DNA from: Paraflavitalea soli
Lineage (GTDB): Bacteria > Bacteroidota > Bacteroidia > Chitinophagales > Chitinophagaceae
DNA length: 64,000 nt
Reading direction: 5' to 3'
Assembly (NCBI RefSeq): GCF_003555545.1
Contig: NZ_CP032157.1
Coordinates: 3,910,546-3,974,545 of the forward strand
A program made the translations under genes and the position numbers. The notes below the pieces were generated by a model. It worked only from the letters and a program-made list of their open reading frames with translations, made no database searches and was not told the origin of the DNA. This document shows positions 1-64,000 of this stretch, one piece after another; position 1 is the stretch's first letter; each line of letters begins with the position of its first letter.

Positions 1-126
1 TACGTGCTGCCTTGCTCTTCTTCCCGACTTCCAGACTTTCGGAATTCCCGGCTTTTCCTTAATAATTCCTTAACCACTAAAGTTTAGCAGAAGCCGCTTA
101 AAGCTATTTCTTTGTGCTCCAATCCA

Positions 127-236
127 GAAAAACCAATAGATCCAGATATCAATGTAAAACCAAACAGATCCTGATCGCTGAAAAACCAACCAGTCCAAAG
201 TCCAAAGAAAAACCAGGTCCAACATCCATTCCCACC
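127..236. repeat. Degenerate 27-bp tandem repeat, four units
   Basis: Four units each open with GAAAAACCA or GTAAAACCA, at 127, 154, 180 and 207 (periods 27, 26, 27). The remainder of each unit is diverged but keeps CCAG/TCC words. The 26-bp unit breaks any coding frame. The same opening word occurs once more near 605, outside the array. Confidence 0.55.
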
Positions 237-295
237 GCCAATTCCCACCCGGGAACCAATGCGGAAAGAAAAATCACTTCCGTCCACAAGTCCTT

Positions 296-328
296 TGAAA
301 AACATCCACAGCGGATGTTTTTCTTTTT
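296..328 (+). terminator. Intrinsic terminator-like hairpin
   Basis: AAAACATCC and GGATGTTTT flank the loop ACAGC, and TTCTTTTTTC follows on the plus strand. The A-rich left side would also allow weaker minus-strand function. No plus-strand gene ends upstream within the window. Confidence 0.5.
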
Positions 329-420
329 TCATGTCGTATCTTTAAGTACACCATAGTTCTTTCAATCCCTTGGCGCATTTACACCTTTTCGGGTCAATCC
401 CGAATTTCAGCGTTAGTCGG

Positions 421-530
421 CGCCTCATTCCAGCGGCTTTACAACGCCCTCATAGTGAGGTCATAGCACCCTTCCAGCGACATTACAGCGACCTTTTAGC
501 GACGTTATAGCGACCTTATAGCGATATACC
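421..530. repeat. 11-bp tandem repeat, 9-10 copies
   Basis: Consecutive 11-mers run without a break from 432 to 530, with consensus AGCGACCTTAT; the last five (476-530) are the best conserved. A tenth, weaker unit is at 421-431. The unit length is not a multiple of three, so this is not a coding repeat. It lies downstream of the minus-strand hydrolase. Confidence 0.75.
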
Positions 531-674
531 TTCGCTGATGCTTCATATACAAGCCGTTGTACAGCCGTGTATCAGCCTACACCGCCCCGTCCTTCCCTCA
601 CCCCCGGAAAAACCAATGATCACCCTTCCCAAGCCCAGGCAATCTTTTAAGTTAATGATTATCAGTATTCCAGG

Positions 675-1625
675 TTATTTCAATATAAAATCGGAAATGC
701 TTTTTCCCAATTCCGGCGCAATGGGTAAGACCGGATCACTATAGGTTTTTAAATTGGCCTCCCGGTTCCCCTCCACCACTTTGAAGACATGATTCATATT
801 GTCAATGATTACCAACTTTGCCCCCGGATTAGCGGCTGCCAGCCTCCGCGCATCCTCCACACCAACCTGGATATCACTCGTCCCCTGTACGATCAGCACA
901 GGAATTGACAGCGCCCTTATCTCCGCTTGCGGATCATACCTGAACCAGGAGATCATATAAGGCTGTACCGATGGCCTGAACAGCGAAAAAAGCATCGGGT
1001 GCACATTTTTCACCAGCTGCCCGGCAGCCAGGCTATCCAATATGGGAAATGCCAGATCCTGTACCTGCCTGGGCTGCGCCATCAATTGCTCATGTATTGT
1101 CTTATCCGCAGACTGCCCCGCGCCTGCTATCGAAACAAATTGATCGGCCCCTTTCGCGGCGATCATCCCGATCAGCGATCCCTCACTGTGCCCGATCACC
1201 ACTACCTTCGAAAAACGTTTGTCCTTTCTCAGCAACTCGATCCACCCTTTTGCATCATTTACATAATCATCAAATCGCAGGTCAGCTTCTGATTTACCAG
1301 CTGCCGCGCTTGCTGCAATACCTCTTTTGTCATACCGCAACGTGGCAATACCCCGCACGAGCAAAGCAGCTGCAAGCATTTTCAAAGAATTTCTCTTCAT
1401 CACCGGATCATTACCATCCCTGTCTGTAGCGCCCGACCCCGCAATGATCAACGCCACCGGCATACCTTTGCCCTTAACAGGCACACTCAATACCCCCTCT
1501 ATATTACCTGATTTCGTTTCCAATGTCACCTTAGTATCAACAAAAGAAGTATCCTGCGCTGCTAATACCTGCGCCCTCGTGCCAAGCCATAACAATACCA
1601 GGCACACATGGATGTACTGTTTCAT
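675..1625 (-). CDS. Secreted alpha/beta-hydrolase
   Basis: 316 aa with an N-terminal signal peptide (residues 1-23). The alpha/beta-hydrolase signatures are an oxyanion loop at IAGSGATDRDG (61-71), the nucleophile elbow GHSEGS with Ser147, an acidic residue in VQGTSDIQ, and a C-terminal His in NMNHVF. The protein resembles the serine aminopeptidase/esterase branch (YqiA/FrsA-like); substrate unknown. It is the third gene of a minus-strand run behind the sdpR- and sdpI-like genes (30 bp gap), so it is probably co-transcribed with them and may act in the envelope. Confidence 0.85.
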   Translation of the reverse strand: MKQYIHVCLVLLWLGTRAQVLAAQDTSFVDTKVTLETKSGNIEGVLSVPVKGKGMPVALIIAGSGATDRDGNDPVMKRNSLKMLAAALLVRGIATLRYDKRGIAASAAAGKSEADLRFDDYVNDAKGWIELLRKDKRFSKVVVIGHSEGSLIGMIAAKGADQFVSIAGAGQSADKTIHEQLMAQPRQVQDLAFPILDSLAAGQLVKNVHPMLFSLFRPSVQPYMISWFRYDPQAEIRALSIPVLIVQGTSDIQVGVEDARRLAAANPGAKLVIIDNMNHVFKVVEGNREANLKTYSDPVLPIAPELGKSISDFILK

Positions 1626-1655
1626 AAACCTGTATTTTGATGTGAAGGAAAATAA

Positions 1656-2309
1656 TTACTGCGCCGATGATTCCTTCCTGAATGCAATGAAGGAGAAGCC
1701 AACAGGCACTACTACCAGTATGAATAAAATAGAGCCCGCCACTATCAGCAATGGCATATGATTCCGGATGATAAAAGAAAGTATAATGATCAGCACACCC
1801 CCTGCCATCCAAAGCCGCCCGCCAAGCCAATGCGTTTTCTTCCACACGTCCTCACTCTCCAGCGTCCAGGGCGTCCGGATGCCTACAAAATAATTGGGCC
1901 GCAATGCCTGGAAATAATTACCCATCATGGCCAGCATCAATCCAATGAATGCGATCAACCATTGCGGATTCTCCATACCACCTTGTTTGCTGATGTACAG
2001 CAGGTACACCGATAATCCACTCATAAAAAGCGTAAGCATAAAACGCAGTCCCTGGTATTTTCCCTCCATTTGCCGCAGCTTCCTTTTGGGATCAAGCACA
2101 GGAATGACCAGCATCAACAGGTAGGTGCCCAGGCACATCGCACCTGGAATATACAGCAGCGTGTGCTTACCCGACCAGTCATTCGCCTTTCCCGCCAGAT
2201 CAAAATGTGTAGGCACCTGCTCCGGAAGCTCCTTCCAGATACTGGCCAGGTACACGTATGGTAATGCTATCAACACCCACAACACCAGTTCCCTTATGTA
2301 CTTATTCAT
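1656..2309 (-). CDS. SdpI-like integral membrane protein
   Basis: 217 aa, about six hydrophobic segments. The N-terminus (PEQVPTHFDLAGKANDWSGK) matches DUF1648, and the motif GIRTPWTLESEDVWKKTHWLGG is typical of the SdpI/YhfL family. In Bacillus, SdpI confers immunity to the SdpC toxin and sequesters the repressor SdpR. Here it follows the ArsR-type repressor with only 3 bp between them, the same two-gene arrangement. No sdpC-like toxin is visible nearby, so a signalling or immunity role is inference. Confidence 0.85.
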   Translation of the reverse strand: MNKYIRELVLWVLIALPYVYLASIWKELPEQVPTHFDLAGKANDWSGKHTLLYIPGAMCLGTYLLMLVIPVLDPKRKLRQMEGKYQGLRFMLTLFMSGLSVYLLYISKQGGMENPQWLIAFIGLMLAMMGNYFQALRPNYFVGIRTPWTLESEDVWKKTHWLGGRLWMAGGVLIIILSFIIRNHMPLLIVAGSILFILVVVPVGFSFIAFRKESSAQ

Positions 2310-2312
2310 GGT

Positions 2313-2567
2313 CTATTTTTTAAGGGTGAGTATATACCGGATAAGATCATCAACTACCGTCGTATTGATCGAATAGAGAATGAATTGCCCTTTCCTTACT
2401 GTTGTCACCAGCCCCGCACGTTTCAGCTTGTCCAGGTGATGCGAAATACTGGGAGCCGTCATGTCAAACTTCGCAGCAATATCCCCGGCAGTCATATCCC
2501 GCTTCCTCAACAACTTGAGTATCTCCCTGCGTGCAGGATCATTAAGTGCCTTGAAAACATCATTCAT
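2313..2567 (-). CDS. ArsR/SdpR-family autorepressor
   Basis: 84 aa, almost entirely a winged helix-turn-helix (ALNDPARREILKLLRKRDMT through SISHHLDKLKRAGLV). The metal-binding CxC motif of ArsR sensors is absent, as in the SdpR subgroup. It is the first gene of a minus-strand operon with the SdpI-like membrane protein and hydrolase. A perfect 24-bp palindrome lies about 20 bp upstream and is the likely operator for autorepression. Confidence 0.88.
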   Translation of the reverse strand: MNDVFKALNDPARREILKLLRKRDMTAGDIAAKFDMTAPSISHHLDKLKRAGLVTTVRKGQFILYSINTTVVDDLIRYILTLKK

Positions 2568-2587
2568 GCTACTGCCTGTCTATTTTT

Positions 2588-2611
2588 ATATTTAGACAAA
2601 TGTCTAAATAT
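2588..2611. promoter_or_regulatory. Perfect palindromic operator upstream of the SdpR-like gene
   Basis: ATATTTAGACA and TGTCTAAATAT form a perfect 24-bp dyad with no unpaired centre. It starts 20 bp upstream of the repressor start codon. Size, symmetry and position fit a dimeric ArsR/SdpR winged-helix binding site. Confidence 0.7.
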
Positions 2612-2640
2612 TATTCCGGAAAACCAAATCTATATAGCGG

Positions 2641-2670
2641 CCCTAAAAAAGGGGCCATCGTATCGGCCCC
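2641..2670 (-). terminator. Terminator of the VOC gene
   Basis: GGGGCC/GGCCCC with loop ATCGTATC; read on the minus strand it is followed by TTTTTTAGGG. It lies about 20 bp past the VOC stop codon. Confidence 0.75.
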
Positions 2671-2689
2671 TGCGGTTTCGCATTTAGCT

Positions 2690-3103
2690 TCATTTCTTTT
2701 TCTCGTAGTTGAACATCCACCTGATCCCATATTTGTCCACCACCACGCCAAACATCGCGCCCCAGAATCGCTCTTCCAACCGGTCAAGCACTTCCCCACC
2801 CTTCAGTATAGCCCCATAGAAAGACTCAATCTCCTCCTCACTGCTGCAGTTTACACAGATGCTGATATTGTTGCCATGCACATGTTCCTGGTGCACCATA
2901 TCCGTGCCCATAATGACCAACTCCCCTTTTGTCAGCGCACTGTGCAAAATATGGTGGTGTATAGCTGCCGGACATTGTGATTCCATCGGCGACCCTTCCA
3001 CCGTCTGTAGGGTCAGTTCACCACCAAAACATCCTTTGTAAAAGTTCATTGCTTCCCGGCACTTGCCATTGAAGCCTAAGTAAGCATTTGCTGTTGTTGC
3101 CAT
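2690..3103 (-). CDS. VOC-family (PhnB-like) protein
   Basis: 137 aa from the ATG at 3103; an in-frame ATG eight codons upstream (3127) is less likely because conservation begins at MATTANAYLGFNGKCREAMNFY. Features of PhnB/3-demethylubiquinone-methyltransferase-like VOC proteins: the N-terminal FY..CFGGE segment, the central ALTKGELVIMGTD, and the C-terminal ERFWGAMFGVVVDKYGIRWMF. The family comprises metal-dependent or resistance-type beta-alpha-beta proteins; the substrate cannot be read from sequence. It is divergent from a GlxA-type AraC regulator that probably controls it. Confidence 0.85.
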   Translation of the reverse strand: MATTANAYLGFNGKCREAMNFYKGCFGGELTLQTVEGSPMESQCPAAIHHHILHSALTKGELVIMGTDMVHQEHVHGNNISICVNCSSEEEIESFYGAILKGGEVLDRLEERFWGAMFGVVVDKYGIRWMFNYEKKK

Positions 3104-3165
3104 GGTATTGTGTTTTATTATGATCACACAAACCTAGCAGCAATACCCCGCCCGGGCCCATAGCA

Positions 3166-3196
3166 ATTGCGACAATCTAGCATGTTGATTGCGACA
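3166..3196. promoter_or_regulatory. Direct repeats, candidate AraC-type operator
   Basis: ATTGCGACA occurs at 3166-3174 and 3188-3196, same orientation, 22 bp apart (about two helical turns). AraC-family proteins typically bind such paired direct half-sites. The site lies between the VOC gene and the AraC-type gene starting at 3220, so it could control both. Confidence 0.55.
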
Positions 3197-3219
3197 GCCA
3201 ATTAGGTTAATTTTAGACT

Positions 3220-4185
3220 ATGAAACATATATCACTACTTGTGCTGAACGATGCCACCGTAACCAGTATTGATGGTACATTCCAGATACTCTCACGCATC
3301 AATGACTTTCAAAAGTACCAGGGCAAACCGCCCTATTATACCATTGAACTGGTGGCACTGGAAAGTCAGACAGCCATTAACCATGGCTTGTATACCATAC
3401 AAGCCAATAAGCTGTTGAAAGAAGTAACTCATACCGATGTGGTGATCATCCCCACCATCTGCGGCGACTTCAACAAGATCATTGCCGCCAACAAAGACTA
3501 CAGCGACTGGATCATCCAACAATACCATAAAGGAGCAGAGATCGTAAGCCTATGCGTAGGTTCTTTTTATTTAGCATCTACCGGCTTATTGGATGGCAGG
3601 AAATGCGCCATCCATTGGGCAGCTGCCAACGAGTTCAGCAGCATGTTTCCCGCAGTAAACCTGATTACCGATAAGATCATTACCGATGAACAAGGCATCT
3701 ATACAAGCGGCGGCTCTTACTCTTACCTCAACCTCCTCTTGTACATTATAGAAAAGCACCTGGGCAGGGAGATGTCCATACTGGCAGCAAAGATGTTTCA
3801 GATAGATATTGAGCGAAAGACACAAACACAGTTTGCGATCTTTGTAGGTCAAAAGCAGCATGGTGATGAGGCCGTCGTCAATGCGCAGGAATTTATAGAG
3901 ACCAATTACCAGGAAAAACTAACTGTTGATGAGCTCAGTGAAAAGAATGGCGTTGCCAGAAGAACATTTGAAAGGAGATTCAAAAAGTCCACCGGCAATT
4001 CTGTGATCGAATACATCCAGCGTGTAAGAGTAGAAGCCGCCAAGCGACAATTAGAAACAAACCGGAAAACCATCAACGAAGTGATCTATGAAGTAGGTTA
4101 TTCTGATGTAAACGCCTTCCGCTCCGTCTTCAGAAAATACACCGGCTTGTCCCCCATCGATTACCGCAACAAATACAGATCATAA
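3220..4185 (+). CDS. GlxA-family transcriptional regulator (DJ-1/PfpI + AraC HTH)
   Basis: 321 aa. Residues about 1-190 form a DJ-1/PfpI-like class I glutamine amidotransferase fold, with a cysteine at the nucleophile-elbow position (EIVSLCVGSFYLAS, Cys112) and IHWAA following. Residues about 220-320 hold two AraC helix-turn-helix motifs (VDELSEKNGVARRTFERRFK; INEVIYEVGYSDVNAFRSVF). GlxA-type regulators sense small metabolites through the N-terminal domain. The candidate operator lies just upstream and is shared with the divergent VOC gene. The 3' end overlaps the convergent sigma-factor gene by 6 bp. Confidence 0.92.
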   Translation: MKHISLLVLNDATVTSIDGTFQILSRINDFQKYQGKPPYYTIELVALESQTAINHGLYTIQANKLLKEVTHTDVVIIPTICGDFNKIIAANKDYSDWIIQQYHKGAEIVSLCVGSFYLASTGLLDGRKCAIHWAAANEFSSMFPAVNLITDKIITDEQGIYTSGGSYSYLNLLLYIIEKHLGREMSILAAKMFQIDIERKTQTQFAIFVGQKQHGDEAVVNAQEFIETNYQEKLTVDELSEKNGVARRTFERRFKKSTGNSVIEYIQRVRVEAAKRQLETNRKTINEVIYEVGYSDVNAFRSVFRKYTGLSPIDYRNKYRS

Positions 4186-5418
4186 GCCCAGCCTGTCGAT
4201 CTTCTCCCGGATCGTATCTTTCTCTGTTTGTGTTTTGGCCAAAGACCAGGCTTTCTGTAAATGCTCACCGGCCTTTTTATTGTCGATCGTGCTATACAAC
4301 TCACCCAGCAGGATAAAGTAAAAATGGTTATCCGGCATATCCAATTGTGCTGCCGCTGCCAGCGCCGCCTTACGCCCCCGTGCTTTGTACAACGCAAATA
4401 CCCGGTTGAGCGCCACCCCGGGAGAATAATTTGCTTGCAGCAACAGGTCATACAATTGCAAAATGCTGCCCCACTTTTCCTGTGTATCTTCTTTTTGACA
4501 ATGCCAGCGCGCAATGCCCGCCTCCAGGTGATAGGAACTTATTTCCAACCCCTCTGCCGATACGTTCAGGAAATGATCGCCCTGGAGGATCAGTTCCTGG
4601 TCCCATAACTCCTCGTCCTGCTGTTCGTATAAGATCGGGTTGCCCGTACTATCCTCCCTCGCTGTAAAACGCGATGAATGATAACACATCAACGCCATCA
4701 GCGCATTTGTTTTAGGCAGGTTCGTACTGTCAAACTCCGTCAGCAGCCAGCCCAGCCGCAAAGCCTCCAGGCAAAGGTCTTTCCGCAATACCTGGTTTTG
4801 TGTTTTGGAATAATATCCTTCGCTGAACAGCAGATAGATCACATGCAGCACATTGTCGAGCCGCCTGATGATCTCGTTTTCTGCTGGCAGTTCCATCTTA
4901 ATGTTTTCGGCCCGCAGCTTTTCTTTGGCCCTGAATAAACGCTTGTTGATCGTCTCCTTATTGCTCAGGAATGCTTCCGCAATCTCATCAATGCCAAAGC
5001 CACACAAAATACGCAACGCCAATCCTATCTGCGCCTCTCCTGCAATAACAGGATTGCAAACAGCAAAAAGCATTTGCAGCTGACTATCCTTGATATTCTG
5101 CCCCGAGAAGTCCGGCTCAGCCATTACTTCCTCCGCTTCCTGCTCTGCCCGGATCACAGGCATTACTTTCTTTTCAAGTATCTTATTGCGCCGGAAATGA
5201 TACAATGTCTTTTGCTTGGCTACTACATACAACCAGGCCGTTGGATTGGCTGGCATCCCCTTCATACCCCAGGACTCTGCCGCCTGCAAAAATGTTTCAC
5301 TCACAATATCTTCTGCGATCTCCATATGCTGCAATCCGAATTGCTTACTGATAACAGCTACCATCTTGGCAAACTCCTGTTGAAATAATTGCTTGATCGA
5401 TTCGTATTGCTTTTCCAT
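4180..5418 (-). CDS. ECF42-type RNA polymerase sigma factor
   Basis: 412 aa from ATG 5418 (MEKQYESIKQLF); in-frame ATGs at 5424 and 5448 are alternatives. The N-terminus has sigma region 2 (ETFLQAAESWGMKGMPANPTAWLYVVAKQKTL) and region 4 (ALRILCGFGIDEIAEAFLSNKETINKRLFRAKEKLR). A long helical C-terminal extension follows (DUF6596/TPR-like), which is diagnostic of ECF42. Family knowledge: ECF42 factors usually lack an anti-sigma factor, use the C-terminal domain for control, and sit beside DGPF/YCII genes. Here the neighbours are a VOC protein and a GlxA regulator, and a DGPF/YCII gene lies 6.3 kb away at 11678. Confidence 0.88.
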   Translation of the reverse strand: MEKQYESIKQLFQQEFAKMVAVISKQFGLQHMEIAEDIVSETFLQAAESWGMKGMPANPTAWLYVVAKQKTLYHFRRNKILEKKVMPVIRAEQEAEEVMAEPDFSGQNIKDSQLQMLFAVCNPVIAGEAQIGLALRILCGFGIDEIAEAFLSNKETINKRLFRAKEKLRAENIKMELPAENEIIRRLDNVLHVIYLLFSEGYYSKTQNQVLRKDLCLEALRLGWLLTEFDSTNLPKTNALMALMCYHSSRFTAREDSTGNPILYEQQDEELWDQELILQGDHFLNVSAEGLEISSYHLEAGIARWHCQKEDTQEKWGSILQLYDLLLQANYSPGVALNRVFALYKARGRKAALAAAAQLDMPDNHFYFILLGELYSTIDNKKAGEHLQKAWSLAKTQTEKDTIREKIDRLGL

Positions 5419-5600
5419 ATACATTGTAAAACCTTGCTTGTCCAACAACAGGCTTCGTTGATGAACACAAAGTTCGGGATTTCAAATATACTTTCTTTAC
5501 ATGTAACAAGACAATTCACAGAGAGCAGGAAGAAGAAGCATAAGCAGGATGAAAAGAGGTCCTTATACTGTGATTTTAATCAGTACAGCAGATCAAAAAT

Positions 5601-5631
5601 TTGGGTAGATGTTAACAGTCTACTATCTTTG
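5601..5631 (+). promoter_or_regulatory. Bacteroidota sigma-ABfr-type promoter of the SusCD operon
   Basis: TTG at 5601-5603 (-33) and TATCTTTG at 5624-5631 (-7, consensus TAnnTTTG) are 20 bp apart. Transcription would start near 5637, giving a leader of about 270 nt before susC. Confidence 0.7.
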
Positions 5632-5649
5632 TCTACTAAATAAGTAGAC
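5618..5649. promoter_or_regulatory. Operator-like repeats over the SusCD transcription start
   Basis: GTCTACTA occurs at 5618-5625 and 5631-5638 (13 bp apart). The second copy pairs with AGTAGAC at 5643-5649, giving a 7-bp inverted repeat with loop AAATA. The first copy overlaps the -7 box and the palindrome covers the predicted start site, a placement suited to repression. Confidence 0.5.
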
Positions 5650-5681
5650 TTATACTTAATACCTGTACCAAATCAACAATT

Positions 5682-5759
5682 ATGTATTCCGTAACAACCA
5701 ACTACCTGCTCCACCGCAGCATCAGTGCTTATCAGCACGGCTCAGTGTATCGCTGTTAA
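5682..5759 (+). CDS. 25-aa upstream ORF in the SusCD leader (candidate leader peptide)
   Basis: ATG to TAA, 25 codons. The peptide begins MYSVTTNYLLHR and ends GSVYRC, with Arg-Cys as the last two residues. It starts about 45 nt after the predicted transcription start and ends 149 nt before susC. A long hairpin lies between its stop codon and susC. There is no transmembrane or signal segment. By analogy with short attenuation peptides ending in a sensed residue, it may act in cis through translation of its C-terminal codons; this is inference. Confidence 0.4.
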   Translation: MYSVTTNYLLHRSISAYQHGSVYRC

Positions 5760-5813
5760 TCCAATCACACGTCTAGCGAAGCACAAGCCCACCCACGGGT
5801 CAACAAAGCCAGC

Positions 5814-5879
5814 GCGTATGGCTGTTCTGTCAATATCGACAAACAGGCCGCAATACGCATGCCGGTGTTTGCGGGCACC
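5814..5879 (+). promoter_or_regulatory. Leader hairpins upstream of susC (attenuator-like)
   Basis: The main hairpin spans 5814-5858. GCGTAT pairs with ATACGC, GG with CC, CTGTT with AACAG and TGTC with GACA, giving 17 bp around loop AATATC with small bulges. CCGCAA (5848-5853) could instead pair with TTGCGG around 5869-5874, which would disrupt the main stem. GGTG/CACC at 5864-5879 is a third option. Mutually exclusive pairings after a short ORF suggest attenuation. Confidence 0.45.
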
Positions 5880-5908
5880 CTCATTATTTAAACTTTTAAC
5901 GAAACCGA

Positions 5909-8900
5909 ATGAAGCAACGTCTCCGGATGTGGCTAATGGCCATTCTATTGCTGCCATTGCACATCTTCTCCCAGAATGCCACCTCTACCATCAATTCTGT
6001 GCTCCATGGCAGGGTCACAGATCTCAAGACCGGTACACCCCTGGCAGGCGCCAGTATCAGTATCAAAAACACCACCCACAGTGTGGTCACCGATGGGCAG
6101 GGTAAATTTACTTTCAGAACAGGTCAGAAGCTGCCCTATATCCTTATTGTCACTTATATCGGATACAAACCCCAAACCATTACCGTTGCTGCTGAAGATG
6201 TGGAGATAAAACTCGAAGAACTGGCCAACCAGCTCGAAGATGTGGTAGTAACCGGCGTAGCCGAAGGCACCAGCCGCAAAAAGTTGTCCTTTGCACTCAC
6301 CAAGGTCAGTACCGAACAACTGAATACCGTTCCGGCCACCGACGCCTCCCAATCACTCAGGGGCAAAGTAGCAGGCCTGCAAATTGACCAGGCAGCTGGC
6401 AACCAGGGCGCCACTGTATACCTCCGGGGCGCCAAATCCATCAATGGCAATATTGCTCCCCTGCTTGTAGTGGATGGATTTGTGACCGGTCTCGGCCTTT
6501 CCGACCTCAACCCGCAGGACATCGAATCCATTGAGGTGGTAAAAGGAGCCGCCGCTTCTGCCCTCTATGGTACCCGTGGCGAAGGCGGTGTTATCCAGGT
6601 GATCACCAAAAAAGGAAGAGGCCTCAATAAGGTCAATATCACCATCGACAATGAATACGGCATCAGCAATGTACAACGCACTCCGCCCACTTCACAATAT
6701 CATTTCTATAAAGTCAATGCCGATGGTTCTTTTGTCCTGAGCTCAGGCAACAACAGGACCCTCGACCTGAAGGACAATGGCTTTTCCCTCAATCAGCACC
6801 CCTACACGAAGTACAACGACAACGTGAACAATATGCTGAGCAATAACCCCTACTTTACCAATTTCATTTCCGTATCCACTGCCGGCGAAAAATACAACCT
6901 GTATGCCTCCTTCCAAAACCAATCCAAAGGAGGTATAGCCGGCCCCATTTCTCCCGACACCAGAAGGACAGCCTTACTCAATGTTGGCTTCAAGCCCAAC
7001 AAGAATATTGAAGCAGAAGTGACCGTTCAGTATTTCAACCGCAATACCCCTTCCTCTTCCCTTTCTTCCAGCGGTGCAGGATCAGTACTGTATTCAGCAT
7101 TGTTGTATGAGCCTTTTATTGACCTTACCGAAAGACAGGCCGATGGGAAATATGCCTTCAAGCCATTTGGCTTCGATATCCAGAAATTCAATGTAGGCAA
7201 TCCCTTCTACCAGCTCAGCTACCGCGAATACTCCAACATCAGCAACAACTTCCTGATCGGCGGTAGATTAAAATACAAGTTCTCTAAGAAGCTATCTGCC
7301 GAAGTGAGCGGCGCTTTCCAGAATGAATATGCTGAAACAGAAGACTACTACCCCGTAGGTTACCAGACACTCACCCCCGAGGTCACCAGGAACAATGGTT
7401 ATTATGGATTGTCCAACGACCGTATTGCTTCAAAGAATGGACAGCTACAATTGAATTACAATGATCACTTTGGTGATTTTGATTTTGGTGTCAACCTCAA
7501 ATCCGTATATGAAGAATCACGCGTGACCGGCATCAGCGCATCAGGTTACAACCTCAGTGCGCCCGTAAAAAGTCTCAATGTAGTGGAAGCAGCTACCCGC
7601 TCCAACTCCTCTTCCTGGAGCCAGTTGGTGAACTATGGTTACTTTCTCAATATCAAGTCTGCCTGGAAAAACAAAGTATTCCTCGATGTATTGGGCCGCT
7701 TGGACTTAAGCTCCCGCTTCGGATCTGATGTAGCCACTGCTTTCTTCCCCAGAGCCTCCGTAGCGTATCGCATCACCGAAGATGTAGACCTCGGCGTAGT
7801 AACCGATCTTAAAATACGCGCAGCCTATGGACAAGCTGGAAGCCTGCCCTCCTTCGGCGCCAAAGAAAGCCGGGTCTCCCTGTCAAGTTCAGGAGGCGTT
7901 AGTTACACCAGGAGAGACAATACCGACCTTACCCGGGCTGTCACATCTGAAGTGGAAGTGGGTATCGATGCCGTGCTTTTCAACCGCATCAATATCCAGG
8001 CAAACTATGCACGCGCTACCAGCAAGAATGATTTTATCAGCGTACCGCCATTCCCACCCACTACCGGCACTGCCAGCATATGGGACAACCTGGGCGAAGT
8101 AAGGTCCAGCTCCTATGAACTGGAAATAAACGGTAATGTGATCAACAAAGGAAAATGGCAATGGAATGCCGGCGCCACCTTTAGCCGCGTAAGAAGCAAG
8201 ATCACCTCCCTGGGCGATGTGCCCGAATTTACCTCCGGTGACTTCCGGAAAGCAGCCGGCATCAGCCCCTACTCTTATTATGGCTACAGCATCCTGACCA
8301 ATCTTTCCCAATTGCAGGTGGATGACAAAGGCTTTGTATCCAATGCAGCTGGCGGCACTTTGCGCCCTGATGAGTTTACCGTAAACAAGCTGGGATTTGT
8401 GGTATTGAAAAGCCAGATCGGTACCGCCGCAGAAACACCTGTCTTCTATCAAAATGCTGCTACCGGCAACAACAAAGTGATCGGTGATGCACAAGCCGAT
8501 TTCCAGGTAGGCTTTAGCAACACCGTAAGTTGGGGACCTTTCTCTCTGTACGCAGTACTCGACTGGAAACAAGGCGGACAAAAATACAATGAGACCGTCA
8601 ACTACCTCACTTACCAATACAGGTCCACCTTCACCGATAGAGCCGTAGCAGCCGGGCTACCCCTGCCCTTCACTACCGCAGTATTCAATGCCCAGCAAAC
8701 CACCGATTACTGGATAGAGAACAGTGGGTATGTATCACTGCGTGAAGTGTCCCTGGGTTATCAGTTGCCCGTACAAAAACTGGGTGTAGGCCGCGTGCTG
8801 AAGGGCGCGAGGTTATCCCTCATCGGCCGCAATCTCTATACCTGGACCGATTTCACCGGTGTTACACCAGAAGGCTGGGATATCGACTTCTATGCTTATC

Positions 8901-8944
8901 CCATTTTCCGCACCTTCAGCGGAAGACTCACGCTTAACTTTTAA
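5909..8944 (+). CDS. SusC/RagA-family TonB-linked outer-membrane protein
   Basis: 1011 aa with a signal peptide (MKQRLRMWLMAILLLPLHIFSQ). Next come a CarboxypepD_reg-like beta-sandwich (about 30-105: HGRVTDLKTGTPLAGASISIKNT), the DVVVTG segment, and a plug domain carrying the SusC signatures GKVAGLQI and GAAASALYGTRGEGGVIQVITKKG. A 22-strand barrel ends in FSGRLTLNF. It forms the TonB-energised pore for a large or complexed nutrient together with the SusD lipoprotein that follows 10 bp downstream. No glycosidase or peptidase is adjacent to reveal the substrate. The thioredoxin-like third gene suggests a redox-related cargo or role, but only weakly. Confidence 0.95.
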   Translation: MKQRLRMWLMAILLLPLHIFSQNATSTINSVLHGRVTDLKTGTPLAGASISIKNTTHSVVTDGQGKFTFRTGQKLPYILIVTYIGYKPQTITVAAEDVEIKLEELANQLEDVVVTGVAEGTSRKKLSFALTKVSTEQLNTVPATDASQSLRGKVAGLQIDQAAGNQGATVYLRGAKSINGNIAPLLVVDGFVTGLGLSDLNPQDIESIEVVKGAAASALYGTRGEGGVIQVITKKGRGLNKVNITIDNEYGISNVQRTPPTSQYHFYKVNADGSFVLSSGNNRTLDLKDNGFSLNQHPYTKYNDNVNNMLSNNPYFTNFISVSTAGEKYNLYASFQNQSKGGIAGPISPDTRRTALLNVGFKPNKNIEAEVTVQYFNRNTPSSSLSSSGAGSVLYSALLYEPFIDLTERQADGKYAFKPFGFDIQKFNVGNPFYQLSYREYSNISNNFLIGGRLKYKFSKKLSAEVSGAFQNEYAETEDYYPVGYQTLTPEVTRNNGYYGLSNDRIASKNGQLQLNYNDHFGDFDFGVNLKSVYEESRVTGISASGYNLSAPVKSLNVVEAATRSNSSSWSQLVNYGYFLNIKSAWKNKVFLDVLGRLDLSSRFGSDVATAFFPRASVAYRITEDVDLGVVTDLKIRAAYGQAGSLPSFGAKESRVSLSSSGGVSYTRRDNTDLTRAVTSEVEVGIDAVLFNRINIQANYARATSKNDFISVPPFPPTTGTASIWDNLGEVRSSSYELEINGNVINKGKWQWNAGATFSRVRSKITSLGDVPEFTSGDFRKAAGISPYSYYGYSILTNLSQLQVDDKGFVSNAAGGTLRPDEFTVNKLGFVVLKSQIGTAAETPVFYQNAATGNNKVIGDAQADFQVGFSNTVSWGPFSLYAVLDWKQGGQKYNETVNYLTYQYRSTFTDRAVAAGLPLPFTTAVFNAQQTTDYWIENSGYVSLREVSLGYQLPVQKLGVGRVLKGARLSLIGRNLYTWTDFTGVTPEGWDIDFYAYPIFRTFSGRLTLNF

Positions 8945-8954
8945 ATAAAAGACC

Positions 8955-10484
8955 ATGAAAAAAATAATCTATATAGCCCTTTCTGTTTCCTTGTTGGGTG
9001 CCTGCAAAAAAATAAGTTTTGACGATCCCTCCTCTTTCACCAATGAGGAAGCCAATACCCTCATTCGTGACCTGGGATACAAATTAGTAACCAGCAGCAT
9101 TCAAAACACATTCAATACCACTACCAGCGCTGCCGGTACACATTTCAGTTTGCTGGCCGATCAAACCACCAATACCAATGGTAATTCCTCCTGGTGGGAT
9201 TTTGCCAATGAGCCGCGCCTGCGTCTCAACAACAATGCTTCCTATCGCGGAGCCACCACCTGGAATACTTTCTATAACAATTTTTACCAGGCCAATCTCG
9301 ATGCTACCATTGCACTCGACATTATAGAAGTACAGAAAAAAAACATCCTCGACAACCTCGGCAACGACCGCACCAAAGATTGTCAGGTAGCTGCTTATTT
9401 CTCTAAAGGTGTGGCGCAAGGCTACCTGGGTGTCATCTTCGACAAGGGGATTATTGTGGATGAAGCCAACCTGTCAACCCGCGCCTTTCCCAATTCCTAC
9501 AAGGAATTGATCGCAAACGGGCTGAAGCTGATCGATAAGTCCATTCAACTGGCCGAAGAGAGCCCCAATCTTAAATTTGACTTCCTGACAGGTGTTACTA
9601 TCACCAGAACAACATTTATTCAATTGGCCAATTCACTCGCTGCCAGAATACTTTCGTCCCAGCCACGTGATAAAGTAGAAGCAGCCGCCCTGGGCGATGC
9701 ACATTGGAACAAAGTACTCGCTTATGCGGCCAAAGGTGTTACTGCCGATTATACCATCGCTACCGTAACAGGCGGTTATTACAACCAACTTGTGTCTAAC
9801 CTCGTACAGCGCAACACCGATGGTTCAGGCTGGCTGGCGCCCGATCTGAAGATCGCCTACCTGGCCGATAAGACAGGCAATACCCCTCCATTCTATCCAT
9901 CATCGGGCGTGTTGCCTCCCATCACCTCCGATGACCAGCGCTTTGCCGAATACTTTGGTTATACCCCCAGCTTTGGCATTATGCTGGAATCACGGGGCAG
10001 GGGCCTGTTCACCAATTATTACCGTATTCGCTGGTACAATACCCGTAATACCCTGAACACACCAGGTGCTATCAATCCTTATTTCCTGTTGGAAGAGATA
10101 CGTCTTTTAAAAGCTGAATCAAAATACTGGCTGAAAGACTATACAGGCGCCGCCAGTGAGCTCAATGCAGCTACCGCTTCACGTATTGCAAAAGGCAAGT
10201 TGCCTCCCGTGGCAGCCACAGAAGCCGATCTTAAAAAAACCCTGCATTATGAATATGCCATCGAGATCGATGATGCAGGTGGAGCATTTATTCCTTTCAC
10301 CTTCATGCGCAGGAATAACCTGCTCATCGGTGGCACGCCTACCCAATACCCCCTTCCACAATTGCAACTGGAATTAACCAAAAACAACGTGTATACCTAC
10401 GGCGGCAAAGCCTTCTTTGGAGAAAAGGGAAGTTATGGAGAGGTAGCTACCGCTCCCAATGAAGGATGGAAAGCATCCGAATAA
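8955..10484 (+). CDS. SusD/RagB-family nutrient-binding lipoprotein
   Basis: 509 aa. Lipobox SLLGAC with Cys17 as lipidation site. The helical TPR-like SusD fold is suggested by WWDFANEPRLRLNNN and the C-terminal EEIRLLKAESKYWLKDYTGAASELNAA. It is the surface lid of the SusC channel. It belongs to the SusD-like/RagB branch often annotated without known substrate. Confidence 0.93.
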   Translation: MKKIIYIALSVSLLGACKKISFDDPSSFTNEEANTLIRDLGYKLVTSSIQNTFNTTTSAAGTHFSLLADQTTNTNGNSSWWDFANEPRLRLNNNASYRGATTWNTFYNNFYQANLDATIALDIIEVQKKNILDNLGNDRTKDCQVAAYFSKGVAQGYLGVIFDKGIIVDEANLSTRAFPNSYKELIANGLKLIDKSIQLAEESPNLKFDFLTGVTITRTTFIQLANSLAARILSSQPRDKVEAAALGDAHWNKVLAYAAKGVTADYTIATVTGGYYNQLVSNLVQRNTDGSGWLAPDLKIAYLADKTGNTPPFYPSSGVLPPITSDDQRFAEYFGYTPSFGIMLESRGRGLFTNYYRIRWYNTRNTLNTPGAINPYFLLEEIRLLKAESKYWLKDYTGAASELNAATASRIAKGKLPPVAATEADLKKTLHYEYAIEIDDAGGAFIPFTFMRRNNLLIGGTPTQYPLPQLQLELTKNNVYTYGGKAFFGEKGSYGEVATAPNEGWKASE

Positions 10485-10529
10485 ACAGTCATTATTCGTA
10501 AATCATCTTCTAACAATAAAACAGTGTAT

Positions 10530-11564
10530 ATGATCAAACAGTCGATAAACCCAACTACCAGGACCTCCCTGGCCCTGCTCAGCCTCCTGGCATTTATTGC
10601 CAGTTCAGTAACAGCCCTGGCCTATCCACCTAAGGAGCTCATCAAAATAAAAGGCGAAGCGGTGGGTTTCGCCAACGAAAAGAAGATCTATCTCCAGCGC
10701 TATTACAACAAGATGTTCTTTGTGATTGATTCATCCGTTGTAAAAGACGGGAAGTTCTCTTTCTCCGCAAAACTCGAAATACCCGAGCTATACGGCATTA
10801 CCGATGATCCCACAGAGCTGTCCGGACTCTTCGTTTTTATTGATACAAAGAATGAATTGGCCATCCGCTACGATACTGCCAGGGGAGGCCGCAATTCAAC
10901 CATCACTGGCTCACCGGCAGCAGACCGTTACAAACTATACCAGCAGAATGCCAGGAATACCAACATAGAGCAGTTTATCAAGGAGCAGCCTGCTTCTATT
11001 GTATCTGCCTTTGTTTTGTATCGCTATTTCTCTCCCAGCCTTTCTGCCGAAGAGGTAGTAAAATATACCAACCTGCTGGATAAATCGTTGGCAGAAACCC
11101 AATACGTAAAACTCCTGAAAGAGCTGCCCACTGCTTTGCGCAGCACAGCTATTGGCCAACAGGCGCCCGACTTTGAACTACCCGCCCCCGATGGCAAACT
11201 GGTAAAACTATCCGATCATTTTGGCAAGTACCTATTGGTGGATTTCTGGGCCGCCTGGTGCGGTCCCTGCAGAAGAGAGAATCCAAACATTGTAAGGGTC
11301 TTCAATAAATACAAAGACAAAGGTTTCTCTGTATTTGGTGTCTCACTCGACAGTAAAAAAGATGCCTGGATACAAGCCATCCAAAAAGACGGACTCAACT
11401 GGCCGCAGGTCTCTGACCTTAAGTTTTGGGAAAGCGGCCCGGCAAAATTGTATGGTATCAGGGGCATCCCCGGCAATGTACTCCTCGATCGTTCCGGAAA
11501 GATCATCGCCCGCAACCTGCGCGGCGAAGACCTCGAAAAGAAACTGGCAGAGCTCCTGAATTAA
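10530..11564 (+). CDS. TlpA-family thioredoxin-like protein with N-terminal DUF4369
   Basis: 344 aa from ATG 10530; a GTG two codons upstream is possible. It has an N-terminal signal/anchor (LALLSLLAFIASSVTALA), then a DUF4369-like beta domain (about 38-130: IKIKGEAVGFANEKKIYLQRY). The C-terminal thioredoxin/AhpC-TSA domain (about 205-344) has the redox motif WCGPC at 243-247 and the cis-Pro loop GIRGIPGNVLLD. It is probably an extracytoplasmic thiol-disulfide oxidoreductase. It lies 45 bp after susD in the same operon, and the following hairpin ends transcription. Confidence 0.92.
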   Translation: MIKQSINPTTRTSLALLSLLAFIASSVTALAYPPKELIKIKGEAVGFANEKKIYLQRYYNKMFFVIDSSVVKDGKFSFSAKLEIPELYGITDDPTELSGLFVFIDTKNELAIRYDTARGGRNSTITGSPAADRYKLYQQNARNTNIEQFIKEQPASIVSAFVLYRYFSPSLSAEEVVKYTNLLDKSLAETQYVKLLKELPTALRSTAIGQQAPDFELPAPDGKLVKLSDHFGKYLLVDFWAAWCGPCRRENPNIVRVFNKYKDKGFSVFGVSLDSKKDAWIQAIQKDGLNWPQVSDLKFWESGPAKLYGIRGIPGNVLLDRSGKIIARNLRGEDLEKKLAELLN

Positions 11565-11616
11565 AAGAACGACTGCCATAATGGGCTTCTAACATAGCAC
11601 CCGATGCTAAATATAT

Positions 11617-11665
11617 AAAAGAAGCGAGGCGTATTGATCCTGATCAGTACGCCTCGCCTCTTTTA
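11617..11665. terminator. Bidirectional terminator after the SusCD-TlpA operon
   Basis: GCGAGGCGTA (11624-11633) and TACGCCTCGC (11648-11657) pair perfectly. Flanking AAAAGAA and CTCTTTTA extend the structure and give U-tracts on both strands. It serves the tlpA-like gene (plus) and the convergent YCII gene (minus). Confidence 0.88.
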
Positions 11666-11677
11666 CTTCAACTGCTA

Positions 11678-12016
11678 TTATTGATAAACAGGTCGTATTT
11701 CAACACTTCCACCTGTATCCAATGCAGGGCAGCCGTTGGCTAAAGCAGTAGCTGCTTCCAGGCTTTCGGCCTTAACGATCATAAAGCTGCCCAGCCGCTC
11801 CCTGATCTCCACAAAAGGGCCATCCGTGATCACCCCATCAGCCCTCAATACCTTACCTTCTTCTGCCAGGCGAATGCCTGTTTGTATCAAATGGCCTCCT
11901 GTACTGATACCACCTACCCAATACTGCCATTTCTTTTGCAGGTTCTGCATGTCAGTGGGTGATGTTTTGCTATAGTCATAACTGGGCTGGCGAAATAATA
12001 ACATAAATTCTTTCAT
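11678..12016 (-). CDS. YCII-related (DGPF-domain) protein
   Basis: 112 aa, a single ferredoxin-like YCII domain with the diagnostic DGPF (VITDGPFVEIRERLGSFMIV, about residues 60-79) and MKEFMLLFR start. Such proteins are the usual genomic partners of ECF42 sigma factors, and one of those lies at 4180-5418. The biochemical role of DGPF proteins is not established. A dyad-symmetric sequence sits just upstream of the start codon. Confidence 0.9.
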   Translation of the reverse strand: MKEFMLLFRQPSYDYSKTSPTDMQNLQKKWQYWVGGISTGGHLIQTGIRLAEEGKVLRADGVITDGPFVEIRERLGSFMIVKAESLEAATALANGCPALDTGGSVEIRPVYQ

Positions 12017-12019
12017 GAA

Positions 12020-12054
12020 TGTAAATTAAATAATGTTGAACATTTGTGTTTACA
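12020..12054. promoter_or_regulatory. Nested dyad upstream of the YCII gene
   Basis: TGTAAA (12020-12025) mirrors TTTACA (12049-12054), and between them lies the 13-bp palindrome AATGTTGAACATT (12032-12044). The centres differ by about one base. Its position 4 bp upstream of the start codon on the minus strand suggests an operator or 5'-UTR hairpin. Confidence 0.45.
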
Positions 12055-12229
12055 TATCAATAATGACCGGGCCAGGACCAATTGGACAGGAGGGAGCTAA
12101 TATTTTTTTAGATTGCTATAAAATATTGAAGACCAGCACAAGCGAAGCATATAAATCTGGCGTATTGTTGGCCTCTTTGAAGCAAATTCATTTGTCGTGA
12201 CACCGTAGCGATAATCCTTTAACAAAGAT

Positions 12230-12805
12230 CTAAAGAGGATAATCACTTATTGCCATGGCCGACCTTTCAAACAACTCAGGATAAAACATCACCAGTCCGG
12301 AGTCATCTACTTTAATAAGCGCCTCAAAGTCATTAGGTACATTTTCAAATTTATAGAGACCACTGCCTTGCCAGGTATATTGTTGTGATACCGGCCTTAC
12401 TGTTTCACCAAGCACATCAATGTACACTACTTTTATGGGATGCGTTGGTTGGTGGGTAAAATCAAGCCTGCGTATAGGCAAAGTATTTGTAAAGCAGGTA
12501 AGCGTAATATCCACATCCATGCACCCTTCAAATTGGGGAGCAGGCGAATCATTCAACGACCAGTGGCCCTTCAGATCACTCCGCAAATGGACCTTTTTTA
12601 CCTTGTTACCCAACTGGTACATAACATCCAGCCGTTCCGTTTCCCACCTGCTATTGGCATAGAGTTGATAGGCTACCTGGTAGATAATGCCTTCATAATG
12701 CCCAATAATGACAGACTTAACACTTACCCCCTTCTCTGTGGTATTTAAAATACAGTTCTCCAAAGAATGGTATTCAATTCCTTGCCAGATGATATTTTGC
12801 TGCAT
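12230..12805 (-). CDS. Putative glycolipid-binding domain protein
   Basis: 191 aa from ATG 12805 (MQQNIIWQGIEYHSLENC); an ATG six codons upstream is possible. The start W-G-E-Y-S-E-C pattern, the VAYQLYANSRWETERLDV segment and the late FTHQPTHPIKVVYIDV fit the putative glycolipid-binding family (DUF1089). There is no signal peptide, so it is likely cytoplasmic. The gene stands alone with no operon partner. Function in the family is poorly supported. Confidence 0.75.
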   Translation of the reverse strand: MQQNIIWQGIEYHSLENCILNTTEKGVSVKSVIIGHYEGIIYQVAYQLYANSRWETERLDVMYQLGNKVKKVHLRSDLKGHWSLNDSPAPQFEGCMDVDITLTCFTNTLPIRRLDFTHQPTHPIKVVYIDVLGETVRPVSQQYTWQGSGLYKFENVPNDFEALIKVDDSGLVMFYPELFERSAMAISDYPL

Positions 12806-12928
12806 AATGCTACTCACATGCAAACACCATTCCCGCTAATACCATCGGTCGATCCCCGTTATAATCCACAGGCTTATTCTCCATTCGTCAGCCTCAATTG
12901 TTCAATACTTTCAACAATAGGTTAACAT

Positions 12929-14338
12929 TTATTTCAGTAAATCCAGCACCTTGTACATTTTCTTTACCGCTTCACTCGATGATCCGTCATAATTGTTGAC
13001 GATAATAGCATACGTATACGACTTTCCGTCTTTGGCAGCATGGTAACCCGCAAAAGCCCGGGCGCCGCCAATAGAACCGCTTTTCATCTTCATGCCATTG
13101 TATTCTGGCAGGCAGTTGTAGAAAGAGGAGTACCAGGGTCTTGTTTTGGCATATTGCAACACTTGTACCAGGGCGCCCGTAGTCACCCGGTTCTGCGGCG
13201 AGAGACCACTGCCATCCTGGATATGAATAGCAGCTTTATCAATTCCCTGCTGCTGCCAGAAGTTGCGTACTACTTCCACTCCTTTCTCCGTAGAGCCATA
13301 TCCTTCCTTTTCATAAGCGAGGGATTTCACCAGCGCTTCTCCGTACAGGTTAATGCTCCGGCGCAGGAACCAGTAATTGATGCTGTCCAGGGGCGGCGAA
13401 AGCAATACCCCTATCTGCTGCTGCATCGCAGGCCATGTTTCCCGATTGGTTGTTTTGTCAATAAAGAGCTTCATGACTCCTTCCAGTTTGATCTTCTGTA
13501 CAAGGAAGGCATTGCCCAGTTCACGGGCAAATTGCATAGGTGGATTCGACAGAGACCCTGAAATGCTAAAGGCTTCTCCCAGCGGCACTGTTCCCTGGGT
13601 AAATCCTTGCTGTGCATAGGGTGCACGATAGATATACCCATTATCACCACTACCCTTTTTACCCGTGGTGATCAGGTTCAATAATCCCTCCTCCTGCAGC
13701 TCAGGGCTGGTACCAATTATTGTGGTTGGCTCTCCTTCCGCATTGCCGGGCTTGAGTGTAAGGTCATACTGGTTTTCACGCCAATTGATCCCCCAACATC
13801 CCGCACCATAATAATTGCCGATATCATCCCATATCCAGCCACCAGGAATAGGTTGAATGGAAAAAGCCGAATCATTCAACAATACCCTGCCACTGATCTT
13901 ACTAATCTTTTTTTCTCTAAGAATAGCCACCATCCTTTGCAGCACGGTATCAGGTTTTGTTTCCTTCCACCGCCAGCTACCGAAGGAAGGATCACCATAC
14001 CCATTAATATGCAGGTCCCCATTTAACACACCTCCTTCTATCTTTCCATTATACCCTATCACTGTTTTGTATTGGTACCCCTTGCCCAATAGTTCAAAAG
14101 CTGCCGCACTGGTAAACAACTTCTGCGTACTGGCAGCCGCAAGTCCCACATGTTGGTTGTGTTCATACACAGGCTTACCTGTTTGCGCGTCTACCACATA
14201 TAGACTGAAGAGGGCATATTTCATAGTAGAGTCAGCTTCCAATTGCCTCACCGCTTCTGCCAGTTTCTGCGGAAGAGATTGCGCTGCAACCAGGAACGTA
14301 TTGATCACACAGGCAAAAAGAAAGAGAATCTGCTTCAT
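12929..14338 (-). CDS. dacB: D-alanyl-D-alanine carboxypeptidase/endopeptidase (PBP4, peptidase S13)
   Basis: 469 aa from ATG 14338, which begins the signal peptide MKQILFLFACVINTFLVAAQ; the open frame extends 29 codons upstream without a leader-like sequence. Penicillin-binding motifs are present: STQK (SxxK) in GLAAASTQKLFTSAAAFELLG, the SxN-type GSGLSPQNRVT, and KSG in MKMKSGSIGGARAFAGY. A family-typical insert lies between SxxK and SxN. It trims or cleaves peptidoglycan cross-links in the periplasm. Confidence 0.92.
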   Translation of the reverse strand: MKQILFLFACVINTFLVAAQSLPQKLAEAVRQLEADSTMKYALFSLYVVDAQTGKPVYEHNQHVGLAAASTQKLFTSAAAFELLGKGYQYKTVIGYNGKIEGGVLNGDLHINGYGDPSFGSWRWKETKPDTVLQRMVAILREKKISKISGRVLLNDSAFSIQPIPGGWIWDDIGNYYGAGCWGINWRENQYDLTLKPGNAEGEPTTIIGTSPELQEEGLLNLITTGKKGSGDNGYIYRAPYAQQGFTQGTVPLGEAFSISGSLSNPPMQFARELGNAFLVQKIKLEGVMKLFIDKTTNRETWPAMQQQIGVLLSPPLDSINYWFLRRSINLYGEALVKSLAYEKEGYGSTEKGVEVVRNFWQQQGIDKAAIHIQDGSGLSPQNRVTTGALVQVLQYAKTRPWYSSFYNCLPEYNGMKMKSGSIGGARAFAGYHAAKDGKSYTYAIIVNNYDGSSSEAVKKMYKVLDLLK

Positions 14339-14434
14339 GAACGGCTTCCATTTAATTGTTCGCCAACGTAAGCAAAATTTCCGAACCGGCAATGAAGTGC
14401 CTGGCATCACCTCCGCCCCTATCAACTTTTCAAC

Positions 14435-14467
14435 TTGTTAACCTGTCACCCACATCCCCTACCTTTG
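14435..14467 (+). promoter_or_regulatory. Promoter of the cinA gene
   Basis: TACCTTTG at 14460-14467 fits the TAnnTTTG -7 box. TTG at 14435-14437 is 22 bp upstream, at the long end for a -33 element. The start codon is 18 bp downstream of the -7 box. Confidence 0.6.
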
Positions 14468-14485
14468 TTCCCCAATTACCAAATT

Positions 14486-15742
14486 ATGGAATCCGTTTTT
14501 GCATCGATTATCACCATTGGCGATGAACTATTGATTGGACAGGTAGTGGACACCAACAGCGCGTGGATGGCCCAGGAACTGAACAAAGCAGGTATATGGC
14601 TCAAACGACGCGTAGCAGTAGGAGATGACAAACAGGAGATCATCAATGCCCTCGAAGATCAGGCGCGCGACACCCACATCATCCTCATGACAGGCGGACT
14701 AGGCCCCACCGCCGATGACATTACCAAACCTGTGTTAAACGAATACTTCGGCGGAAAGATGGTAGTGGATGAAAAAACACTGATCCATATCCAGCATTTG
14801 TTTGCCAACATATACCGCCGCCCCCTCACCGATCGCAACCTGCTGCAGGCAGAAGTGCCGGATGTTTGTACCGTACTGCCCAACAAACGCGGCTCTGCGC
14901 CCGGCATGTGGTTTGAAAAAGACGGAAAAATATTCATATCCCTCCCTGGTGTACCTCATGAAATGAAAGGAATAATGACCGAAGAGGTATTACCCAGGCT
15001 GCAACAGCATTTTACCATGCCGTTCATTGCCCACCGCACCATGCTCACTGCAGGGATCGGGGAAAGTTACCTGGCCGATATCATCCAGCCCTGGGAAGAA
15101 AAACTGCCCGCCCACCTGAAATTGGCCTACCTGCCCAATTACGGAATGGTGCGTTTGCGCATCACCGGCTCCGGGGCCGATAAAGAACAACTGGACCGCG
15201 ACCTGGATACAGAGTTTGCCAAAGTAAAAGTGCTGGCAAAAGAATGGATGGTCATTGATGAGGACCTCCCCTTAAATATGGTGGTAGGCAAGCTGCTCAA
15301 AGAACAGGGTAAAACCATGTCAACTGCTGAAAGCTGTACCGGAGGATATATTGCGCATCTCATCACCTCCATACCTGGCTCCAGTGCTTATTATAAAGGA
15401 AGCGTGGTGGCTTACGCCAATGAAGTGAAAGAAAACCTGCTGAAAGTAACACCCGGCACACTCGCCACAGCAGGCGCTGTGAGCGAAGAAACAGTAAAGC
15501 AGATGGTCAAAGGCGCCCTGGATGCCCTTCATACCGATTATGCATTGGCCATTTCCGGCATCATGGGTCCCGATGGCGGTTCTCCTGAAAAACCAGTCGG
15601 GCTGGTTTGGGTAGCCATTGGTAACCGGGAAAAAACAGTGACCCATCAGTTCAATTTCCGCTTCGACCGGATGCGGAATATTGAAATAGCTGCCAACCAC
15701 AGCCTCAACCTGTTAAGAAAATTTATTGCAGAACAAGGCTAA
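14486..15742 (+). CDS. cinA: CinA-family protein (nicotinamide-nucleotide amidase type)
   Basis: 418 aa from ATG 14486 (MESVFASIITIGDELLIGQ), placed just after a promoter box. The N-terminal MoCF/MoaB-like domain (1-170) has TGGLGPTADDITK and GSAPGMWFEKDGK. The C-terminal amidohydrolase domain (about 260-418) has TAESCTGGYIAHLITSIPG and GIMGPDGGSPEKPVGLVW. Known members deamidate NMN or process ADP-ribose in pyridine-nucleotide recycling. Confidence 0.93.
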   Translation: MESVFASIITIGDELLIGQVVDTNSAWMAQELNKAGIWLKRRVAVGDDKQEIINALEDQARDTHIILMTGGLGPTADDITKPVLNEYFGGKMVVDEKTLIHIQHLFANIYRRPLTDRNLLQAEVPDVCTVLPNKRGSAPGMWFEKDGKIFISLPGVPHEMKGIMTEEVLPRLQQHFTMPFIAHRTMLTAGIGESYLADIIQPWEEKLPAHLKLAYLPNYGMVRLRITGSGADKEQLDRDLDTEFAKVKVLAKEWMVIDEDLPLNMVVGKLLKEQGKTMSTAESCTGGYIAHLITSIPGSSAYYKGSVVAYANEVKENLLKVTPGTLATAGAVSEETVKQMVKGALDALHTDYALAISGIMGPDGGSPEKPVGLVWVAIGNREKTVTHQFNFRFDRMRNIEIAANHSLNLLRKFIAEQG

Positions 15743-15767
15743 GGCGAACGATTGTTAGCAAAATCAT

Positions 15768-15775
15768 TACCTTTG
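15768..15775 (+). promoter_or_regulatory. -7 promoter box of the E2 gene
   Basis: TACCTTTG lies 45 bp upstream of the E2 start codon, in the short gap after cinA. I see no well-spaced -33 TTG. Confidence 0.5.
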
Positions 15776-15820
15776 GCACTTTGGGAACAAAAACTAAAAT
15801 CATAAAACCAGAAATTCATT

Positions 15821-17170
15821 ATGGCAGTTGTTGACCTGGTGATGCCTAAGCTGGGCGAAAGCATTATGGAAGCCACGGTTCTAAAGTGGCACAAGCAACC
15901 CGGCGATACTGTGAAGATGGATGAGACCGTGCTGGAAATAGCCACGGATAAGGTGGATAGTGAAGTACCCTCAACCGCCGAAGGCGTAATAGAAGAAATT
16001 TTGTTCAACGTCAACGATGTGGTGCCCATTGGCACCGTGATCGCCCGCATACGCACAGGAGCCGCTGAACCAGCCGCCCCGGCACAAAAGCCACAGCAGC
16101 CAACAGTCAGCAGCCAGCCTGCCATACCTGTTGTGGAACAGCCCGTAACTGCCAGCCGCCAGCCGGCCACTGTGAATGGCACCAGCGCCAATCGCTTTTA
16201 TTCCCCCCTCGTACTCACCATTGCCGCAGGCGAAGGCGTAAGTATGAGTGAACTGGAAAACATTCCAGGCACAGGCAATGAAGGCCGGGTAACGAAGAAA
16301 GATATTTTACAATATGTAGAAGCAAAGCGCACTGGCAAAGTCGGCACCTATACTGAAAAAGTTACCAGCTACGAGCAGAAGCCAACATCGGCCCAGCAGC
16401 AGGCCCAGGTAGTGAACGTCCAGGAACAGAAGCCGCTCGCAGCTGTATCTTCCTATTCCGGCAATGTAGAGATCATTGAAATGGACCGCATGCGCAAGGC
16501 CATTGCCAACCATATGGTGAATAGCAAGGACATCAGCGCCCACGTAACCAGTTTCACAGAAGCCGATGTAACCAACATGGTATTGTGGAGAGAACGCGTG
16601 AAAAAAGAATTCGAAAAACGCGAGGGTGAAAAGCTCACGTTCACTCCCCTGTTTATTGAAGCCGTGATCAAATGCATCAAGAAATACCCCTGGCTCAACA
16701 GCAGTGTGGATGGAGATAAGATCATTATCAAAAAAGATATCAATATCGGTATGGCGGCTGCCTTGCCTTCCGGTAACCTCATCGTACCCGTGATCAAAAA
16801 TGCAGACCAGCTCAACCTCGTAGGCCTCACCAAGCAGGTAAATACCCTGGCCAATAATGCACGCAATGCAAAATTGAAACCAGATGATACACAAGGCGGT
16901 ACCTTCACCCTTACCAATGTAGGCACCTTCGGTAGCCTGATGGGTACACCCATCATCAACCAGCCCCAGGTAGCCATTTTAGCAGTAGGAGCTATCAAGA
17001 AAAGACCCGTAGTCATTGAAACAGATCAGGGAGATTCTATCGCGATCCGCCATATGATGTACCTGTCTATGTCATACGATCATCGAATTATAGACGGCGC
17101 TCTGGGAGCCACCTTCCTCAATGCCGTTGCCAAAGAACTCGAACATTTTAACCCTGACAGGGAAATTTAG
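15821..17170 (+). CDS. 2-oxo acid dehydrogenase dihydrolipoyl acyltransferase (E2)
   Basis: 449 aa. The lipoyl domain has the lipoylated Lys44 in IATDKVDSEVPS. A Gln/Pro-rich linker follows, then a peripheral-subunit-binding domain (FYSPLVLTIAAGEGVSMSEL..GTGNEGRVTKKDI). The C-terminal acyltransferase domain carries the active-site SYDHRIIDG (HxxxDG). It is most like branched-chain 2-oxo acid or general E2 proteins. The E1 and E3 genes are not in the window. A lipoate-ligating enzyme (LipB) is encoded at 32162. Confidence 0.92.
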   Translation: MAVVDLVMPKLGESIMEATVLKWHKQPGDTVKMDETVLEIATDKVDSEVPSTAEGVIEEILFNVNDVVPIGTVIARIRTGAAEPAAPAQKPQQPTVSSQPAIPVVEQPVTASRQPATVNGTSANRFYSPLVLTIAAGEGVSMSELENIPGTGNEGRVTKKDILQYVEAKRTGKVGTYTEKVTSYEQKPTSAQQQAQVVNVQEQKPLAAVSSYSGNVEIIEMDRMRKAIANHMVNSKDISAHVTSFTEADVTNMVLWRERVKKEFEKREGEKLTFTPLFIEAVIKCIKKYPWLNSSVDGDKIIIKKDINIGMAAALPSGNLIVPVIKNADQLNLVGLTKQVNTLANNARNAKLKPDDTQGGTFTLTNVGTFGSLMGTPIINQPQVAILAVGAIKKRPVVIETDQGDSIAIRHMMYLSMSYDHRIIDGALGATFLNAVAKELEHFNPDREI

Positions 17171-17197
17171 TGTTGTGTTGCTGGCTATTTTAAGCAA

Positions 17198-17228
17198 AAA
17201 GCCTGGGCGCAAGCCCGGGCTTTCTTAT
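17198..17228 (+). terminator. Terminator of the E2 gene
   Basis: AAAGCCTGGGC and GCCCGGGCTTT pair (one wobble) around a GCAA tetraloop and are followed by CTTATTTTATT, 28 bp after the stop codon. Confidence 0.85.
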
Positions 17229-17243
17229 TTTATTCAGTAATAC

Positions 17244-17325
17244 GGTAGGGCCGCTTCCCCAAGAGCCAAAGGTGGGTCGCTTTCCCAAGGGCCAAAGGTG
17301 GGTCGCTTTTCCAAAGCGGCTCACC
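17244..17325. repeat. Three-unit hairpin repeat (GGTCGCTTT family)
   Basis: Units lie at 17244-17270, 17271-17296 and 17297-17325, each GGT(A/G)GG(G/T)CGCTT followed by CCAA. The third unit is complete: GGTGGGTCGCTTT, loop TCC, AAAGCGGCTCACC. The two earlier units end in GCCAAA in place of the closing arm. A related hairpin occurs at 34169-34206. Confidence 0.7.
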
Positions 17326-17339
17326 TTGCCTGATCATGA

Positions 17340-17861
17340 TTATTTAGACGGAGCGCCAAACTTCAGGCGCTCATACCTGATCCTGGTGCCAAAGAAACGC
17401 TTGTACTTTATCACAAACAGGTTATCATATTCACTATCCTGCAGATCGGCGGGAATGGTATTTGCATTGGTAAGCCCGTTCACAATATTGTCTACCGTGT
17501 TGCTGTGGCCAACAATGAGCGTATTGTATTTTATGGCCTTTAGCTGCCTTATAAAGGCCGAATCAGGCAGGGGGCCATAAGTTTGTATGCTCAGCGAACG
17601 GAAGCTCCGCAGGGGCTCTGCCGTGGTCCTGGTACGCACCGTGTTGGTAGAAAAAATATATTCTATTTTTTTATCCTGTAATACCTCTTTCAAAGCCTGC
17701 GCCCGCTCCTGTCCGGCCTCGCTGAGCGGGGGATCATTAGGCGTAGACATAGTGGTTCCGGGAGATGCAACAGCCTTTTCCGCATGGCGTACTACATAAT
17801 AAGTATGGCCGCAGGACGTTAGCAATAAGAACAAGGCTAAAACAGTGAGAATTGGTTTCAT
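17340..17861 (-). CDS. Histidine phosphatase family lipoprotein
   Basis: 173 aa. Leader ends in lipobox LLLTSC (Cys17), so the protein should be a lipoprotein. RHAEK (about residues 25-29) is the phosphohistidine motif of the phosphoglycerate mutase/SixA superfamily; later NTVRTRTTAEPL and VGHSNTVDNIV supply the second Arg and second His. It is probably a periplasmic or surface phosphatase of unknown substrate. Confidence 0.88.
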   Translation of the reverse strand: MKPILTVLALFLLLTSCGHTYYVVRHAEKAVASPGTTMSTPNDPPLSEAGQERAQALKEVLQDKKIEYIFSTNTVRTRTTAEPLRSFRSLSIQTYGPLPDSAFIRQLKAIKYNTLIVGHSNTVDNIVNGLTNANTIPADLQDSEYDNLFVIKYKRFFGTRIRYERLKFGAPSK

Positions 17862-17964
17862 TTATGGGGTTTTAACATTTTAAAATTAAACGTCATTTCG
17901 TAACAGCCGTCTATTTTCGTATATTCAATTTACCGCTAAACCAAATTACCTGATGAATTGACCA

Positions 17965-18024
17965 TGCTATCGCCCGATTGTTGCACCATACGACTAGAAA
18001 CAGGCTTAGCAGTACCCGATAGCA
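17965..18024 (+). promoter_or_regulatory. Long-range inverted repeat in a 5' leader
   Basis: TGCTATCG (17965-17972) pairs with CGATAGCA (18017-18024) across a 44-nt loop, 34 bp upstream of the next start codon. It could be a leader structure or chance. Confidence 0.25.
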
Positions 18025-18058
18025 CCGGCCACCTCATCTGATCTTAAATTATTACCAG

Positions 18059-18775
18059 ATGAAGACACTCTCCGAAACCTGGTTTGCCGATGGTTACATT
18101 GACTTTGAGCTCAAAAAGTACACCCTGCTGGCTTATTTACAGGAAGTAAACAAGTATTTTGACGCCAATAGGCTCTATCCCCAGCTGGCAGACATTATTT
18201 TCCACTATAATAACCTGGTAGCCTTCCGCGAAAACAAGAAATACCTCCAGGAACAGTTCCCCAAAAAACTCACCGGTATCCAGCTCGAAAAGCTGCAGGT
18301 ATTATACGAACAGATCATCGAAGATGATGAAATGATGCAGGAACTGGAAGACATCATCAATTACTCTACCGGCGAGATGAAAACCGCCATCAGCAATGGT
18401 ACAGAGATCTACGAGTTTGTGGAGAATAAACTCACCATTTTCCCCGTAGGCCTCATTCCCCTGGATGTTCGACAGGGTTATTTCTTCCTGAGTGAAGGTA
18501 CCCACCGCAACACTCGTGTGTACCAATACCGCCTCAGTATTTTTGAAAAGCACGATGAGAAATACAGGGCTATAAAAACGGACTATATCGACCAATGGGA
18601 AAGGAATATCGTCAACACCTACGAGAATATTAAGGCCGAACTGATCCGCAACAAAAGAGACCTGCCCAACCCGGCCGTCTATTCCATAGAGACCGAACTT
18701 ACCTTCCCCGTGGACGAGACCTTACTACCCGTGGCAAAACGTAGCCTGGTAAGGTATATTTCCACGGCGGCATAA
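18059..18775 (+). CDS. Conserved hypothetical protein
   Basis: 238 aa, no signal peptide or membrane segment, rich in charged residues and predicted helices in the first half (ETWFADGYIDFELKKYTLLA, LAYLQEVNKYF, ELEDIINYSTGEM). The second half is more beta-like (IFPVGLIPLDVRQGYFFLSE). I do not recognise a named domain. Codon use resembles neighbouring genes, so it is likely real. It stands alone between a minus-strand phosphatase and a repeat-rich spacer. Confidence 0.75.
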   Translation: MKTLSETWFADGYIDFELKKYTLLAYLQEVNKYFDANRLYPQLADIIFHYNNLVAFRENKKYLQEQFPKKLTGIQLEKLQVLYEQIIEDDEMMQELEDIINYSTGEMKTAISNGTEIYEFVENKLTIFPVGLIPLDVRQGYFFLSEGTHRNTRVYQYRLSIFEKHDEKYRAIKTDYIDQWERNIVNTYENIKAELIRNKRDLPNPAVYSIETELTFPVDETLLPVAKRSLVRYISTAA

Positions 18776-18779
18776 GAGA

Positions 18780-18947
18780 AGTCGGGAAGTCAGTAAAGTC
18801 CGAAAGTCAGTAAGCATGTTCGATTTGATCGAAGATACTTACTGACTTTCGAATTTCTGGTCTTACGGACTTCCGGTCTTACCGACTTCCGGACTTCTGC
18901 CTTCTGTATTATTCTAAATTCTGTATTCTATATTCTGTATTCTCTCC
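18780..18947. repeat. Repeat-filled spacer: hairpin plus 8-bp and 7-bp arrays
   Basis: GAAAGTCAGTAAG (18811-18823) pairs with CTTACTGACTTTC, and the inner arms TTCGAT/ATCGAA extend the stem to about 23 bp with two mismatches. Next comes an octad array of the TCTTACGG/ACTTCCGG type. Then a heptad array follows from 18911 to 18945: ATTCTAA, ATTCTGT, ATTCTAT, ATTCTGT, ATTCTCT. The spacer separates two convergent genes. Confidence 0.75.
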
Positions 18948-21900
18948 TCAAAATCCTTTCTTCTCTTCCAGCTCCGTACCCCAGTCAATCCCTTTATCCG
19001 TAGCAGGTACACCTTCCGCGATCCATTTGGCAGCCGGTGCTCCTTTCAGGAAATGGTCGAAGAACTGCGCCAGGCGGATGCTGAGGTCTTTGCGGTTCCT
19101 TCTTTCCACCAGGTTATGGTCTTCTCCATTGTATTGCAGCATCCAGGCTTTCTTACCCAGGCGGCGCAAGGCAGTAAAGTATTCTATGCCCTGGTACCAG
19201 GGAACGGCGCCATCTGCATCATTGTGCATAATGAGAATGGGAGTCGTCACCTTATCAGCCTTGAACAAAGGAGAGTTCTTCAGGTACAGGTCTGGTTTCT
19301 GCCACAACGTAGCACCAATACGGCTTTGCGAATGCTCATACTGGAACTGGCGGTTCAGGCCTGTTCCCCAGCGAATACCACCATAGGCGCTCGTCATATT
19401 GGCCACCGGAGCGCCGGCGCCTGCCGCAGCAAACATCTTTGTCCGCGTTACCAGGTAAGCTACCTGGTAGCCACCCCAGCTTTGTCCCTGGATTGCCATC
19501 TTGGTAGAATCAACCCAGGGCATTTTAGCCATGTGTTTGGCAGCCGATACTACTGAGTTATAAGCGCTTTCACCAGGCTCTCCGTTCTTATAATAAATAT
19601 TGGGATCGAATACCAGGTATCCGTTACTGACAAAATAAGCAATGTTTACCGTAGAGGCGCTGGGTGCAGGAGCACGATAGTTATACAAGCCATCCGCGTC
19701 CTGTTCGTAGAAGTAGAAAATAACCGGATACTTCTTTTTAGGATCGAAGTTCTCAGGCTTGAATAACAATCCCTCTGCTTCTTTACCATCAAACATTTTC
19801 CATTTTACCAATTCCGAGGTGAGCCAGTTATAATCCTTCTGTTGTGGATTAATGGAACTGAGCCGCGTGAAGTTCTTAAAGTCCGATGTAGTAAATACAT
19901 TGGCAGCTTCCTGCACATTCATACGTCCAAGAACAAAAGCATCAGCCTGCTTTGCCTTAACCGGAGGTATATGTGAATAAGGCTCCATTGATAACTGGAT
20001 AGGATCACCAGCAACATTGATCTTCTTGGTATAATAACCATCGTATTTATTGGTACGGTTGAAGGCATCCAGCAGTATTTGCTCATCCGCTTTCAGGAAA
20101 CGTGCTTCCCGGTCAGTACGCACATAACGCAATACCGTTCTATTCTTCTTACCATAGCCACCCGTTACATTCACGGGAAGCTTCTCACCTGTTGGATCTA
20201 CCTGCCATATATCATAACGATCGTTGATCAATACAGCGGCATCATTCTCCAGCCAGCCCGCTGTACCGAAAGAAGAGGGATCATCCGGATGATCATCTTC
20301 ATCATCATACAAATGCGTTGGCACTTTTTGCGTAATATTCCTGATGGTACCCGTACTTACCTGGTAAGTGAAATACTGTTTGCCAGGCATATCGTACCAG
20401 ATCACAAAATTGCCTTTGGGAGATACACTAAAGAATCCTCTTTGCTTCTCTTTCACCAGTTTCTTCGAACCATCTTCCGTAGAGATGATATAGGCCCTTT
20501 GACGGGCAAATCCCTGCCATTGTGCTTCTACCCGGTTGCCTTTGCTGGAAGTACCCAATACAAAATTGGCATTTCCTTCATCTACCAGTTGAATATTCTC
20601 AGAGCTGTCAGTTCCCAGTTGAACCACTTTACCCGATGCAATATTCAATACCGAGGTATAACTTCTGCGCAGATCATTATTTAACTGTACCAATTGTTGC
20701 GGCTGCAGGTAATCATCATTATAATGCCAGATATCCAGGCGGGCCGTTTCAAAATCAACCAGGGTAGTGTCCTTAGGCTTTCTTATTTCTGCCAGACCAA
20801 AGAATAGTTTCTTAGCATCTTTGCTGAAAGTGAGCACGTAATTCTCACTCACACTAAGCCCTTTGCTTACACCAGCCGTAGAACGGTCTACCTGTATACG
20901 GGCACTGTCCATCCCCGGCTTATAATACCACAGCTTATAGAATTTGAGCAGCGCTTTCGTCACACTATCCCTTTCTGCTACGAATGCAAGTTGAGATCCT
21001 GTTTCATCCAGTGACACACTTTTCAGGTCATTGAATTTACGCATGATCGTATCCACTTTACCATCGGGCAAGCTGGTCCATAACAAGGCCGGAGCAGATG
21101 CGTTATTGCCATTCTGCTGCGTTGTTTTCAGGATCAGTACATTACCAGTCTGACTGAAATAATAATCACTTACCAGCTTATATATCTTTTCTTCCCCGGT
21201 ATAAAGGTTACGCAATACGAGTTCAGTTCCTTCTTCCCCATCACTGGCAGCTGAAAAACTGGCGCCACCACCAAAGCGGCCTCCACCACGACCGCCACCG
21301 CCGCCGGCAGCTGGCCTGTTCCCGGCATTCGGTGCACCTGCTGCTGCATTATTATTGCCGGTATTGCTTCCTGCACCAGCTTCTCTCCTGGAAGCTGGCT
21401 GCAAAACAGCCAGTCCCTTTGTTTGCGCTTCAGTCACCTTTTTACGCAGGCTGTCTGCCACACGCGCCAGGCTATCTGCCGCACGCATAAGATTATTCAG
21501 TTGAGTAAGAGAATCCGGTCTTCCTGCAGGCCTCGTTGCTTCAGGCAGCGGCTTATCCAACAGGTAGGCCATCCATTGACCAGTCCCTTTCTCTGGTGAT
21601 TTAAACGATTTGACACGGGCTATTTTTGTTACGCTGTCCTTACCCAACTCCACAATGCCCAGGCTGTCCTTAGGCATATCATTGGGTGTCTTCTTTTTGA
21701 TCCGGGCGTCGCGCGTATCCTTGAAAAGCGGGCGTATCTTAAAGATGGCAAAACGATTGTCTTCCGTAATGGTGGCGCTATAGCCACGGGGCACTTCTTT
21801 CTTCCAGGAATTGTCAGCAGCCTGGAGCACCAGCGTACCATCCCCTTCCTGGGGTGTTACAGCATAAACCACATATTTTCCATTGTTGCTGATGGCCCGC

Positions 21901-22010
21901 TCACCGATGCTTTGCCAGCCATCGTATACAGAGTGATCGAGCGGCTTTTTTTGCGCCATGACCGAAAGGGAGCATAGCAAAACCGGTAGCAGGTAGTAGG
22001 ATCGTCTCAT
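18948..22010 (-). CDS. S9 (prolyl oligopeptidase) family peptidase
   Basis: 1020 aa with signal peptide (MRRSYYLLPVLLCSLSVMAQ). An extended beta-propeller region is interrupted by a low-complexity linker (about 205-255: Asn/Ala/Pro, then GGGGGRGGGRFGGG). The C-terminal catalytic alpha/beta-hydrolase domain has the nucleophile motif GQSWGGYQVAYL, Asp in MHNDADGAVPW and His in NGEDHNLVERR. It is probably periplasmic or surface peptide hydrolysis. It is larger than a typical 600-700-aa S9 enzyme, as in Bacteroidota glutamyl/prolyl peptidases of this class. Confidence 0.92.
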   Translation of the reverse strand: MRRSYYLLPVLLCSLSVMAQKKPLDHSVYDGWQSIGERAISNNGKYVVYAVTPQEGDGTLVLQAADNSWKKEVPRGYSATITEDNRFAIFKIRPLFKDTRDARIKKKTPNDMPKDSLGIVELGKDSVTKIARVKSFKSPEKGTGQWMAYLLDKPLPEATRPAGRPDSLTQLNNLMRAADSLARVADSLRKKVTEAQTKGLAVLQPASRREAGAGSNTGNNNAAAGAPNAGNRPAAGGGGGRGGGRFGGGASFSAASDGEEGTELVLRNLYTGEEKIYKLVSDYYFSQTGNVLILKTTQQNGNNASAPALLWTSLPDGKVDTIMRKFNDLKSVSLDETGSQLAFVAERDSVTKALLKFYKLWYYKPGMDSARIQVDRSTAGVSKGLSVSENYVLTFSKDAKKLFFGLAEIRKPKDTTLVDFETARLDIWHYNDDYLQPQQLVQLNNDLRRSYTSVLNIASGKVVQLGTDSSENIQLVDEGNANFVLGTSSKGNRVEAQWQGFARQRAYIISTEDGSKKLVKEKQRGFFSVSPKGNFVIWYDMPGKQYFTYQVSTGTIRNITQKVPTHLYDDEDDHPDDPSSFGTAGWLENDAAVLINDRYDIWQVDPTGEKLPVNVTGGYGKKNRTVLRYVRTDREARFLKADEQILLDAFNRTNKYDGYYTKKINVAGDPIQLSMEPYSHIPPVKAKQADAFVLGRMNVQEAANVFTTSDFKNFTRLSSINPQQKDYNWLTSELVKWKMFDGKEAEGLLFKPENFDPKKKYPVIFYFYEQDADGLYNYRAPAPSASTVNIAYFVSNGYLVFDPNIYYKNGEPGESAYNSVVSAAKHMAKMPWVDSTKMAIQGQSWGGYQVAYLVTRTKMFAAAGAGAPVANMTSAYGGIRWGTGLNRQFQYEHSQSRIGATLWQKPDLYLKNSPLFKADKVTTPILIMHNDADGAVPWYQGIEYFTALRRLGKKAWMLQYNGEDHNLVERRNRKDLSIRLAQFFDHFLKGAPAAKWIAEGVPATDKGIDWGTELEEKKGF

Positions 22011-22139
22011 TTTTTTGCGTTGGTTTGGGAATAAAATTAGGCTAAAGTACTATTGGACGGTTTTTATCATCAGGCATTGTGGCCGCTCATAAAGAAACAG
22101 CAATGCCGGCTGGCTCACCAGCCAGGCCAATCCCTTGAG

Positions 22140-23033
22140 TTATACGCTCGCTACCTGGGGCACTTTTTTATGTTCGCGGTATACAAGCCAGGTTTGTAAC
22201 AACACCGATAGCACAATGAATAATAAGCCAATATAAAAAGCGCCCGTGAGCAGCTTATCTTCCCGGTATACGACAAAAGCCAGCGCAATGCCATACAGCG
22301 GTTCCAGGTTATAGGTAAGATTGACAGTAAAGGCCGATATTTTCCGGAGCGCATTCATCGACAGGTTAAATGCCAGCACCGTACAGAACCAGGCCAACAC
22401 CAGCAGCCACCCAAGGTCACTGAGCGTAGGTAATATATGATCAGGTGGAAAATATTGTAAATAAAAGGGCAGCAATACACTGAGGAAAAGAAAGCCCCCG
22501 CTCAATTCATACAAGGTCACCGTTTCCGTAGTATGCCTTTGCAACAACTGCCGGTTACAGATCGGGAAGATACTGCCCAGCAAGGCCGAAATAAGCCCTA
22601 CGATGATGCCGGTTTTGTATTGCGGATCAAAGTGAAAGATCAGAGATATGCCCACAATGGCAATGAGTCCCAGCAGCAGTTCCGTCCAGTTCATTTTCTT
22701 GCGTACAATAAGCGGCTCAATGATGGCTGTAAAAAATCCGATGGCAGAAAAGCAAACAAGGGCAACAGATACATTGGAGTATTTGATACTTCCATAGAAA
22801 GTGACCCAATGCAGCGCAGCAATAGCGCCAACACCCGTGATCTTCATGATCTCCCCAAAGGAAATCCGCTGTAATTTTTTCCGGAGAAAGAACAGGACCC
22901 ATAAAGTAAGGGAGGTAAAAAGAAGGCGGTACCATACCAGCAATCCTTCATTCAAGGTAATTAAGCGGCCCAGGATGCCAGTAAATCCTGCCAGGAGCAC
23001 AGCACCATGTAACTGAAGAAACGCTTTACGCAT
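22140..23033 (-). CDS. DMT-superfamily (EamA) transporter
   Basis: 297 aa with about ten hydrophobic helices in two EamA repeats (HWVTFYGSIKYSNVSVALVC in the first; AWFCTVLAFNLSMNAL in the second). The transporter family exports amino acids or other metabolites, but the substrate is unknown. A GGCTGG/CCAGCC hairpin at about 22103-22118 follows the gene on the minus strand. Confidence 0.9.
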   Translation of the reverse strand: MRKAFLQLHGAVLLAGFTGILGRLITLNEGLLVWYRLLFTSLTLWVLFFLRKKLQRISFGEIMKITGVGAIAALHWVTFYGSIKYSNVSVALVCFSAIGFFTAIIEPLIVRKKMNWTELLLGLIAIVGISLIFHFDPQYKTGIIVGLISALLGSIFPICNRQLLQRHTTETVTLYELSGGFLFLSVLLPFYLQYFPPDHILPTLSDLGWLLVLAWFCTVLAFNLSMNALRKISAFTVNLTYNLEPLYGIALAFVVYREDKLLTGAFYIGLLFIVLSVLLQTWLVYREHKKVPQVASV

Positions 23034-23043
23034 GCGGCAATAT

Positions 23044-23156
23044 AGTCTGAAAGTCGGAAAAAGTCAGAAAGTCAGTAAGTATCTTCGATTAAATTGAACA
23101 TACTTCCGGTCTTTCAAACTTGCGTTTTCCGGACTTACGGTCTTTCCGACTTCCGG
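23044..23156. repeat. Second copy of the AGTC/GGACTTACGG spacer repeat
   Basis: Octads (CTGAAAGT, CGGAAAAA, GTCAGAAA, GTCAGTAA) lead into GTATCTTCGATT, which pairs with AATTGAACATAC and is followed by CTTCCGGTCTTTC. The order and words match the spacer at 18780-18900; the segment GAAAGTCAGTAAGTATCTTCG is nearly identical to one arm there. Confidence 0.65.
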
Positions 23157-23158
23157 AC

Positions 23159-23968
23159 TTACTTAACCCATTTGATTTTTTGATCATCCCGTTGCATGGC
23201 GGGAAACACAGAAGTAGAGCTGTTGTTTTTAACGCGGTTGCGGTAGTCTTTGAAGAGACTGTACCAGCGGAGTTTGAGTACGCCAAGAATTCCTTCTTTG
23301 ACAATGCCCTTGTGCATTTTGGAAGCGCCAAACTTACGGTCTTCGAAAATGATGGGCACTTCTTTGATCGTAAAGCCCAGTTTCCAGGCAGCAAATTTCA
23401 TTTCGATCTGGAAAGCATAACCCAGGAACCGGATCTGGTCGAGGTTGATGGATTCCAATACTTCAGCCCGATAGCAAACAAAGCCAGCTGTGGTATCTTT
23501 TACCGGCATCCAGGTGATCAGCCGGGTATACAGAGAGCCTCCTTTGGAAAGTAAGATCCGGTTGCGCGGCCAGTTGACCGTACCACCACCCGCTACATAG
23601 CGGGAGCCAATAGCCATGTCAGCACCCTGCTTACAGGCTTCATACAAACGTTGCAGATCCGCAGGACTATGGGAAAAGTCGGCATCCATTTCAAAGATGA
23701 AACGGTAGCCGCGTGCCAGAGACCATTTAAAACCATGAATATAGGCCGTACCCAGACCCAATTTACCGGTTCTTTGTTCGAGGAATAACTGCCCGGGATA
23801 GTTTGATTGCAATGCCTTTACAATAGCAGCAGTACCGTCTGGAGATCCATCATCTATGACCAGTACATGAAAATCCTGCCGCAAGGCAAATATTGCGTCA
23901 ATGATCAGCGCAATATTTTCGCGTTCATTATAAGTGGGTATGATTACTATTTTTTCCAAATCGGGCAA
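23159..23968 (-). CDS. Polyprenol monophosphomannose synthase-like glycosyltransferase (GT2)
   Basis: 269 aa. GT-A fold with IIPTYNERENI, DDGSPDGT (nucleotide binding), MDADFSHSP (DxD), and GSRYVAGGGTVNWPRNR. These are DPM1-like signatures for transfer of mannose or another sugar from GDP/UDP-sugar to a polyprenyl phosphate. There is no C-terminal membrane anchor, so it is the soluble one-domain form. Stop codon lies at the edge of the spacer repeat. Confidence 0.92.
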   Translation of the reverse strand: MPDLEKIVIIPTYNERENIALIIDAIFALRQDFHVLVIDDGSPDGTAAIVKALQSNYPGQLFLEQRTGKLGLGTAYIHGFKWSLARGYRFIFEMDADFSHSPADLQRLYEACKQGADMAIGSRYVAGGGTVNWPRNRILLSKGGSLYTRLITWMPVKDTTAGFVCYRAEVLESINLDQIRFLGYAFQIEMKFAAWKLGFTIKEVPIIFEDRKFGASKMHKGIVKEGILGVLKLRWYSLFKDYRNRVKNNSSTSVFPAMQRDDQKIKWVK

Positions 23969-24036
23969 TCAATGAGATTCACAAATTTACGACAATTACG
24001 GGGCTGGTTTTTACCCAAATTCCCCACATAAGGATT

Positions 24037-24804
24037 TTAGCCCTTCTTTAACAAGGTCCTATTGAATATCTCGGTGAGTTTCTGCTTGGTATGCATAGGA
24101 AAATCTCCTTTCATCATCCAATCATAATATTGAGGTTCAGCCTTTAGCACATCAGCTACCGCCCTTCCCTTGTGTTTTCCGAAATTAAACACCTCTACCC
24201 CGTTCTCCAATACCATCCGGCGTGCAAAATCCACCGTATTATCCTCTCCTATTACCTTCAGGATGCTTTCCACCGTATTGCCCAGTTGAGGATATTTGAC
24301 CACCTGTGCTTCCAGCACTTCCCAGGTAGCGGTGGCATCTGCTTCTGCACCATGCGCGCCTTCCAGGGTCTTATTGCAGTAAAATTTGTAAGCGGCGCTC
24401 AAGGTACGCTGCTCCATCAGGTGAAATACTTTCTGTACATCTACCAGGCGGCGCCCCTTGAAATCAAAATCCAGCCCTACCCGCAGAAATTCTTCTGCCA
24501 GCATCGGAATATCAAAACGGTTGGAATTATAACCCGCAAGGTCACAATTTTCTAAGAACTGTTTGATCTCATTGGCCACCTGCTTAAAAGTAGGTGCATC
24601 TTTTACCATCTCATTGGTAATTCCATGAAGATCGCTGGAAACAACCGAAATAGGTATTTCAGGGTTCAGCAGTTTGCGCTTTACCAGTTTGCTTCCGTCA
24701 GTTCCAATTTTCACTATGGCAATCTCAACGATTCGATCAGTACTAAGATTGATACCAGTGGTTTCCAGGTCGATGATCGCTAATGGCTTTGATAATTGTA
24801 ACAT
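24037..24804 (-). CDS. DEDDh 3'-5' exonuclease (DnaQ-like)
   Basis: 255 aa from ATG 24804 (MLQLSKPLAIIDLETTGIN); a longer frame from 24843 would overlap the upstream gene. Exonuclease motifs: IDLETTG (Exo I), GYNSNRFDIPML (Exo II) and HGAEADATAT (Exo III with the His of DEDDh). A C-terminal HKGRAVADVLKAEPQYYDWM segment resembles the DUF3820/exonuclease tail found in Bacteroidota. Role is DNA proofreading or repair. Confidence 0.9.
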   Translation of the reverse strand: MLQLSKPLAIIDLETTGINLSTDRIVEIAIVKIGTDGSKLVKRKLLNPEIPISVVSSDLHGITNEMVKDAPTFKQVANEIKQFLENCDLAGYNSNRFDIPMLAEEFLRVGLDFDFKGRRLVDVQKVFHLMEQRTLSAAYKFYCNKTLEGAHGAEADATATWEVLEAQVVKYPQLGNTVESILKVIGEDNTVDFARRMVLENGVEVFNFGKHKGRAVADVLKAEPQYYDWMMKGDFPMHTKQKLTEIFNRTLLKKG

Positions 24805-24820
24805 CAATTTTGATATTGGG

Positions 24821-26179
24821 TTAATTCGTAACCTTTTTTGCAAATGTAAGCATATCTATCCCATCATAGTTACCTGAGCTCATCAAAAGCAAATTGGCGT
24901 TTTGGTATGACTGTGACTGCAACCATTGTACCAGTTCCTCTTTTTGATTCAATACCGCCAGGTCTTTTTTACCAAATCCTTCCACCACTTTTTCCCTGGG
25001 CAAGGGTGGCATACGTTTCAACTCCAAGGCATGGCCCGAATAAAAAACAGCAGCCGCATCCGCTTTATCCATAGCTCCATTGTATTCCTTCATAAACTGC
25101 TCATTCAGGCTACTATAGGTATGCAGCTCCAATACCGCAATGAGTTTACGCTCAGGATATTGCTGCTTGACGGCCTCCATAGTGGCTTTTACTTTCGAAG
25201 GCGCATGGGCGAAGTCGCGGTATACGATCGTCTGGTCGTTTTTAGCCAACAACTCCAACCGCTTGGATGCGCCGGTAAAGCTGGCCATTGCCTGTACAAA
25301 GGCAACTTCATCAACACCCAATTCACGACAAGCATACCAGGCTGCATACAGGTTCATGAGGTTATGATCACCAAAAACCTGCAGGGCTCCACTATGTGTA
25401 CCGATACTAACGGTTGTTATACCTTTTTCGATGGTATGAGGAGGTATATTATAGGGCTGGTAACGTAGATCCTGGCGCTTGTTTTCTTCTACCAGTTTCT
25501 TTAATACCGGATCGGTATCATTATAGATCAGTAAGCCACCCGGCTCTATTTTATTGATAAAAATTACGAATTGTTCCAGGTAAAAATCGAAGGTGGGAAA
25601 TACATTGATATGATCCCACGCTATCCCGGTGAGAATAGCGATATGGGGAAATAAGAAATGGAACTTGGGCCTCTTCTCCAAGGTGCTCGCAGGATATTCA
25701 TCCCCTTCACAAACTATAACGGGAGCATCTGTAATGTTCACCGACTGATCAAACCCTTCCAGCCTGGCCCCTACCAGGTAATCAAATGCTTTACCAGTGT
25801 TTTTAAGTACATGCATGATCATGGAAGTGGTAGTCGTTTTACCATGACTACCGCCTACCACTAACCTCGTCTTTTGTTGGCTTTCCTGGTAAATGTATTC
25901 GGGGAAGGAGTAAATAGTAAGTCCCAATTCACGGGCCCGCTGCAATTCCGGGTTATCACCTTTGGCATGCATGCCCAAAATAATGGCATCAATGCTTGTT
26001 GTAATCTTATCAGGAAACCAGCCTGTGGCTTCCGGCAAGATGCCTGCATTGGCCAGGTTAGACCGCGCTGGTTCAAATATTTCATCATCACTGCCAGTAA
26101 CAATATATCCTTTCCTTTTGAGCGCCAGGGCCAGTTGGTGCATCACACTACCGCCGATGGCTATAAAGTGTACTTTCAT
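24821..26179 (-). CDS. mpl: UDP-N-acetylmuramate:tripeptide ligase (Mpl)
   Basis: 452 aa. Mur-ligase fold: N-terminal Rossmann domain (MKVHFIAIGGSVMHQLALAL), central ATP-binding GGSHGKTTTTSMI, and C-terminal domain with DFAHAPSKVKATMEAV. It recycles murein tripeptide onto UDP-MurNAc. The start matches Mpl more than MurC (MHQLALALKRKGYIVTGSDDE). It is followed after 16 bp by the DEDDh exonuclease gene. Confidence 0.9.
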   Translation of the reverse strand: MKVHFIAIGGSVMHQLALALKRKGYIVTGSDDEIFEPARSNLANAGILPEATGWFPDKITTSIDAIILGMHAKGDNPELQRARELGLTIYSFPEYIYQESQQKTRLVVGGSHGKTTTTSMIMHVLKNTGKAFDYLVGARLEGFDQSVNITDAPVIVCEGDEYPASTLEKRPKFHFLFPHIAILTGIAWDHINVFPTFDFYLEQFVIFINKIEPGGLLIYNDTDPVLKKLVEENKRQDLRYQPYNIPPHTIEKGITTVSIGTHSGALQVFGDHNLMNLYAAWYACRELGVDEVAFVQAMASFTGASKRLELLAKNDQTIVYRDFAHAPSKVKATMEAVKQQYPERKLIAVLELHTYSSLNEQFMKEYNGAMDKADAAAVFYSGHALELKRMPPLPREKVVEGFGKKDLAVLNQKEELVQWLQSQSYQNANLLLMSSGNYDGIDMLTFAKKVTN

Positions 26180-26515
26180 ATGCTAAGCCGAAAGATAAGA
26201 TTTTAATCGTTTTATACCTTATCTGGTATATTTTACTATCTATGTAACAATAAATTATGCTGGTTTCCGGTCTTTTTATTGTGCAAAGACTCCTATTTTT
26301 TTGCATCCCCCACTTGCAAGAACCGAATTTAGTTTGTTTCTTTGACCCATCAAACGCAATCACGCTTACCCACTCCAATCCCTATCAATTTCCGTACTCA
26401 TCCCCTCCTCTGAAGTAGCCTAATCCGCTCCTCTGAATTTCCTGATGATCCTCGTTTTTTTATCCCTTGAATCTCCCATTCATCAGGCTTATTCTCAAAC
26501 CTAAATACCACAAAA
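26180..26515. other. Spacer without a recognised gene
   Basis: AT-rich. The word CTCCTCTGAA occurs twice (about 26405 and 26430). I see no coding frame with good codon use. It contains the upstream regions of mpl (minus) and of the small lipoprotein at 26516 (plus). Confidence 0.5.
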
Positions 26516-26632
26516 ATGAAACGGATTTTGACTATTGTCGCTTTGATCATTGCAATCAGTGTAACCATTACTTCCTGCACAGCTTCAAAGGGCGGCTGCA
26601 AATCAACACAAGGAATGGTTGGCTATCGCTAA
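26516..26632 (+). CDS. Small lipoprotein, 38 aa
   Basis: ATG to TAA, 38 codons. Leader MKRILTIVALIIAISVTITS is followed by Cys21 (lipobox TITSC), then a 17-residue mature part with GGCKSTQGMVGYR. The GCKSTxGMVGY-type ending is typical of tiny Bacteroidota lipoproteins, as far as I recall. A strong terminator follows 34 bp later, which supports a real transcription unit. Confidence 0.7.
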   Translation: MKRILTIVALIIAISVTITSCTASKGGCKSTQGMVGYR

Positions 26633-26665
26633 GCAATCAGCTTCGAAAGATACTTTTTTCTGGAC

Positions 26666-26693
26666 GGCATCACAGTTTGTGGTGCCTTTTTTT
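26666..26693 (+). terminator. Terminator of the 38-aa lipoprotein gene
   Basis: GGCATCAC and GTGGTGCC (one wobble) enclose AGTTT and are followed by seven Ts. Confidence 0.85.
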
Positions 26694-26713
26694 ATTCCAT
26701 TACCTTTTTAATA

Positions 26714-26768
26714 TCATTTCGACCTTCATTTCGATTTCGACCGAAGGGAGAAATCTGCTATCGAAGTA
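26714..26768. repeat. Dispersed intergenic repeat of the CATTTCGACCGAAGGGAGAA type
   Basis: Contains the words CATTTCGACC, TTTCGACCGAAGG and GAGAAATCTGCTATCGAAG. This is a known style of Bacteroidota intergenic repeat seen in many genomes of the phylum; only one copy lies in this window. Confidence 0.5.
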
Positions 26769-26807
26769 AAAGATTGCCCCCACTCCGCAGGGACTGCTCT
26801 CATTGCT

Positions 26808-26841
26808 AAAAAGAAAAAAGCCCTCCTGGGAACAGGACGGC
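26808..26841 (-). terminator. Terminator of the 64-aa lipoprotein gene
   Basis: On the minus strand GCCGTCCTG, loop TTCC and CAGGAGGGC are followed by TTTTTTCTTTTT (one mismatch in the stem). Confidence 0.8.
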
Positions 26842-26872
26842 CTCTAACGATTGCTTGCCATATGAAAAAAAC

Positions 26873-27067
26873 TTATTTCTTCGTTGTGTCCACTGCATGA
26901 GCAGTAGTATCTACAGCCTTAGCAGTAGTATCTACAGGAGCAGGAGCAGTAGTATCTGCAGTAGCAGGTGCAGTTGCAGTAGTATCTTTAGTTTCTGTAC
27001 CAGTTCCACCGTCATTGCAAGATGCTACGAATGCGCCAATTGCTAAAACTAACAGGAGCTTTTTCAT
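26873..27067 (-). CDS. Thr/Ala-rich small lipoprotein
   Basis: 64 aa. Leader MKKLLLVLAIGAFVASC with Cys17 lipobox, then a low-complexity mature part of DTTA/VDTTA repeats (TADTTAPAPVDTTAKAVDTT). Such entericidin-like or spacer lipoproteins are common in Bacteroidota; function unknown. The repeats are imperfect 7-9-residue units. Confidence 0.75.
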   Translation of the reverse strand: MKKLLLVLAIGAFVASCNDGGTGTETKDTTATAPATADTTAPAPVDTTAKAVDTTAHAVDTTKK

Positions 27068-27274
27068 TTGTACCGTTTTTTGTTTTGTTAACAGATGATT
27101 TAAGGATTAATACGCGAAAGAGAAAAAGGTAACCTCCCCCTTTAAAAAAATTTGTAAATATTTTTTAAACCCCGGGAACACAGTACTTTGCGCAGGATTG
27201 ACCCGCTATTCCTGCATTTAGCCGGATTTTTGGGTTACTTCTCATTAATTTGGGTATTAATAATACGGTTTTAA

Positions 27275-27844
27275 GTGAAAACAGATCCCCGGGAAATAGC
27301 TTTATTGGAAGGACTGGCAAAAGATGACCGACAAGCCATTGAGACCATTTACAAGCAGCACTATAATATGGTGCAGGCCTTGATAATCAATAACAATGGT
27401 TCAGCAGACGATGCACGGGACATTTTCCAGGAAGCCATGATCGTATTGTATGAGAAAGCCCGGTCCGGAACTTTTGAGCTCAACTGCCTGTTAAAGACCT
27501 ATATCTATTCCGTTTGCCGCCGGTTGTGGCTCAAACGGCTTCAACAGCAGCAAAAATTCGTTCCGGAAATGGATAGCCTCAGCGAAACCGTAGCGGTAGA
27601 AGAAGAACTGGAGATGCATGGACAGCGAAATACCGAATTCCAGATGATGGAGAAAGCCATGCAACACCTGGGCGAACCCTGCCGGAGCTTGTTGGAAGCT
27701 TTCTATATCCAAAAAAGGAATATGCTTGACATTGCGGGCCATTTCGGGTACACTAATGCCGATAACGCCAAAAACCAGAAATACAAATGTTTAATGCGGT
27801 TAAAGAAGCTATTCTTTGCCGCCTACAAAAACAATACACCGTAA
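27275..27844 (+). CDS. ECF RNA polymerase sigma factor
   Basis: 189 aa from GTG 27275; an in-frame TAA lies immediately upstream. Sigma region 2 is visible (HYNMVQALIINNNGSADDARDIFQEAMIVLYEKAR, with YIYSVCRRLWLKRL). Region 4 has CRSLLEAFYIQKRNMLDIAGHFGYTNADNAKNQKYKCLMRLKKLF. Its stop codon overlaps the next ATG (TAATG), so translation of the two genes is coupled. The partner at 27844 has an anti-sigma-like N-terminus. Confidence 0.88.
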   Translation: MKTDPREIALLEGLAKDDRQAIETIYKQHYNMVQALIINNNGSADDARDIFQEAMIVLYEKARSGTFELNCLLKTYIYSVCRRLWLKRLQQQQKFVPEMDSLSETVAVEEELEMHGQRNTEFQMMEKAMQHLGEPCRSLLEAFYIQKRNMLDIAGHFGYTNADNAKNQKYKCLMRLKKLFFAAYKNNTP

Positions 27845-28953
27845 TGGAAGAAATGCAATTACTGGATGCTGTAGAGCGCTACCTGGCCAATGAAATGCCT
27901 GCTGAAGAGCGGAATTTCTTTGAACAATTGCGCAAAACCAATCCGGAAGTAGACCAAATGGTGGTAGAACACTCTATGTTCCTCCAACAGATGGATCGCT
28001 TTAGTGATTGGAAACAATACAGATCCACCCTCAACGAAGTACATAGCCACCTGGTGGATACCGGTTCCATCAAAGACAAAGCGCCCAAAGCCACCATCGT
28101 TCAGCTTTGGAAGAAATATCAGCGCGTGGTAGCCGTAGCCGCGTCCATTGCCGGCATTACTGCCCTTACCATCAGCGCCATCGTTTATTATTTCGCTCCC
28201 AAACCTGTCTCCGAGATCCGCCTCCTGTCACAGGAACTTGATAAGGTAAAAATTTCCCAGCAACGCACCGATCAGAAAGTGAACACCGCACTTATGGAAA
28301 AATCAGCGCCCTACAGGCCTGTAGCCAATCCTAAAAGTGGCGGCACCGGTTTCCTGATCGATGGCAAGGGATACCTCGTTACCAGCGCCCATATTGTGGC
28401 AGATGCCGACTCCGTATATATTCAAAATATCAAGGGCGATTATTTCAAAGTATCTACCTTGTATATTAATAAGCTGACTGATATAGCCGTACTCAAAATT
28501 GTAGACAGCCGTTATCAACCTGTCAAATCATTGCCCTATGCCCTGCAAAAGAACACCGCAGACCTGGGCGAAGAAGTATTTACCATGGGTTTTCCACGTC
28601 CCAGTTCCGAGATCGTCTACAATAAAGGTTACCTGAGCGCCAAAACAGGTTATAATGGCGATACCACTACCTATCAGCTGGCCATTTCTGCCAACCCTGG
28701 TAATTCAGGTGGCCCCATCTTTAACCATAGTGGTGAAGTGATCGGTATTCTCAGTGGCAAACAAACCACGGCAGAAGGAGTCATATTCTCCAGCCGTACG
28801 AAGAATATCTTTACGGCCTTGCATGAGATCAGGAAGGACAGTACCAATGAAGACCGCATTAAGTTGTTATTGCCCTCTTCCATTAAAGGCCTTGACCGTG
28901 TACAGCAGATCAAGAAGATTGAAGACTGCATGTTCATGGTGATACGTTACTAA
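27844..28953 (+). CDS. Membrane-anchored trypsin-like protease with anti-sigma-like N-terminus
   Basis: 369 aa from ATG 27844. Residues 1-90 are cytosolic, helical and charged (LLDAVERYLANEMPAEERNFFEQLRK), like the N-termini of Bacteroidota anti-sigma factors. A single transmembrane helix spans about 95-117. A coiled-coil-like linker (121-155) leads to a DegP/trypsin-like domain with triad His183 (TSAHIV), Asp213 (LTDIAVLKI) and Ser288 (NPGNSGGP); no PDZ domain is visible. The layout puts the protease in the periplasm and the anti-sigma-like part inside. It is coupled to the sigma gene by TAATG. Envelope-stress signalling is inferred. Confidence 0.85.
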   Translation: MEEMQLLDAVERYLANEMPAEERNFFEQLRKTNPEVDQMVVEHSMFLQQMDRFSDWKQYRSTLNEVHSHLVDTGSIKDKAPKATIVQLWKKYQRVVAVAASIAGITALTISAIVYYFAPKPVSEIRLLSQELDKVKISQQRTDQKVNTALMEKSAPYRPVANPKSGGTGFLIDGKGYLVTSAHIVADADSVYIQNIKGDYFKVSTLYINKLTDIAVLKIVDSRYQPVKSLPYALQKNTADLGEEVFTMGFPRPSSEIVYNKGYLSAKTGYNGDTTTYQLAISANPGNSGGPIFNHSGEVIGILSGKQTTAEGVIFSSRTKNIFTALHEIRKDSTNEDRIKLLLPSSIKGLDRVQQIKKIEDCMFMVIRY

Positions 28954-28977
28954 ACAACAATCGCACTTTCGCTGACA

Positions 28978-29013
28978 AGAAAGCTCCGCATTCAACCGCG
29001 GAGCTTTCTTTTT
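28978..29013 (+). terminator. Terminator of the sigma/protease operon
   Basis: AGAAAGCTCCGC and GCGGAGCTTTCT pair perfectly around ATTCAACC; TTTT follows. Confidence 0.9.
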
Positions 29014-29040
29014 GCCCACAACCCTGTGCTGACAACATGA

Positions 29041-29065
29041 AAAAGCGCCCCATATGGAGCGCTTC
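29041..29065 (-). terminator. Terminator of the nucleotidyltransferase gene
   Basis: On the minus strand AAGCGCTCC and a GGGGCGCTT arm (one mismatch) enclose ATAT and are followed by TTTC. Confidence 0.65.
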
Positions 29066-29120
29066 CTATATAATCCGTTTAAAATAATTCGAATCCCCGT
29101 AATCAACTTACTCCGTGTAA

Positions 29121-30020
29121 TCAGCTCCACAACGCAGGAGGATATTCACCGGCATTTACCAGCTTTTCCAGGTTGGCCTTTACTTCAGGCGCATCTTCCT
29201 TATAGGTAACCCCAAACCAATCAGACGAAGTAGGAATCACTTTGATCACACCAGCCTTATCCTTAATGAACTGATCAGCCACAATAGGGATAAAGAACTC
29301 CGACTTAGCCTGTGTGCCACTTTCCTTCAGGAAGGTCCTGAAAAGACCCAGTGAGTAATCAAATACAGCAGGATCAAAACACCAAAAGTTCATCGATACA
29401 CTGGAATCCCTGGGCAATTCTTTCGGTACAAAAGAATCATCTGTCAATATCTTACCATCCTTCATGACGATATTCAGGCGCTCAGCAATGGAAGCAAGAT
29501 TACCTTGTACATCCACCTGGCATACACCACGGTTCACCGTTCCATTATCAGACAGGGTTTTCAGCAATTCATAGCCTATGATGGACCATACATTAGCTCG
29601 CACATCAGTAGTCAGGAATTTGTAAGCCTTCTCAAAAGCATCACGGCCGTAGAAATCATCCGCATTGATCACCGCAAATGGTTCTTTCACCGCATCTTTA
29701 GCGCACAACACCGCATGGGCAGTACCCCAGGGCTTCGTACGGTCGGCAGGCACCTCATAACCTTCTGTAAAGGCCTTCAGGTCCTGGTATACATAATCTA
29801 TTTCAATACGGCCTTTCAGCCTTGGCTCTACAATTGCTTTGAAGTCTTCGGCAAAGTCCTTGCGGATGATAAATACTACTTTTTTGAATCCGGCACGGAT
29901 AGCATCATAGATAGAATAATCCATGATCGTTTCGCCACCGGGACCAAAAGACTGGATCTGCTTCATACTTCCATAGCGGGAGGCCATACCGGCTGCTAAT
30001 ATTAATAAGGTTGGTTGCAT
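29121..30020 (-). CDS. Sugar-phosphate nucleotidyltransferase
   Basis: 299 aa. N-terminal LILAAGMASRYGSMKQIQ is the nucleotide-binding loop of the NTP_transferase fold (LxAAGxGxRxxxxxK variant). INADDFYGRDAFEK has the metal-binding Asp. The C-terminus SSDWFGVTYKEDAPEVK resembles glucose-1-phosphate-type uridylyl/thymidylyltransferases of this group. The sugar cannot be told from sequence. Single-gene unit with its own terminator. Confidence 0.85.
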   Translation of the reverse strand: MQPTLLILAAGMASRYGSMKQIQSFGPGGETIMDYSIYDAIRAGFKKVVFIIRKDFAEDFKAIVEPRLKGRIEIDYVYQDLKAFTEGYEVPADRTKPWGTAHAVLCAKDAVKEPFAVINADDFYGRDAFEKAYKFLTTDVRANVWSIIGYELLKTLSDNGTVNRGVCQVDVQGNLASIAERLNIVMKDGKILTDDSFVPKELPRDSSVSMNFWCFDPAVFDYSLGLFRTFLKESGTQAKSEFFIPIVADQFIKDKAGVIKVIPTSSDWFGVTYKEDAPEVKANLEKLVNAGEYPPALWS

Positions 30021-30078
30021 TATCGTATTTTTAAAGATTCGGGCACGAAAATATAAAAATAAGCGATCAAAAGAAACC

Positions 30079-31002
30079 TTGTCAACGATTAATACATATC
30101 AACCTGTTGATTATACCAGGGCTGTTGTGCAACCATTACCTAACCAGGCCTGGCACGATAAGGATGTTTTTGTGGATGTACTGCGCCTGGATCTTATACA
30201 TCCTGTGCTATCAGGCAATAAATGGTTCAAGCTGAAATACCACCTGCAACAAGCCAGGCAGGATCAAAAGAAAGGCATCCTCACTTTTGGCGGAGCATAC
30301 TCCAATCACCTGGTGGCAACTGCTATTGCCTGCAGACTGGAAGGGTTGGCAGCGATCGGTATTGTAAGAGGAGAACCGGCCGCTCCACTTTCCCATACCC
30401 TCCGGGAAGCGCAGGATTACGGCATGCAGTTGCAGTTTCTATCCCGTGCTGCGTTTATCGATGAACAGGCAATGATGGCAGCAATGGAACAGGCAAACCC
30501 CGGTTACCTGGTAGTTCCGCCTGGTGGCCAAAGTGAAGCAGGCATACGGGGCTCTGCTGAAATATTATCCCTCACCGATCAGGCTCCCTATACCCATATA
30601 GCCTGTGCAGTAGGCACCGGAACCATGTTTACAGGTATTGTAAAGAGTCTTCTGCCCCATCAACATGCCCTGGGGATTAGCAGCCTTAAGATCGCCGACC
30701 GGGCAGATAACAGCCTCCTGAGCCTTGTAAAAGCTCATACGCCTTCCCGTTCTTTTACTTTCCTGTACAACTATCATTTTGGCGGTTATGCCCGCAAAAA
30801 CAGTACCCTGATAGCCTTTATGAACGACCTGTTCCAGGCCCAGGGCCTAAAAACTGATTTTGTCTATACTGGCAAATTAATGTATGGTATTAATGACCTT
30901 ATACATAATGATTATTTTACCGGTGAGGCCCGTATTTTGGCCATTCACAGTGGTGGTTTACAAGGCAACCGGTCCTTACTGCCCGGCACCCTGAATTTCT
31001 AA
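30079..31002 (+). CDS. PLP-dependent ACC deaminase/D-cysteine desulfhydrase-like
   Basis: 307 aa if the TTG at 30079 is used as start (TTG TCA ACG); no ATG lies early in the frame. The PLP Lys is in VLSGNKWFKLKYHL, the TrpB-like SNH in TFGGAYSNHLVA, and a GTGTMFTGIVKSLL phosphate-binding loop is present. The family cleaves D-cysteine or 1-aminocyclopropane-1-carboxylate. It could be a pyridoxal protein of D-amino acid catabolism; the exact activity cannot be assigned. Confidence 0.85.
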   Translation: MSTINTYQPVDYTRAVVQPLPNQAWHDKDVFVDVLRLDLIHPVLSGNKWFKLKYHLQQARQDQKKGILTFGGAYSNHLVATAIACRLEGLAAIGIVRGEPAAPLSHTLREAQDYGMQLQFLSRAAFIDEQAMMAAMEQANPGYLVVPPGGQSEAGIRGSAEILSLTDQAPYTHIACAVGTGTMFTGIVKSLLPHQHALGISSLKIADRADNSLLSLVKAHTPSRSFTFLYNYHFGGYARKNSTLIAFMNDLFQAQGLKTDFVYTGKLMYGINDLIHNDYFTGEARILAIHSGGLQGNRSLLPGTLNF

Positions 31003-31091
31003 TCCCATGATATCTAATGCGATAATAGTTGGCTCCCCGCAATAAAACGGTATAAAATTAGCTATGCAATAGCCCGTAGCGCATCATGCCC

Positions 31092-31099
31092 TATCTTTG
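31092..31099 (+). promoter_or_regulatory. -7 promoter box
   Basis: TATCTTTG, 41 bp upstream of the next start codon, fits the Bacteroidota TAnnTTTG consensus. No clearly spaced -33 TTG is seen. Confidence 0.5.
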
Positions 31100-31140
31100 C
31101 GACACTAAAATAGATCCACCGACTAATTCGTTATAGGCTC

Positions 31141-32082
31141 ATGACAAGGACTGTATCAGTTGTTTTGCTATTGCTTTCGCTCAATACCCTTGCACAGGAT
31201 ACCTTGCCTAAATTTACCGCTTACACAAGGGGTAGTGATAAGGTCATCATCAGCTGGACAAATAATTACCCCATCGTTACCCAGATCAGTATTCAACGGT
31301 CCTACGATAGTTTAAAACTGTTTAAAACCATATTGACGGTACCTGACCCTACCGTTCCTCAAAACGGTTACCTGGATGCCAAAGGCACCAATCCCAAGAT
31401 GTTTTACCGCCTTTTTATCGTACTTGACAATGGCAAGTATGTATTCACCCAGTCCCAGCGCCCTTTCTGGGATACTTCCCGCAGAATGGATTCCCAAAAG
31501 CCGGAAGTAATGCCTGAGAACAATGCCCGGCAGCGCGTGGTGATCGCTGAAAACATGGCGCCCAAAGAAGCCGAACTGCTGAAAGAAAAGATACAGGAAG
31601 CTATAAAGAAGACCGAGCCCAAAACAACGATACCTGTAGAAAAGCCCAAACCCGCCCCCGAACCGGAACGCTTTTTTATTATCAAGAAACGGGATACTGT
31701 GATCATGCAGCTTCCGGAAAAAGGGTTTAAAAGTTTCAGGGACTCTATCGTACTGAAAACAAGGGATACAATGACCTTCAGAAGTGTCGACACCATCCTG
31801 ATCAAACCCTTTGTACCCAAGGAAGTGTTCAAAGCTTCCAAATTCGTGTATTCCGACAATTCCGGCAATGTCGTGATCATGCTCCCTGAAGCTAAAAACG
31901 GTAATTATGCCGTGAAGTTTTATGAAGATGACAAGACCTTCCTGTTTGAGGTCAAACAAATAAAGGAACCCTACCTAGTAGTTGATAAAACCAATTTCCT
32001 GCATGCAGGCTGGTTCCGCTTTGAACTATATGATGACGGAAAGGTGAAGGAAACGCACAAGTTTTTTATTCCTAAAGATTAA
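31141..32082 (+). CDS. Conserved hypothetical secreted protein
   Basis: 313 aa with signal peptide (MTRTVSVVLLLLSLNTLAQD). The first mature part (KFTAYTRGSDKVIISWTNNYPIVTQISIQRSYDSL) looks like a fibronectin type III-like strand pattern. The middle is a charged, Pro/Lys-rich linker (PKTTIPVEKPKPAPEPERF). The C-terminal half is beta-rich (VYSDNSGNVVIMLPEAKNGNY). Function unknown; likely periplasmic or surface. I know of similar unnamed proteins in this phylum, but no precise family. Confidence 0.72.
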   Translation: MTRTVSVVLLLLSLNTLAQDTLPKFTAYTRGSDKVIISWTNNYPIVTQISIQRSYDSLKLFKTILTVPDPTVPQNGYLDAKGTNPKMFYRLFIVLDNGKYVFTQSQRPFWDTSRRMDSQKPEVMPENNARQRVVIAENMAPKEAELLKEKIQEAIKKTEPKTTIPVEKPKPAPEPERFFIIKKRDTVIMQLPEKGFKSFRDSIVLKTRDTMTFRSVDTILIKPFVPKEVFKASKFVYSDNSGNVVIMLPEAKNGNYAVKFYEDDKTFLFEVKQIKEPYLVVDKTNFLHAGWFRFELYDDGKVKETHKFFIPKD

Positions 32083-32089
32083 ATAGAAG

Positions 32090-32158
32090 AGCTATTAGTG
32101 GTTAGCAATTTGCATTTTTAGGACCTTTGCTTTGCAAACACCTAAAAGCTAACAGCTA
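32090..32158. repeat. Heptad tandem array, AGCnnnT type
   Basis: AGCTATT, AGTGGTT, AGCAATT and TGCATTT lie consecutively at 32090-32117, and AGCTAAC, AGCTAAA near 32145-32158. The spacer between a plus-strand hypothetical and the convergent lipB gene thus has the same 7-bp period seen in the ribosomal cluster. Confidence 0.6.
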
Positions 32159-32161
32159 AAA

Positions 32162-32953
32162 CTATATGCTGGCAGCTAATTCCTCAGCCCTCAACTCTAC
32201 ATTAAATACGTACTCAAAATTGGCCTTTACTTTCGCTTTTACTTCCTCCATATCAAGGGTGTAGCCCAATTCTTTTTCCAGGGAAGTCACCTGTTTGTTG
32301 CGAATGCCACACGGAATGATGTAATCAAAATAAGTAAGGTCTGTATTGACATTGAAAGCAAAGCCGTGCATAGTCACCCAACGGCTGCAGCGAATGCCCA
32401 TAGCGCAGATCTTACGTGCCCGGCCCGGTATAGCCGTGTCCATCCATACACCCGTTTCGCCCTGAGAACGCTCTCCTTTTAGTCCGTATTCGGCCATGGT
32501 AAGGATAAATACTTCTTCGAGGTTGCGCAGGTATTTACCCAGATCCGTATAAAACCTTTCCAGGTCCAGGATGGGATAACCCACCAGCTGTTTAGGCCCG
32601 TGGAAAGTAATATCGCCCCCCCTGTTACTGGCATAGAACTCAATATTCCGCGCTACCCGCTCCTCTTCTGTGATCAGCACATTGGCCATATCCCCGCTTT
32701 TGCCCAGCGTATACACAGGCGGATGCTCTACAAATAATAAGTGGTGAGTAGTGGCCGGTCTCAGATTATCCGAAGCACCCTGAAAATCCGCGCTTTCAAC
32801 TGCCGATTGCCGACTGCCGATTGCCGACTCCCTGGCTTCCGTCTTCTTCTTCACGTTCTCTTTCAGGAGCTTTTCCTGGTAGTCCCAGGCTGCCTGGTAG
32901 GGCATGGCGCCCAGGTCTTCAAATAGTACCCGCTGTTTGTCTGAATTGGCCAT
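32162..32953 (-). CDS. lipB: Octanoyl-[acyl-carrier-protein] transferase
   Basis: 263 aa. Conserved LipB features: EHPPVYTLG, RGGDITFHGPKQLVGYPILDL, the MGIRCSRWVTMHGFAFNV segment and the catalytic Cys in PCGIRNKQVTSL with downstream Lys. The N-terminus is abnormal. Between LKENVKKK and THHLLFVEHPP lie about 32 residues (38-69) that LipB proteins normally lack; part of this stretch is encoded by a 14-bp tandem repeat. The enzyme moves octanoyl groups to E2/GcvH apoproteins; an E2 substrate is encoded at 15821. Confidence 0.93.
   Translation of the reverse strand: MANSDKQRVLFEDLGAMPYQAAWDYQEKLLKENVKKKTEARESAIGSRQSAVESADFQGASDNLRPATTHHLLFVEHPPVYTLGKSGDMANVLITEEERVARNIEFYASNRGGDITFHGPKQLVGYPILDLERFYTDLGKYLRNLEEVFILTMAEYGLKGERSQGETGVWMDTAIPGRARKICAMGIRCSRWVTMHGFAFNVNTDLTYFDYIIPCGIRNKQVTSLEKELGYTLDMEEVKAKVKANFEYVFNVELRAEELAASI
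32801..32828. repeat. 14-bp tandem repeat inside lipB
   Basis: TGCCGATTGCCGAC occurs twice without a gap (or TGCCGA(T/C) four times, period 7). The array lies in frame inside the extra N-terminal segment of LipB and encodes the AIGSRQSAVES part. Confidence 0.85.
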
Positions 32954-32998
32954 AGCAACGGCAAATTTACGTGTTTATGACTACTCCTCCCGATATCT

Positions 32999-33006
32999 TA
33001 CCTTTG
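32999..33006 (+). promoter_or_regulatory. -7 promoter box of the RluA-type gene
   Basis: TACCTTTG, 20 bp upstream of the ATG at 33027. Confidence 0.6.
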
Positions 33007-33026
33007 CGCCAAATTCAGTGGCAGTC

Positions 33027-34106
33027 ATGAGTAAAAAAGACATTGAGCAGGATAACGAGCTGGATAATGAGTTGGAAGACAGTTCAGAAGGTTCCGAGGA
33101 GCTATATGAGCGAATGAACCTCATCGTAGACGGTGGGCAGGCCCCCATGCGCCTGGACAAATTCCTGGTACAACGCATTGAAAATGCCTCCCGTAACAAG
33201 GTACAGCAGGCCATCGAAAGCGGCCGCGTACTCATTAATGGCAAACAGGTGCAGTCCAACCACAAGATCAAACCGGGTGAAGAGATCGTGGTATACTCCG
33301 ATAAAGAGGTAAAGGGCGAAGACATTATACCCGAAAAGATGCCGCTGAATATTGAATACGAGGACGACGATATCCTGATCATCAATAAGCCCGTAGGCCT
33401 TGTAGTGCACCCTGCCAGCGGTAATCCCAGTGGCACCCTGATCAATGGCGTGGCCTGGTACCTGCTGCAGCAAAACAGTGAGCTGAACACAGAAGTATTG
33501 CCCCGCTTTGGGCTGGTACACCGCATTGATAAAAATACAAGCGGCCTGATGGTATTGGCCAAGACCGAAAAAGCCGTCAGCAGCTTAGCCAAGGAATTTT
33601 TCAACCATACCATCCACCGCCAGTATGTAGCCCTGGTATGGGGTGATGTGGCCGAAGACAGCGGCACCGTGAATGCCCATATTGGCAGGCACCAGCGTTT
33701 CCGCAAAATATTTGATGCCTATCCCGATGGTGAATATGGTAAAGAGGCCATTACCCATTATAAAGTACTGGAGCGTTTTGGTTATGTAACCATGGTACAG
33801 TGTGAGTTGGAAACAGGACGCACACACCAGATCCGCGTACACATGAAACATATTGGCCATCCCCTGTTCAACGATGAAGTATATGGTGGCGACAGGATCG
33901 TAAAAGGTACTGTATTCAATAAGTACAAACAGTTTGTAGATAACTGCTTTGCCCTTTGCCCCCGGCATGCCCTCCATGCCAAGACCCTTGGGTTCATCCA
34001 TCCGCGCACCCGCCAGGAAGTTGTTTTCAACAGCGAGATCCCCAATGATATGGCCCAACTGATCACCAAATGGAGGAATTACGTACAGGTGAAGAATATT
34101 ATCTGA
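33027..34106 (+). CDS. RluA/RluD-family pseudouridine synthase
   Basis: 359 aa from ATG 33027; the frame extends upstream over the lipB start, but the TACCTTTG box lies between and the N-terminus MSKKDIEQDNELD is acidic as usual. The S4 RNA-binding domain has MRLDKFLVQRIENASRNKVQQ, and the catalytic Asp is in LVHRIDKNTSGLMVLAK. The ETGRTHQIRVHMKHIGHPL motif is conserved. RluD-type enzymes modify helix 69 of 23S rRNA; assignment to RluD over RluC/RluA is probable but not certain. Confidence 0.93.
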   Translation: MSKKDIEQDNELDNELEDSSEGSEELYERMNLIVDGGQAPMRLDKFLVQRIENASRNKVQQAIESGRVLINGKQVQSNHKIKPGEEIVVYSDKEVKGEDIIPEKMPLNIEYEDDDILIINKPVGLVVHPASGNPSGTLINGVAWYLLQQNSELNTEVLPRFGLVHRIDKNTSGLMVLAKTEKAVSSLAKEFFNHTIHRQYVALVWGDVAEDSGTVNAHIGRHQRFRKIFDAYPDGEYGKEAITHYKVLERFGYVTMVQCELETGRTHQIRVHMKHIGHPLFNDEVYGGDRIVKGTVFNKYKQFVDNCFALCPRHALHAKTLGFIHPRTRQEVVFNSEIPNDMAQLITKWRNYVQVKNII

Positions 34107-34168
34107 TCATAAAAAAGGTGCCCCCTTTATCCCGCATCGCAAAGGAAAGGTGTCATCTTTTTGTAGTC

Positions 34169-34206
34169 AAGGGTAGGTCGCTTTTCCAAAGCGGCTTACC
34201 CTTTCT
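34169..34206. repeat. Hairpin repeat of the GGTCGCTTT family, terminator-like
   Basis: AAGGGTAGGTCGCTTT and AAAGCGGCTTACCCTT enclose TCC, with CTTATTTCG following. It is convergent between RluD and the minus-strand hypothetical gene and may terminate both. It is related to 17297-17325, where the corresponding pair is GGTG/CACC in place of GGTA/TACC. Confidence 0.75.
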
Positions 34207-35138
34207 TATTTCGTAAAGTCAAATAACGTAGCTGTAAAAGTCGCATTTTCTCTTTTTTTCAATACTACTCCCCAGCTACCATTGTAGCGCAATACTTTGG
34301 GCACCAGGTAATCTTCAAACCTGGTCATTTCAGCTTCCATGCTCACATCAAAACTGTATACACCGGCATTGTAGCTCAGATCATAGTTACGGGCCACAAT
34401 ATCCCAATTGTCGATATTGAACCAGGTGGTCATTTCATTGATAACGATCTTCCCTTTTTCGCCGGCATTAAGATCAGCACGGGGCACCAGTTTGAATATA
34501 TAACACATTTGACCATTGAAGGTGTTCATGTCTATTATATAATCGTACAGCTTGCTCACTTCTTCATCAAACACCGCTATTTTATTACCAATGAAGGGAA
34601 TACCCGGTATCTTTTTCCCAGGGTTAAAGAACAGCATCTTCAATTGCTCTTTGTGCTTTTCAATACCACTCTTGTTTTTGGTACTGAACTCATTTCCTTT
34701 CACAATATTCGATTCTCCACAGATGGTATCTCGGGCAAAGAACAAACCCGCGTAGAGGTTGGCCGTATAATAGTTGAAGTTGTGGTTCTTGTCGTACATA
34801 TCACCCGTGGTCGTTTCCTCCAGCACTTTCATCCAGCGGCAGGAATCTTTCACCACCTGCTTGGTGCGGCTTTTCAACGTGGCTTTCACATCTCCCTTCT
34901 TCTCCAGCATGCGGATATCATTGAGCGCTGTATAGCCCAATACTTTCAGGTTGCGGAAAGCTTTGTAAAACGTGGTGTCTTCTTTTACCCGGTCAATGAA
35001 GGCAGGAACATTCAGGTTGCTTCTGACCACTACCTCTTTCAGGGTAATAGCCTTTTTATTGACAGTGACGGCTGAGTCTTTTTGCGCGAAGGCACTATAT
35101 GCCAATAACAGTACGGGTATAAAAGCCATTGCTTTCAT
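34206..35138 (-). CDS. Conserved hypothetical secreted protein
   Basis: 310 aa from ATG 35138 (MKAMAFIPVLLLAYSAFAQ, a signal peptide); the frame extends 26 codons upstream without leader-like sequence. The mature part has KEVVVRSNLNVPAFIDRVKEDTTFYKAF and a FNIDNWDIVARNYDLSYNAGVYSFDV segment. These fit a common Bacteroidota periplasmic outer-membrane lipoprotein carrier-like or DUF-type fold, but I cannot name it. It is last in a minus-strand run with def and ruvX. Confidence 0.72.
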   Translation of the reverse strand: MKAMAFIPVLLLAYSAFAQKDSAVTVNKKAITLKEVVVRSNLNVPAFIDRVKEDTTFYKAFRNLKVLGYTALNDIRMLEKKGDVKATLKSRTKQVVKDSCRWMKVLEETTTGDMYDKNHNFNYYTANLYAGLFFARDTICGESNIVKGNEFSTKNKSGIEKHKEQLKMLFFNPGKKIPGIPFIGNKIAVFDEEVSKLYDYIIDMNTFNGQMCYIFKLVPRADLNAGEKGKIVINEMTTWFNIDNWDIVARNYDLSYNAGVYSFDVSMEAEMTRFEDYLVPKVLRYNGSWGVVLKKRENATFTATLFDFTK

Positions 35139-35220
35139 ACCCGTAATATAATTATTTCGCTGTAATGGTGTACGAACGGTAGTAATTATTAAGCTGCTTT
35201 TATGATTTGTGATCAACCTG

Positions 35221-35799
35221 TTATTTGGGAAAGGACATTTTGTAATCGACTTTTATTTTGCCCTTGGTAATATCATCCAGTTTCCCTTTCAGCAGCTTGC
35301 GTTTGAGCGGTTTAAGGTAGTCAATGAATAACTTTCCTTCAATATGATCGTATTCGTGCAGTATAACGCGGGCGGTTATACCATTAAAAGTTTTGGTGTG
35401 GGCAACAAATTGCTCATCGACGTATTCAAGTGTTACTTCTTCATGACGGGTTACATCTTCCCTTATTTTGGGTATGCTAAGGCACCCTTCATTATAAGCC
35501 CATTCCTTACCATTGAGCGCTTTGATATGGGCATTGATGAACACCTGCTTCGTGCCAGGCTCGTCAGGATATTTACCCTTTTCATCTTCATCCTGGTTAT
35601 CAAATATCTGGGCACTGTCTATTACAAAAAGACGGATATCCCGGTTGATCTGCGGAGCAGCCAACCCTACCCCATTACTGGCGTACATGGTTTCCCACAT
35701 ATCTTCTATCAACTTGGGAAGACCGGGATAATCGGGTGTAATATCCTTGCTTACAACACGTAATACTGGTGCTCCGTAAGCTACTATAGGAAGGATCAT
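35221..35799 (-). CDS. def: Peptide deformylase
   Basis: 192 aa. All three deformylase motifs: GVGLAAPQI, EGCLSIP and HEYDHIEG (HExxH metal site). It removes the formyl group from nascent peptides and belongs with the nearby map gene (43034) in N-terminal processing. Third of a minus-strand series TrmH, UbiA, RuvX, Def. Confidence 0.96.
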   Translation of the reverse strand: MILPIVAYGAPVLRVVSKDITPDYPGLPKLIEDMWETMYASNGVGLAAPQINRDIRLFVIDSAQIFDNQDEDEKGKYPDEPGTKQVFINAHIKALNGKEWAYNEGCLSIPKIREDVTRHEEVTLEYVDEQFVAHTKTFNGITARVILHEYDHIEGKLFIDYLKPLKRKLLKGKLDDITKGKIKVDYKMSFPK

Positions 35800-35909
35800 A
35801 CTTGTATGCTTAAATGCTTGATTAGTCGATTGTTAAATTCTAATTCTGCCTGCAAATATACGGCAAAAAAGCAACTTGGCCAGCAAGGGGACGGACGCCT
35901 GGGCCCGCT

Positions 35910-36323
35910 TTAGGACATTCTTTGCAAATACTCCTGCAGCATGATGGTGGCCGCTATTTCGTCTACAAGCGCCTTATTTCGCCGTTGCATCTTTTTCATC
36001 CCCATATCGATCATGGCCTGGGAAGCCATTTTGGAGGTGTAGCGCTCATCCACTGTTGTAAGGGGTATAGCAGGGAACTCTTTCTTCAGCCTTTCGATGA
36101 TCTTCTTTACCAGGGGTGTGGCGTGTGTATCCGTATCATCCCAATTCTTGGGTTCACCAATAATGATCAGCTCAACAATCTCTTTGGAGAAATAATCTTT
36201 CAGGAAGGGGATGAGTTTGGGAGATTCGACCGTAGTAAGCCCTGTGGCTATGATCTGCAAGGGGTCTGTCACAGCAATACCGGTTCTCTTAAGACCATAA
36301 TCGATAGCGAGGATTCGGGGCAT
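35910..36323 (-). CDS. ruvX: Holliday junction resolvase-like RuvX (YqgF)
   Basis: 137 aa. RNase H-like fold: ILAIDYGLKRTGIAVTD at the start, IIIGEPKNWDDTDTHATPLV in the middle, TTVDERYTSKMA and DEIAATIMLQEYL at the end, with conserved acidic residues. YqgF proteins act in rRNA maturation and possibly junction resolution. Eleven bp separate it from the UbiA-like gene. Confidence 0.94.
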   Translation of the reverse strand: MPRILAIDYGLKRTGIAVTDPLQIIATGLTTVESPKLIPFLKDYFSKEIVELIIIGEPKNWDDTDTHATPLVKKIIERLKKEFPAIPLTTVDERYTSKMASQAMIDMGMKKMQRRNKALVDEIAATIMLQEYLQRMS

Positions 36324-36334
36324 GTTGATTAATT

Positions 36335-37297
36335 CTAATTAAAAGAAGCAGTTAAGATCTTCCAACCCATGAAGAGATCAGCGATCACAAATACAGCAAA
36401 CACCACACTGGCAATACCATTAGCTGTCATAAAAGCTAGATTGACGCGCCGCAGATCATTGGGCTTTACGATCGAATGCTGGTACACCAGCATGCCGGCA
36501 AACACAGCGATCCCGATCCAGTATAACCAGTGAAAGCCCCCATAAACACCAGCAGCGATCACACAACCGGCACTTAACAGATGTAATACTTCCGATACCC
36601 GCAATGCTTTGGCCTTACCCAGCCAGGCAGGGATAGAATGCAATTGGTGCGACTTATCAAACTCTTCATCCTGCAACGCATAGATTATATCAAAACCACT
36701 GACCCAAAAGATAACAGCAAAAGAAAACAGTATGGGCAAGAGCGCAAACTGACCGGTTACCGCCAGGAAGGCCCCGATCGGCGCCAGTGATAAGCCTACT
36801 CCCAGCACCAGGTGGCACAGTGGCGTAAACCGTTTGGTATAACTATAAAAAAGGATGACGAATAAAGCTACCGGAGAAAGGAAAAAACAAAGCCGGTTGA
36901 TAAACCAGCAGCATATGATAAACAATAAGCTGTTGACAACGGTAAATAGCAATACACGATCAGCTTTTAAGATGCCTGCAGGTATTTCCCGGATGGCTGT
37001 ACGGGGATTTTTGGCATCGAACTGCCTGTCGAGGTACCGGTTAAAGGCCATGGCGGCACTACGGGCAAAGACCATGCACAGGATCACCAGCAGCAACAAC
37101 AAAGCAATGCTCCCCTTCCAGTTCCCTGCCACCTTCCAGGAGGAGGAAATAAACTCACCCTGGCCAATCGTGCTTTCTTTTAAAACCCCTGCAAACTGCG
37201 TGTAGAGCCCCAGGGCAAACCCGATCATCGCAAAAGGCATGGCGAAGATCGTATGGGAGAATTTGACCAGGGAGAGATAGTTCTTAACTGTTGACAT
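36335..37297 (-). CDS. UbiA-family polyprenyltransferase
   Basis: 320 aa from ATG 37297 (MSTVKNYLSLVKFSHTIFAMPFAMIG). About eight membrane helices. The two Asp-rich motifs are AFNRYLDRQFDAKNPRT and DIIYALQDEEFDKSHQLHSIP. It looks like 4-hydroxybenzoate/MqnP-type prenyltransferases used in menaquinone synthesis (futalosine pathway) in many Bacteroidota; this assignment is inferred. Confidence 0.88.
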   Translation of the reverse strand: MSTVKNYLSLVKFSHTIFAMPFAMIGFALGLYTQFAGVLKESTIGQGEFISSSWKVAGNWKGSIALLLLLVILCMVFARSAAMAFNRYLDRQFDAKNPRTAIREIPAGILKADRVLLFTVVNSLLFIICCWFINRLCFFLSPVALFVILFYSYTKRFTPLCHLVLGVGLSLAPIGAFLAVTGQFALLPILFSFAVIFWVSGFDIIYALQDEEFDKSHQLHSIPAWLGKAKALRVSEVLHLLSAGCVIAAGVYGGFHWLYWIGIAVFAGMLVYQHSIVKPNDLRRVNLAFMTANGIASVVFAVFVIADLFMGWKILTASFN

Positions 37298-37307
37298 GGG
37301 ATAATTT

Positions 37308-37847
37308 TCAACGTTCATGATTCAATTTTGCACGTACCAGTTCCCACAATACTATACCGGCAGCTACCGAAATATTCAGTGAATGTTTCATACCCAGCTG
37401 GGGTATCTCAATACAACCATCACAGGCTTTAATGACCTCCGCCTCCACCCCACTTACTTCATTCCCAAATACAACAGCCAGCGGAGCCGGTTGGTTGGCA
37501 TCAAACTGGTTTAAGGGCACACTATTCTCTACCTGCTCAACCGCCCAAAGCTGGTACCCCGTATCCCGCAATTCCTGTACTGCTTCCAGTGTGGACGCAA
37601 AGTATTTCCAGGTTACCGTTTCTGTAGCACCCAGGGCTGTTTTATGGATATCCCGGTGGGGAGGTTGTGGTGTATAGCCACATAGGTAAATCCCCTGCAG
37701 TAAAAAGGCATCTGCTGTGCGGAATACGCTGCCAACATTGTGCATGCTGCGGATATTGTCCAGCACTACGATTATGGGTATTTTATCCGATTCCCTGAAG
37801 TCCGTTACTGATTTACGGTTCAGTTCATCCATGCTCAATTTGCGCAT
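37308..37847 (-). CDS. TrmH/SpoU-family RNA 2'-O-methyltransferase
   Basis: 179 aa from ATG 37847 (MRKLSMDELNRKSV). SPOUT motifs: NIRSMHNVGSVFRTADAF (motif 1), VVFGNEVSGVEAEV (motif 2) and IEIPQLGMKHSLNISVAAGIVLWEL (motif 3). It methylates a tRNA or rRNA ribose; target unknown. A TACCTTTG box on the minus strand ends 5 bp before the start, so the transcript may be nearly leaderless. Confidence 0.92.
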   Translation of the reverse strand: MRKLSMDELNRKSVTDFRESDKIPIIVVLDNIRSMHNVGSVFRTADAFLLQGIYLCGYTPQPPHRDIHKTALGATETVTWKYFASTLEAVQELRDTGYQLWAVEQVENSVPLNQFDANQPAPLAVVFGNEVSGVEAEVIKACDGCIEIPQLGMKHSLNISVAAGIVLWELVRAKLNHER

Positions 37848-37851
37848 CCCG

Positions 37852-37859
37852 CAAAGGTA
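37852..37859 (-). promoter_or_regulatory. -7 promoter box of the TrmH-like gene
   Basis: TACCTTTG on the minus strand, five bases before the ATG at 37847. Confidence 0.5.
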
Positions 37860-37873
37860 AGAGGCTTTAGTAG

Positions 37874-37881
37874 TATTTTTG
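37874..37881 (+). promoter_or_regulatory. -7 promoter box of the HAD phosphatase gene
   Basis: TATTTTTG, 34 bp before the ATG at 37916, fits TAnnTTTG. The divergent TrmH box is 14 bp away, so both promoters overlap in a 68-bp gap. Confidence 0.45.
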
Positions 37882-37915
37882 CGGCTCCTTTTGAAAACAA
37901 GTAAGAACAAGAATC

Positions 37916-38572
37916 ATGAAACCCACTACAGTTATTTTTGATATGGACGGCCTTCTCATTGACTCTGAACCTTTATGGGAGGAAGCCGGTAAAGAAACCC
38001 TGGCCGGGTTTGGTGTTAGCCTCACTGATGAGCAATACCACTTCAGTACTGGTTTACGCACGCGTGAATGGATAGACTGGTGGTTTACCTGGTTCAATAT
38101 AGATAAGAAACATGCCCTGGAGGCCGAGCTCGCCATTGTGCAGAAAGCCATTGAAAAGATCGCAGCACGTGGTATTGCCATGCCCGGCGTACATGAGGTA
38201 TTTTCCCTTTTAAAAGAAAAAGGCTTTAAGATAGGTCTGGCTACCTCTTCTCCCCTCGCCCTGGTGAAAGTGGTGGCTGAAAAGTTGCAGATCAATGATT
38301 ACCTGCAGGCTATCGCTTCTGCTGAGGAATTAAAATACGGCAAGCCGCACCCACAGGTATACCTGGATTGTGCAGCGGCGCTGGAGGTATCACCACTGGA
38401 ATGTGTGTGCCTGGAGGATTCGTTTAATGGGATGATCGCCGTAAAGGCAGCCCGTATGAAGTGTATAGTAATACCTGCGAAACATCAACAACACCAAACC
38501 TGCTGGGATGCTGCTGATAGGAAATTATCTTCCCTGCTTCAGCTGAATGAGGAAGTATTGGACGACCTGTAA
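37916..38572 (+). CDS. HAD-IA phosphatase (HxpB/2-deoxyglucose-6-phosphatase type)
   Basis: 218 aa. Motif I FDMDGLLIDSEPLW, a GVHEVFSLLKEKGFKIGLATSSPL motif II region, KYGKPHPQVYLDCAA (motif III Lys) and CLEDSFNGMIAVKAARM (motif IV). Belongs to the YniC/HxpB group acting on hexitol or deoxyhexose phosphates; the substrate is predicted only from similarity. Confidence 0.9.
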   Translation: MKPTTVIFDMDGLLIDSEPLWEEAGKETLAGFGVSLTDEQYHFSTGLRTREWIDWWFTWFNIDKKHALEAELAIVQKAIEKIAARGIAMPGVHEVFSLLKEKGFKIGLATSSPLALVKVVAEKLQINDYLQAIASAEELKYGKPHPQVYLDCAAALEVSPLECVCLEDSFNGMIAVKAARMKCIVIPAKHQQHQTCWDAADRKLSSLLQLNEEVLDDL

Positions 38573-38585
38573 CCATTTACAGAGG

Positions 38586-38666
38586 TTATGCACTGCAGTG
38601 AAAAAAACAGATCAGCATCAGGATAACCATCAATAAATAGAAAGGCTGCATTTTTTCATTTTTCAT
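38586..38666 (-). CDS. Candidate 26-aa membrane peptide
   Basis: A short frame starts at ATG 38666: after MKNEKMQ comes a hydrophobic helix-like run (PFYLLMVILMLICFFHCSA). It sits between the HAD gene and rpsA. The ribosomal S1 terminator lies downstream of rpsA, not of this frame. Only length, composition and the start codon support it, so it may be chance. Confidence 0.25.
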   Translation of the reverse strand: MKNEKMQPFYLLMVILMLICFFHCSA

Positions 38667-38875
38667 ATGGAATGATTGAATAGTTAGTTGTGACCTTCCA
38701 AATGAAATAACATGCTACCGGTGGGGGCTAATAATCAGCGCGGGGATAGAGGTCCGTGGGGATATAGGTCTGACTTGCTACTAAAAAGGGACAATTAAGG
38801 TACGAAATTCCTGCACATAAACCTCATACCAATGAAAATTATTCTTAATTCATGCTGCCGCGGGGGTAGACAAAG

Positions 38876-38909
38876 CATAAAAAAAGCGTTCCGGTAAACC
38901 GGAACGCTT
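38876..38909 (-). terminator. Terminator of rpsA
   Basis: AAGCGTTCCGGT and ACCGGAACGCTT pair perfectly around AA; the minus strand continues with TTTTTTTATGC. Confidence 0.92.
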
Positions 38910-38933
38910 GTATCAGGTAATAACTGTTGTTAA

Positions 38934-40862
38934 TTACTCTTTGGGAGCAGCGTCGCCACCTTGCTTTTCTTCCTGCTTCAGCTTTTCTTTGATCTCAGCC
39001 AAAGCACCCAGATCGCCCAGGGTAGCTTTCTCTACTTTACCTTGAATATTCTTCACAGCTTTCTTCGTCTTATCAGCCTCAGTTCTTGCTTCCTTGCGGG
39101 CAGCTTCCTTCTCTTCTACCTTAGATTGTTCCCAGATGCGTGTGTGCGATACAACGATGCGTTTTTCATTGCGATCGAATTCGATCACCATGAACTGCGA
39201 TGTTTCATCAGCACCCATGCTCTTACCATCTTCCTTGGTCAGGTGACGGTTAGGAGCAAATCCTTCCAGGCCATAAGGCAACTGAACAATACCACCTTTA
39301 TCATCACGGCGGATAACTGTTCCTTCGTGCACTGTTCCAACAGCAAATGTGTCTTGCAGTGCATTCCAGGGATCTTCTTCCAGTTGTTTGTGACCAAGTT
39401 GCAGCTTACGGTTCTCCTTATCGATACCGAGGATCACTACGTCGATGTTGGAACCAACTTTAGTGTACTCAGAAGGATGGTTGAAACGTTTCAGCCAGCT
39501 CAGATCGCTGATGTGGATCATACCACCAATACCAGGAGCCAGTTCAACAAATACACCGTAAGGAGTAATGTTTTTCACCAGGCCGGTATGACGGCTTCCT
39601 TCAGGGAATTTAGTTTCGATCGTGCTCCAGGGATCTTCGCTCATTTGCTTGATAGACAAGCTCATTTTGCGGCTACCCTTATCCAGCGTAACGATCTTGG
39701 CTTCATACTCATCGCCCAGTTTGAAGAACTCTTTGGCGTTGATCGGTGTATTGGCCCAGGTAATTTCACTTACGTGAACCAGACCTTCTACACCTGGCAT
39801 GATTTCCAGGAATGCACCGTAATCTTCAATGTTTACTACTTTACCTTTCACTACAGAACCTTCATGCACATTTTCTGGTAAAATGTCCCATGGGTGCGGA
39901 GTAAGTTGTTTCAGACCCAGGCTGATACGTTTCTTCTCGTCGTCGAAATCCAGTACCACCACTTTCAGCTTCTGATCCAGCTTCAATACTTCGCTCGGAT
40001 GACTGATACGTCCCCAGCTGATATCGGTGATATACAGCAAGCCGTCCAGACCACCCAGGTCCATGAATGCACCGAAATCGGTGATATTCTTGATAGTACC
40101 TTCCAACACCTGACCTCTTTCGAGTTTGCTCATGATCTCTGCACGTTGTGCTTCGATATCGCTTTCGATGAGGGCCTTGTGAGATACTACAGCGTTCTTG
40201 ATCGCTTCGTTGATCTTCACTACCTTGAACTCCATGGTCTTACCTACAAACTGATCGTAATCAGTTACAGGCTTAACGTCAATTTGTGAACCAGGCAGGA
40301 ACGTTTCCATACCAAATACATCCACAATAAGACCACCCTTGGTTTTAGAGGTAACAGTACCGGTAATAACTTCGCCGGTTTTGTGTACTTCCACAATACG
40401 CTCCCAGGCACGGGTAATACGAGCTTGTTTACGGCTGAGGTTCAGGTGACCATCCCGGTCTTCCTTCTCAACAACCATCACTTCTACCTCATCACCTGTT
40501 TTCAGGTTAACCAGGTCACGGAACTCGTTCAGGGAAACGAGACCATCACTTTTGAAACCAATGTTGATAACCACGTCAGTCTTGGTCATGGCTACCACCA
40601 GGCCTTTCACCAGCTCTCCGTCAGTAACGGCTTTGAAAGTACCTTCATAAACAGCATCGTACTTCTGTTTTTCTTCTTTGCTGTAAGAAGCAACATTGCG
40701 TTTGTCAATGCTCCAGTCAAAATCATCATGAGCGCCCGGATCTTCATAAACCGGAGCAGCTGCCACAGGTGCAGTTGGTGTCGCTGTAGCCTCTTCCACA
40801 GGTGCAGAAGAAGACTCCTGTGCATCAGCGTTTAGTTGTTTAACAATTAAATTTTCAAACAT
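38934..40862 (-). CDS. rpsA: 30S ribosomal protein S1
   Basis: 642 aa from ATG 40862 ([21 protein letters not shown]). The extended N-terminus is Ala/Pro-rich, followed by about six S1 RNA-binding repeats (for example [20 protein letters not shown] and [20 protein letters not shown]). A Lys/Glu-rich tail ends the protein. It recruits mRNA to the ribosome; this is of interest in a phylum that lacks Shine-Dalgarno use. A TATCTTTG box is on the minus strand at 40896-40903. Confidence 0.96.
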
Positions 40863-40870
40863 GATAGAAT

Positions 40871-40903
40871 CCCGAAGGTTTTTAAATTCGGGAGGCAAAG
40901 ATA
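40871..40903 (-). promoter_or_regulatory. Promoter box and leader hairpin of rpsA
   Basis: TATCTTTG (minus strand, 40896-40903) precedes the inverted repeat CCCGAA/TTCGGG (40871-40892), which lies between the start site and the ATG at 40862. The hairpin could affect S1 translation. Confidence 0.45.
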
Positions 40904-41101
40904 CGTCAAAATGCTGAACAGCAGTGGGTTTTTACTGTTTTTTTGCCTGAATAAAACGCTCATCCGCAAGCTTTTATAATGCCCTCGAAAATAGCCCCGG
41001 GAAGTCAATTCCTGCCATCCCTTTTATACTAATTTATAAATGCAGGCATCCTGTTGATTATTATTTTTGTGCAAAACATTTCAAAGCAACCAGTTTTCTG
41101 C

Positions 41102-41109
41102 TATTTTTG
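41102..41109 (+). promoter_or_regulatory. -7 promoter box of the DinB-like gene
   Basis: TATTTTTG, 26 bp before the ATG at 41136. Confidence 0.4.
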
Positions 41110-41135
41110 AAACCTTTTTACACCAAGCGTATACA

Positions 41136-41588
41136 ATGATCACACCGGTTCTAATTCAGTTATTTGAGGAAGGCTTAACTAAACTAACAGGAGAAATCAC
41201 CGCCTACCCGGACGATGCAAGCCTTTGGGTAACCAAGGAAGGGATCAACAACCCTGGCGGCAATCTCTGCCTCCACCTCACTGGCAACCTCCAGCATTTT
41301 TTGGGAGCTGTATTGAATGATTCGGGTTATGTACGTAACCGCGATGCCGAATTCAAAGTGAAGAATATCGTGAAAGCCAAATTGCTCAATGAAATAGAAG
41401 AGACCAAAACAGCTGTTAAGGATACCCTTGAGCAGGTAAGCAGAAAAGTATTGGATAAGACCTATCCCCTGCCCATCAATGGTGAAATGGTCAATACTGA
41501 ATACTTCCTCGTATACCTGTTGGCTCACCTCAACTACCATATTGGTCAGATCAATTACCACAGAAGATTAGTGGCCCAGGTGCCCGCG
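41136..41588 (+). CDS. DinB-like four-helix protein
   Basis: 150 aa before the stop at 41589-41591, from ATG 41136 (MITPVLIQLFEEGLTKLTGEI); the frame begins 23 codons earlier without support. The four-helix DinB/DUF1572 pattern has metal-binding His candidates in LHLTGNLQHFLGAVL and AHLNYHIGQINYHRR. Family members are often unannotated metalloenzymes, including thiol-dependent transferases; function here is unknown. A repeat hairpin follows the stop codon. Confidence 0.8.
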
Positions 41589-41598
41589 TAAAAAGCTA

Positions 41599-41646
41599 TG
41601 TCTGGCTGAGCCTGTCGAAGCCACCTTCGACAAGCTCAGGCCGACA
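41599..41646. repeat. Palindromic repeat (GAGCCTGTCGAAG / CTTCGACAAGCTC type)
   Basis: TGTCTGGCTGAGCCTGTCGAAG and CCTTCGACAAGCTCAGGCCGACA form an imperfect hairpin over 48 bp. Repeats of this style are widespread in bacterial genomes as palindromic intergenic elements. It overlaps the 3' end of the flavoprotein gene and provides its stop codon. Confidence 0.7.
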
Positions 41647-42943
41647 TCCCCGCTATCGAAGCAGCCGCAATGAACCCGCTGGTCCATGCATGCTGAAAAT
41701 TAAATCCACCCGTAATTCCATCTACATCCAGTATTTCACCGGCAAAGAAAAGCCCGGGAACCTGTTTGCTCTGCATCGTATTGGCATCAATTTCCGATAG
41801 CCTGATACCACCGGCAGTTACAAACTCTTCTTTAAAAGTAGTTTTCCCACTTACAGCAAACTCCTGCGCACAGAGATACTTTATAAGCTTGTTTTGTTCT
41901 TTAGCAGGCAGGTCCGCCCAACGCATATGTTCGCTGACACCAGCTTGCAGCAGGAAATAATCCCATAACCGTTGCGGCAAGCCAAAAGGATTGCGGTTGG
42001 CGATCTTTTGCGTAGCCAGCTCAAATCGCCAGCCCTGCATCGCCTCCCGTAAACTGTTTTCATTATACCCAGTGAGCCAGTTGACGGCAATGGTAAATTG
42101 ATAATTACCGGCGGCCAACTCCCTGGCGCCCCAGGCCGATAGCCGGAGTACCACCGGACCACTCATGCCCCAATGGGTGATCAGCAAAGGTCCATTGGCG
42201 TTGAGCTTACTACCCATAATACGCACCTGTGCATCCGGCACAGACACGCCCATCAGCTGTGTAATATTATTACCCGGCATATTAAAAGTAAACAGCGAAG
42301 GAACCGGCTCTTCGATCGTATGCCCCAACTGTTTTAACCAGTCAAACATTGCCGTTTTGGGATATCCCCCACAAGCGATGCATACATAGTCCGCAGTTAG
42401 TTGCCGCTCGCCAGATAGCTCAATGATAAACTTGTTTGCTGTCAATAATTGACTCGCCTCTCCTATCTCCCCACTCCTGAATTCTGGATTCTGGATTCTA
42501 AATGCTGGATCCTCTTCCACGCTCTTCACTTCTGATGACATCCTGATCTCTATCCCATACTTGTTCACTTCCCGCAGCAGGCAATCAATGATCGTTTGCG
42601 AGGAATCTGTTTCCGGGAACATCCGGCCATCTGCTTCTGTTTTCAGGTTTACACCCCGCTCCTCAAACCACTGTATCGTATCCGTTGTAAAAAACTGGTG
42701 AAATGTCTTCTTCAGGAAGTTGGTCCCCCGGGGATACTTGCGTACCATGTCCCCTATCTCAAAGCAGGCATGGGTTACATTACAACGCCCGCCACCTGAT
42801 ACTTTTACTTTGGATAATATCTTATTACTTTTTTCCAGGATGATCACTTCCAGATGGGGGGCTAGGCGGGCAGCATTTACAGCACAGAAAAAACCGGCAG
42901 CTCCGCCTCCTATTACCACCAGCCTTTTCGTTTTTTCCGCCAT
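41636..42943 (-). CDS. HI0933/BaiN-family flavoprotein
   Basis: 435 aa. FAD-binding VVIGGGAAGFFCAVNAAR at the start and SGGGRCNVTH typical of the family. The central GGYPKTAMFDWLKQLGH and the final FFAGEILDVDGITGGFNFQHAWTSG are conserved. Between EVKSVEEDPAF and LTANKFIIEL (about 145-170) lies a stretch without family counterpart, partly encoded by a heptad repeat. The last codons and the stop lie in the palindromic repeat at 41599. Known relatives are NAD(P)/FAD-dependent oxidoreductases of uncertain substrate. Confidence 0.88.
   Translation of the reverse strand: MAEKTKRLVVIGGGAAGFFCAVNAARLAPHLEVIILEKSNKILSKVKVSGGGRCNVTHACFEIGDMVRKYPRGTNFLKKTFHQFFTTDTIQWFEERGVNLKTEADGRMFPETDSSQTIIDCLLREVNKYGIEIRMSSEVKSVEEDPAFRIQNPEFRSGEIGEASQLLTANKFIIELSGERQLTADYVCIACGGYPKTAMFDWLKQLGHTIEEPVPSLFTFNMPGNNITQLMGVSVPDAQVRIMGSKLNANGPLLITHWGMSGPVVLRLSAWGARELAAGNYQFTIAVNWLTGYNENSLREAMQGWRFELATQKIANRNPFGLPQRLWDYFLLQAGVSEHMRWADLPAKEQNKLIKYLCAQEFAVSGKTTFKEEFVTAGGIRLSEIDANTMQSKQVPGLFFAGEILDVDGITGGFNFQHAWTSGFIAAASIAGMSA
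42481..42508. repeat. Heptad array inside the flavoprotein gene
   Basis: ATTCTGG, ATTCTGG, ATTCTAA and ATGCTGG are consecutive 7-mers. On the coding strand they encode a segment reading AFRIQNPEF. The same word family forms the spacer array at 18911-18945. Confidence 0.82.
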
Positions 42944-42970
42944 ACGCTATTGTTAAGTCGATCCCGGTAA

Positions 42971-42995
42971 AAGAAAACCCTCCGGGAAGAGGGTT
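42971..42995 (-). terminator. Terminator of map
   Basis: AACCCTC and GAGGGTT enclose CGGGAA; on the minus strand the hairpin is followed by TTCTTTTACC. Confidence 0.6.
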
Positions 42996-43033
42996 ATAAA
43001 TGAGTTACAATAGTTTGTTCACGTATCCAATCC

Positions 43034-43849
43034 TTAGCCAACCAGCACCGATTGATCAGTGACCAGGTGAGCATTCGCTTTTTCTGCTGCTTCAATAATA
43101 CCATAATCAGACAGAATATCTGCTTCGTTCTTTTGCACACACACATCGTGTTCAAAGTGCACAGAAGGAGAATGATCTACCGTACGCACCGTCCAGCCAT
43201 CTGATTCGGTATACACTTCTTTTTTACCCATATTGATCATTGGCTCAATAGCCAGTACCGTACCTTCTTTCAGTTTGGCGCCGGAACCACGCTTGCCATA
43301 GTTTGGAACCTGGGGATCTTCGTGCAGGCTTTTGCCCAATCCGTGTCCTACCAGTTCACGCACTACGCCATAACCATATTTCTTTTCAGTATGCTCCTGT
43401 ATGGCCGAGCCGATATCACCAACCCGGTTGCCGGCAACTGCCTTTTCGATACCCTTGTACAACGACTCTTTGGTAACGCGTATCAGCTTTAATACTTCAG
43501 GTTTTACATCACCGATGGCAAATGTATAGGCATGGTCGCCATGATAGCCATTTTTTACAATGCCAATATCGACAGAGATAATGTCGCCATCTTTTAACTC
43601 AGTTTTATTGGGAAAACCATGTACCACCACATCGTTTACCGAAATGCAGGAGTTGAACGGATAACCATGGAAATTAAGAAAAGATGGTACGCCGCCATGA
43701 TCCGCTATCATTTCACCAATGGTTTTATCCAGTGAAAGGGTAGTAATACCAGGACGAAGTATTTTAGCTATTTCTGCTAAGGTGGCACTCACCAGTAAAG
43801 CGCTATGGCGCATAAGTTCCACTTCAGCCGGTGTTTTAATATAGACCAT
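43034..43849 (-). CDS. map: Type I methionine aminopeptidase
   Basis: 271 aa. Conserved metal ligands: the Asp of ISVDIGIVKNGYHGDHAYTF, the His of RELVGHGLGKSLHEDPQVP, and the Glu of VLAIEPMINMG and later QKNEADILS. It removes initiator Met after deformylation. In many genomes map follows secY in the spc operon, as here, but a terminator hairpin separates the two. Confidence 0.95.
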   Translation of the reverse strand: MVYIKTPAEVELMRHSALLVSATLAEIAKILRPGITTLSLDKTIGEMIADHGGVPSFLNFHGYPFNSCISVNDVVVHGFPNKTELKDGDIISVDIGIVKNGYHGDHAYTFAIGDVKPEVLKLIRVTKESLYKGIEKAVAGNRVGDIGSAIQEHTEKKYGYGVVRELVGHGLGKSLHEDPQVPNYGKRGSGAKLKEGTVLAIEPMINMGKKEVYTESDGWTVRTVDHSPSVHFEHDVCVQKNEADILSDYGIIEAAEKANAHLVTDQSVLVG

Positions 43850-43875
43850 TATCGTTTGTATCTTTTGTTTAAAAC

Positions 43876-43911
43876 AAAACCTGACAACTACTATAACAGT
43901 TGCCAGGTTTT
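43876..43911 (-). terminator. Terminator between secY and map
   Basis: AAAACCTGACAACT and AGTTGCCAGGTTTT pair (one wobble) around ACTATAAC; on the minus strand the stem is followed by GTTTTAAAC. It probably ends the secY transcript, at least partially. Confidence 0.75.
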
Positions 43912-43930
43912 AAAGTTGTAAAATGATGTA

Positions 43931-45262
43931 TTACAAGGAGGCAGGCGATACTGTCTGACGGCCTTGTACGCGCCCACTCTTCATCAAACCATCGTATTGA
44001 CGCATTAAAAGTTGAGTTTCAATTTGTTGCAAAGTATCCAAGATTACACCCACCATGATCAGCAGAGATGTTCCTCCAAAGAAGGAAGAGAAAGACTGCT
44101 GAACGCCAAGGCGTTGTGCAAATCCGGGCAGGATACCTACTACCGCCAGCAATACGGCGCCTGGCAGGGTGATCTTGTCCATTACTGAACCGATATAATC
44201 AGCTGTGGGTTGACCAGGCTTCACACCGGGGATAAAACCATTGTTACGCTTCAGGTCATCAGCAATTTGCTTAGGATTGAAGATCAAGGCAGTATACAGG
44301 AAGGTAAAACCTACCACCATCACTGCGTAGATCAACATATACCAGAAATTACTGTGGTCACCGAATATTTTGGCCAGGCCACGGGTAGAATCGAAGTTAG
44401 ACAACAAAGTAGGCAGGAACATGATTGCCTGGGCAAAGATGATCGGCATTACACCAGCACTGTTCACCTTAATAGGCAGGAACTGGCGGGCACCACCAAA
44501 CTGGCGATTACCAACGATCTGCTTGGCATATTGTACAGGTATTTTGCGTACACCCTGGATCAGGATGATCAGGCCCATGATGATGGCAACCAGTACAGCA
44601 ATCTCAATAACGAAGAGCAACAAACCACGGCCGCTTCCACCGGTAGTCTTAGCACTCCATTCCTGCATCAATGATTGGGGAAGACGAGCCAGGATACCTA
44701 CCATGATGATCACAGAACTACCATTACCCAATCCTTTATCGGTGATCTTTTCACCCAGCCACATTACGAATAAAGTGCCGGCACTGAGGATCACAGTTGT
44801 TGAAAGCCAGAAATAACCAGCATATGCTTCCACCATTGCATCCTTGTTGGTCTGGTGCAGGTAGGCCACATAAGCACTGGCCTGCAGGATAGCAACAGCT
44901 ACAGTCAGGTAACGGGTGTACTGATTGATCTTTTTACGTCCACTCTCCCCTTCTTTCTGCATTTTCTGGAATGGTGGGTAGAGAATGGTCATCAGCTGCA
45001 TGAAGATCGAAGCGGAGATATAAGGCATGATACCCAATGCCAGGATGGAAGCCTGTGAGAAGGCGCCACCGGCAAAAGCATCAATGAGGCCAAGAATACC
45101 ACCACCTGATGCGGCTGTATTGATCCGGGTAGGATCAATACCTGGCAGTACGATATGTGTACCGAGGCGATATACGGCTATCAGGGTAATGGTCACCAGG
45201 ATCTTACTCTTCAGTTCCTCAATACTCCAGATGTTCTTCAGGGTTTGTATGAATTTTTTCAC
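43931..45262 (-). CDS. secY: Protein translocase subunit SecY
   Basis: 443 aa if the GTG at 45262 is the start; this gives MKKFIQTLKNIWSIEELKSK, the usual Bacteroidota SecY N-terminus, whereas the upstream ATG at 45334 adds 24 unusual residues. Ten membrane helices, with the plug region after TRINTAASGGGILGLIDAFAGGAF and a C-terminal FFGGTSLLIMVGVILDTLQQIE. It is the core of the Sec channel. It is separated from rplO by a terminator and a 178-bp leader. Confidence 0.95.
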   Translation of the reverse strand: MKKFIQTLKNIWSIEELKSKILVTITLIAVYRLGTHIVLPGIDPTRINTAASGGGILGLIDAFAGGAFSQASILALGIMPYISASIFMQLMTILYPPFQKMQKEGESGRKKINQYTRYLTVAVAILQASAYVAYLHQTNKDAMVEAYAGYFWLSTTVILSAGTLFVMWLGEKITDKGLGNGSSVIIMVGILARLPQSLMQEWSAKTTGGSGRGLLLFVIEIAVLVAIIMGLIILIQGVRKIPVQYAKQIVGNRQFGGARQFLPIKVNSAGVMPIIFAQAIMFLPTLLSNFDSTRGLAKIFGDHSNFWYMLIYAVMVVGFTFLYTALIFNPKQIADDLKRNNGFIPGVKPGQPTADYIGSVMDKITLPGAVLLAVVGILPGFAQRLGVQQSFSSFFGGTSLLIMVGVILDTLQQIETQLLMRQYDGLMKSGRVQGRQTVSPASL

Positions 45263-45309
45263 GGAATCCAGAAATTTTTTATGATGGCCTCTGTTTTGAA
45301 AACCACAAA

Positions 45310-45351
45310 CAGGTTTGCTGAAAAGACCATTCAATCCTTATGGCAAACCTG
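45310..45351 (-). promoter_or_regulatory. Inverted repeat in the secY leader
   Basis: CAGGTTTGC (45310-45318) and GCAAACCTG (45343-45351) pair perfectly across a 24-nt loop, 48 bp upstream of the GTG start. Confidence 0.4.
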
Positions 45352-45401
45352 CTGTACCGTTATATAAAACCGGTTAACTACTAATCTGTTTTTAACAAAA
45401 A

Positions 45402-45423
45402 AGACGCATGCTAGGATGCGTCT
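45402..45423 (-). terminator. Terminator after rplO
   Basis: AGACGCAT and ATGCGTCT enclose GCTAGG; TTTTTTGTTAAAA follows on the minus strand. It lies 18 bp past the rplO stop codon and separates ribosomal genes from secY. Confidence 0.82.
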
Positions 45424-45440
45424 GTGCAAGTTACGTAAAA

Positions 45441-45890
45441 TTACTTTACAATTTCCACAGTCCCACCGGCTGCTTCAATAGCAGCTTTAGCTTTGTCGCT
45501 CACTGCATTTATCTTGAAAGTTACTTTAGTTTTCAGCTCGCCATTTCCCAGCACTTTTATCAGGTCGGTGCGGCTTATCAGTCCGTTGATGTAAAGGTTC
45601 TCCAGGGAGAATTCTTTCAGTTCATATTTCTCAACCAGATGATCTACCTGACCGAGGTTAAATACTTTGTATTCAACCCTGTTTATATTATTAAATCCAC
45701 GTTTTGGCAAACGACGCTGGATTGGCATCTGACCACCCTCATGGGCGTTTTTGCGTTGGTAACCGGCCCGGCTTTGTCCACCTTTGTTACCTTTGGTAGA
45801 AGTACCACCCTTACCGGATGCTTCACCACGGCCAAGTCTTTTCTCTTTATGCGTTGCGCCTTCTGCGGGCTTGATCTGATGTAATTTCAT
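45441..45890 (-). CDS. rplO: 50S ribosomal protein L15
   Basis: 149 aa. MKLHQIKPAEGATHKEKRLG start and GEASGKGGTSTKGNKGGQSR basic N-terminal tail are typical of L15. The last gene before the terminator of the ribosomal part of the cluster. Confidence 0.96.
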   Translation of the reverse strand: MKLHQIKPAEGATHKEKRLGRGEASGKGGTSTKGNKGGQSRAGYQRKNAHEGGQMPIQRRLPKRGFNNINRVEYKVFNLGQVDHLVEKYELKEFSLENLYINGLISRTDLIKVLGNGELKTKVTFKINAVSDKAKAAIEAAGGTVEIVK

Positions 45891-45949
45891 GTTTTTTGAT
45901 TTTTACTCAACGGGGAATCTCCCCTCGCTTTTTAATGTGTTAATTAGTC

Positions 45950-46025
45950 AATTTGAAAATTTGAAAATGATGCAATCGGATGTAATAATAATCATCAAAT
46001 TAGCACATTATCAAATCATCAAATT
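45950..46025. repeat. Octad array in the rplO-rpmD spacer
   Basis: AATTTGAA occurs twice at 45950-45965. ATCAAATT, AGCACATT, ATCAAATC and ATCAAATT follow at 45994-46025. The two blocks are largely reverse complements, so the spacer can fold on itself. Confidence 0.7.
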
Positions 46026-46027
46026 AA

Positions 46028-46207
46028 TTAGGCCTGCTCTACTTTTACCAGGTGGGTTACAGTGCGAACCATACCCAGGATCTGCGGTGTAGCTTCTACT
46101 TCTTTAGTAGCATTCAGTTTGTTCAATCCCAGTGCCTGCAAGGTCAGTTTTTGACGCTCAGGTCTGTCGATTCCGCTTTTTATTAAAGTGATCTTGATCT
46201 TGCTCAT
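46028..46207 (-). CDS. rpmD: 50S ribosomal protein L30
   Basis: 59 aa. The translation begins MSKIKITLIKSGIDRPERQK and ends THLVKVEQA, with the L30 motif ALGLNKLNATKEVEATPQIL. It sits in its standard place between rpsE and rplO. Confidence 0.95.
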   Translation of the reverse strand: MSKIKITLIKSGIDRPERQKLTLQALGLNKLNATKEVEATPQILGMVRTVTHLVKVEQA

Positions 46208-46285
46208 GATTTAATCATTATGATCGGCCGTTTACCAGTCAACAGTTGTCTTGCGACACCTGTTTCCCGGCTTTCGACTGAAAAG

Positions 46286-46804
46286 TTATCCGTTAAATAC
46301 TTTCTTCAGGTTCAGTTTGCGTTGTTTGGCAATAGTGATCGGCTCACGCAACAGCGCCAGTGCAGCAAAAGTAGCTTTTACCACGTTGTGCGGGTTAGCA
46401 GAACCGAGAGACTTGGCCAATACGTCGGTAATACCTACGCTTTCCAATACAGCGCGCATGCTGCCTCCGGCGATTACACCGGTACCATGAGCGGCTGGCT
46501 TGATCAATACCTTGGCTGCACCAACTTTCGCCCACTGATCGTGGGGTACAGTACCATGCATAATAGGAACTTTTATGAGGTTCTTCTTAGCATCTTCGAT
46601 GCCTTTGGTAATTGCTTCCTGTACTTCTTTGGCTTTTCCGAGACCATGTCCTACCACACCGTTTTCATTACCTACTACTACCAGGGCAGAAAAACTGAAG
46701 GCGCGACCACCTTTAGTGGTTTTTACCACCCGGTTGATGGCTACCACTTTCTCTTTCAGCTCAAGATCGCCGGCTTTAACTCTGTTTAAATTAACTTTTG
46801 CCAT
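46286..46804 (-). CDS. rpsE: 30S ribosomal protein S5
   Basis: 172 aa. Double-stranded-RNA-binding S5 N-domain ([30 protein letters not shown]) and C-domain ([26 protein letters not shown]). Helps decoding fidelity. Confidence 0.96.
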
Positions 46805-46845
46805 TATTTCGATTTGACGATTTTAATTGTAAATATCCTAAGGGA

Positions 46846-47196
46846 TTAGAATTGCAAACCACCTTCACGTGCACCATCAGCTACACTCTTCACACGGCCA
46901 TGATACAGGTTGCCACCGCGATCGAATATTACAGCGCTGAGTCCCAGTTCAGTAGCCTTGCGGGCAATTGCCAAACCTACCAGTTTGCTTTTTTCAATCC
47001 TGGTACCTTTCTGAGCAGCAATTTCCTTATCCTTAGAAGAAGCCGCAGCCAGTGTTACACCAGTAACGTCGTCGATCAGTTGCACATAGATATCCTGATT
47101 GCTTCTGAAAACGGACAGTCTTGGTTTAGTAGCTGTGCCGGATACTTTCTTACGGATCCGGTAGCGGATTTTCTGTCTTTTTACTAATTTATTCAT
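46846..47196 (-). CDS. rplR: 50S ribosomal protein L18
   Basis: 116 aa. [30 protein letters not shown] and [23 protein letters not shown] are the 5S rRNA-binding L18 signature. Confidence 0.96.
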
Positions 47197-47244
47197 TGCT
47201 CTTTATTTTATATCCCCCGATACTGCCGGGAGTTAATTTTCAAA

Positions 47245-47799
47245 TTATTTACCAGCAGCCTTACCAGCTTTACGACGAATAACTTCACCAGCGTATTTAA
47301 CACCTTTTCCTTTGTACGGCTCTGGCTTACGGAGGCTACGCAATTTAGCGGCTACCTGACCGATCAGTTGTTTGTCAATACCTTCCAGGCTGATCTTAGG
47401 ATTCTCCCCTTTTTCCTGGGAAGTAGCCAGTTTCAGTTCCTTGGGTATTTCGAAAATTATATTGTGAGAGTAACCGAGCGACAAGTCGAGCAGGTTACCC
47501 TGGTTAGAAGCTTTGTAACCCACACCCACCAGCTCAAGATTTCTCTTGTAGCCTTCTGTTACACCTTTTACCAGGTTGGCTACCAGGGCACGGTATAAAC
47601 CATGCATAGCACGGTGGCGGATCTGGTCAGTTGGACGTGCAAAAGTGACTGTGTTGTCTTTAATTTCTACAGTGATATCACGATCGATAGCCTGTTTTAA
47701 TTCACCTTTAGGGCCTTTTACAGTCAGTACATTGTCCTTTCCTATCGCGGCAGTAACGCCAGCCGGCAGTACTACGGGTTGTTTACCTATACGAGACAT
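47245..47799 (-). CDS. rplF: 50S ribosomal protein L6
   Basis: 184 aa. MSRIGKQPVVLPAGV start and GKGVKYAGEVIRRKAGKAAGK end are diagnostic; two L6 domains. Confidence 0.96.
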   Translation of the reverse strand: MSRIGKQPVVLPAGVTAAIGKDNVLTVKGPKGELKQAIDRDITVEIKDNTVTFARPTDQIRHRAMHGLYRALVANLVKGVTEGYKRNLELVGVGYKASNQGNLLDLSLGYSHNIIFEIPKELKLATSQEKGENPKISLEGIDKQLIGQVAAKLRSLRKPEPYKGKGVKYAGEVIRRKAGKAAGK

Positions 47800-47889
47800 A
47801 AAAAATCAGTTTAATTATTACCGTTTATTGTTTCCTGCTACCGACCGGTCAGCCTGGTATAGGCCCGGCTTAATGTATCAGTAACATGT

Positions 47890-47911
47890 ATGAGCCATAA
47901 GAATGGCTCAT
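47890..47911 (-). promoter_or_regulatory. Hairpin after rpsH
   Basis: ATGAGCCAT and ATGGCTCAT are perfect 9-bp arms around AAGA, five bases past the rpsH stop codon. There is no U-tract, so it may act in mRNA processing or attenuation between rpsH and rplF. Confidence 0.45.
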
Positions 47912-47915
47912 AAGA

Positions 47916-48314
47916 TTAATAGATGTAGCAAAGAACTTCACCACCTACGTTCTGCACTTTGGCTTGCTTATCGGTCATTACTCCTTTAGAAGTACTGAGG
48001 ATAGCTACACCCAAACCATTCTTCACACGTTTGAACTCAGCAGGGGTAGCATATTGACGCAAACCCGGGCGGCTTACTCTTTCCAAAGACCTGATGGCAG
48101 GTTCTTTTGATTGAGCATCATACTTCAGGGCGATCTTGATCACACCTTGTTTGTTGTCATCCTCAAATTTGTATTTCAGGATGTAGCCTTGATCGTACAG
48201 AATTTCTGTAATACGCTTTTTAAGGTTAGAAGCCGGGATCTCTACGATACGGTGGCCTGCTAATTGTGCGTTACGAACTCTGGTCAGAAAATCTGCTATA
48301 GGATCTGTTACCAT
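47916..48314 (-). CDS. rpsH: 30S ribosomal protein S8
   Basis: 132 aa. DFLTRVRNAQLAGHRIVEIPASNLKKRITEIL and the C-terminal GLGVAILSTSKGVMTDKQA are S8 signatures. Confidence 0.96.
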   Translation of the reverse strand: MVTDPIADFLTRVRNAQLAGHRIVEIPASNLKKRITEILYDQGYILKYKFEDDNKQGVIKIALKYDAQSKEPAIRSLERVSRPGLRQYATPAEFKRVKNGLGVAILSTSKGVMTDKQAKVQNVGGEVLCYIY

Positions 48315-48362
48315 TTTTATAGAAGTTATGTATCAGTTCTAAATATTATTGAATCTATTCTA

Positions 48363-48409
48363 CAGGATGCACTGCTACGGGACTGATAGTTACCGTAACC
48401 CATATCCTG
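48363..48409 (-). promoter_or_regulatory. Nested inverted repeats in the rpsN-rpsH spacer
   Basis: CAGGAT pairs with ATCCTG, and inside them TACGG pairs with CCGTA. The structure covers most of the 105-bp spacer. Confidence 0.35.
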
Positions 48410-48419
48410 CAGCAGTTTA

Positions 48420-48689
48420 TTACCAGGAAGCCTTACGCACACCCGGGATCTTACCGTTAAGGGCCATCTCACGGAAAGTAACACGGGAGAGACCGAAATA
48501 ACGCATGTATCCTTTGGGACGACCAGTCAACTGGCAGCGATTTTTCAGGCGAACCTTAGAAGAATTCTTCGGCAGTTCATCCAATGCCTGCCATTCTCCG
48601 GCAGCTTTCAAAGCAGCACGCTTTTCAGCATACTGAGCTACCATGTGTTCTCTTTTCCTTTGTCTGGCTTTAACTGACTCTTTTGCCAT
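48420..48689 (-). CDS. rpsN: 30S ribosomal protein S14
   Basis: 89 aa long form without zinc cysteines (the CxxC pairs of the short form are absent; one Cys in [12 protein letters not shown]). [24 protein letters not shown] is the standard C-terminus. Confidence 0.96.
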
Positions 48690-48788
48690 AATAATTACAA
48701 ATTCGAATTTTGAATATCGGGACCAGAAAGTCGTACGATCAGATCCCGGATTTGTATTTTGTACTTCGTTTTTAGTACGCTGAGGTAC

Positions 48789-49352
48789 TTAGTCTTTCTT
48801 ACGGAACGGCATACCCATTTCCTTCAGCAGCTCATAAGCCTCTTCGTTGGTATTTGCCGTTGTAACGAAAGTGATATCAAGACCGGTGATCTTGTTTACC
48901 TTATCGATATCGATCTCCGGGAAAATGATTTGTTCTGTAACTCCGAGAGTATAGTTACCACGACCATCAAATGCCTTCTCATTCACACCTTTGAAGTCAC
49001 GTACACGAGGTAAAGCGGTAGCGATCAGCCTATCCAGGAACTCATACATCTTCACTCCACGCAGCGTAACACGGGCGCCGATTGGCATGTTCTTACGCAG
49101 TTTGAAGTTAGAGATATCCTTCTTGGACATAGTAGTAACCGCTTTCTGACCAGTGATCTGTGTAAGCTCATCTACTGCTATATCTACCAGTTTCTTATCG
49201 CTTACAGCACCGTTCACACCACGGTTCAGGCAGATCTTTTCCAGACGGGGAACCTGCATAATGCTGTCGTAGTTAAAACGCTTCATCAGGGCAGGTACAA
49301 CATCTTTCTTGTACTTATCTGCTAATCTCGGAGAATATTTTGTTGTGCTCAT
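48789..49352 (-). CDS. rplE: 50S ribosomal protein L5
   Basis: 187 aa. [20 protein letters not shown] and [22 protein letters not shown] fit L5, which binds 5S rRNA. Confidence 0.96.
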
Positions 49353-49425
49353 TTTTTAAAGCTTTGAACTATGTGCCGCGAGCTGCGAGCCTATAGCGTT
49401 TGCAATAATCTATCTTAATTGCTGC

Positions 49426-49460
49426 AGCCCGTAGCTTATAGCCCGTAGCCGGCAGCTTGG
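49426..49460. repeat. Heptad array in the rplX-rplE spacer
   Basis: AGCCCGT, AGCTTAT, AGCCCGT, AGCCGGC and AGCTTGG are five consecutive 7-mers. A looser set (AGCTGCG, AGCCTAT, AGCGTTT) stands just upstream at about 49381-49401. Confidence 0.78.
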
Positions 49461-49461
49461 T

Positions 49462-49800
49462 TTACTTTATAACTTCACCGGATTTCTTGGAAACACGTAC
49501 CAGTTTGCCATCTTCGCGGGTACGCTTTGCCTTGGTGGCTTCGCCTTTTTTGGCATCCCACAACATCACATTCGAAATGTGGATAGGTGCTTCCTTCTTC
49601 ACGATACCGCCTTTGGTATCACGGGCAGAAGGCTTGGTGTGACGGGTAACGATGTTCACTCCTTCAATCAGCACCCTTTCTTTGTCTGGATAGATCTCCA
49701 GCACTTTGCGGGGCTTCTTAACATCTTTATCGTCACCTGTGATCACCACCACGGTGTCACCTTTTTTAACGTGGAACTTTGGTTTAAATCTGTTGCTCAT
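49462..49800 (-). CDS. rplX: 50S ribosomal protein L24
   Basis: 112 aa. KOW motif in [57 protein letters not shown] fits L24. The stop lies directly against the heptad array. Confidence 0.96.
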
Positions 49801-49887
49801 TTTCTTATACTTTATCTCTTACAGAGAATTATTGACTAAGCTTTTGTTGACAGTAGATGTGTGAATAAATCGTTATTCACCACCCAA

Positions 49888-50256
49888 CTATAATACTTCA
49901 GGCGCCAGTGAAATGATCTTCATGTAACCCTTATCACGCAGTTCACGTGCAACGGGTCCGAAAATACGGGTGCCACGGGGCTCATCAGAAGCATTCAACA
50001 ATACTACTGCATTGTCATCAAAGCGGATATAAGATCCGTCTTTGCGGCGCAGCTTGTTCTTGGTACGAACAATAACGGCTTTAACAACAGTACCTTTTTT
50101 AATACCACCGGCAGGAATTGCATCCTTTACGGTAACAACAATCTTATCGCCGATCTTCGCGTAATCCTGGCCACTATTACCCAACACACGGATACACAAT
50201 ACTTCTTTGGCACCACTATTATCAGCTACGTTTAATCTGCTTTCTTGCTGAATCAT
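49888..50256 (-). CDS. rplN: 50S ribosomal protein L14
   Basis: 122 aa. [26 protein letters not shown] start and [20 protein letters not shown] end are canonical L14. Confidence 0.97.
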
Positions 50257-50263
50257 TTTTTTA

Positions 50264-50367
50264 AGCTTTAAGCTTTTAGCTATTAGGAGTTAGCCAATAG
50301 CTAATGATGAAATATATATTCCTAGAGTTGTCAGCCAAAAGCTAATCGCTAATAGCTAACGGCTTAT
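50264..50367. repeat. Heptad arrays in the rpsQ-rplN spacer
   Basis: Six 7-mers (AGCTTTA, AGCTTTT, AGCTATT, AGGAGTT, AGCCAAT, AGCTAAT) run from 50264 to 50305, and four more (AGCTAAT, CGCTAAT, AGCTAAC, GGCTTAT) from 50340 to 50367. The two blocks are separated by 34 bp of AT-rich sequence. Confidence 0.82.
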
Positions 50368-50370
50368 TCG

Positions 50371-50628
50371 TTACTTAGCCTTCTCAACTACTTCAACCAG
50401 CCTCCAGCGTTTAGTTTTGCTGAGCGGACGGGTTTCCATGATCTTAACCACATCACCTATAGTACACTCATTCTTTTCATCATGAGCATGGAACTTGGTG
50501 GTCTTCTTTACGAACTTACCATAGATCGGGTGCTTTACTTTTCTTTCTACCGCAACGGTAATGGTTTTAGCCATCTTGTTGCTGGTTACAACACCAGTTC
50601 TTGTTTTACGCAAATTTCTATCTAACAT
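50371..50628 (-). CDS. rpsQ: 30S ribosomal protein S17
   Basis: 85 aa. [22 protein letters not shown] and [23 protein letters not shown] are S17 signatures. Its 3' side abuts one heptad block. Confidence 0.96.
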
Positions 50629-50634
50629 TTTTTT

Positions 50635-50736
50635 AGGTTTTAGCTTTTAGCACTTAGCTATTAGCGCTCAACTTATATAGTTTGTTCTCTTTATCTTGTA
50701 CAGCTAACTGCTAAGAGCTAACTGCTAATAGCCTTA
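50635..50736. repeat. Heptad arrays in the rpmC-rpsQ spacer
   Basis: AGGTTTT, AGCTTTT, AGCACTT, AGCTATT, AGCGCTC lie at 50635-50669. AGCTAAC, TGCTAAG, AGCTAAC, TGCTAAT, AGCCTTA lie at 50702-50736, the last one containing the stop codon of rpmC. Confidence 0.85.
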
Positions 50737-50943
50737 TACAGCTTGTTGCTTCTGCTTCAGCACTGTTTTCAGACGAGCGAGATCCTTGCGAACGGCACGG
50801 ATACTCATGGGGTTCTCCAGGGGAGAAATTGCATGAGCAAACTCCAGCTTCTTCAGGCGCAGTTCGTCTTCCTGGATCCTGGCTTTCAGGTCAGCAGCAC
50901 TCAGATCTTTCAGGCTTTTTACAAAATCAATTTTCTTAGACAT
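50734..50943 (-). CDS. rpmC: 50S ribosomal protein L29
   Basis: 69 aa from ATG 50943 (MSKKIDFVKSLKDLSAADLKAR). LEFAHAISPLENPMSIRAVRKDLARLKTVL fits L29. Its stop codon belongs to a heptad of the adjacent array. Confidence 0.95.
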   Translation of the reverse strand: MSKKIDFVKSLKDLSAADLKARIQEDELRLKKLEFAHAISPLENPMSIRAVRKDLARLKTVLKQKQQAV

Positions 50944-50950
50944 GATATAC

Positions 50951-50982
50951 AATTTGAAAGTTTGGCAATTTGAACATTTGAA
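50951..50982. repeat. Octad array in the rplP-rpmC spacer
   Basis: AATTTGAA, AGTTTGGC, AATTTGAA and CATTTGAA are four consecutive 8-mers. Confidence 0.75.
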
Positions 50983-51040
50983 AAAAACAACGCACCTACC
51001 CTATTCTCCCTTCTCAAATGCTCAGCTTACACAGTATGTT

Positions 51041-51460
51041 TTACGCTTGATAATCCCTGCGAACGATGAACTTGGTCTTGATCGGCAGTTTTTGTGCAGC
51101 CAGTTCAAGCGCTTGTTTGGCTGTTGCTTCACTTACGCCATCGCATTCGAAAATGATACGGCCTGGTTCTACTACAGCAGCCCAGAATTCGGGGTTACCT
51201 TTACCTTTACCCATCCGCACTTCCTGTGGCTTGCGCGTAATTGGCTTATCGGGGAAAATGCGTATCCACACATTACCTTCACGTTTCATTGAACGGGTCA
51301 GCGCCTGACGGGCAGCTTCGATCTGACGGTTGGTCAACCATATTGGTTCCAGGGCTTTCAGACCGAAAGAACCAAAAGAAATGGTAGTTCCGCGTTTTGC
51401 TACTTCCCGGATGCGGCCTTTTTGCGCTTTCCTGTGTTTCGTCCTTTTAGGCTGTAACAT
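51041..51460 (-). CDS. rplP: 50S ribosomal protein L16
   Basis: 139 aa. [21 protein letters not shown] start and [25 protein letters not shown] are diagnostic. Confidence 0.97.
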
Positions 51461-51468
51461 CTATTAAC

Positions 51469-51500
51469 AATTTGAAAATTTGATAATTTGAAGGTTTCAT
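51469..51500. repeat. Octad array in the rpsC-rplP spacer
   Basis: AATTTGAA, AATTTGAT, AATTTGAA and GGTTTCAT are four consecutive 8-mers. Confidence 0.75.
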
Positions 51501-51532
51501 GATCAGCGGGGCGTCTACTCCCCAGGCGTTCA

Positions 51533-52387
51533 TTAACCTCTTCTGTTGTTTCCACCGCGGAATCCACCGCCACCACCGCCTCTGCGGTCACCACCACCAC
51601 CGCCACCTCTGCGGTCTCCACCACCTCCGCCTCTGCGGTCATCTCTGCGTTCTCCACCTCTTCTGTCTCCACCTCTCTGATCATCACCACCTGGCCTGTC
51701 TCTGCGGTCGCTAACATCACTCTTACCACCAACGAAGTTGGGGTTCAGGTCACGTTTGCCAAGTATTTCACCTTTACAGATCCATACTTTGATACCTATT
51801 TTACCGTACACAGTCAATGCAAACACATTGGCGTAATCAATATCCATACGCAGTGTGTGCAAAGGAGTACGACCTTGTTTGATTTCTTCCGTACGGGCAA
51901 TTTCAGCACCGCCCAAACGGCCGCCCACCTTGATCTTGATACCTTCAGCACCCATACGGAGCGCAGAAGCGATCGCCATCTTGATAGCGCGTTTGTAGTT
52001 AATACGGTTCTCGATCTGGCGGGCAATCGTATCACCTACGATCATGGCATCCAGCTCAGGACGGCGTATTTCGAGGATGTTGATCTGTACATCTTCCTTA
52101 CCGGTCAACTTCTTCAACTCTTCTTTAATACGGTCTACTTCGCCACCACCTTTACCTATGATGATACCGGGCTTAGAGGTATGAATGGTAACGATCAGTT
52201 TATTCAGCGTACGCTCAATAACGATCTTAGAGATACCACCTTTGTTGATACGAGCCATCAGGTAAGTCCTGATCTTGTTATCCTCGATCAACTTAGTAGA
52301 AAAATCTCTTTTGTTACCATACCAGTTAGATTCCCAACCGCGGATAATCCCCAACCTGGCACCAATAGGATTTGTTTTCTGACCCAT
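51533..52387 (-). CDS. rpsC: 30S ribosomal protein S3 with a Gly/Arg/Asp-rich tail
   Basis: 284 aa. The KH domain ([20 protein letters not shown]) and C-domain ([30 protein letters not shown]) are normal. After [11 protein letters not shown] comes an extra tail of about 60 residues, built from [12 protein letters not shown] and GGGGG units and ending RGGNNRRG. The tail resembles RGG-box RNA-binding tracts, which are not part of the standard S3 of about 210-250 aa. Confidence 0.95.
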
Positions 52388-52394
52388 TTATTAT

Positions 52395-52418
52395 AATTTG
52401 AAAATTTTATAATTTATA
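52395..52418. repeat. Octad array in the rplV-rpsC spacer
   Basis: AATTTGAA, AATTTTAT and AATTTATA are three consecutive 8-mers. Confidence 0.6.
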
Positions 52419-52433
52419 ACAGTAAGCGCTCAA

Positions 52434-52787
52434 TTACGCTTTTACAGTTTTCGTATCAACAATGATCGTTACGTGATTGCTGCGTTTACGTAAGCGATAT
52501 GCTCTTCCCTGAGGAGCGGGCAACATCCTTTTCAGGGTACGTGCACCGTCAACAAAGATTGTTTTTACCACCAGTGCAGCATCCGCAGCACTTTTGCCTT
52601 CATTCTTTTGCTCCCAGTTGTTAATAGCGCTTTTCAACAGCTTGTACAAAGGAGTGGCGGAATGTTGTGGATGGTGTTCCAGCAAAGCCAGGGCTTTCTC
52701 CACTTCAACACCGCGGATCTCATCAGCCAGCAAACGCATTCTGCGGGGTGATGTGGGATAATTTCTGAGTTTAGCTACTGCTTCCAT
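52434..52787 (-). CDS. rplV: 50S ribosomal protein L22
   Basis: 117 aa from ATG 52787 ([26 protein letters not shown]). The frame extends 19 codons upstream with no support. The C-terminal beta-hairpin [23 protein letters not shown] is the L22 exit-tunnel loop. Confidence 0.95.
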
Positions 52788-52864
52788 TTTATTCTGGTTT
52801 CTCGTTTCTGGTGGTTTGTTGCTGATCCGATCAACCAGCAACAAACTCCAGCAACTATTTTAAA

Positions 52865-53137
52865 TTATGCTACTTTTTTACTTGAGTGTCCTTTGAAGTT
52901 GCGCGTAGGTGCAAACTCACCCAGCTTATGGCCTACCATAAATTCAGTCACGTATACCGGGATGAATTTATTACCGTTGTGCACGGCGAAGGTATGCCCC
53001 ACAAAGTCTGGTGTAATGGTAGAACGACGGCTCCAGGTTTTGATAACACCTTTCTTGGCTTTGCCTTCGTTTACAGACAATACTTTTTGTTCCAGCTTCG
53101 CGGCTACATAAGGACCTTTTTTTATCGAACGAGCCAT
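52865..53137 (-). CDS. rpsS: 30S ribosomal protein S19
   Basis: 90 aa. [19 protein letters not shown] and [30 protein letters not shown] fit S19. Confidence 0.97.
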
Positions 53138-53145
53138 ATATACTT

Positions 53146-53169
53146 AATTTGAAAATTTGAAGATTTAAA
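53146..53169. repeat. Octad array in the rplB-rpsS spacer
   Basis: AATTTGAA, AATTTGAA and GATTTAAA are three consecutive 8-mers. Confidence 0.65.
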
Positions 53170-53181
53170 ATCAGCGTTTGA

Positions 53182-54021
53182 CTATTTAGCTAATTTTTTA
53201 CCATTCTTACGTTGGATGATCAGCTTGTCGCTTCCTTTGCCACGTGTACGTGTCTTCAGACCTTTAGCGTACTTACCAGTCCTTGAACGTGGGTGACCAC
53301 CGGATGCTCTACCTTCACCACCACCCATCGGGTGATCTACAGGGTTCATCGCTACACCACGGGTGCGGGGGCGAATACCTTTCCAACGATTACGGCCAGC
53401 CTTACCTTTCATCTCCAGGTTATGATCGCCATTGCTCACGATACCTACGGTAGCGAAGCAGTTGATCAATACCTTTCTCAGCTCACCGGAAGGCATTTTC
53501 AAAATAGCGTAACGTTCTTCTTTATTGGTCAATTGAGCAGAAGTACCGGCACTGCGTACCAGTTTACCACCCTGACCAGGTTGCATTTCAATATTGTGAA
53601 TATTGGTACCTAATGGCATGTTCTTCATTTGAAGCGCATTACCGATTTCAGGCGCCACAGCATCACCAGCAATTACAGTAGTACCTACCTGTAAGCCCTG
53701 GGGAGCCAGGATATATCTCTTTTCACCATCTGCATAATTCAGCAGGGCGATAAAAGCAGTACGGTTTGGATCATACTCAATAGAAACCACAGTAGCCTCG
53801 ATGTCTTTCTTGTTCCTCTTGAAATCAATGATACGGTACATTTTCTTGTGACCGCCACCGATATAGCGCATTGCGCGGCGTCCCTGTACGTTACGGCCAC
53901 CTGTAGATTTTACTTTTTCTACCAGGCTCTTTTCCGGAACATTCGTTGTCACTTCTTCATATGCATTACCAATTCTCCAGCGTGTTCCGGCCGTAATTGG
54001 TTTATACTTTTTCAGTGCCAT
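53182..54021 (-). CDS. rplB: 50S ribosomal protein L2
   Basis: 279 aa. [22 protein letters not shown] and the C-terminal [27 protein letters not shown] (with the conserved His) are L2 signatures. Confidence 0.97.
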
Positions 54022-54119
54022 GTTTTAAGTCTTATTCTGTGTTAAAAATCGTTTTGTCAATCCTTTGCGGCGTTTGACGCGCCATTCTTATCAATCCTTA
54101 TTCCGCGAAGCGGGAAAGA

Positions 54120-54419
54120 TTAGATGTTAGCGTACAGATCGATAGTCTCACCTTCTGCAACAGTAACATACGCTTTCTTGTAAGCTGGTTTCACACCAGA
54201 GATAAATCCGGCCTTAGTGAAACGGCTCTTTGCCTTACCTGGAACAACGGAAGTATTCACATCTACAACAGTCACACTATAAAAACCTTCTACCGCTTTC
54301 TTAATTTCCAGCTTATTGGCTTTGCGACCAACTTTGAAAGCATAAGTCCTGCTCTTGTCAGTAAGCTTATTGCTTTTTTCAGTTACGATCGGCTTTATCA
54401 GTACTTCTGAGAGTTTCAT
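54120..54419 (-). CDS. rplW: 50S ribosomal protein L23
   Basis: 99 aa. IKPIVTEKSNKLTDKSRTYAFKVGRKANKLEIKKAVEGFYSV fits L23, a tunnel-exit protein. Confidence 0.96.
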   Translation of the reverse strand: MKLSEVLIKPIVTEKSNKLTDKSRTYAFKVGRKANKLEIKKAVEGFYSVTVVDVNTSVVPGKAKSRFTKAGFISGVKPAYKKAYVTVAEGETIDLYANI

Positions 54420-54427
54420 AATAACTC

Positions 54428-54443
54428 AGTTTGAAAATTTGAA
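54428..54443. repeat. Octad pair in the rplD-rplW spacer
   Basis: AGTTTGAA and AATTTGAA are consecutive, followed by AATTG. Confidence 0.5.
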
Positions 54444-54448
54444 AATTG

Positions 54449-55087
54449 TTATGCTACTACTTCAGCTTCATCATCGATGAAGATCTTGGCAGCGCTTTCA
54501 GTCAATACCAGTACATTGGCATTTACGATATCATAAGTATTCATGTCGGCGATCAGTGCAGCATTTACAGCAGGCACGTTGCGCAGGCTCAGGTACAGGT
54601 TGTCGTTGTACTCGGGCAGAATAACCAGTGATTTTTTATTGGCGATGTTCAACGCTTTCAGTGCACCAACAAAAGTCTTTGTTTTAGGTGTATCCAGGTT
54701 GATATCTTCGATGATCACGATGGCATTTTCTTTAGCCTTGTAAGACAGGGCGCTGATCTTGGCCAGGTCTTTTACCTTACGGTTCAGTTTGAAATCATAA
54801 CCGTGGGGCTTAGGTCCAAAGATGGTACCACCACCTTTGAAGATAGGAGCACGCAGGTTACCTTTACGGGAACCACCAGTACCCTTTTGGCGGTGCAGCT
54901 TCTTGCTGGAACCTTGTACTTCAGAGCGCGTTTTCACTTTGTGAGTACCCTGACGCTGTGCAGCCAGATATTGCTTCACAGCCAGGTAGATCACGTGATC
55001 ATTTGGCTCAGTACCAAAGATCTCATCAGGTAACTCTACTGAGCGACCTGTTTTCTTACCGCTTATATTAAATACATCTACTTGCAT
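54449..55087 (-). CDS. rplD: 50S ribosomal protein L4
   Basis: 212 aa. LPDEIFGTEPNDHVIYLAVKQYLAAQRQGTHKVKTRSEV and KKLHRQKGTGGSRKGNLRAPIFKGGG are L4 signatures. Confidence 0.97.
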   Translation of the reverse strand: MQVDVFNISGKKTGRSVELPDEIFGTEPNDHVIYLAVKQYLAAQRQGTHKVKTRSEVQGSSKKLHRQKGTGGSRKGNLRAPIFKGGGTIFGPKPHGYDFKLNRKVKDLAKISALSYKAKENAIVIIEDINLDTPKTKTFVGALKALNIANKKSLVILPEYNDNLYLSLRNVPAVNAALIADMNTYDIVNANVLVLTESAAKIFIDDEAEVVA

Positions 55088-55149
55088 CGTACGCTATTTT
55101 TCAGTTCAGAAAGTTGACTTCTTATACAGTTGCCGGTTTTCTGAAGTTG

Positions 55150-55767
55150 TTATTTTTGAATTAATACAATTGATCCGATGTGTCCGGGTACTGAACCACT
55201 TACCAGGATATAGTTCTTTTCAGGGAATATCTTGATAACCTTCAGTCCTTTCACCTTCACACGGTCTTGTCCCATCCGGCCTGCCATGCGCATACCTTTG
55301 AATACGCGGGAAGCATCAGATGAGTTACCGATAGAACCCGGAGCACGCTGACGATCGTGTTGACCGTGAGATTGCTCACCTACCCCACTGAATCCGTGGC
55401 GTTTTACAACACCCTGGAAACCTTTACCCTTGGTAGTACCTACTACTTCAACTTTTTCACCTTCTGTGAAAATGTCAACAGTAATAGATTCTCCAAGAGC
55501 TTTCTCTATGGAATAATCACGAAATTCTTTTACAAACTTTTTTGCGGCTGTATTGGCCTTTGCGAAGTGATTCTTTTCTGAAGCGAGTGTGTGCTTTTCT
55601 TTCTTGTCGCCGAACGCTAACTGCACAGCGCTATAACCATCAGTGTCTTTTGTTTTGACCTGGGTTATAACACAGGGACCGGCCTCGATGATGGTGCAGC
55701 TTGTTTGCTTACCATCAGGGCTGAAGATGCTGGTCATCCCGATTTTTTTGCCAATAATTCCTTTCAT
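55150..55767 (-). CDS. rplC: 50S ribosomal protein L3
   Basis: 205 aa from ATG 55767 ([19 protein letters not shown]); the longer frame from 55860 covers leader sequence. [53 protein letters not shown] is the L3 core. Confidence 0.96.
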
Positions 55768-56180
55768 CGTTGTTCGTTTTTGCCTTCTCGGTTTAAGAGA
55801 CATTTGCGGTATGATTGTCACAAACCTTGCTGTCCGGGAGGACAGAGAAGGCACAACCATGGCAACTTCAATCCCCGTTTGCTATCGACCTTTTCTTTTG
55901 CTGCCTGTTTTATTTCACCTTATATGAAAACCACAGGCATTCGAAGTACCGATAGTAAACTAACCTCGAAGGGCTAGTTCATATTTAATTTGTTAATGAA
56001 CCTGACAGGTCTAACCCTGTCAGAATATTTTAAATGATTTACCCAGCGCTACTTTATCTGTTGCCAACGGCAACAAAGTTTGCAGATAGGTTTAAAAGAA
56101 CTTAACTACTTGTGATCGTAGTGTTATATAAAAAACCCTGTCAGGATTTTAGAACCCTGACAGGGTTCATCAAATGCTCA
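55768..56180 (-). promoter_or_regulatory. 413-bp rpsJ-rplC spacer with several hairpins
   Basis: No gene is seen. On the minus strand, in order: AACCCTGTCAGG/CCCTGACAGGGTT (56134-56167) just after rpsJ; GTTGCC/GGCAAC near 56058-56073; CTGACAGG/CCTGTCAG (56002-56023); AACTA/TAGTT around 55958-55979; and CTGTCC/GGACAG (55830-55845), 63 bp before rplC. The ACCCTGACAGGGT words resemble a dispersed Bacteroidota palindrome. The spacer may be a leader for autoregulation of rplC-rplD or simply repeat insertion. Confidence 0.5.
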
Positions 56181-56486
56181 TCAGGCTTTGATCTCAACTT
56201 CTACACCACTGGGTAAGTCGAGCTTACTCAGGGCGTCCACCGTACGGCTGGAAGAAGTATAAATATCCAGCAAACGCTTGTGCGTGCAAAGCTGGAATTG
56301 CTCACGGCTTTTCTTATTCACGTGCGGCGAGCGCAAAACGGTAAAAATCTTCTTACGGGTAGGTAAAGGAATAGGACCTGTTACTACCGCTCCGGTGCTG
56401 CGCACTGTCTTCACGATTTTCTCTGCAGATTTATCTACCAGGTTGTGATCGTAAGACTGTAATTTGATTCTGATTCGTTGAGACAT
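56181..56486 (-). CDS. rpsJ: 30S ribosomal protein S10
   Basis: 101 aa. [25 protein letters not shown] and [33 protein letters not shown] fit S10, also a transcription factor (NusE). Confidence 0.97.
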
Positions 56487-56515
56487 AGTTCAATCCCATT
56501 TTTCTAATGGGGATG

Positions 56516-56547
56516 CAAAGGTAAGTGTAGTTTGATTACTTACAAAA
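56516..56547 (-). promoter_or_regulatory. Promoter of the S10 ribosomal operon
   Basis: On the minus strand TTTTG (56543-56547), 19 bp, then TACCTTTG (56516-56523); leader to rpsJ is about 29 nt. This is the best promoter match in the window for the -33/-7 consensus. Confidence 0.8.
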
Positions 56548-56748
56548 GATTTGAAGAGAAATTTTGCATTCTTACACTAAAAATCTGTCTCTATCCGTTC
56601 ATTGGCCCTGCTTTTTCCAGCATTGGGACACAAATGCCAGGTCCTTACCTGGACTATTCCAATTCGTAACTTGTAACCAACTGTCATTTAAAACATTAAC
56701 ATACAAATACTTATAAGTACAATCTCTGATAATAACTTAGCCCTTTTC

Positions 56749-57576
56749 CTAATTTTTCCGATTGGGTTGGTTGTTTTTGCTTTCTGCCCAGGCTTCTGTG
56801 GTCAAAACAGCCGCGCCGGCCAATACCCCAAAGCCCACTGCTGCCGATTTTCCAAATCCGGTTACCTCCTGCACATAAGCCCACTCACCTGCCTTCTCCC
56901 TGTTGTAGGCAAACTTTTTGGGATTAAGACCCGTACGGTACACTTCAGATATATAAAAACTGTGCTGGTAGGCTACAGGTACCAGCGTTGAATCGCCTAC
57001 TACAATGGCCAGGTAACTCCTGAATCGCAGGGGTGAGTTGCCGGCATCAAAAAATGCCTGGTCTGCATAGGCCGAATTGCCGTCGGCCATATGCATCTTG
57101 ATCTTGCGCAGGGCTGAATCAGGAATATTCTTCAACAGCTTATTGGTAATGCCCAGTGGGGTCTTAGTAATAAATGACTGGGGAGGGATCATTTGAATGC
57201 CGGGTGGCAGGTTGGCCGTACCGTACACACTGGCGTCGGTGGCACTAAAGCCCTGTGTCCAGCTGATGGAGGAAGCGCTCACAACTCCATGGACGGACAC
57301 CTGATCAGGAGAATAACTAATAGCATTATCATTGATGATCAATGCAGAACGCTTCCAATCAATAAAAATAGGCTTGTCTAGTTTATTCCTCACCAGTAGG
57401 TTTACCGGCGCATTTTGCCCATTGAAATTATACACCATCTGCAGGGTATCATTTTCAATGGTAAATTCCTGGTGTTCATTCTTTTGAAGCTGATCACTGC
57501 TAATGCCGAGATACTGGTACCTGTTGCAACCAGCCAGCAGGATAAGGAAAGCTAGAGTGGGTATAAGTAGGCGCAT
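56749..57576 (-). CDS. Hypothetical lipoprotein
   Basis: 275 aa. Leader MRLLIPTLAFLILLAGC with Cys17 lipobox. The central part (VYNFNGQNAPVNLLVRNKLDKPIFIDWKRSALII) is beta-rich; DUF-like secreted proteins with a similar pattern occur in Bacteroidota. The C-terminus has a Gly/Ala-rich helix (GKSAAVGFGVLAGAAVLTTEAW). The small broken ORF at 57646 shares leader and C-terminal features. Function unknown. Confidence 0.75.
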   Translation of the reverse strand: MRLLIPTLAFLILLAGCNRYQYLGISSDQLQKNEHQEFTIENDTLQMVYNFNGQNAPVNLLVRNKLDKPIFIDWKRSALIINDNAISYSPDQVSVHGVVSASSISWTQGFSATDASVYGTANLPPGIQMIPPQSFITKTPLGITNKLLKNIPDSALRKIKMHMADGNSAYADQAFFDAGNSPLRFRSYLAIVVGDSTLVPVAYQHSFYISEVYRTGLNPKKFAYNREKAGEWAYVQEVTGFGKSAAVGFGVLAGAAVLTTEAWAESKNNQPNRKN

Positions 57577-57645
57577 AAACTTTTCTTGAATTTAATACAT
57601 CCATTGTTGAAGGATTGTTAAATGAGGCCCGGCTGCGGGCCAGTA

Positions 57646-57862
57646 TCAGCGCAAGGCCTGGGGCCTTCTTTGAAGCACTGCCCTACCATTGATAATTCCA
57701 TAACCAACTGCTGCACTATCAGTTGTAGCAGCACTTTGCACCACATAAAAGCGATCACCGCGCTTATCGCCATTCAACAATTCCGGCGAATTAGCCATTT
57801 TCACCAGCTCCGACACATAAAACGAGCAAGCAGCTGGCAAGGGTGGGTAGAATATACTTCAT
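57646..57862 (-). pseudogene. Frameshifted small secreted protein, partial paralogue of the neighbour
   Basis: ATG 57862 opens a signal-like leader (MKYILPTLASCLLVLCVGAG) that stops after three more codons. The adjacent frame, open to 57646, continues as SELVKMANSPELLNGDKRG and ends with DSAAVGYGIINGRAVLQRR. Leader plus shifted frame form one plausible small protein. The ends resemble the lipoprotein at 56749 (MRLLIPTLAF; KSAAVGFGVLAGAAVL). A shift of one base in an A- or T-run would explain it; sequencing error is possible. Confidence 0.45.
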
Positions 57863-58282
57863 TGGTAGGTTTTGATATCAATTTAACACAGATTATCAGG
57901 TGTTTATGTTAATGAAAACTGAATTCACGACTATTTATTAATCAGGCTTGGCCTGATAGCATGCTGATACGCCGGGTAACAGGGATTTGCTATTATGATC
58001 CTGGCCGATAGCACCTTACTAAGATCAATAAACCTATATTATATATGCAACAAAGGTCCATTGACTCTTCATAGATTCTCCATTATGTAATGGAGGATGA
58101 ATGGAGAATCAATGAAGAAATAATGTAGTTAGAATGATTTATTAGAGGTTGAATATACAATCAAGAGACTATAAAATAAAAAGACCGGTAACCATGAAAC
58201 CATGATTTACCGGTCCTCGTTGAAATATTGCTCAAAAACAGTGCGGTTGGCGGCCACTCGAAGGGGCCGCAGCCCGTTAGCC
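57863..58282. other. Spacer with a long hairpin and a terminator
   Basis: No gene is seen. CTTCATAGATTCTCCATT (58067-58084) and AATGGAGAATCAATGAAG (58100-58117) form an 18-bp inverted repeat with one mismatch; inside it CCATT and AATGG pair again. The terminator of the DPP-IV gene is listed separately. Confidence 0.55.
58171..58215 (-). terminator. Terminator of the DPP-IV gene
   Basis: GACCGGTAA (58183-58191) and TTACCGGTC (58207-58215) pair; on the minus strand TTTTTATTTT follows. Confidence 0.82.
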
Positions 58283-60484
58283 TTATCTTCCGCCCGGAGG
58301 GCAATGCAATTTGAGGTAGTTGGTGTATAAGGTAGCCAAATGCTGGTATGTGCCAGGCCCTTCCGAAATGCTGTGCGTACGGTTGGGATAGGACATCAGC
58401 TGAAACTGCCTGTTGTGCTTAACCAGTTCGTTGATAAGCATTTCGGCATTGTTGTAATGTACATTGTCATCTCCTGTACCGTGGATATACAACAAGTTGC
58501 CTTTCAGGTTTTTGGCATAGGTAATGGGCGATCCCTTCACAAAATCTTCCCGGTTTTCCTGGGGCAGTCCCATGTAACGCTCCTGGTAGATATTGTCGTA
58601 GGTCAGTTGGTTACCTACGGCTGCTACGGAGATGCCGGTCTTATAGATCTCGGGAAACTGGAACATGAGGTTGAGGGTAGCCGAGCCACCGCCGCTCCAT
58701 CCCCATACGGCCACGCGGCTGGTATCGACATAAGGCCATTTCAGGATCTCGGTAGCAGCCAGCGCCTGATCGCGGATATTCACCAGGCCGATCTTGCGGT
58801 ATACGATCTTACGCCAGTTCCTGCCCTTGGGTACAGGGGTACCTCTGTTATCAATAGAAATGTAGATATAACCATCTTTGGCCATGCTGCCTTGGTACAG
58901 GAAATTGCCTTCCACACCAAACTGGTCTTTCACATTCTGGCCCCAGGGCTCGGTGTATACATAAAATACAACCGGGTATTTCTTGGTAGCATCGAAATTA
59001 TCCGGCTTCACCATCCAGGCGTCCATTTCCACTCCTTCGGATGTTTTTACTTTGAAGAACTCCACTTTGGAGCTTGTCTTATCGGCCTTGGCAACTGCAT
59101 CGGCTACTTTATTCTCTCCGTTCAGGCCTTTATGGTCGGCCAGGGAGATCATTTCATTGGTATAGCTGGTATAGTAGTTGGAGAATACATGTTGGGCAAA
59201 TTTGGCATTGGGCGATATATCATAATCATGTGTGCCCTGTTGATTGGCCGGAGATACACGTTCGGCTTTGCCTTTACCATCTAGTTTGGTACGATATAGG
59301 AATTTCTGCGTGGCATTATCGGGAGAGGCCATAAAATACACAAAGCCGCCCTTTTCGTCGATACAGGTAATTTCCATCACATCGTAGTTACCAGCGGTGA
59401 TAAGGGTCTCTTTCTTACCATCGCGGCTTACGCGGTACAGGTGGCGCCAGCCGTCTTTTTCGGAAGCCCAGATAAATTCTTTACCGGCATTGAGCCAATC
59501 CCATCCACCCCAGATATAGTCATTGTCCCACAGAGGTAAAATATCGATCCAGGCAGAATCCTTTTCGGTATAGATTGTTTGGGCAGCACCGCTCTGTACA
59601 TTGCACAGCATGAGCTGGCTTTCATTTTGCTTGCGGTTGAGGTGCTGGATGATGAGTTCAGTGCTGTTGGCAGCCCATTCTACCCGGGGCACATAACTTT
59701 GCCATACGGGATCGGTAGGGATGGCCATCCATTTGGTGCTGGCAGTTGAAATATCCACTACACCCACTTTAAAGGGAGAGGGTGCTTCACCAGCACTGGG
59801 ATACTCCACCGGCACAGCAAAGGGATAAATAGAATCGGTATTGTTCACCATCAGATAGTCCTTGGTATTCTTGGCATCGATCTGCCAATAAGCAATTTGC
59901 TTACTGTCGGGGCTCCACCGGAAACCATCGCGGCAGAAGAATTCTTCTTCATACACCCAATCGAATGTGCCATTAATGAGCTTGCGGTTGCCATCTGTAG
60001 TCAGTTGTTTTACCGTGCCGCTGGCCAGGTCTTCTACATAAAGGTTGTATTCACTAACATACGCTACTTTGGAAGCATCGGGAGAGAATTTGGCAAACAT
60101 GAGGGAGGAGGCTGGACGGGCCTTTCCTACTTGTTTGAGGCTATTGGTATTTCTGTCGTATACCCAGTAATCGCCCCGGGTATTCAGTCGCCATACCTTT
60201 TTGGTGTTGGTAAAGAGTAGGATCTTCTTATCATCTTCGGAAAAGGAAAAACTTCTGAAGGTGATCGGCTTTTGTCCCTGGGGCGTTAACTGCTCTTTGG
60301 ACAACAATACCGTTTTGGTGTTTTGCGGAAGGGTAAACTGTACCAGTTCCCCACCCTGCACACTATAATAACCATTGCCATCTTTGGTCCATTTTACTGC
60401 TCCCTGGGCCTGGAGCAGGTGTACGGTAAAGATGCCCAGGCATAAACAAAGCAACCTGGTAAAGAAGGCAGACTGACGATCCAT
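58283..60484 (-). CDS. Dipeptidyl peptidase IV-family S9 peptidase
   Basis: 733 aa with signal peptide (MDRQSAFFTRLLCLCLGIFTVHLLQAQ). The N-terminal eight-bladed propeller has the DPP-IV glutamate region YEEEFFCRDGFRWSPDSKQIAYW (both Glu residues for substrate N-terminus). The C-terminal catalytic domain has Ser in VWGWSGGGSATL, Asp in HGTGDDNVHY and His in YPNRTHSI. The nucleophile motif is GWSGGG where GWSYGG is usual. It releases N-terminal dipeptides (Xaa-Pro) in the periplasm. Confidence 0.93.
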   Translation of the reverse strand: MDRQSAFFTRLLCLCLGIFTVHLLQAQGAVKWTKDGNGYYSVQGGELVQFTLPQNTKTVLLSKEQLTPQGQKPITFRSFSFSEDDKKILLFTNTKKVWRLNTRGDYWVYDRNTNSLKQVGKARPASSLMFAKFSPDASKVAYVSEYNLYVEDLASGTVKQLTTDGNRKLINGTFDWVYEEEFFCRDGFRWSPDSKQIAYWQIDAKNTKDYLMVNNTDSIYPFAVPVEYPSAGEAPSPFKVGVVDISTASTKWMAIPTDPVWQSYVPRVEWAANSTELIIQHLNRKQNESQLMLCNVQSGAAQTIYTEKDSAWIDILPLWDNDYIWGGWDWLNAGKEFIWASEKDGWRHLYRVSRDGKKETLITAGNYDVMEITCIDEKGGFVYFMASPDNATQKFLYRTKLDGKGKAERVSPANQQGTHDYDISPNAKFAQHVFSNYYTSYTNEMISLADHKGLNGENKVADAVAKADKTSSKVEFFKVKTSEGVEMDAWMVKPDNFDATKKYPVVFYVYTEPWGQNVKDQFGVEGNFLYQGSMAKDGYIYISIDNRGTPVPKGRNWRKIVYRKIGLVNIRDQALAATEILKWPYVDTSRVAVWGWSGGGSATLNLMFQFPEIYKTGISVAAVGNQLTYDNIYQERYMGLPQENREDFVKGSPITYAKNLKGNLLYIHGTGDDNVHYNNAEMLINELVKHNRQFQLMSYPNRTHSISEGPGTYQHLATLYTNYLKLHCPPGGR

Positions 60485-60623
60485 ACGTAAAAATTTAGGG
60501 CGGTAAATTAAAGCAAAAGTCTGAATACCAGTAAACCGGTATTAACCTATTTAATAAAGTGTGGACCATACCTAATACCGCAATGCGGTGGTTTGCTACC
60601 CGGATCACGGGGTATTTATACAT

Positions 60624-60647
60624 AAAAAATCCCGGCGTAAGCCGGGA
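60624..60647 (-). terminator. Hairpin terminator upstream of the DPP-IV gene
   Basis: TCCCGGC and GCCGGGA enclose a GTAA tetraloop; TTTTTTATG follows on the minus strand. Confidence 0.7.
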
Positions 60648-60821
60648 CCTTGCTAACCTAAGCTTCCTTTTTTAAATGGGAGGCGTGTGTATCCTTTGAC
60701 CTGAAATAAGTAGTGGGTAGATCTGCACAGCTACGGAATATCCGTTGCCGTGGTTGTTTGACAATTACCTAAAACGAAGGTTTAATGAAGGGGTGCCTTT
60801 TAATGATTCTTTAATAAAAGG

Positions 60822-60858
60822 CAATAAAAAAGCCCCTCCGAAGAGAGGCTCTTTTACG
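60822..60858 (-). terminator. Terminator with UUCG loop
   Basis: On the minus strand AGCCTCTC and GAGGGGCT (one wobble) enclose TTCG and are followed by TTTTTTATT. Confidence 0.8.
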
Positions 60859-60898
60859 TGAGTTTCATCATTGCTATTTGAAATCACTTGGGGGAGAG

Positions 60899-60957
60899 TT
60901 GCAGCCACATAGGGCGGCACTAATCAAAAGCCGTGTAGTTTAGGGGCTACACTGCAA
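60899..60957. ncRNA. Candidate structured RNA, contiguous four-way junction
   Basis: Arms follow one another with no unpaired base: TTGCA closes with TGCAA; GCC/GGC, GGC/GCC and GTGTAG/CTACAC lie inside. The 6-bp arm is strong, the 3-bp arms are weak. The segment sits 41 bp from the UUCG terminator, so a minus-strand small RNA ending there is conceivable. No known RNA family is recognised. Confidence 0.3.
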
Positions 60958-60993
60958 TATATGACAGGTTCGCGCATTTTACAATACAAACTA

Positions 60994-61046
60994 ATAAGTG
61001 TGCATAATAAGCACATAACTGTGCAGTTTTGGCGGATAAGTGTGCA
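60994..61046. repeat. Three 11-bp direct repeats at 21-bp spacing
   Basis: ATAAGTGTGCA (60994), ATAACTGTGCA (61015) and ATAAGTGTGCA (61036) recur every 21 bp with unrelated 10-bp spacers, so all lie on one face of the helix. TGACAGGTT flanks the set at 60962-60970 and 61049-61057. Confidence 0.6.
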
Positions 61047-61092
61047 GGTGACAGGTTATATTTATTGAATATATCCTGCTTATCTCACCAAC

Positions 61093-61120
61093 AAAAAGCC
61101 CCGCCAAATGGCGGGGCTCT
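61093..61120 (-). terminator. Terminator of fusA
   Basis: AGCCCCGCC and GGCGGGGCT pair perfectly around AAAT; TTTTTGTTGG follows on the minus strand. Confidence 0.92.
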
Positions 61121-61141
61121 ATAAGGAATGCACTTTTAAAA

Positions 61142-63292
61142 TTATTCGCTCACTTTTTGCCTTCCTTTCACCTTGGCGATCACTTCTTCAGCGATGTTGT
61201 TAGGTGCAGGAGAGTAATGGCTGAACTCCATGGTAGAAGTAGCACGGCCAGAGCTTAGGCTACGCAATTGTGTTACGTAACCAAACATTTCACTCAGGGG
61301 CACTTTGGCCTTGATAACCTGGGCACCTGCGCGGCTGTCCATACCTTCGAGCATACCACGGCGACGGTTAAGGTCACCTGTTACATCACCCATGTACTGG
61401 TCGGGCGTAATTACTTCCACTTTCATGATAGGCTCCAACAATACGGGTTGTGCTTTGCGGCCTGCTTCCCGGAAACCTTGCTTGGCGCAAAGTTCGAAAG
61501 ACATGGCATCAGAGTCAACCTGGTGGAAACTACCATCAAATACGCGGACCTTCACATTCTCTACAGGGTAGCTGGCCAATACGCCAGTGCCGAGTGAGTT
61601 CTGGAATCCTTTCTGGATAGCAGGAACGAATTCACGGGGGATAGATCCGCCGAAGATATCATTCACAAACTGAAGGTTATCTTTTGGATTTGCTTCCAAC
61701 CATTCAGCATCAGCAGGCCCGAGCTCGAAAATGATGTCAGCGAACTTACCACGACCACCGGTCTGCTTCTTCAGGATCTCACGGTGCTCAACAGTTTTGC
61801 GGAATGCTTCTTTATAAGCAACCTGGGGAGCGCCCTGGTTTACTTCTACTTTGAACTCACGACGCATACGGTCGATGATGATCTCCAGGTGCAACTCACC
61901 CATACCACGAAGGATGGTTTGACCGGTATCTTCATCTGTATTTACACGGAGTGTAGGATCTTCTTCTACCAGCTTGGCGATGGCCATACCCATTTTATCC
62001 ACATCGGCCTGTGTTTTAGGCTCTACCGCGATCGCGATCACCGGCTCGGGGATAAACATGTTTTCCAAAGTGATCGGGTGGTTCTCATCGCAGAGTGTAT
62101 CACCGGTCTTGATCTCTTTGAAACCAACAGCTGCACCGATATCACCAGCTTCGATGAAGTCGATGGGGTTTTGCTTGTTAGCAAACATTTTCATGATACG
62201 GCTGATACGCTCTTTCTTACCGCTTCTTACGTTCAATACATAAGAACCAGCATCAAGGTGACCGCTATAGCACCGGAAGAACGCGAGACGACCTACGAAA
62301 GGATCGGTCATGATCTTAAAGGCCAATGCAGCGAAAGGAGCTTTAGGATCAGGCTTACGTGTGATCTGCTCACCGCTATCAGGATCAGTACCTACAGTAT
62401 CTTCAATATCAACAGGAGAAGGCAGGTAACGACAAACGGCATCCAGGGCAGTTTGTACACCTTTGTTCTTGAATGAAGAACCACACATCATCGGAACGAT
62501 GCTCAGATCGATCGTAGCTTTGCGGATGGCTTCATGCACTTCTTCCTCAGAAATGGTATTGGGATCGTCGAAGAATTTCTCCAACAATTTGTCGTCGTAT
62601 TCAGCAACAGCCTCGATCAGGTTTTGCCTCCACTCTTCAGCTTCAGCTTGCATATCAGCAGGAACAGGAATTTCGTCGAAGGTCATACCTTCAGTTTCCA
62701 TATGCCAGATGATACCTTTCATCTTGATGAGGTCAACCACACCCTTGAAGTCATCTTCTGCACCGATAGGCAATTGCAAAGGCACGGCTTTAGCGCCGAG
62801 CATTTCTTTTACCTGCTTAACTACCATCAGGAAGTCAGCACCGGAACGGTCCATTTTGTTAACGAAACCGATACGGGGAACTTTATAACGGTTAGCCTGG
62901 CGCCATACAGTTTCAGACTGAGGCTCTACGCCGTCAACTGCTGAGAACAGGGCGATCAGACCATCCAGTACACGCATAGAACGCTCTACTTCTACAGTAA
63001 AGTCCACGTGGCCCGGAGTATCAATGATGTTGAAATAATAGCTTTTAGTGTTAGCATCGGCCTTACCTTTTACGGTAGGGAAATTCCATTGGCAGCTAAC
63101 CGCAGCAGAGGTAATGGTGATACCTCTTTCTTTTTCCTGCTCCATCCAGTCGGTAGTAGCTGCACCATCGTGCACCTCTCCTATTTTATGGATCATACCG
63201 GTATAGCGCAGGATACGCTCCGTGGTTGTGGTTTTACCGGCATCAATGTGTGCCGCAATACCAAAGTTTCTCTGTAATCGTAAGTCTGCCAT
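61142..63292 (-). CDS. fusA: Elongation factor G
   Basis: 716 aa. GTPase motifs [15 protein letters not shown] (G1), DTPGHVDF (G3) and [10 protein letters not shown] (G4), then domains II-V ending in [24 protein letters not shown]. It translocates tRNA-mRNA on the ribosome. It normally stands between rpsG and rpsJ (or tuf). Here the upstream neighbour is a divergent protease and the downstream one is DPP-IV. Confidence 0.97.
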
Positions 63293-63350
63293 GACTTTGT
63301 TGTTGTTTTCTTTTTAATGTAGTGCAGGGAACTCCCTGAAAATAAGTGCG

Positions 63351-63358
63351 CAAAGGTA
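63351..63358 (-). promoter_or_regulatory. -7 promoter box of fusA
   Basis: TACCTTTG on the minus strand, 58 bp before the fusA ATG. No clear -33 at the expected spacing. Confidence 0.5.
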
Positions 63359-63477
63359 AGCAAATTCTCCATGAAAATGCAGATTGCAAAAGATCAAAAG
63401 ATTAAATGTGGAAAACCAGCCGGCAGCGGCATTCAAGACAATAATTGGTTACATTTAAGTACCATTAGCCTACGTCC

Positions 63478-64000
63478 ATGAGATACAGTATCCTGCTAAC
63501 CATCTGCTGCTGTTACTGCCTGACTATCAATGCCCAAGAGTCAGACAGTGCTTTGCTGCACCAAAAACTCGCACCCGCATTAGCAAGGTCAAAAGCCGGT
63601 TTGGCCGATGACAGGCCTGGTACATGGTGGGTTGTCGTCTCTGATAAAGAACAGTTTAAAGCCTTCCTGGCGAAGGAGCGGCTGCCGGTCATTATCACCG
63701 GTGAATATGCGCCCACCCGCTTGCTGATCGTACAAACTTCCCATAAAACACTGGTAAATAAATTATTAAAGACCCCCTGGGTTATTTTTGCCGACCAACC
63801 CCGTCTTCCGAGAGAAGAACAGGTGGTGAGCAGCCACGACAATACCACCAGCCAGATAAATACGGTCCATGGCCTCTACCCTGCCCTCAATGGCAATGGA
63901 CTTACCGTATCTGTCAAGGAAAATAAGCCCGATACCACCGATATTGATCTTAAAGGCAGGTACCTGTCCACTCCCCTCAGCTCACCTACCATTTCGCAGC
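63478..64000 (+). CDS. Subtilisin-like (S8) serine protease, N-terminal part
   Basis: Partial, cut by the right edge; the first 174 codons are visible from ATG 63478. Signal peptide MRYSILLTICCCYCLTINAQ (cleavage near residue 20). A propeptide-like segment follows, then INTVHGLYPALNGNGLTVSVKE, where Asp in ENKPDTTDID is the likely catalytic Asp region of Bacteroidota S8 proteases. The catalytic His and Ser lie beyond the edge, so the class is inferred. Confidence 0.7.
   Translation, partial: MRYSILLTICCCYCLTINAQESDSALLHQKLAPALARSKAGLADDRPGTWWVVVSDKEQFKAFLAKERLPVIITGEYAPTRLLIVQTSHKTLVNKLLKTPWVIFADQPRLPREEQVVSSHDNTTSQINTVHGLYPALNGNGLTVSVKENKPDTTDIDLKGRYLSTPLSSPTISQ

Follow-up and report, generated by a model that had tools for sequence, protein, structure and literature searches.

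DegS, the HtrA-type protease of the RpoE system of Escherichia coli, reads unfolded OMPs through its PDZ domain. Separate site-1 proteases that act on anti-sigma factors have been described (PMC10202637, PMC8103513), as have self-processing anti-sigma factors that carry no protease domain (PMC12203970; Bastiaansen 2015, as cited in PMC10202637). A sequence-only reading of the DNA analysed here stated that separate proteases degrade the anti-sigma factors known so far; this is overstated, since self-processing is known, for example the periplasmic autocleavage of RsgI (PMC12203970). In a survey of class I anti-sigma factors, just 6% of Bacteroidetes ECFs had such a factor nearby, which implies that ECF regulation in Bacteroidetes is poorly known, and the survey's main text makes no mention of trypsin or serine proteases (PMC7406223). 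Our literature search found no description of an anti-sigma/protease fusion architecture; the 2021 ECF re-classification might list one.

Here, we describe such a candidate fusion, encoded next to an ECF sigma factor gene within a window of 64,000 nucleotides (the whole stretch of DNA that was analysed). It is, in our view, about an even call that the two genes form an ECF sigma/anti-sigma envelope-signalling module in which the anti-sigma factor has its own site-1-type protease; the module points to a sensor of envelope stress that may switch itself on by self-cleavage. A built-in protease, if true, would merge the DegS–RseA pair into one protein, and the module matters for its presence in ten families, its promoter motif and its predicted targets.

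Gene organisation and conservation

The locus contains the following features (window coordinates):

26873..27067, reverse strand: divergent gene for a predicted 64-aa lipoprotein (MKKLLLVLAIGAFVASC/NDGG..DTTAKAVDTTKK)
27107..27134, reverse strand: divergent copy of the predicted promoter motif
27232..27260, forward strand: predicted ECF promoter of the sigma/fusion operon, GGGTTAC-N15-GTATTAA
27275..27844, forward strand: predicted ECF sigma factor gene, 189 aa; GTG start, stop TAA at 27842–27844
27844..28953, forward strand: predicted anti-sigma/TM/stalk/protease fusion gene, 369 aa; its ATG shares one base with the sigma stop (TAATG)
27844..28062, forward strand: putative anti-sigma domain, residues 1–73; AF2 helices 2–14, 20–32 and 34–73
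28126..28194, forward strand: single predicted TM helix, residues 95–117, conserved AVAASIAGITAL
28207..28296, forward strand: stalk, residues 122–151; heptad at 125/128/132/135/139/142/146/149
28333..28794, forward strand: HtrA/trypsin-like protease domain without PDZ, residues 164–317; Ser288 codon at 28705–28707
28873..28950, forward strand: conserved C-terminal tail, residues 344–369 (DRxQQIKKIEDxVFMVKxY)
28977..29013, forward strand: likely intrinsic terminator of the sigma/fusion operon, read from the sequence as a 13-bp inverted repeat followed by a T run

The product of 27275..27844 matched TIGR02937 (58.8 bits against a cut-off of 42.9, residues 21–178; NCBIfam) and, above cut-off in a Pfam scan, Sigma70_r2 (sigma-70 region 2); region 4 gave no separate match in that scan. 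ECF proteins comprise sigma-70 regions 2 and 4 only, in about 190 aa, and on its sequence this is an ECF sigma factor gene. GTG or TTG is the start of the sigma gene in nearly all genomes of the family, and the −10 element lies 2–17 bases before that start in all measured loci except L033 (45), where the start is probably misassigned. This short distance, seen here (27260–27277) and at the orthologous loci, suggests that the sigma mRNA is probably near-leaderless. The inverted repeat at 28977..29013 was not reported by the terminator scan. Elsewhere in the window, a LipB-like ORF at 32162–32953 is unusual in carrying an insert (EARESAIGSRQSAVESADFQG) close to the N-terminus.

From N- to C-terminus, the product of the second gene comprises the putative anti-sigma domain, a single TM helix, the heptad stalk and an HtrA-like serine protease that lacks PDZ. 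The coordinates, the one-base TAATG overlap, the TM helix and the triad H183/D213/S288 given in the sequence-only reading were all exact, and its central proposal, that a predicted anti-sigma domain and a protease share one polypeptide coupled to a sigma gene, holds across 10 families. The self-cleavage and the sensing of periplasmic misfolding that it also suggested are possible functions of the fusion, which has no PDZ like that with which DegS recognises unfolded OMPs. A 388-aa version of the ORF starting at 27787 was rejected, its additional codons being in frame but lying within the sigma gene; the intended start is the ATG at 27844. Above cut-off, the whole protein matched only trypsin-fold models in Pfam, with no RsgI autocleavage domain; FecR and FecR_C, present in L063, L067 and L068 of the same genome, were absent from it, and the scan returned no PDZ or other recognisable sensor domain. 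A full-length AF2 model (9-row alignment, mean pLDDT 51 in the protease part) was usable for helices only.

Within the family, placed as Chitinophagaceae, 37 of 37 genomes (host included) matched the fusion and in each an orthologous sigma gene adjoined it. Sampling at the level of class and phylum gave nine further families with the fusion, all from the same class; one same-phylum match outside the class (G495) covered the protease only. The 79 genomes examined thus represent 10 families of one class, presumably Bacteroidia (phylum Bacteroidota), and the triad is intact in every one of them. The pairing first read from a single locus was borne out by this search across the phylum: sigma gene and fusion are kept together in all 10 families, the former directly upstream of the latter in 78 of 78 testable genomes, with the remaining one at a contig edge. 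None of the 24 genomes sampled in the order's remaining families gave a full-length match, which makes the distribution patchy, and none of the loci examined showed a split anti-sigma/protease form. A possible independent fusion elsewhere was rejected: the best plasmid match, an S1C protease of Ca. Manganitrophus (aligned over 22–306), has no annotated ECF sigma neighbour. The sigma/fusion pair is a conserved module.

The N-terminal domain

Residues 1–120 matched no Pfam model above cut-off; readings as Hemerythrin, Nucleoporin or SegE were discarded, the matches being below cut-off or inconsistent between members. A profile of residues 1–120 from 41 orthologues was searched against the same genome. 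Besides the fusion, all four matches with E < 0.01 were encoded immediately 3' of an ECF sigma gene, as were 8 of the 11 with E up to 10. The matched proteins carry RskA_C, FecR/FecR_C, TPR and TonB_C and, as far as profile and domain matches tell, are different sensor domains on one common N-terminal module.

An AF2 model of residues 1–96 has three helices (mean pLDDT 79). Its best PDB matches in Foldseek were RslA, MucA in AlgU complexes and RskA in the SigK complex, at poor E-values of 2–8; seven of the ten best matches, within that range, were ECF anti-sigma domains from anti-sigma complexes, and the weight of the comparison lies in that recurrence, not in the E-values. The anti-sigma look of the N-terminus, originally a judgement by eye, has thereby gained a family profile and weak support from fold comparison, with Pfam remaining silent above cut-off. 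Class I (ASD-type) anti-sigma factors are encoded with their cognate sigma factor, an arrangement found for the fusion in all testable genomes, and we infer that the N-terminal domain binds the sigma factor. Two members, L089 and L198 (f88), have open frames of 338–339 aa in which the profile match starts at anti-sigma position 40–43, pointing to a shortened anti-sigma domain, an alternative start or a frameshift.

The transmembrane helix and stalk

The TM helix is strongly conserved in sequence, with no variation at A99 or A100 among 41 sequences, and its K/R-rich N-terminal flank predicts an N-in, protease-out topology, which would place the protease outside the membrane. Beyond it, hydrophobic residues of the stalk recur in a clean 3-4 heptad, position 139 often being Gln, and the stalk forms a helix (122–150) in the low-confidence AF2 model. 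Because of this heptad, the stalk is a probable coiled coil through which the fusion protein is probably oligomeric. We identified no cleavage site, and the stalk is variable outside the heptad positions, which counts against a built-in site-1 protease. L128 was rejected as a conserved cleavage site, as it sits on a heptad core position and coiled-coil packing is more likely.

The protease domain and its relatives

Trypsin_2 (1.8e-23) and Trypsin both matched the protease domain above cut-off in Pfam. It is trypsin-like in sequence with a GNSGG motif, and the closest PDB chains found by phmmer were MucD, HTRA2 and DegS. Like HtrA/S1C proteases, it has by sequence a His-Asp-Ser triad (His183-Asp213-Ser288) in a trypsin-like domain. 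Members of S1C also carry at least one C-terminal PDZ domain, and the DegS type has a PDZ for unfolded OMP C-termini; the Pfam scan detected neither in the fusion and did detect PDZ in the paralogues L002 and L003.

A full-length profile compared with non-fused protease relatives gave a match extending into the tail, to position 364. The tail was considered as an autoinhibitory peptide and rejected, since the match of the non-fused relatives reaches it too; it is probably structural. Several non-fused relatives at other loci have starts that resemble signal peptides by eye. In a tree that included only ten non-fused relatives, the protease domains of the fusions grouped together as a single clade (support 97/93), a topology consistent with one fusion event. 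A close relative (G003) has two non-fused proteases of this subfamily (L051 and L052; 521 and 524 aa) that are almost identical and are encoded some 25 kb from each other.

Promoter motif and predicted regulon

A predicted ECF promoter motif that is new here, GGTTAC-N15/16-GTATTAA or a close form, precedes the sigma gene in 77 of 78 loci, as counted with a permissive pattern and, for L092, L093 and L096, also read by eye. Since these same genomes supplied the motif, its presence before sigma is not an independent test; its near-absence elsewhere and its recurrence before a CBM gene are. The small divergent lipoprotein gene was found in 70 of 78 genomes, and a second, divergent motif copy lies upstream of it in 50 of 73 loci.

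The exact form GGTTAC-N15-GTATTAA occurs at only two sites in the 8.44 Mb genome, both in this intergenic region. A looser pattern (spacers 14–18, TATTAA) gave nine genome sites against eleven in the control. Sites with one mismatch numbered 15, most of them inside genes, against 20 matches in the reversed control; with no enrichment and such placement, a large regulon in the host genome was rejected, and the predicted regulon there is essentially the protease operon and the lipoprotein. Across the 37 family genomes there were 61 exact sites, against 10 for the reversed-pattern control. Away from the locus, the motif recurs in other genera before a small AMPK1_CBM/CBM48-like gene: it or a close form precedes 8 of 8 family homologues (L175–L180, L183 and L184, in eight family genomes) and 0 of 2 homologues from other families of the order. 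It is also found before similar small proteins, exported-looking by eye, in two genera (L156, L165) and, possibly by chance, 225 bases before a gene that reads like a primary sigma factor (L174, in G028).

Discussion

On the likeliest reading, the initial cut in the anti-sigma factor is made, or gated, by the protease fused to it, and RseP acts afterwards. The N-terminal helical domain would keep the sigma factor at the inner membrane, while the TM helix and coiled-coil stalk, probably oligomeric, would display the HtrA-type serine protease on the periplasmic side. When an envelope signal arrives, the enzyme would cut its own or its neighbour's stalk, or would be freed from inhibition and do so. 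RseP would then cut within the TM helix, the anti-sigma fragment would be degraded and the freed sigma factor would transcribe its own operon and the divergent lipoprotein gene from GGTTAC-N15/16-GTATTAA promoters. At the level of sequence, this model is supported by domain order, the intact triad, operon coupling, the promoter motif with its sites and an RseP orthologue gene, which scored over cut-off at C1:8344447; a single TM helix together with an S2P in the genome is what a substrate of intramembrane proteolysis calls for. Two further HtrA-type proteases with PDZ (L002, L003) are possible site-1 enzymes and count against the built-in site-1 reading, as do the lack of a PDZ or other recognisable sensor and the poor AF2 model of the protease part.

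A self-metering homeostat is somewhat unlikely but is nevertheless a serious rival, made a real alternative by the very small predicted regulon. The protease would then be the output: with one anti-sigma domain per intact protease, consumption or turnover of the protease would free the sigma factor and yield more protease and lipoprotein, without self-cleavage. A host regulon of essentially these two targets fits such a scheme, as does the strict constraint on the catalytic triad, whereas the further motif sites in other genera, such as those before the AMPK1_CBM-like gene, speak against it and the strongly conserved TM helix is left unexplained. Unlikely, too, is the idea that the protease counts itself, its anti-sigma domains titrating a dedicated sigma factor that acts mainly on the protease operon and the lipoprotein; the lipoprotein would serve as ligand, decoy or sentinel, and one fused protein would be sensor, inhibitor, enzyme and set-point.

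We regard it as distinctly unlikely that a separate site-1 protease (HtrA/DegP-like or Prc) makes the cut while the fused protease has other substrates in the envelope, the fusion serving only to bring it under sigma control. The PDZ-containing proteases and RseP encoded in the genome would suit that arrangement, and the genome's other anti-sigma factors have no protease domain; however, the fusion is kept as one architecture throughout the 79 genomes, and mere co-expression should sometimes give split genes, of which none was seen at the loci examined. Loss of sigma inhibition by the N-terminal domain, which would leave the gene encoding only an operon-mate protease, would agree with the lack of a Pfam anti-sigma match in residues 1–120 and is very improbable given the profile matches to FecR, RskA and TPR anti-sigma factors beside ECF genes, the fold matches and the strict adjacency to an orthologous sigma gene.

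Comparison with known systems

Read as an anti-sigma factor with a built-in site-1 protease, the fusion can be set beside four groups of described proteins. With the RpoE-RseA-DegS-RseP system of E. coli and the AlgU-MucA-AlgW-MucP system of Pseudomonas, the locus shares an ECF sigma factor, a single-pass anti-sigma factor, a sigma operon with its own promoter, an HtrA-type protease (here predicted to be periplasmic) and the presence of an RseP-type S2P. It differs from both in that one chain without PDZ combines the predicted anti-sigma factor with the HtrA-type protease, the predicted regulon is very small and no RseB was seen in the operon. RsgI-type proteins of Clostridium and Bacillus are alike as anti-sigma factors that may make their own first cut, but RsgI has a periplasmic autocleavage domain and SigI as partner, where the fusion has a trypsin-fold protease and an ECF partner (PMC12203970).

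FecR, FoxR and IutY resemble the proposed system in having an ECF partner, RseP-dependent release and, in some cases, self-processing (PMC10202637), and the N-terminal profile of the fusion also picks up FecR proteins encoded in this genome. Unlike them, the fusion has neither FecR nor FecR_C and its operon has no TonB receptor, and the FecR proteins seen carry no protease domain. HtrA/DegP proteases (MEROPS S1C) share the trypsin-like sequence, the His-Asp-Ser triad and the GNSGG motif, whereas the fusion dispenses with PDZ and adds a putative N-terminal anti-sigma domain and a TM helix. Its own conserved C-terminal tail, which also sets it apart from HtrA/DegP, is common to a group of non-fused relatives.
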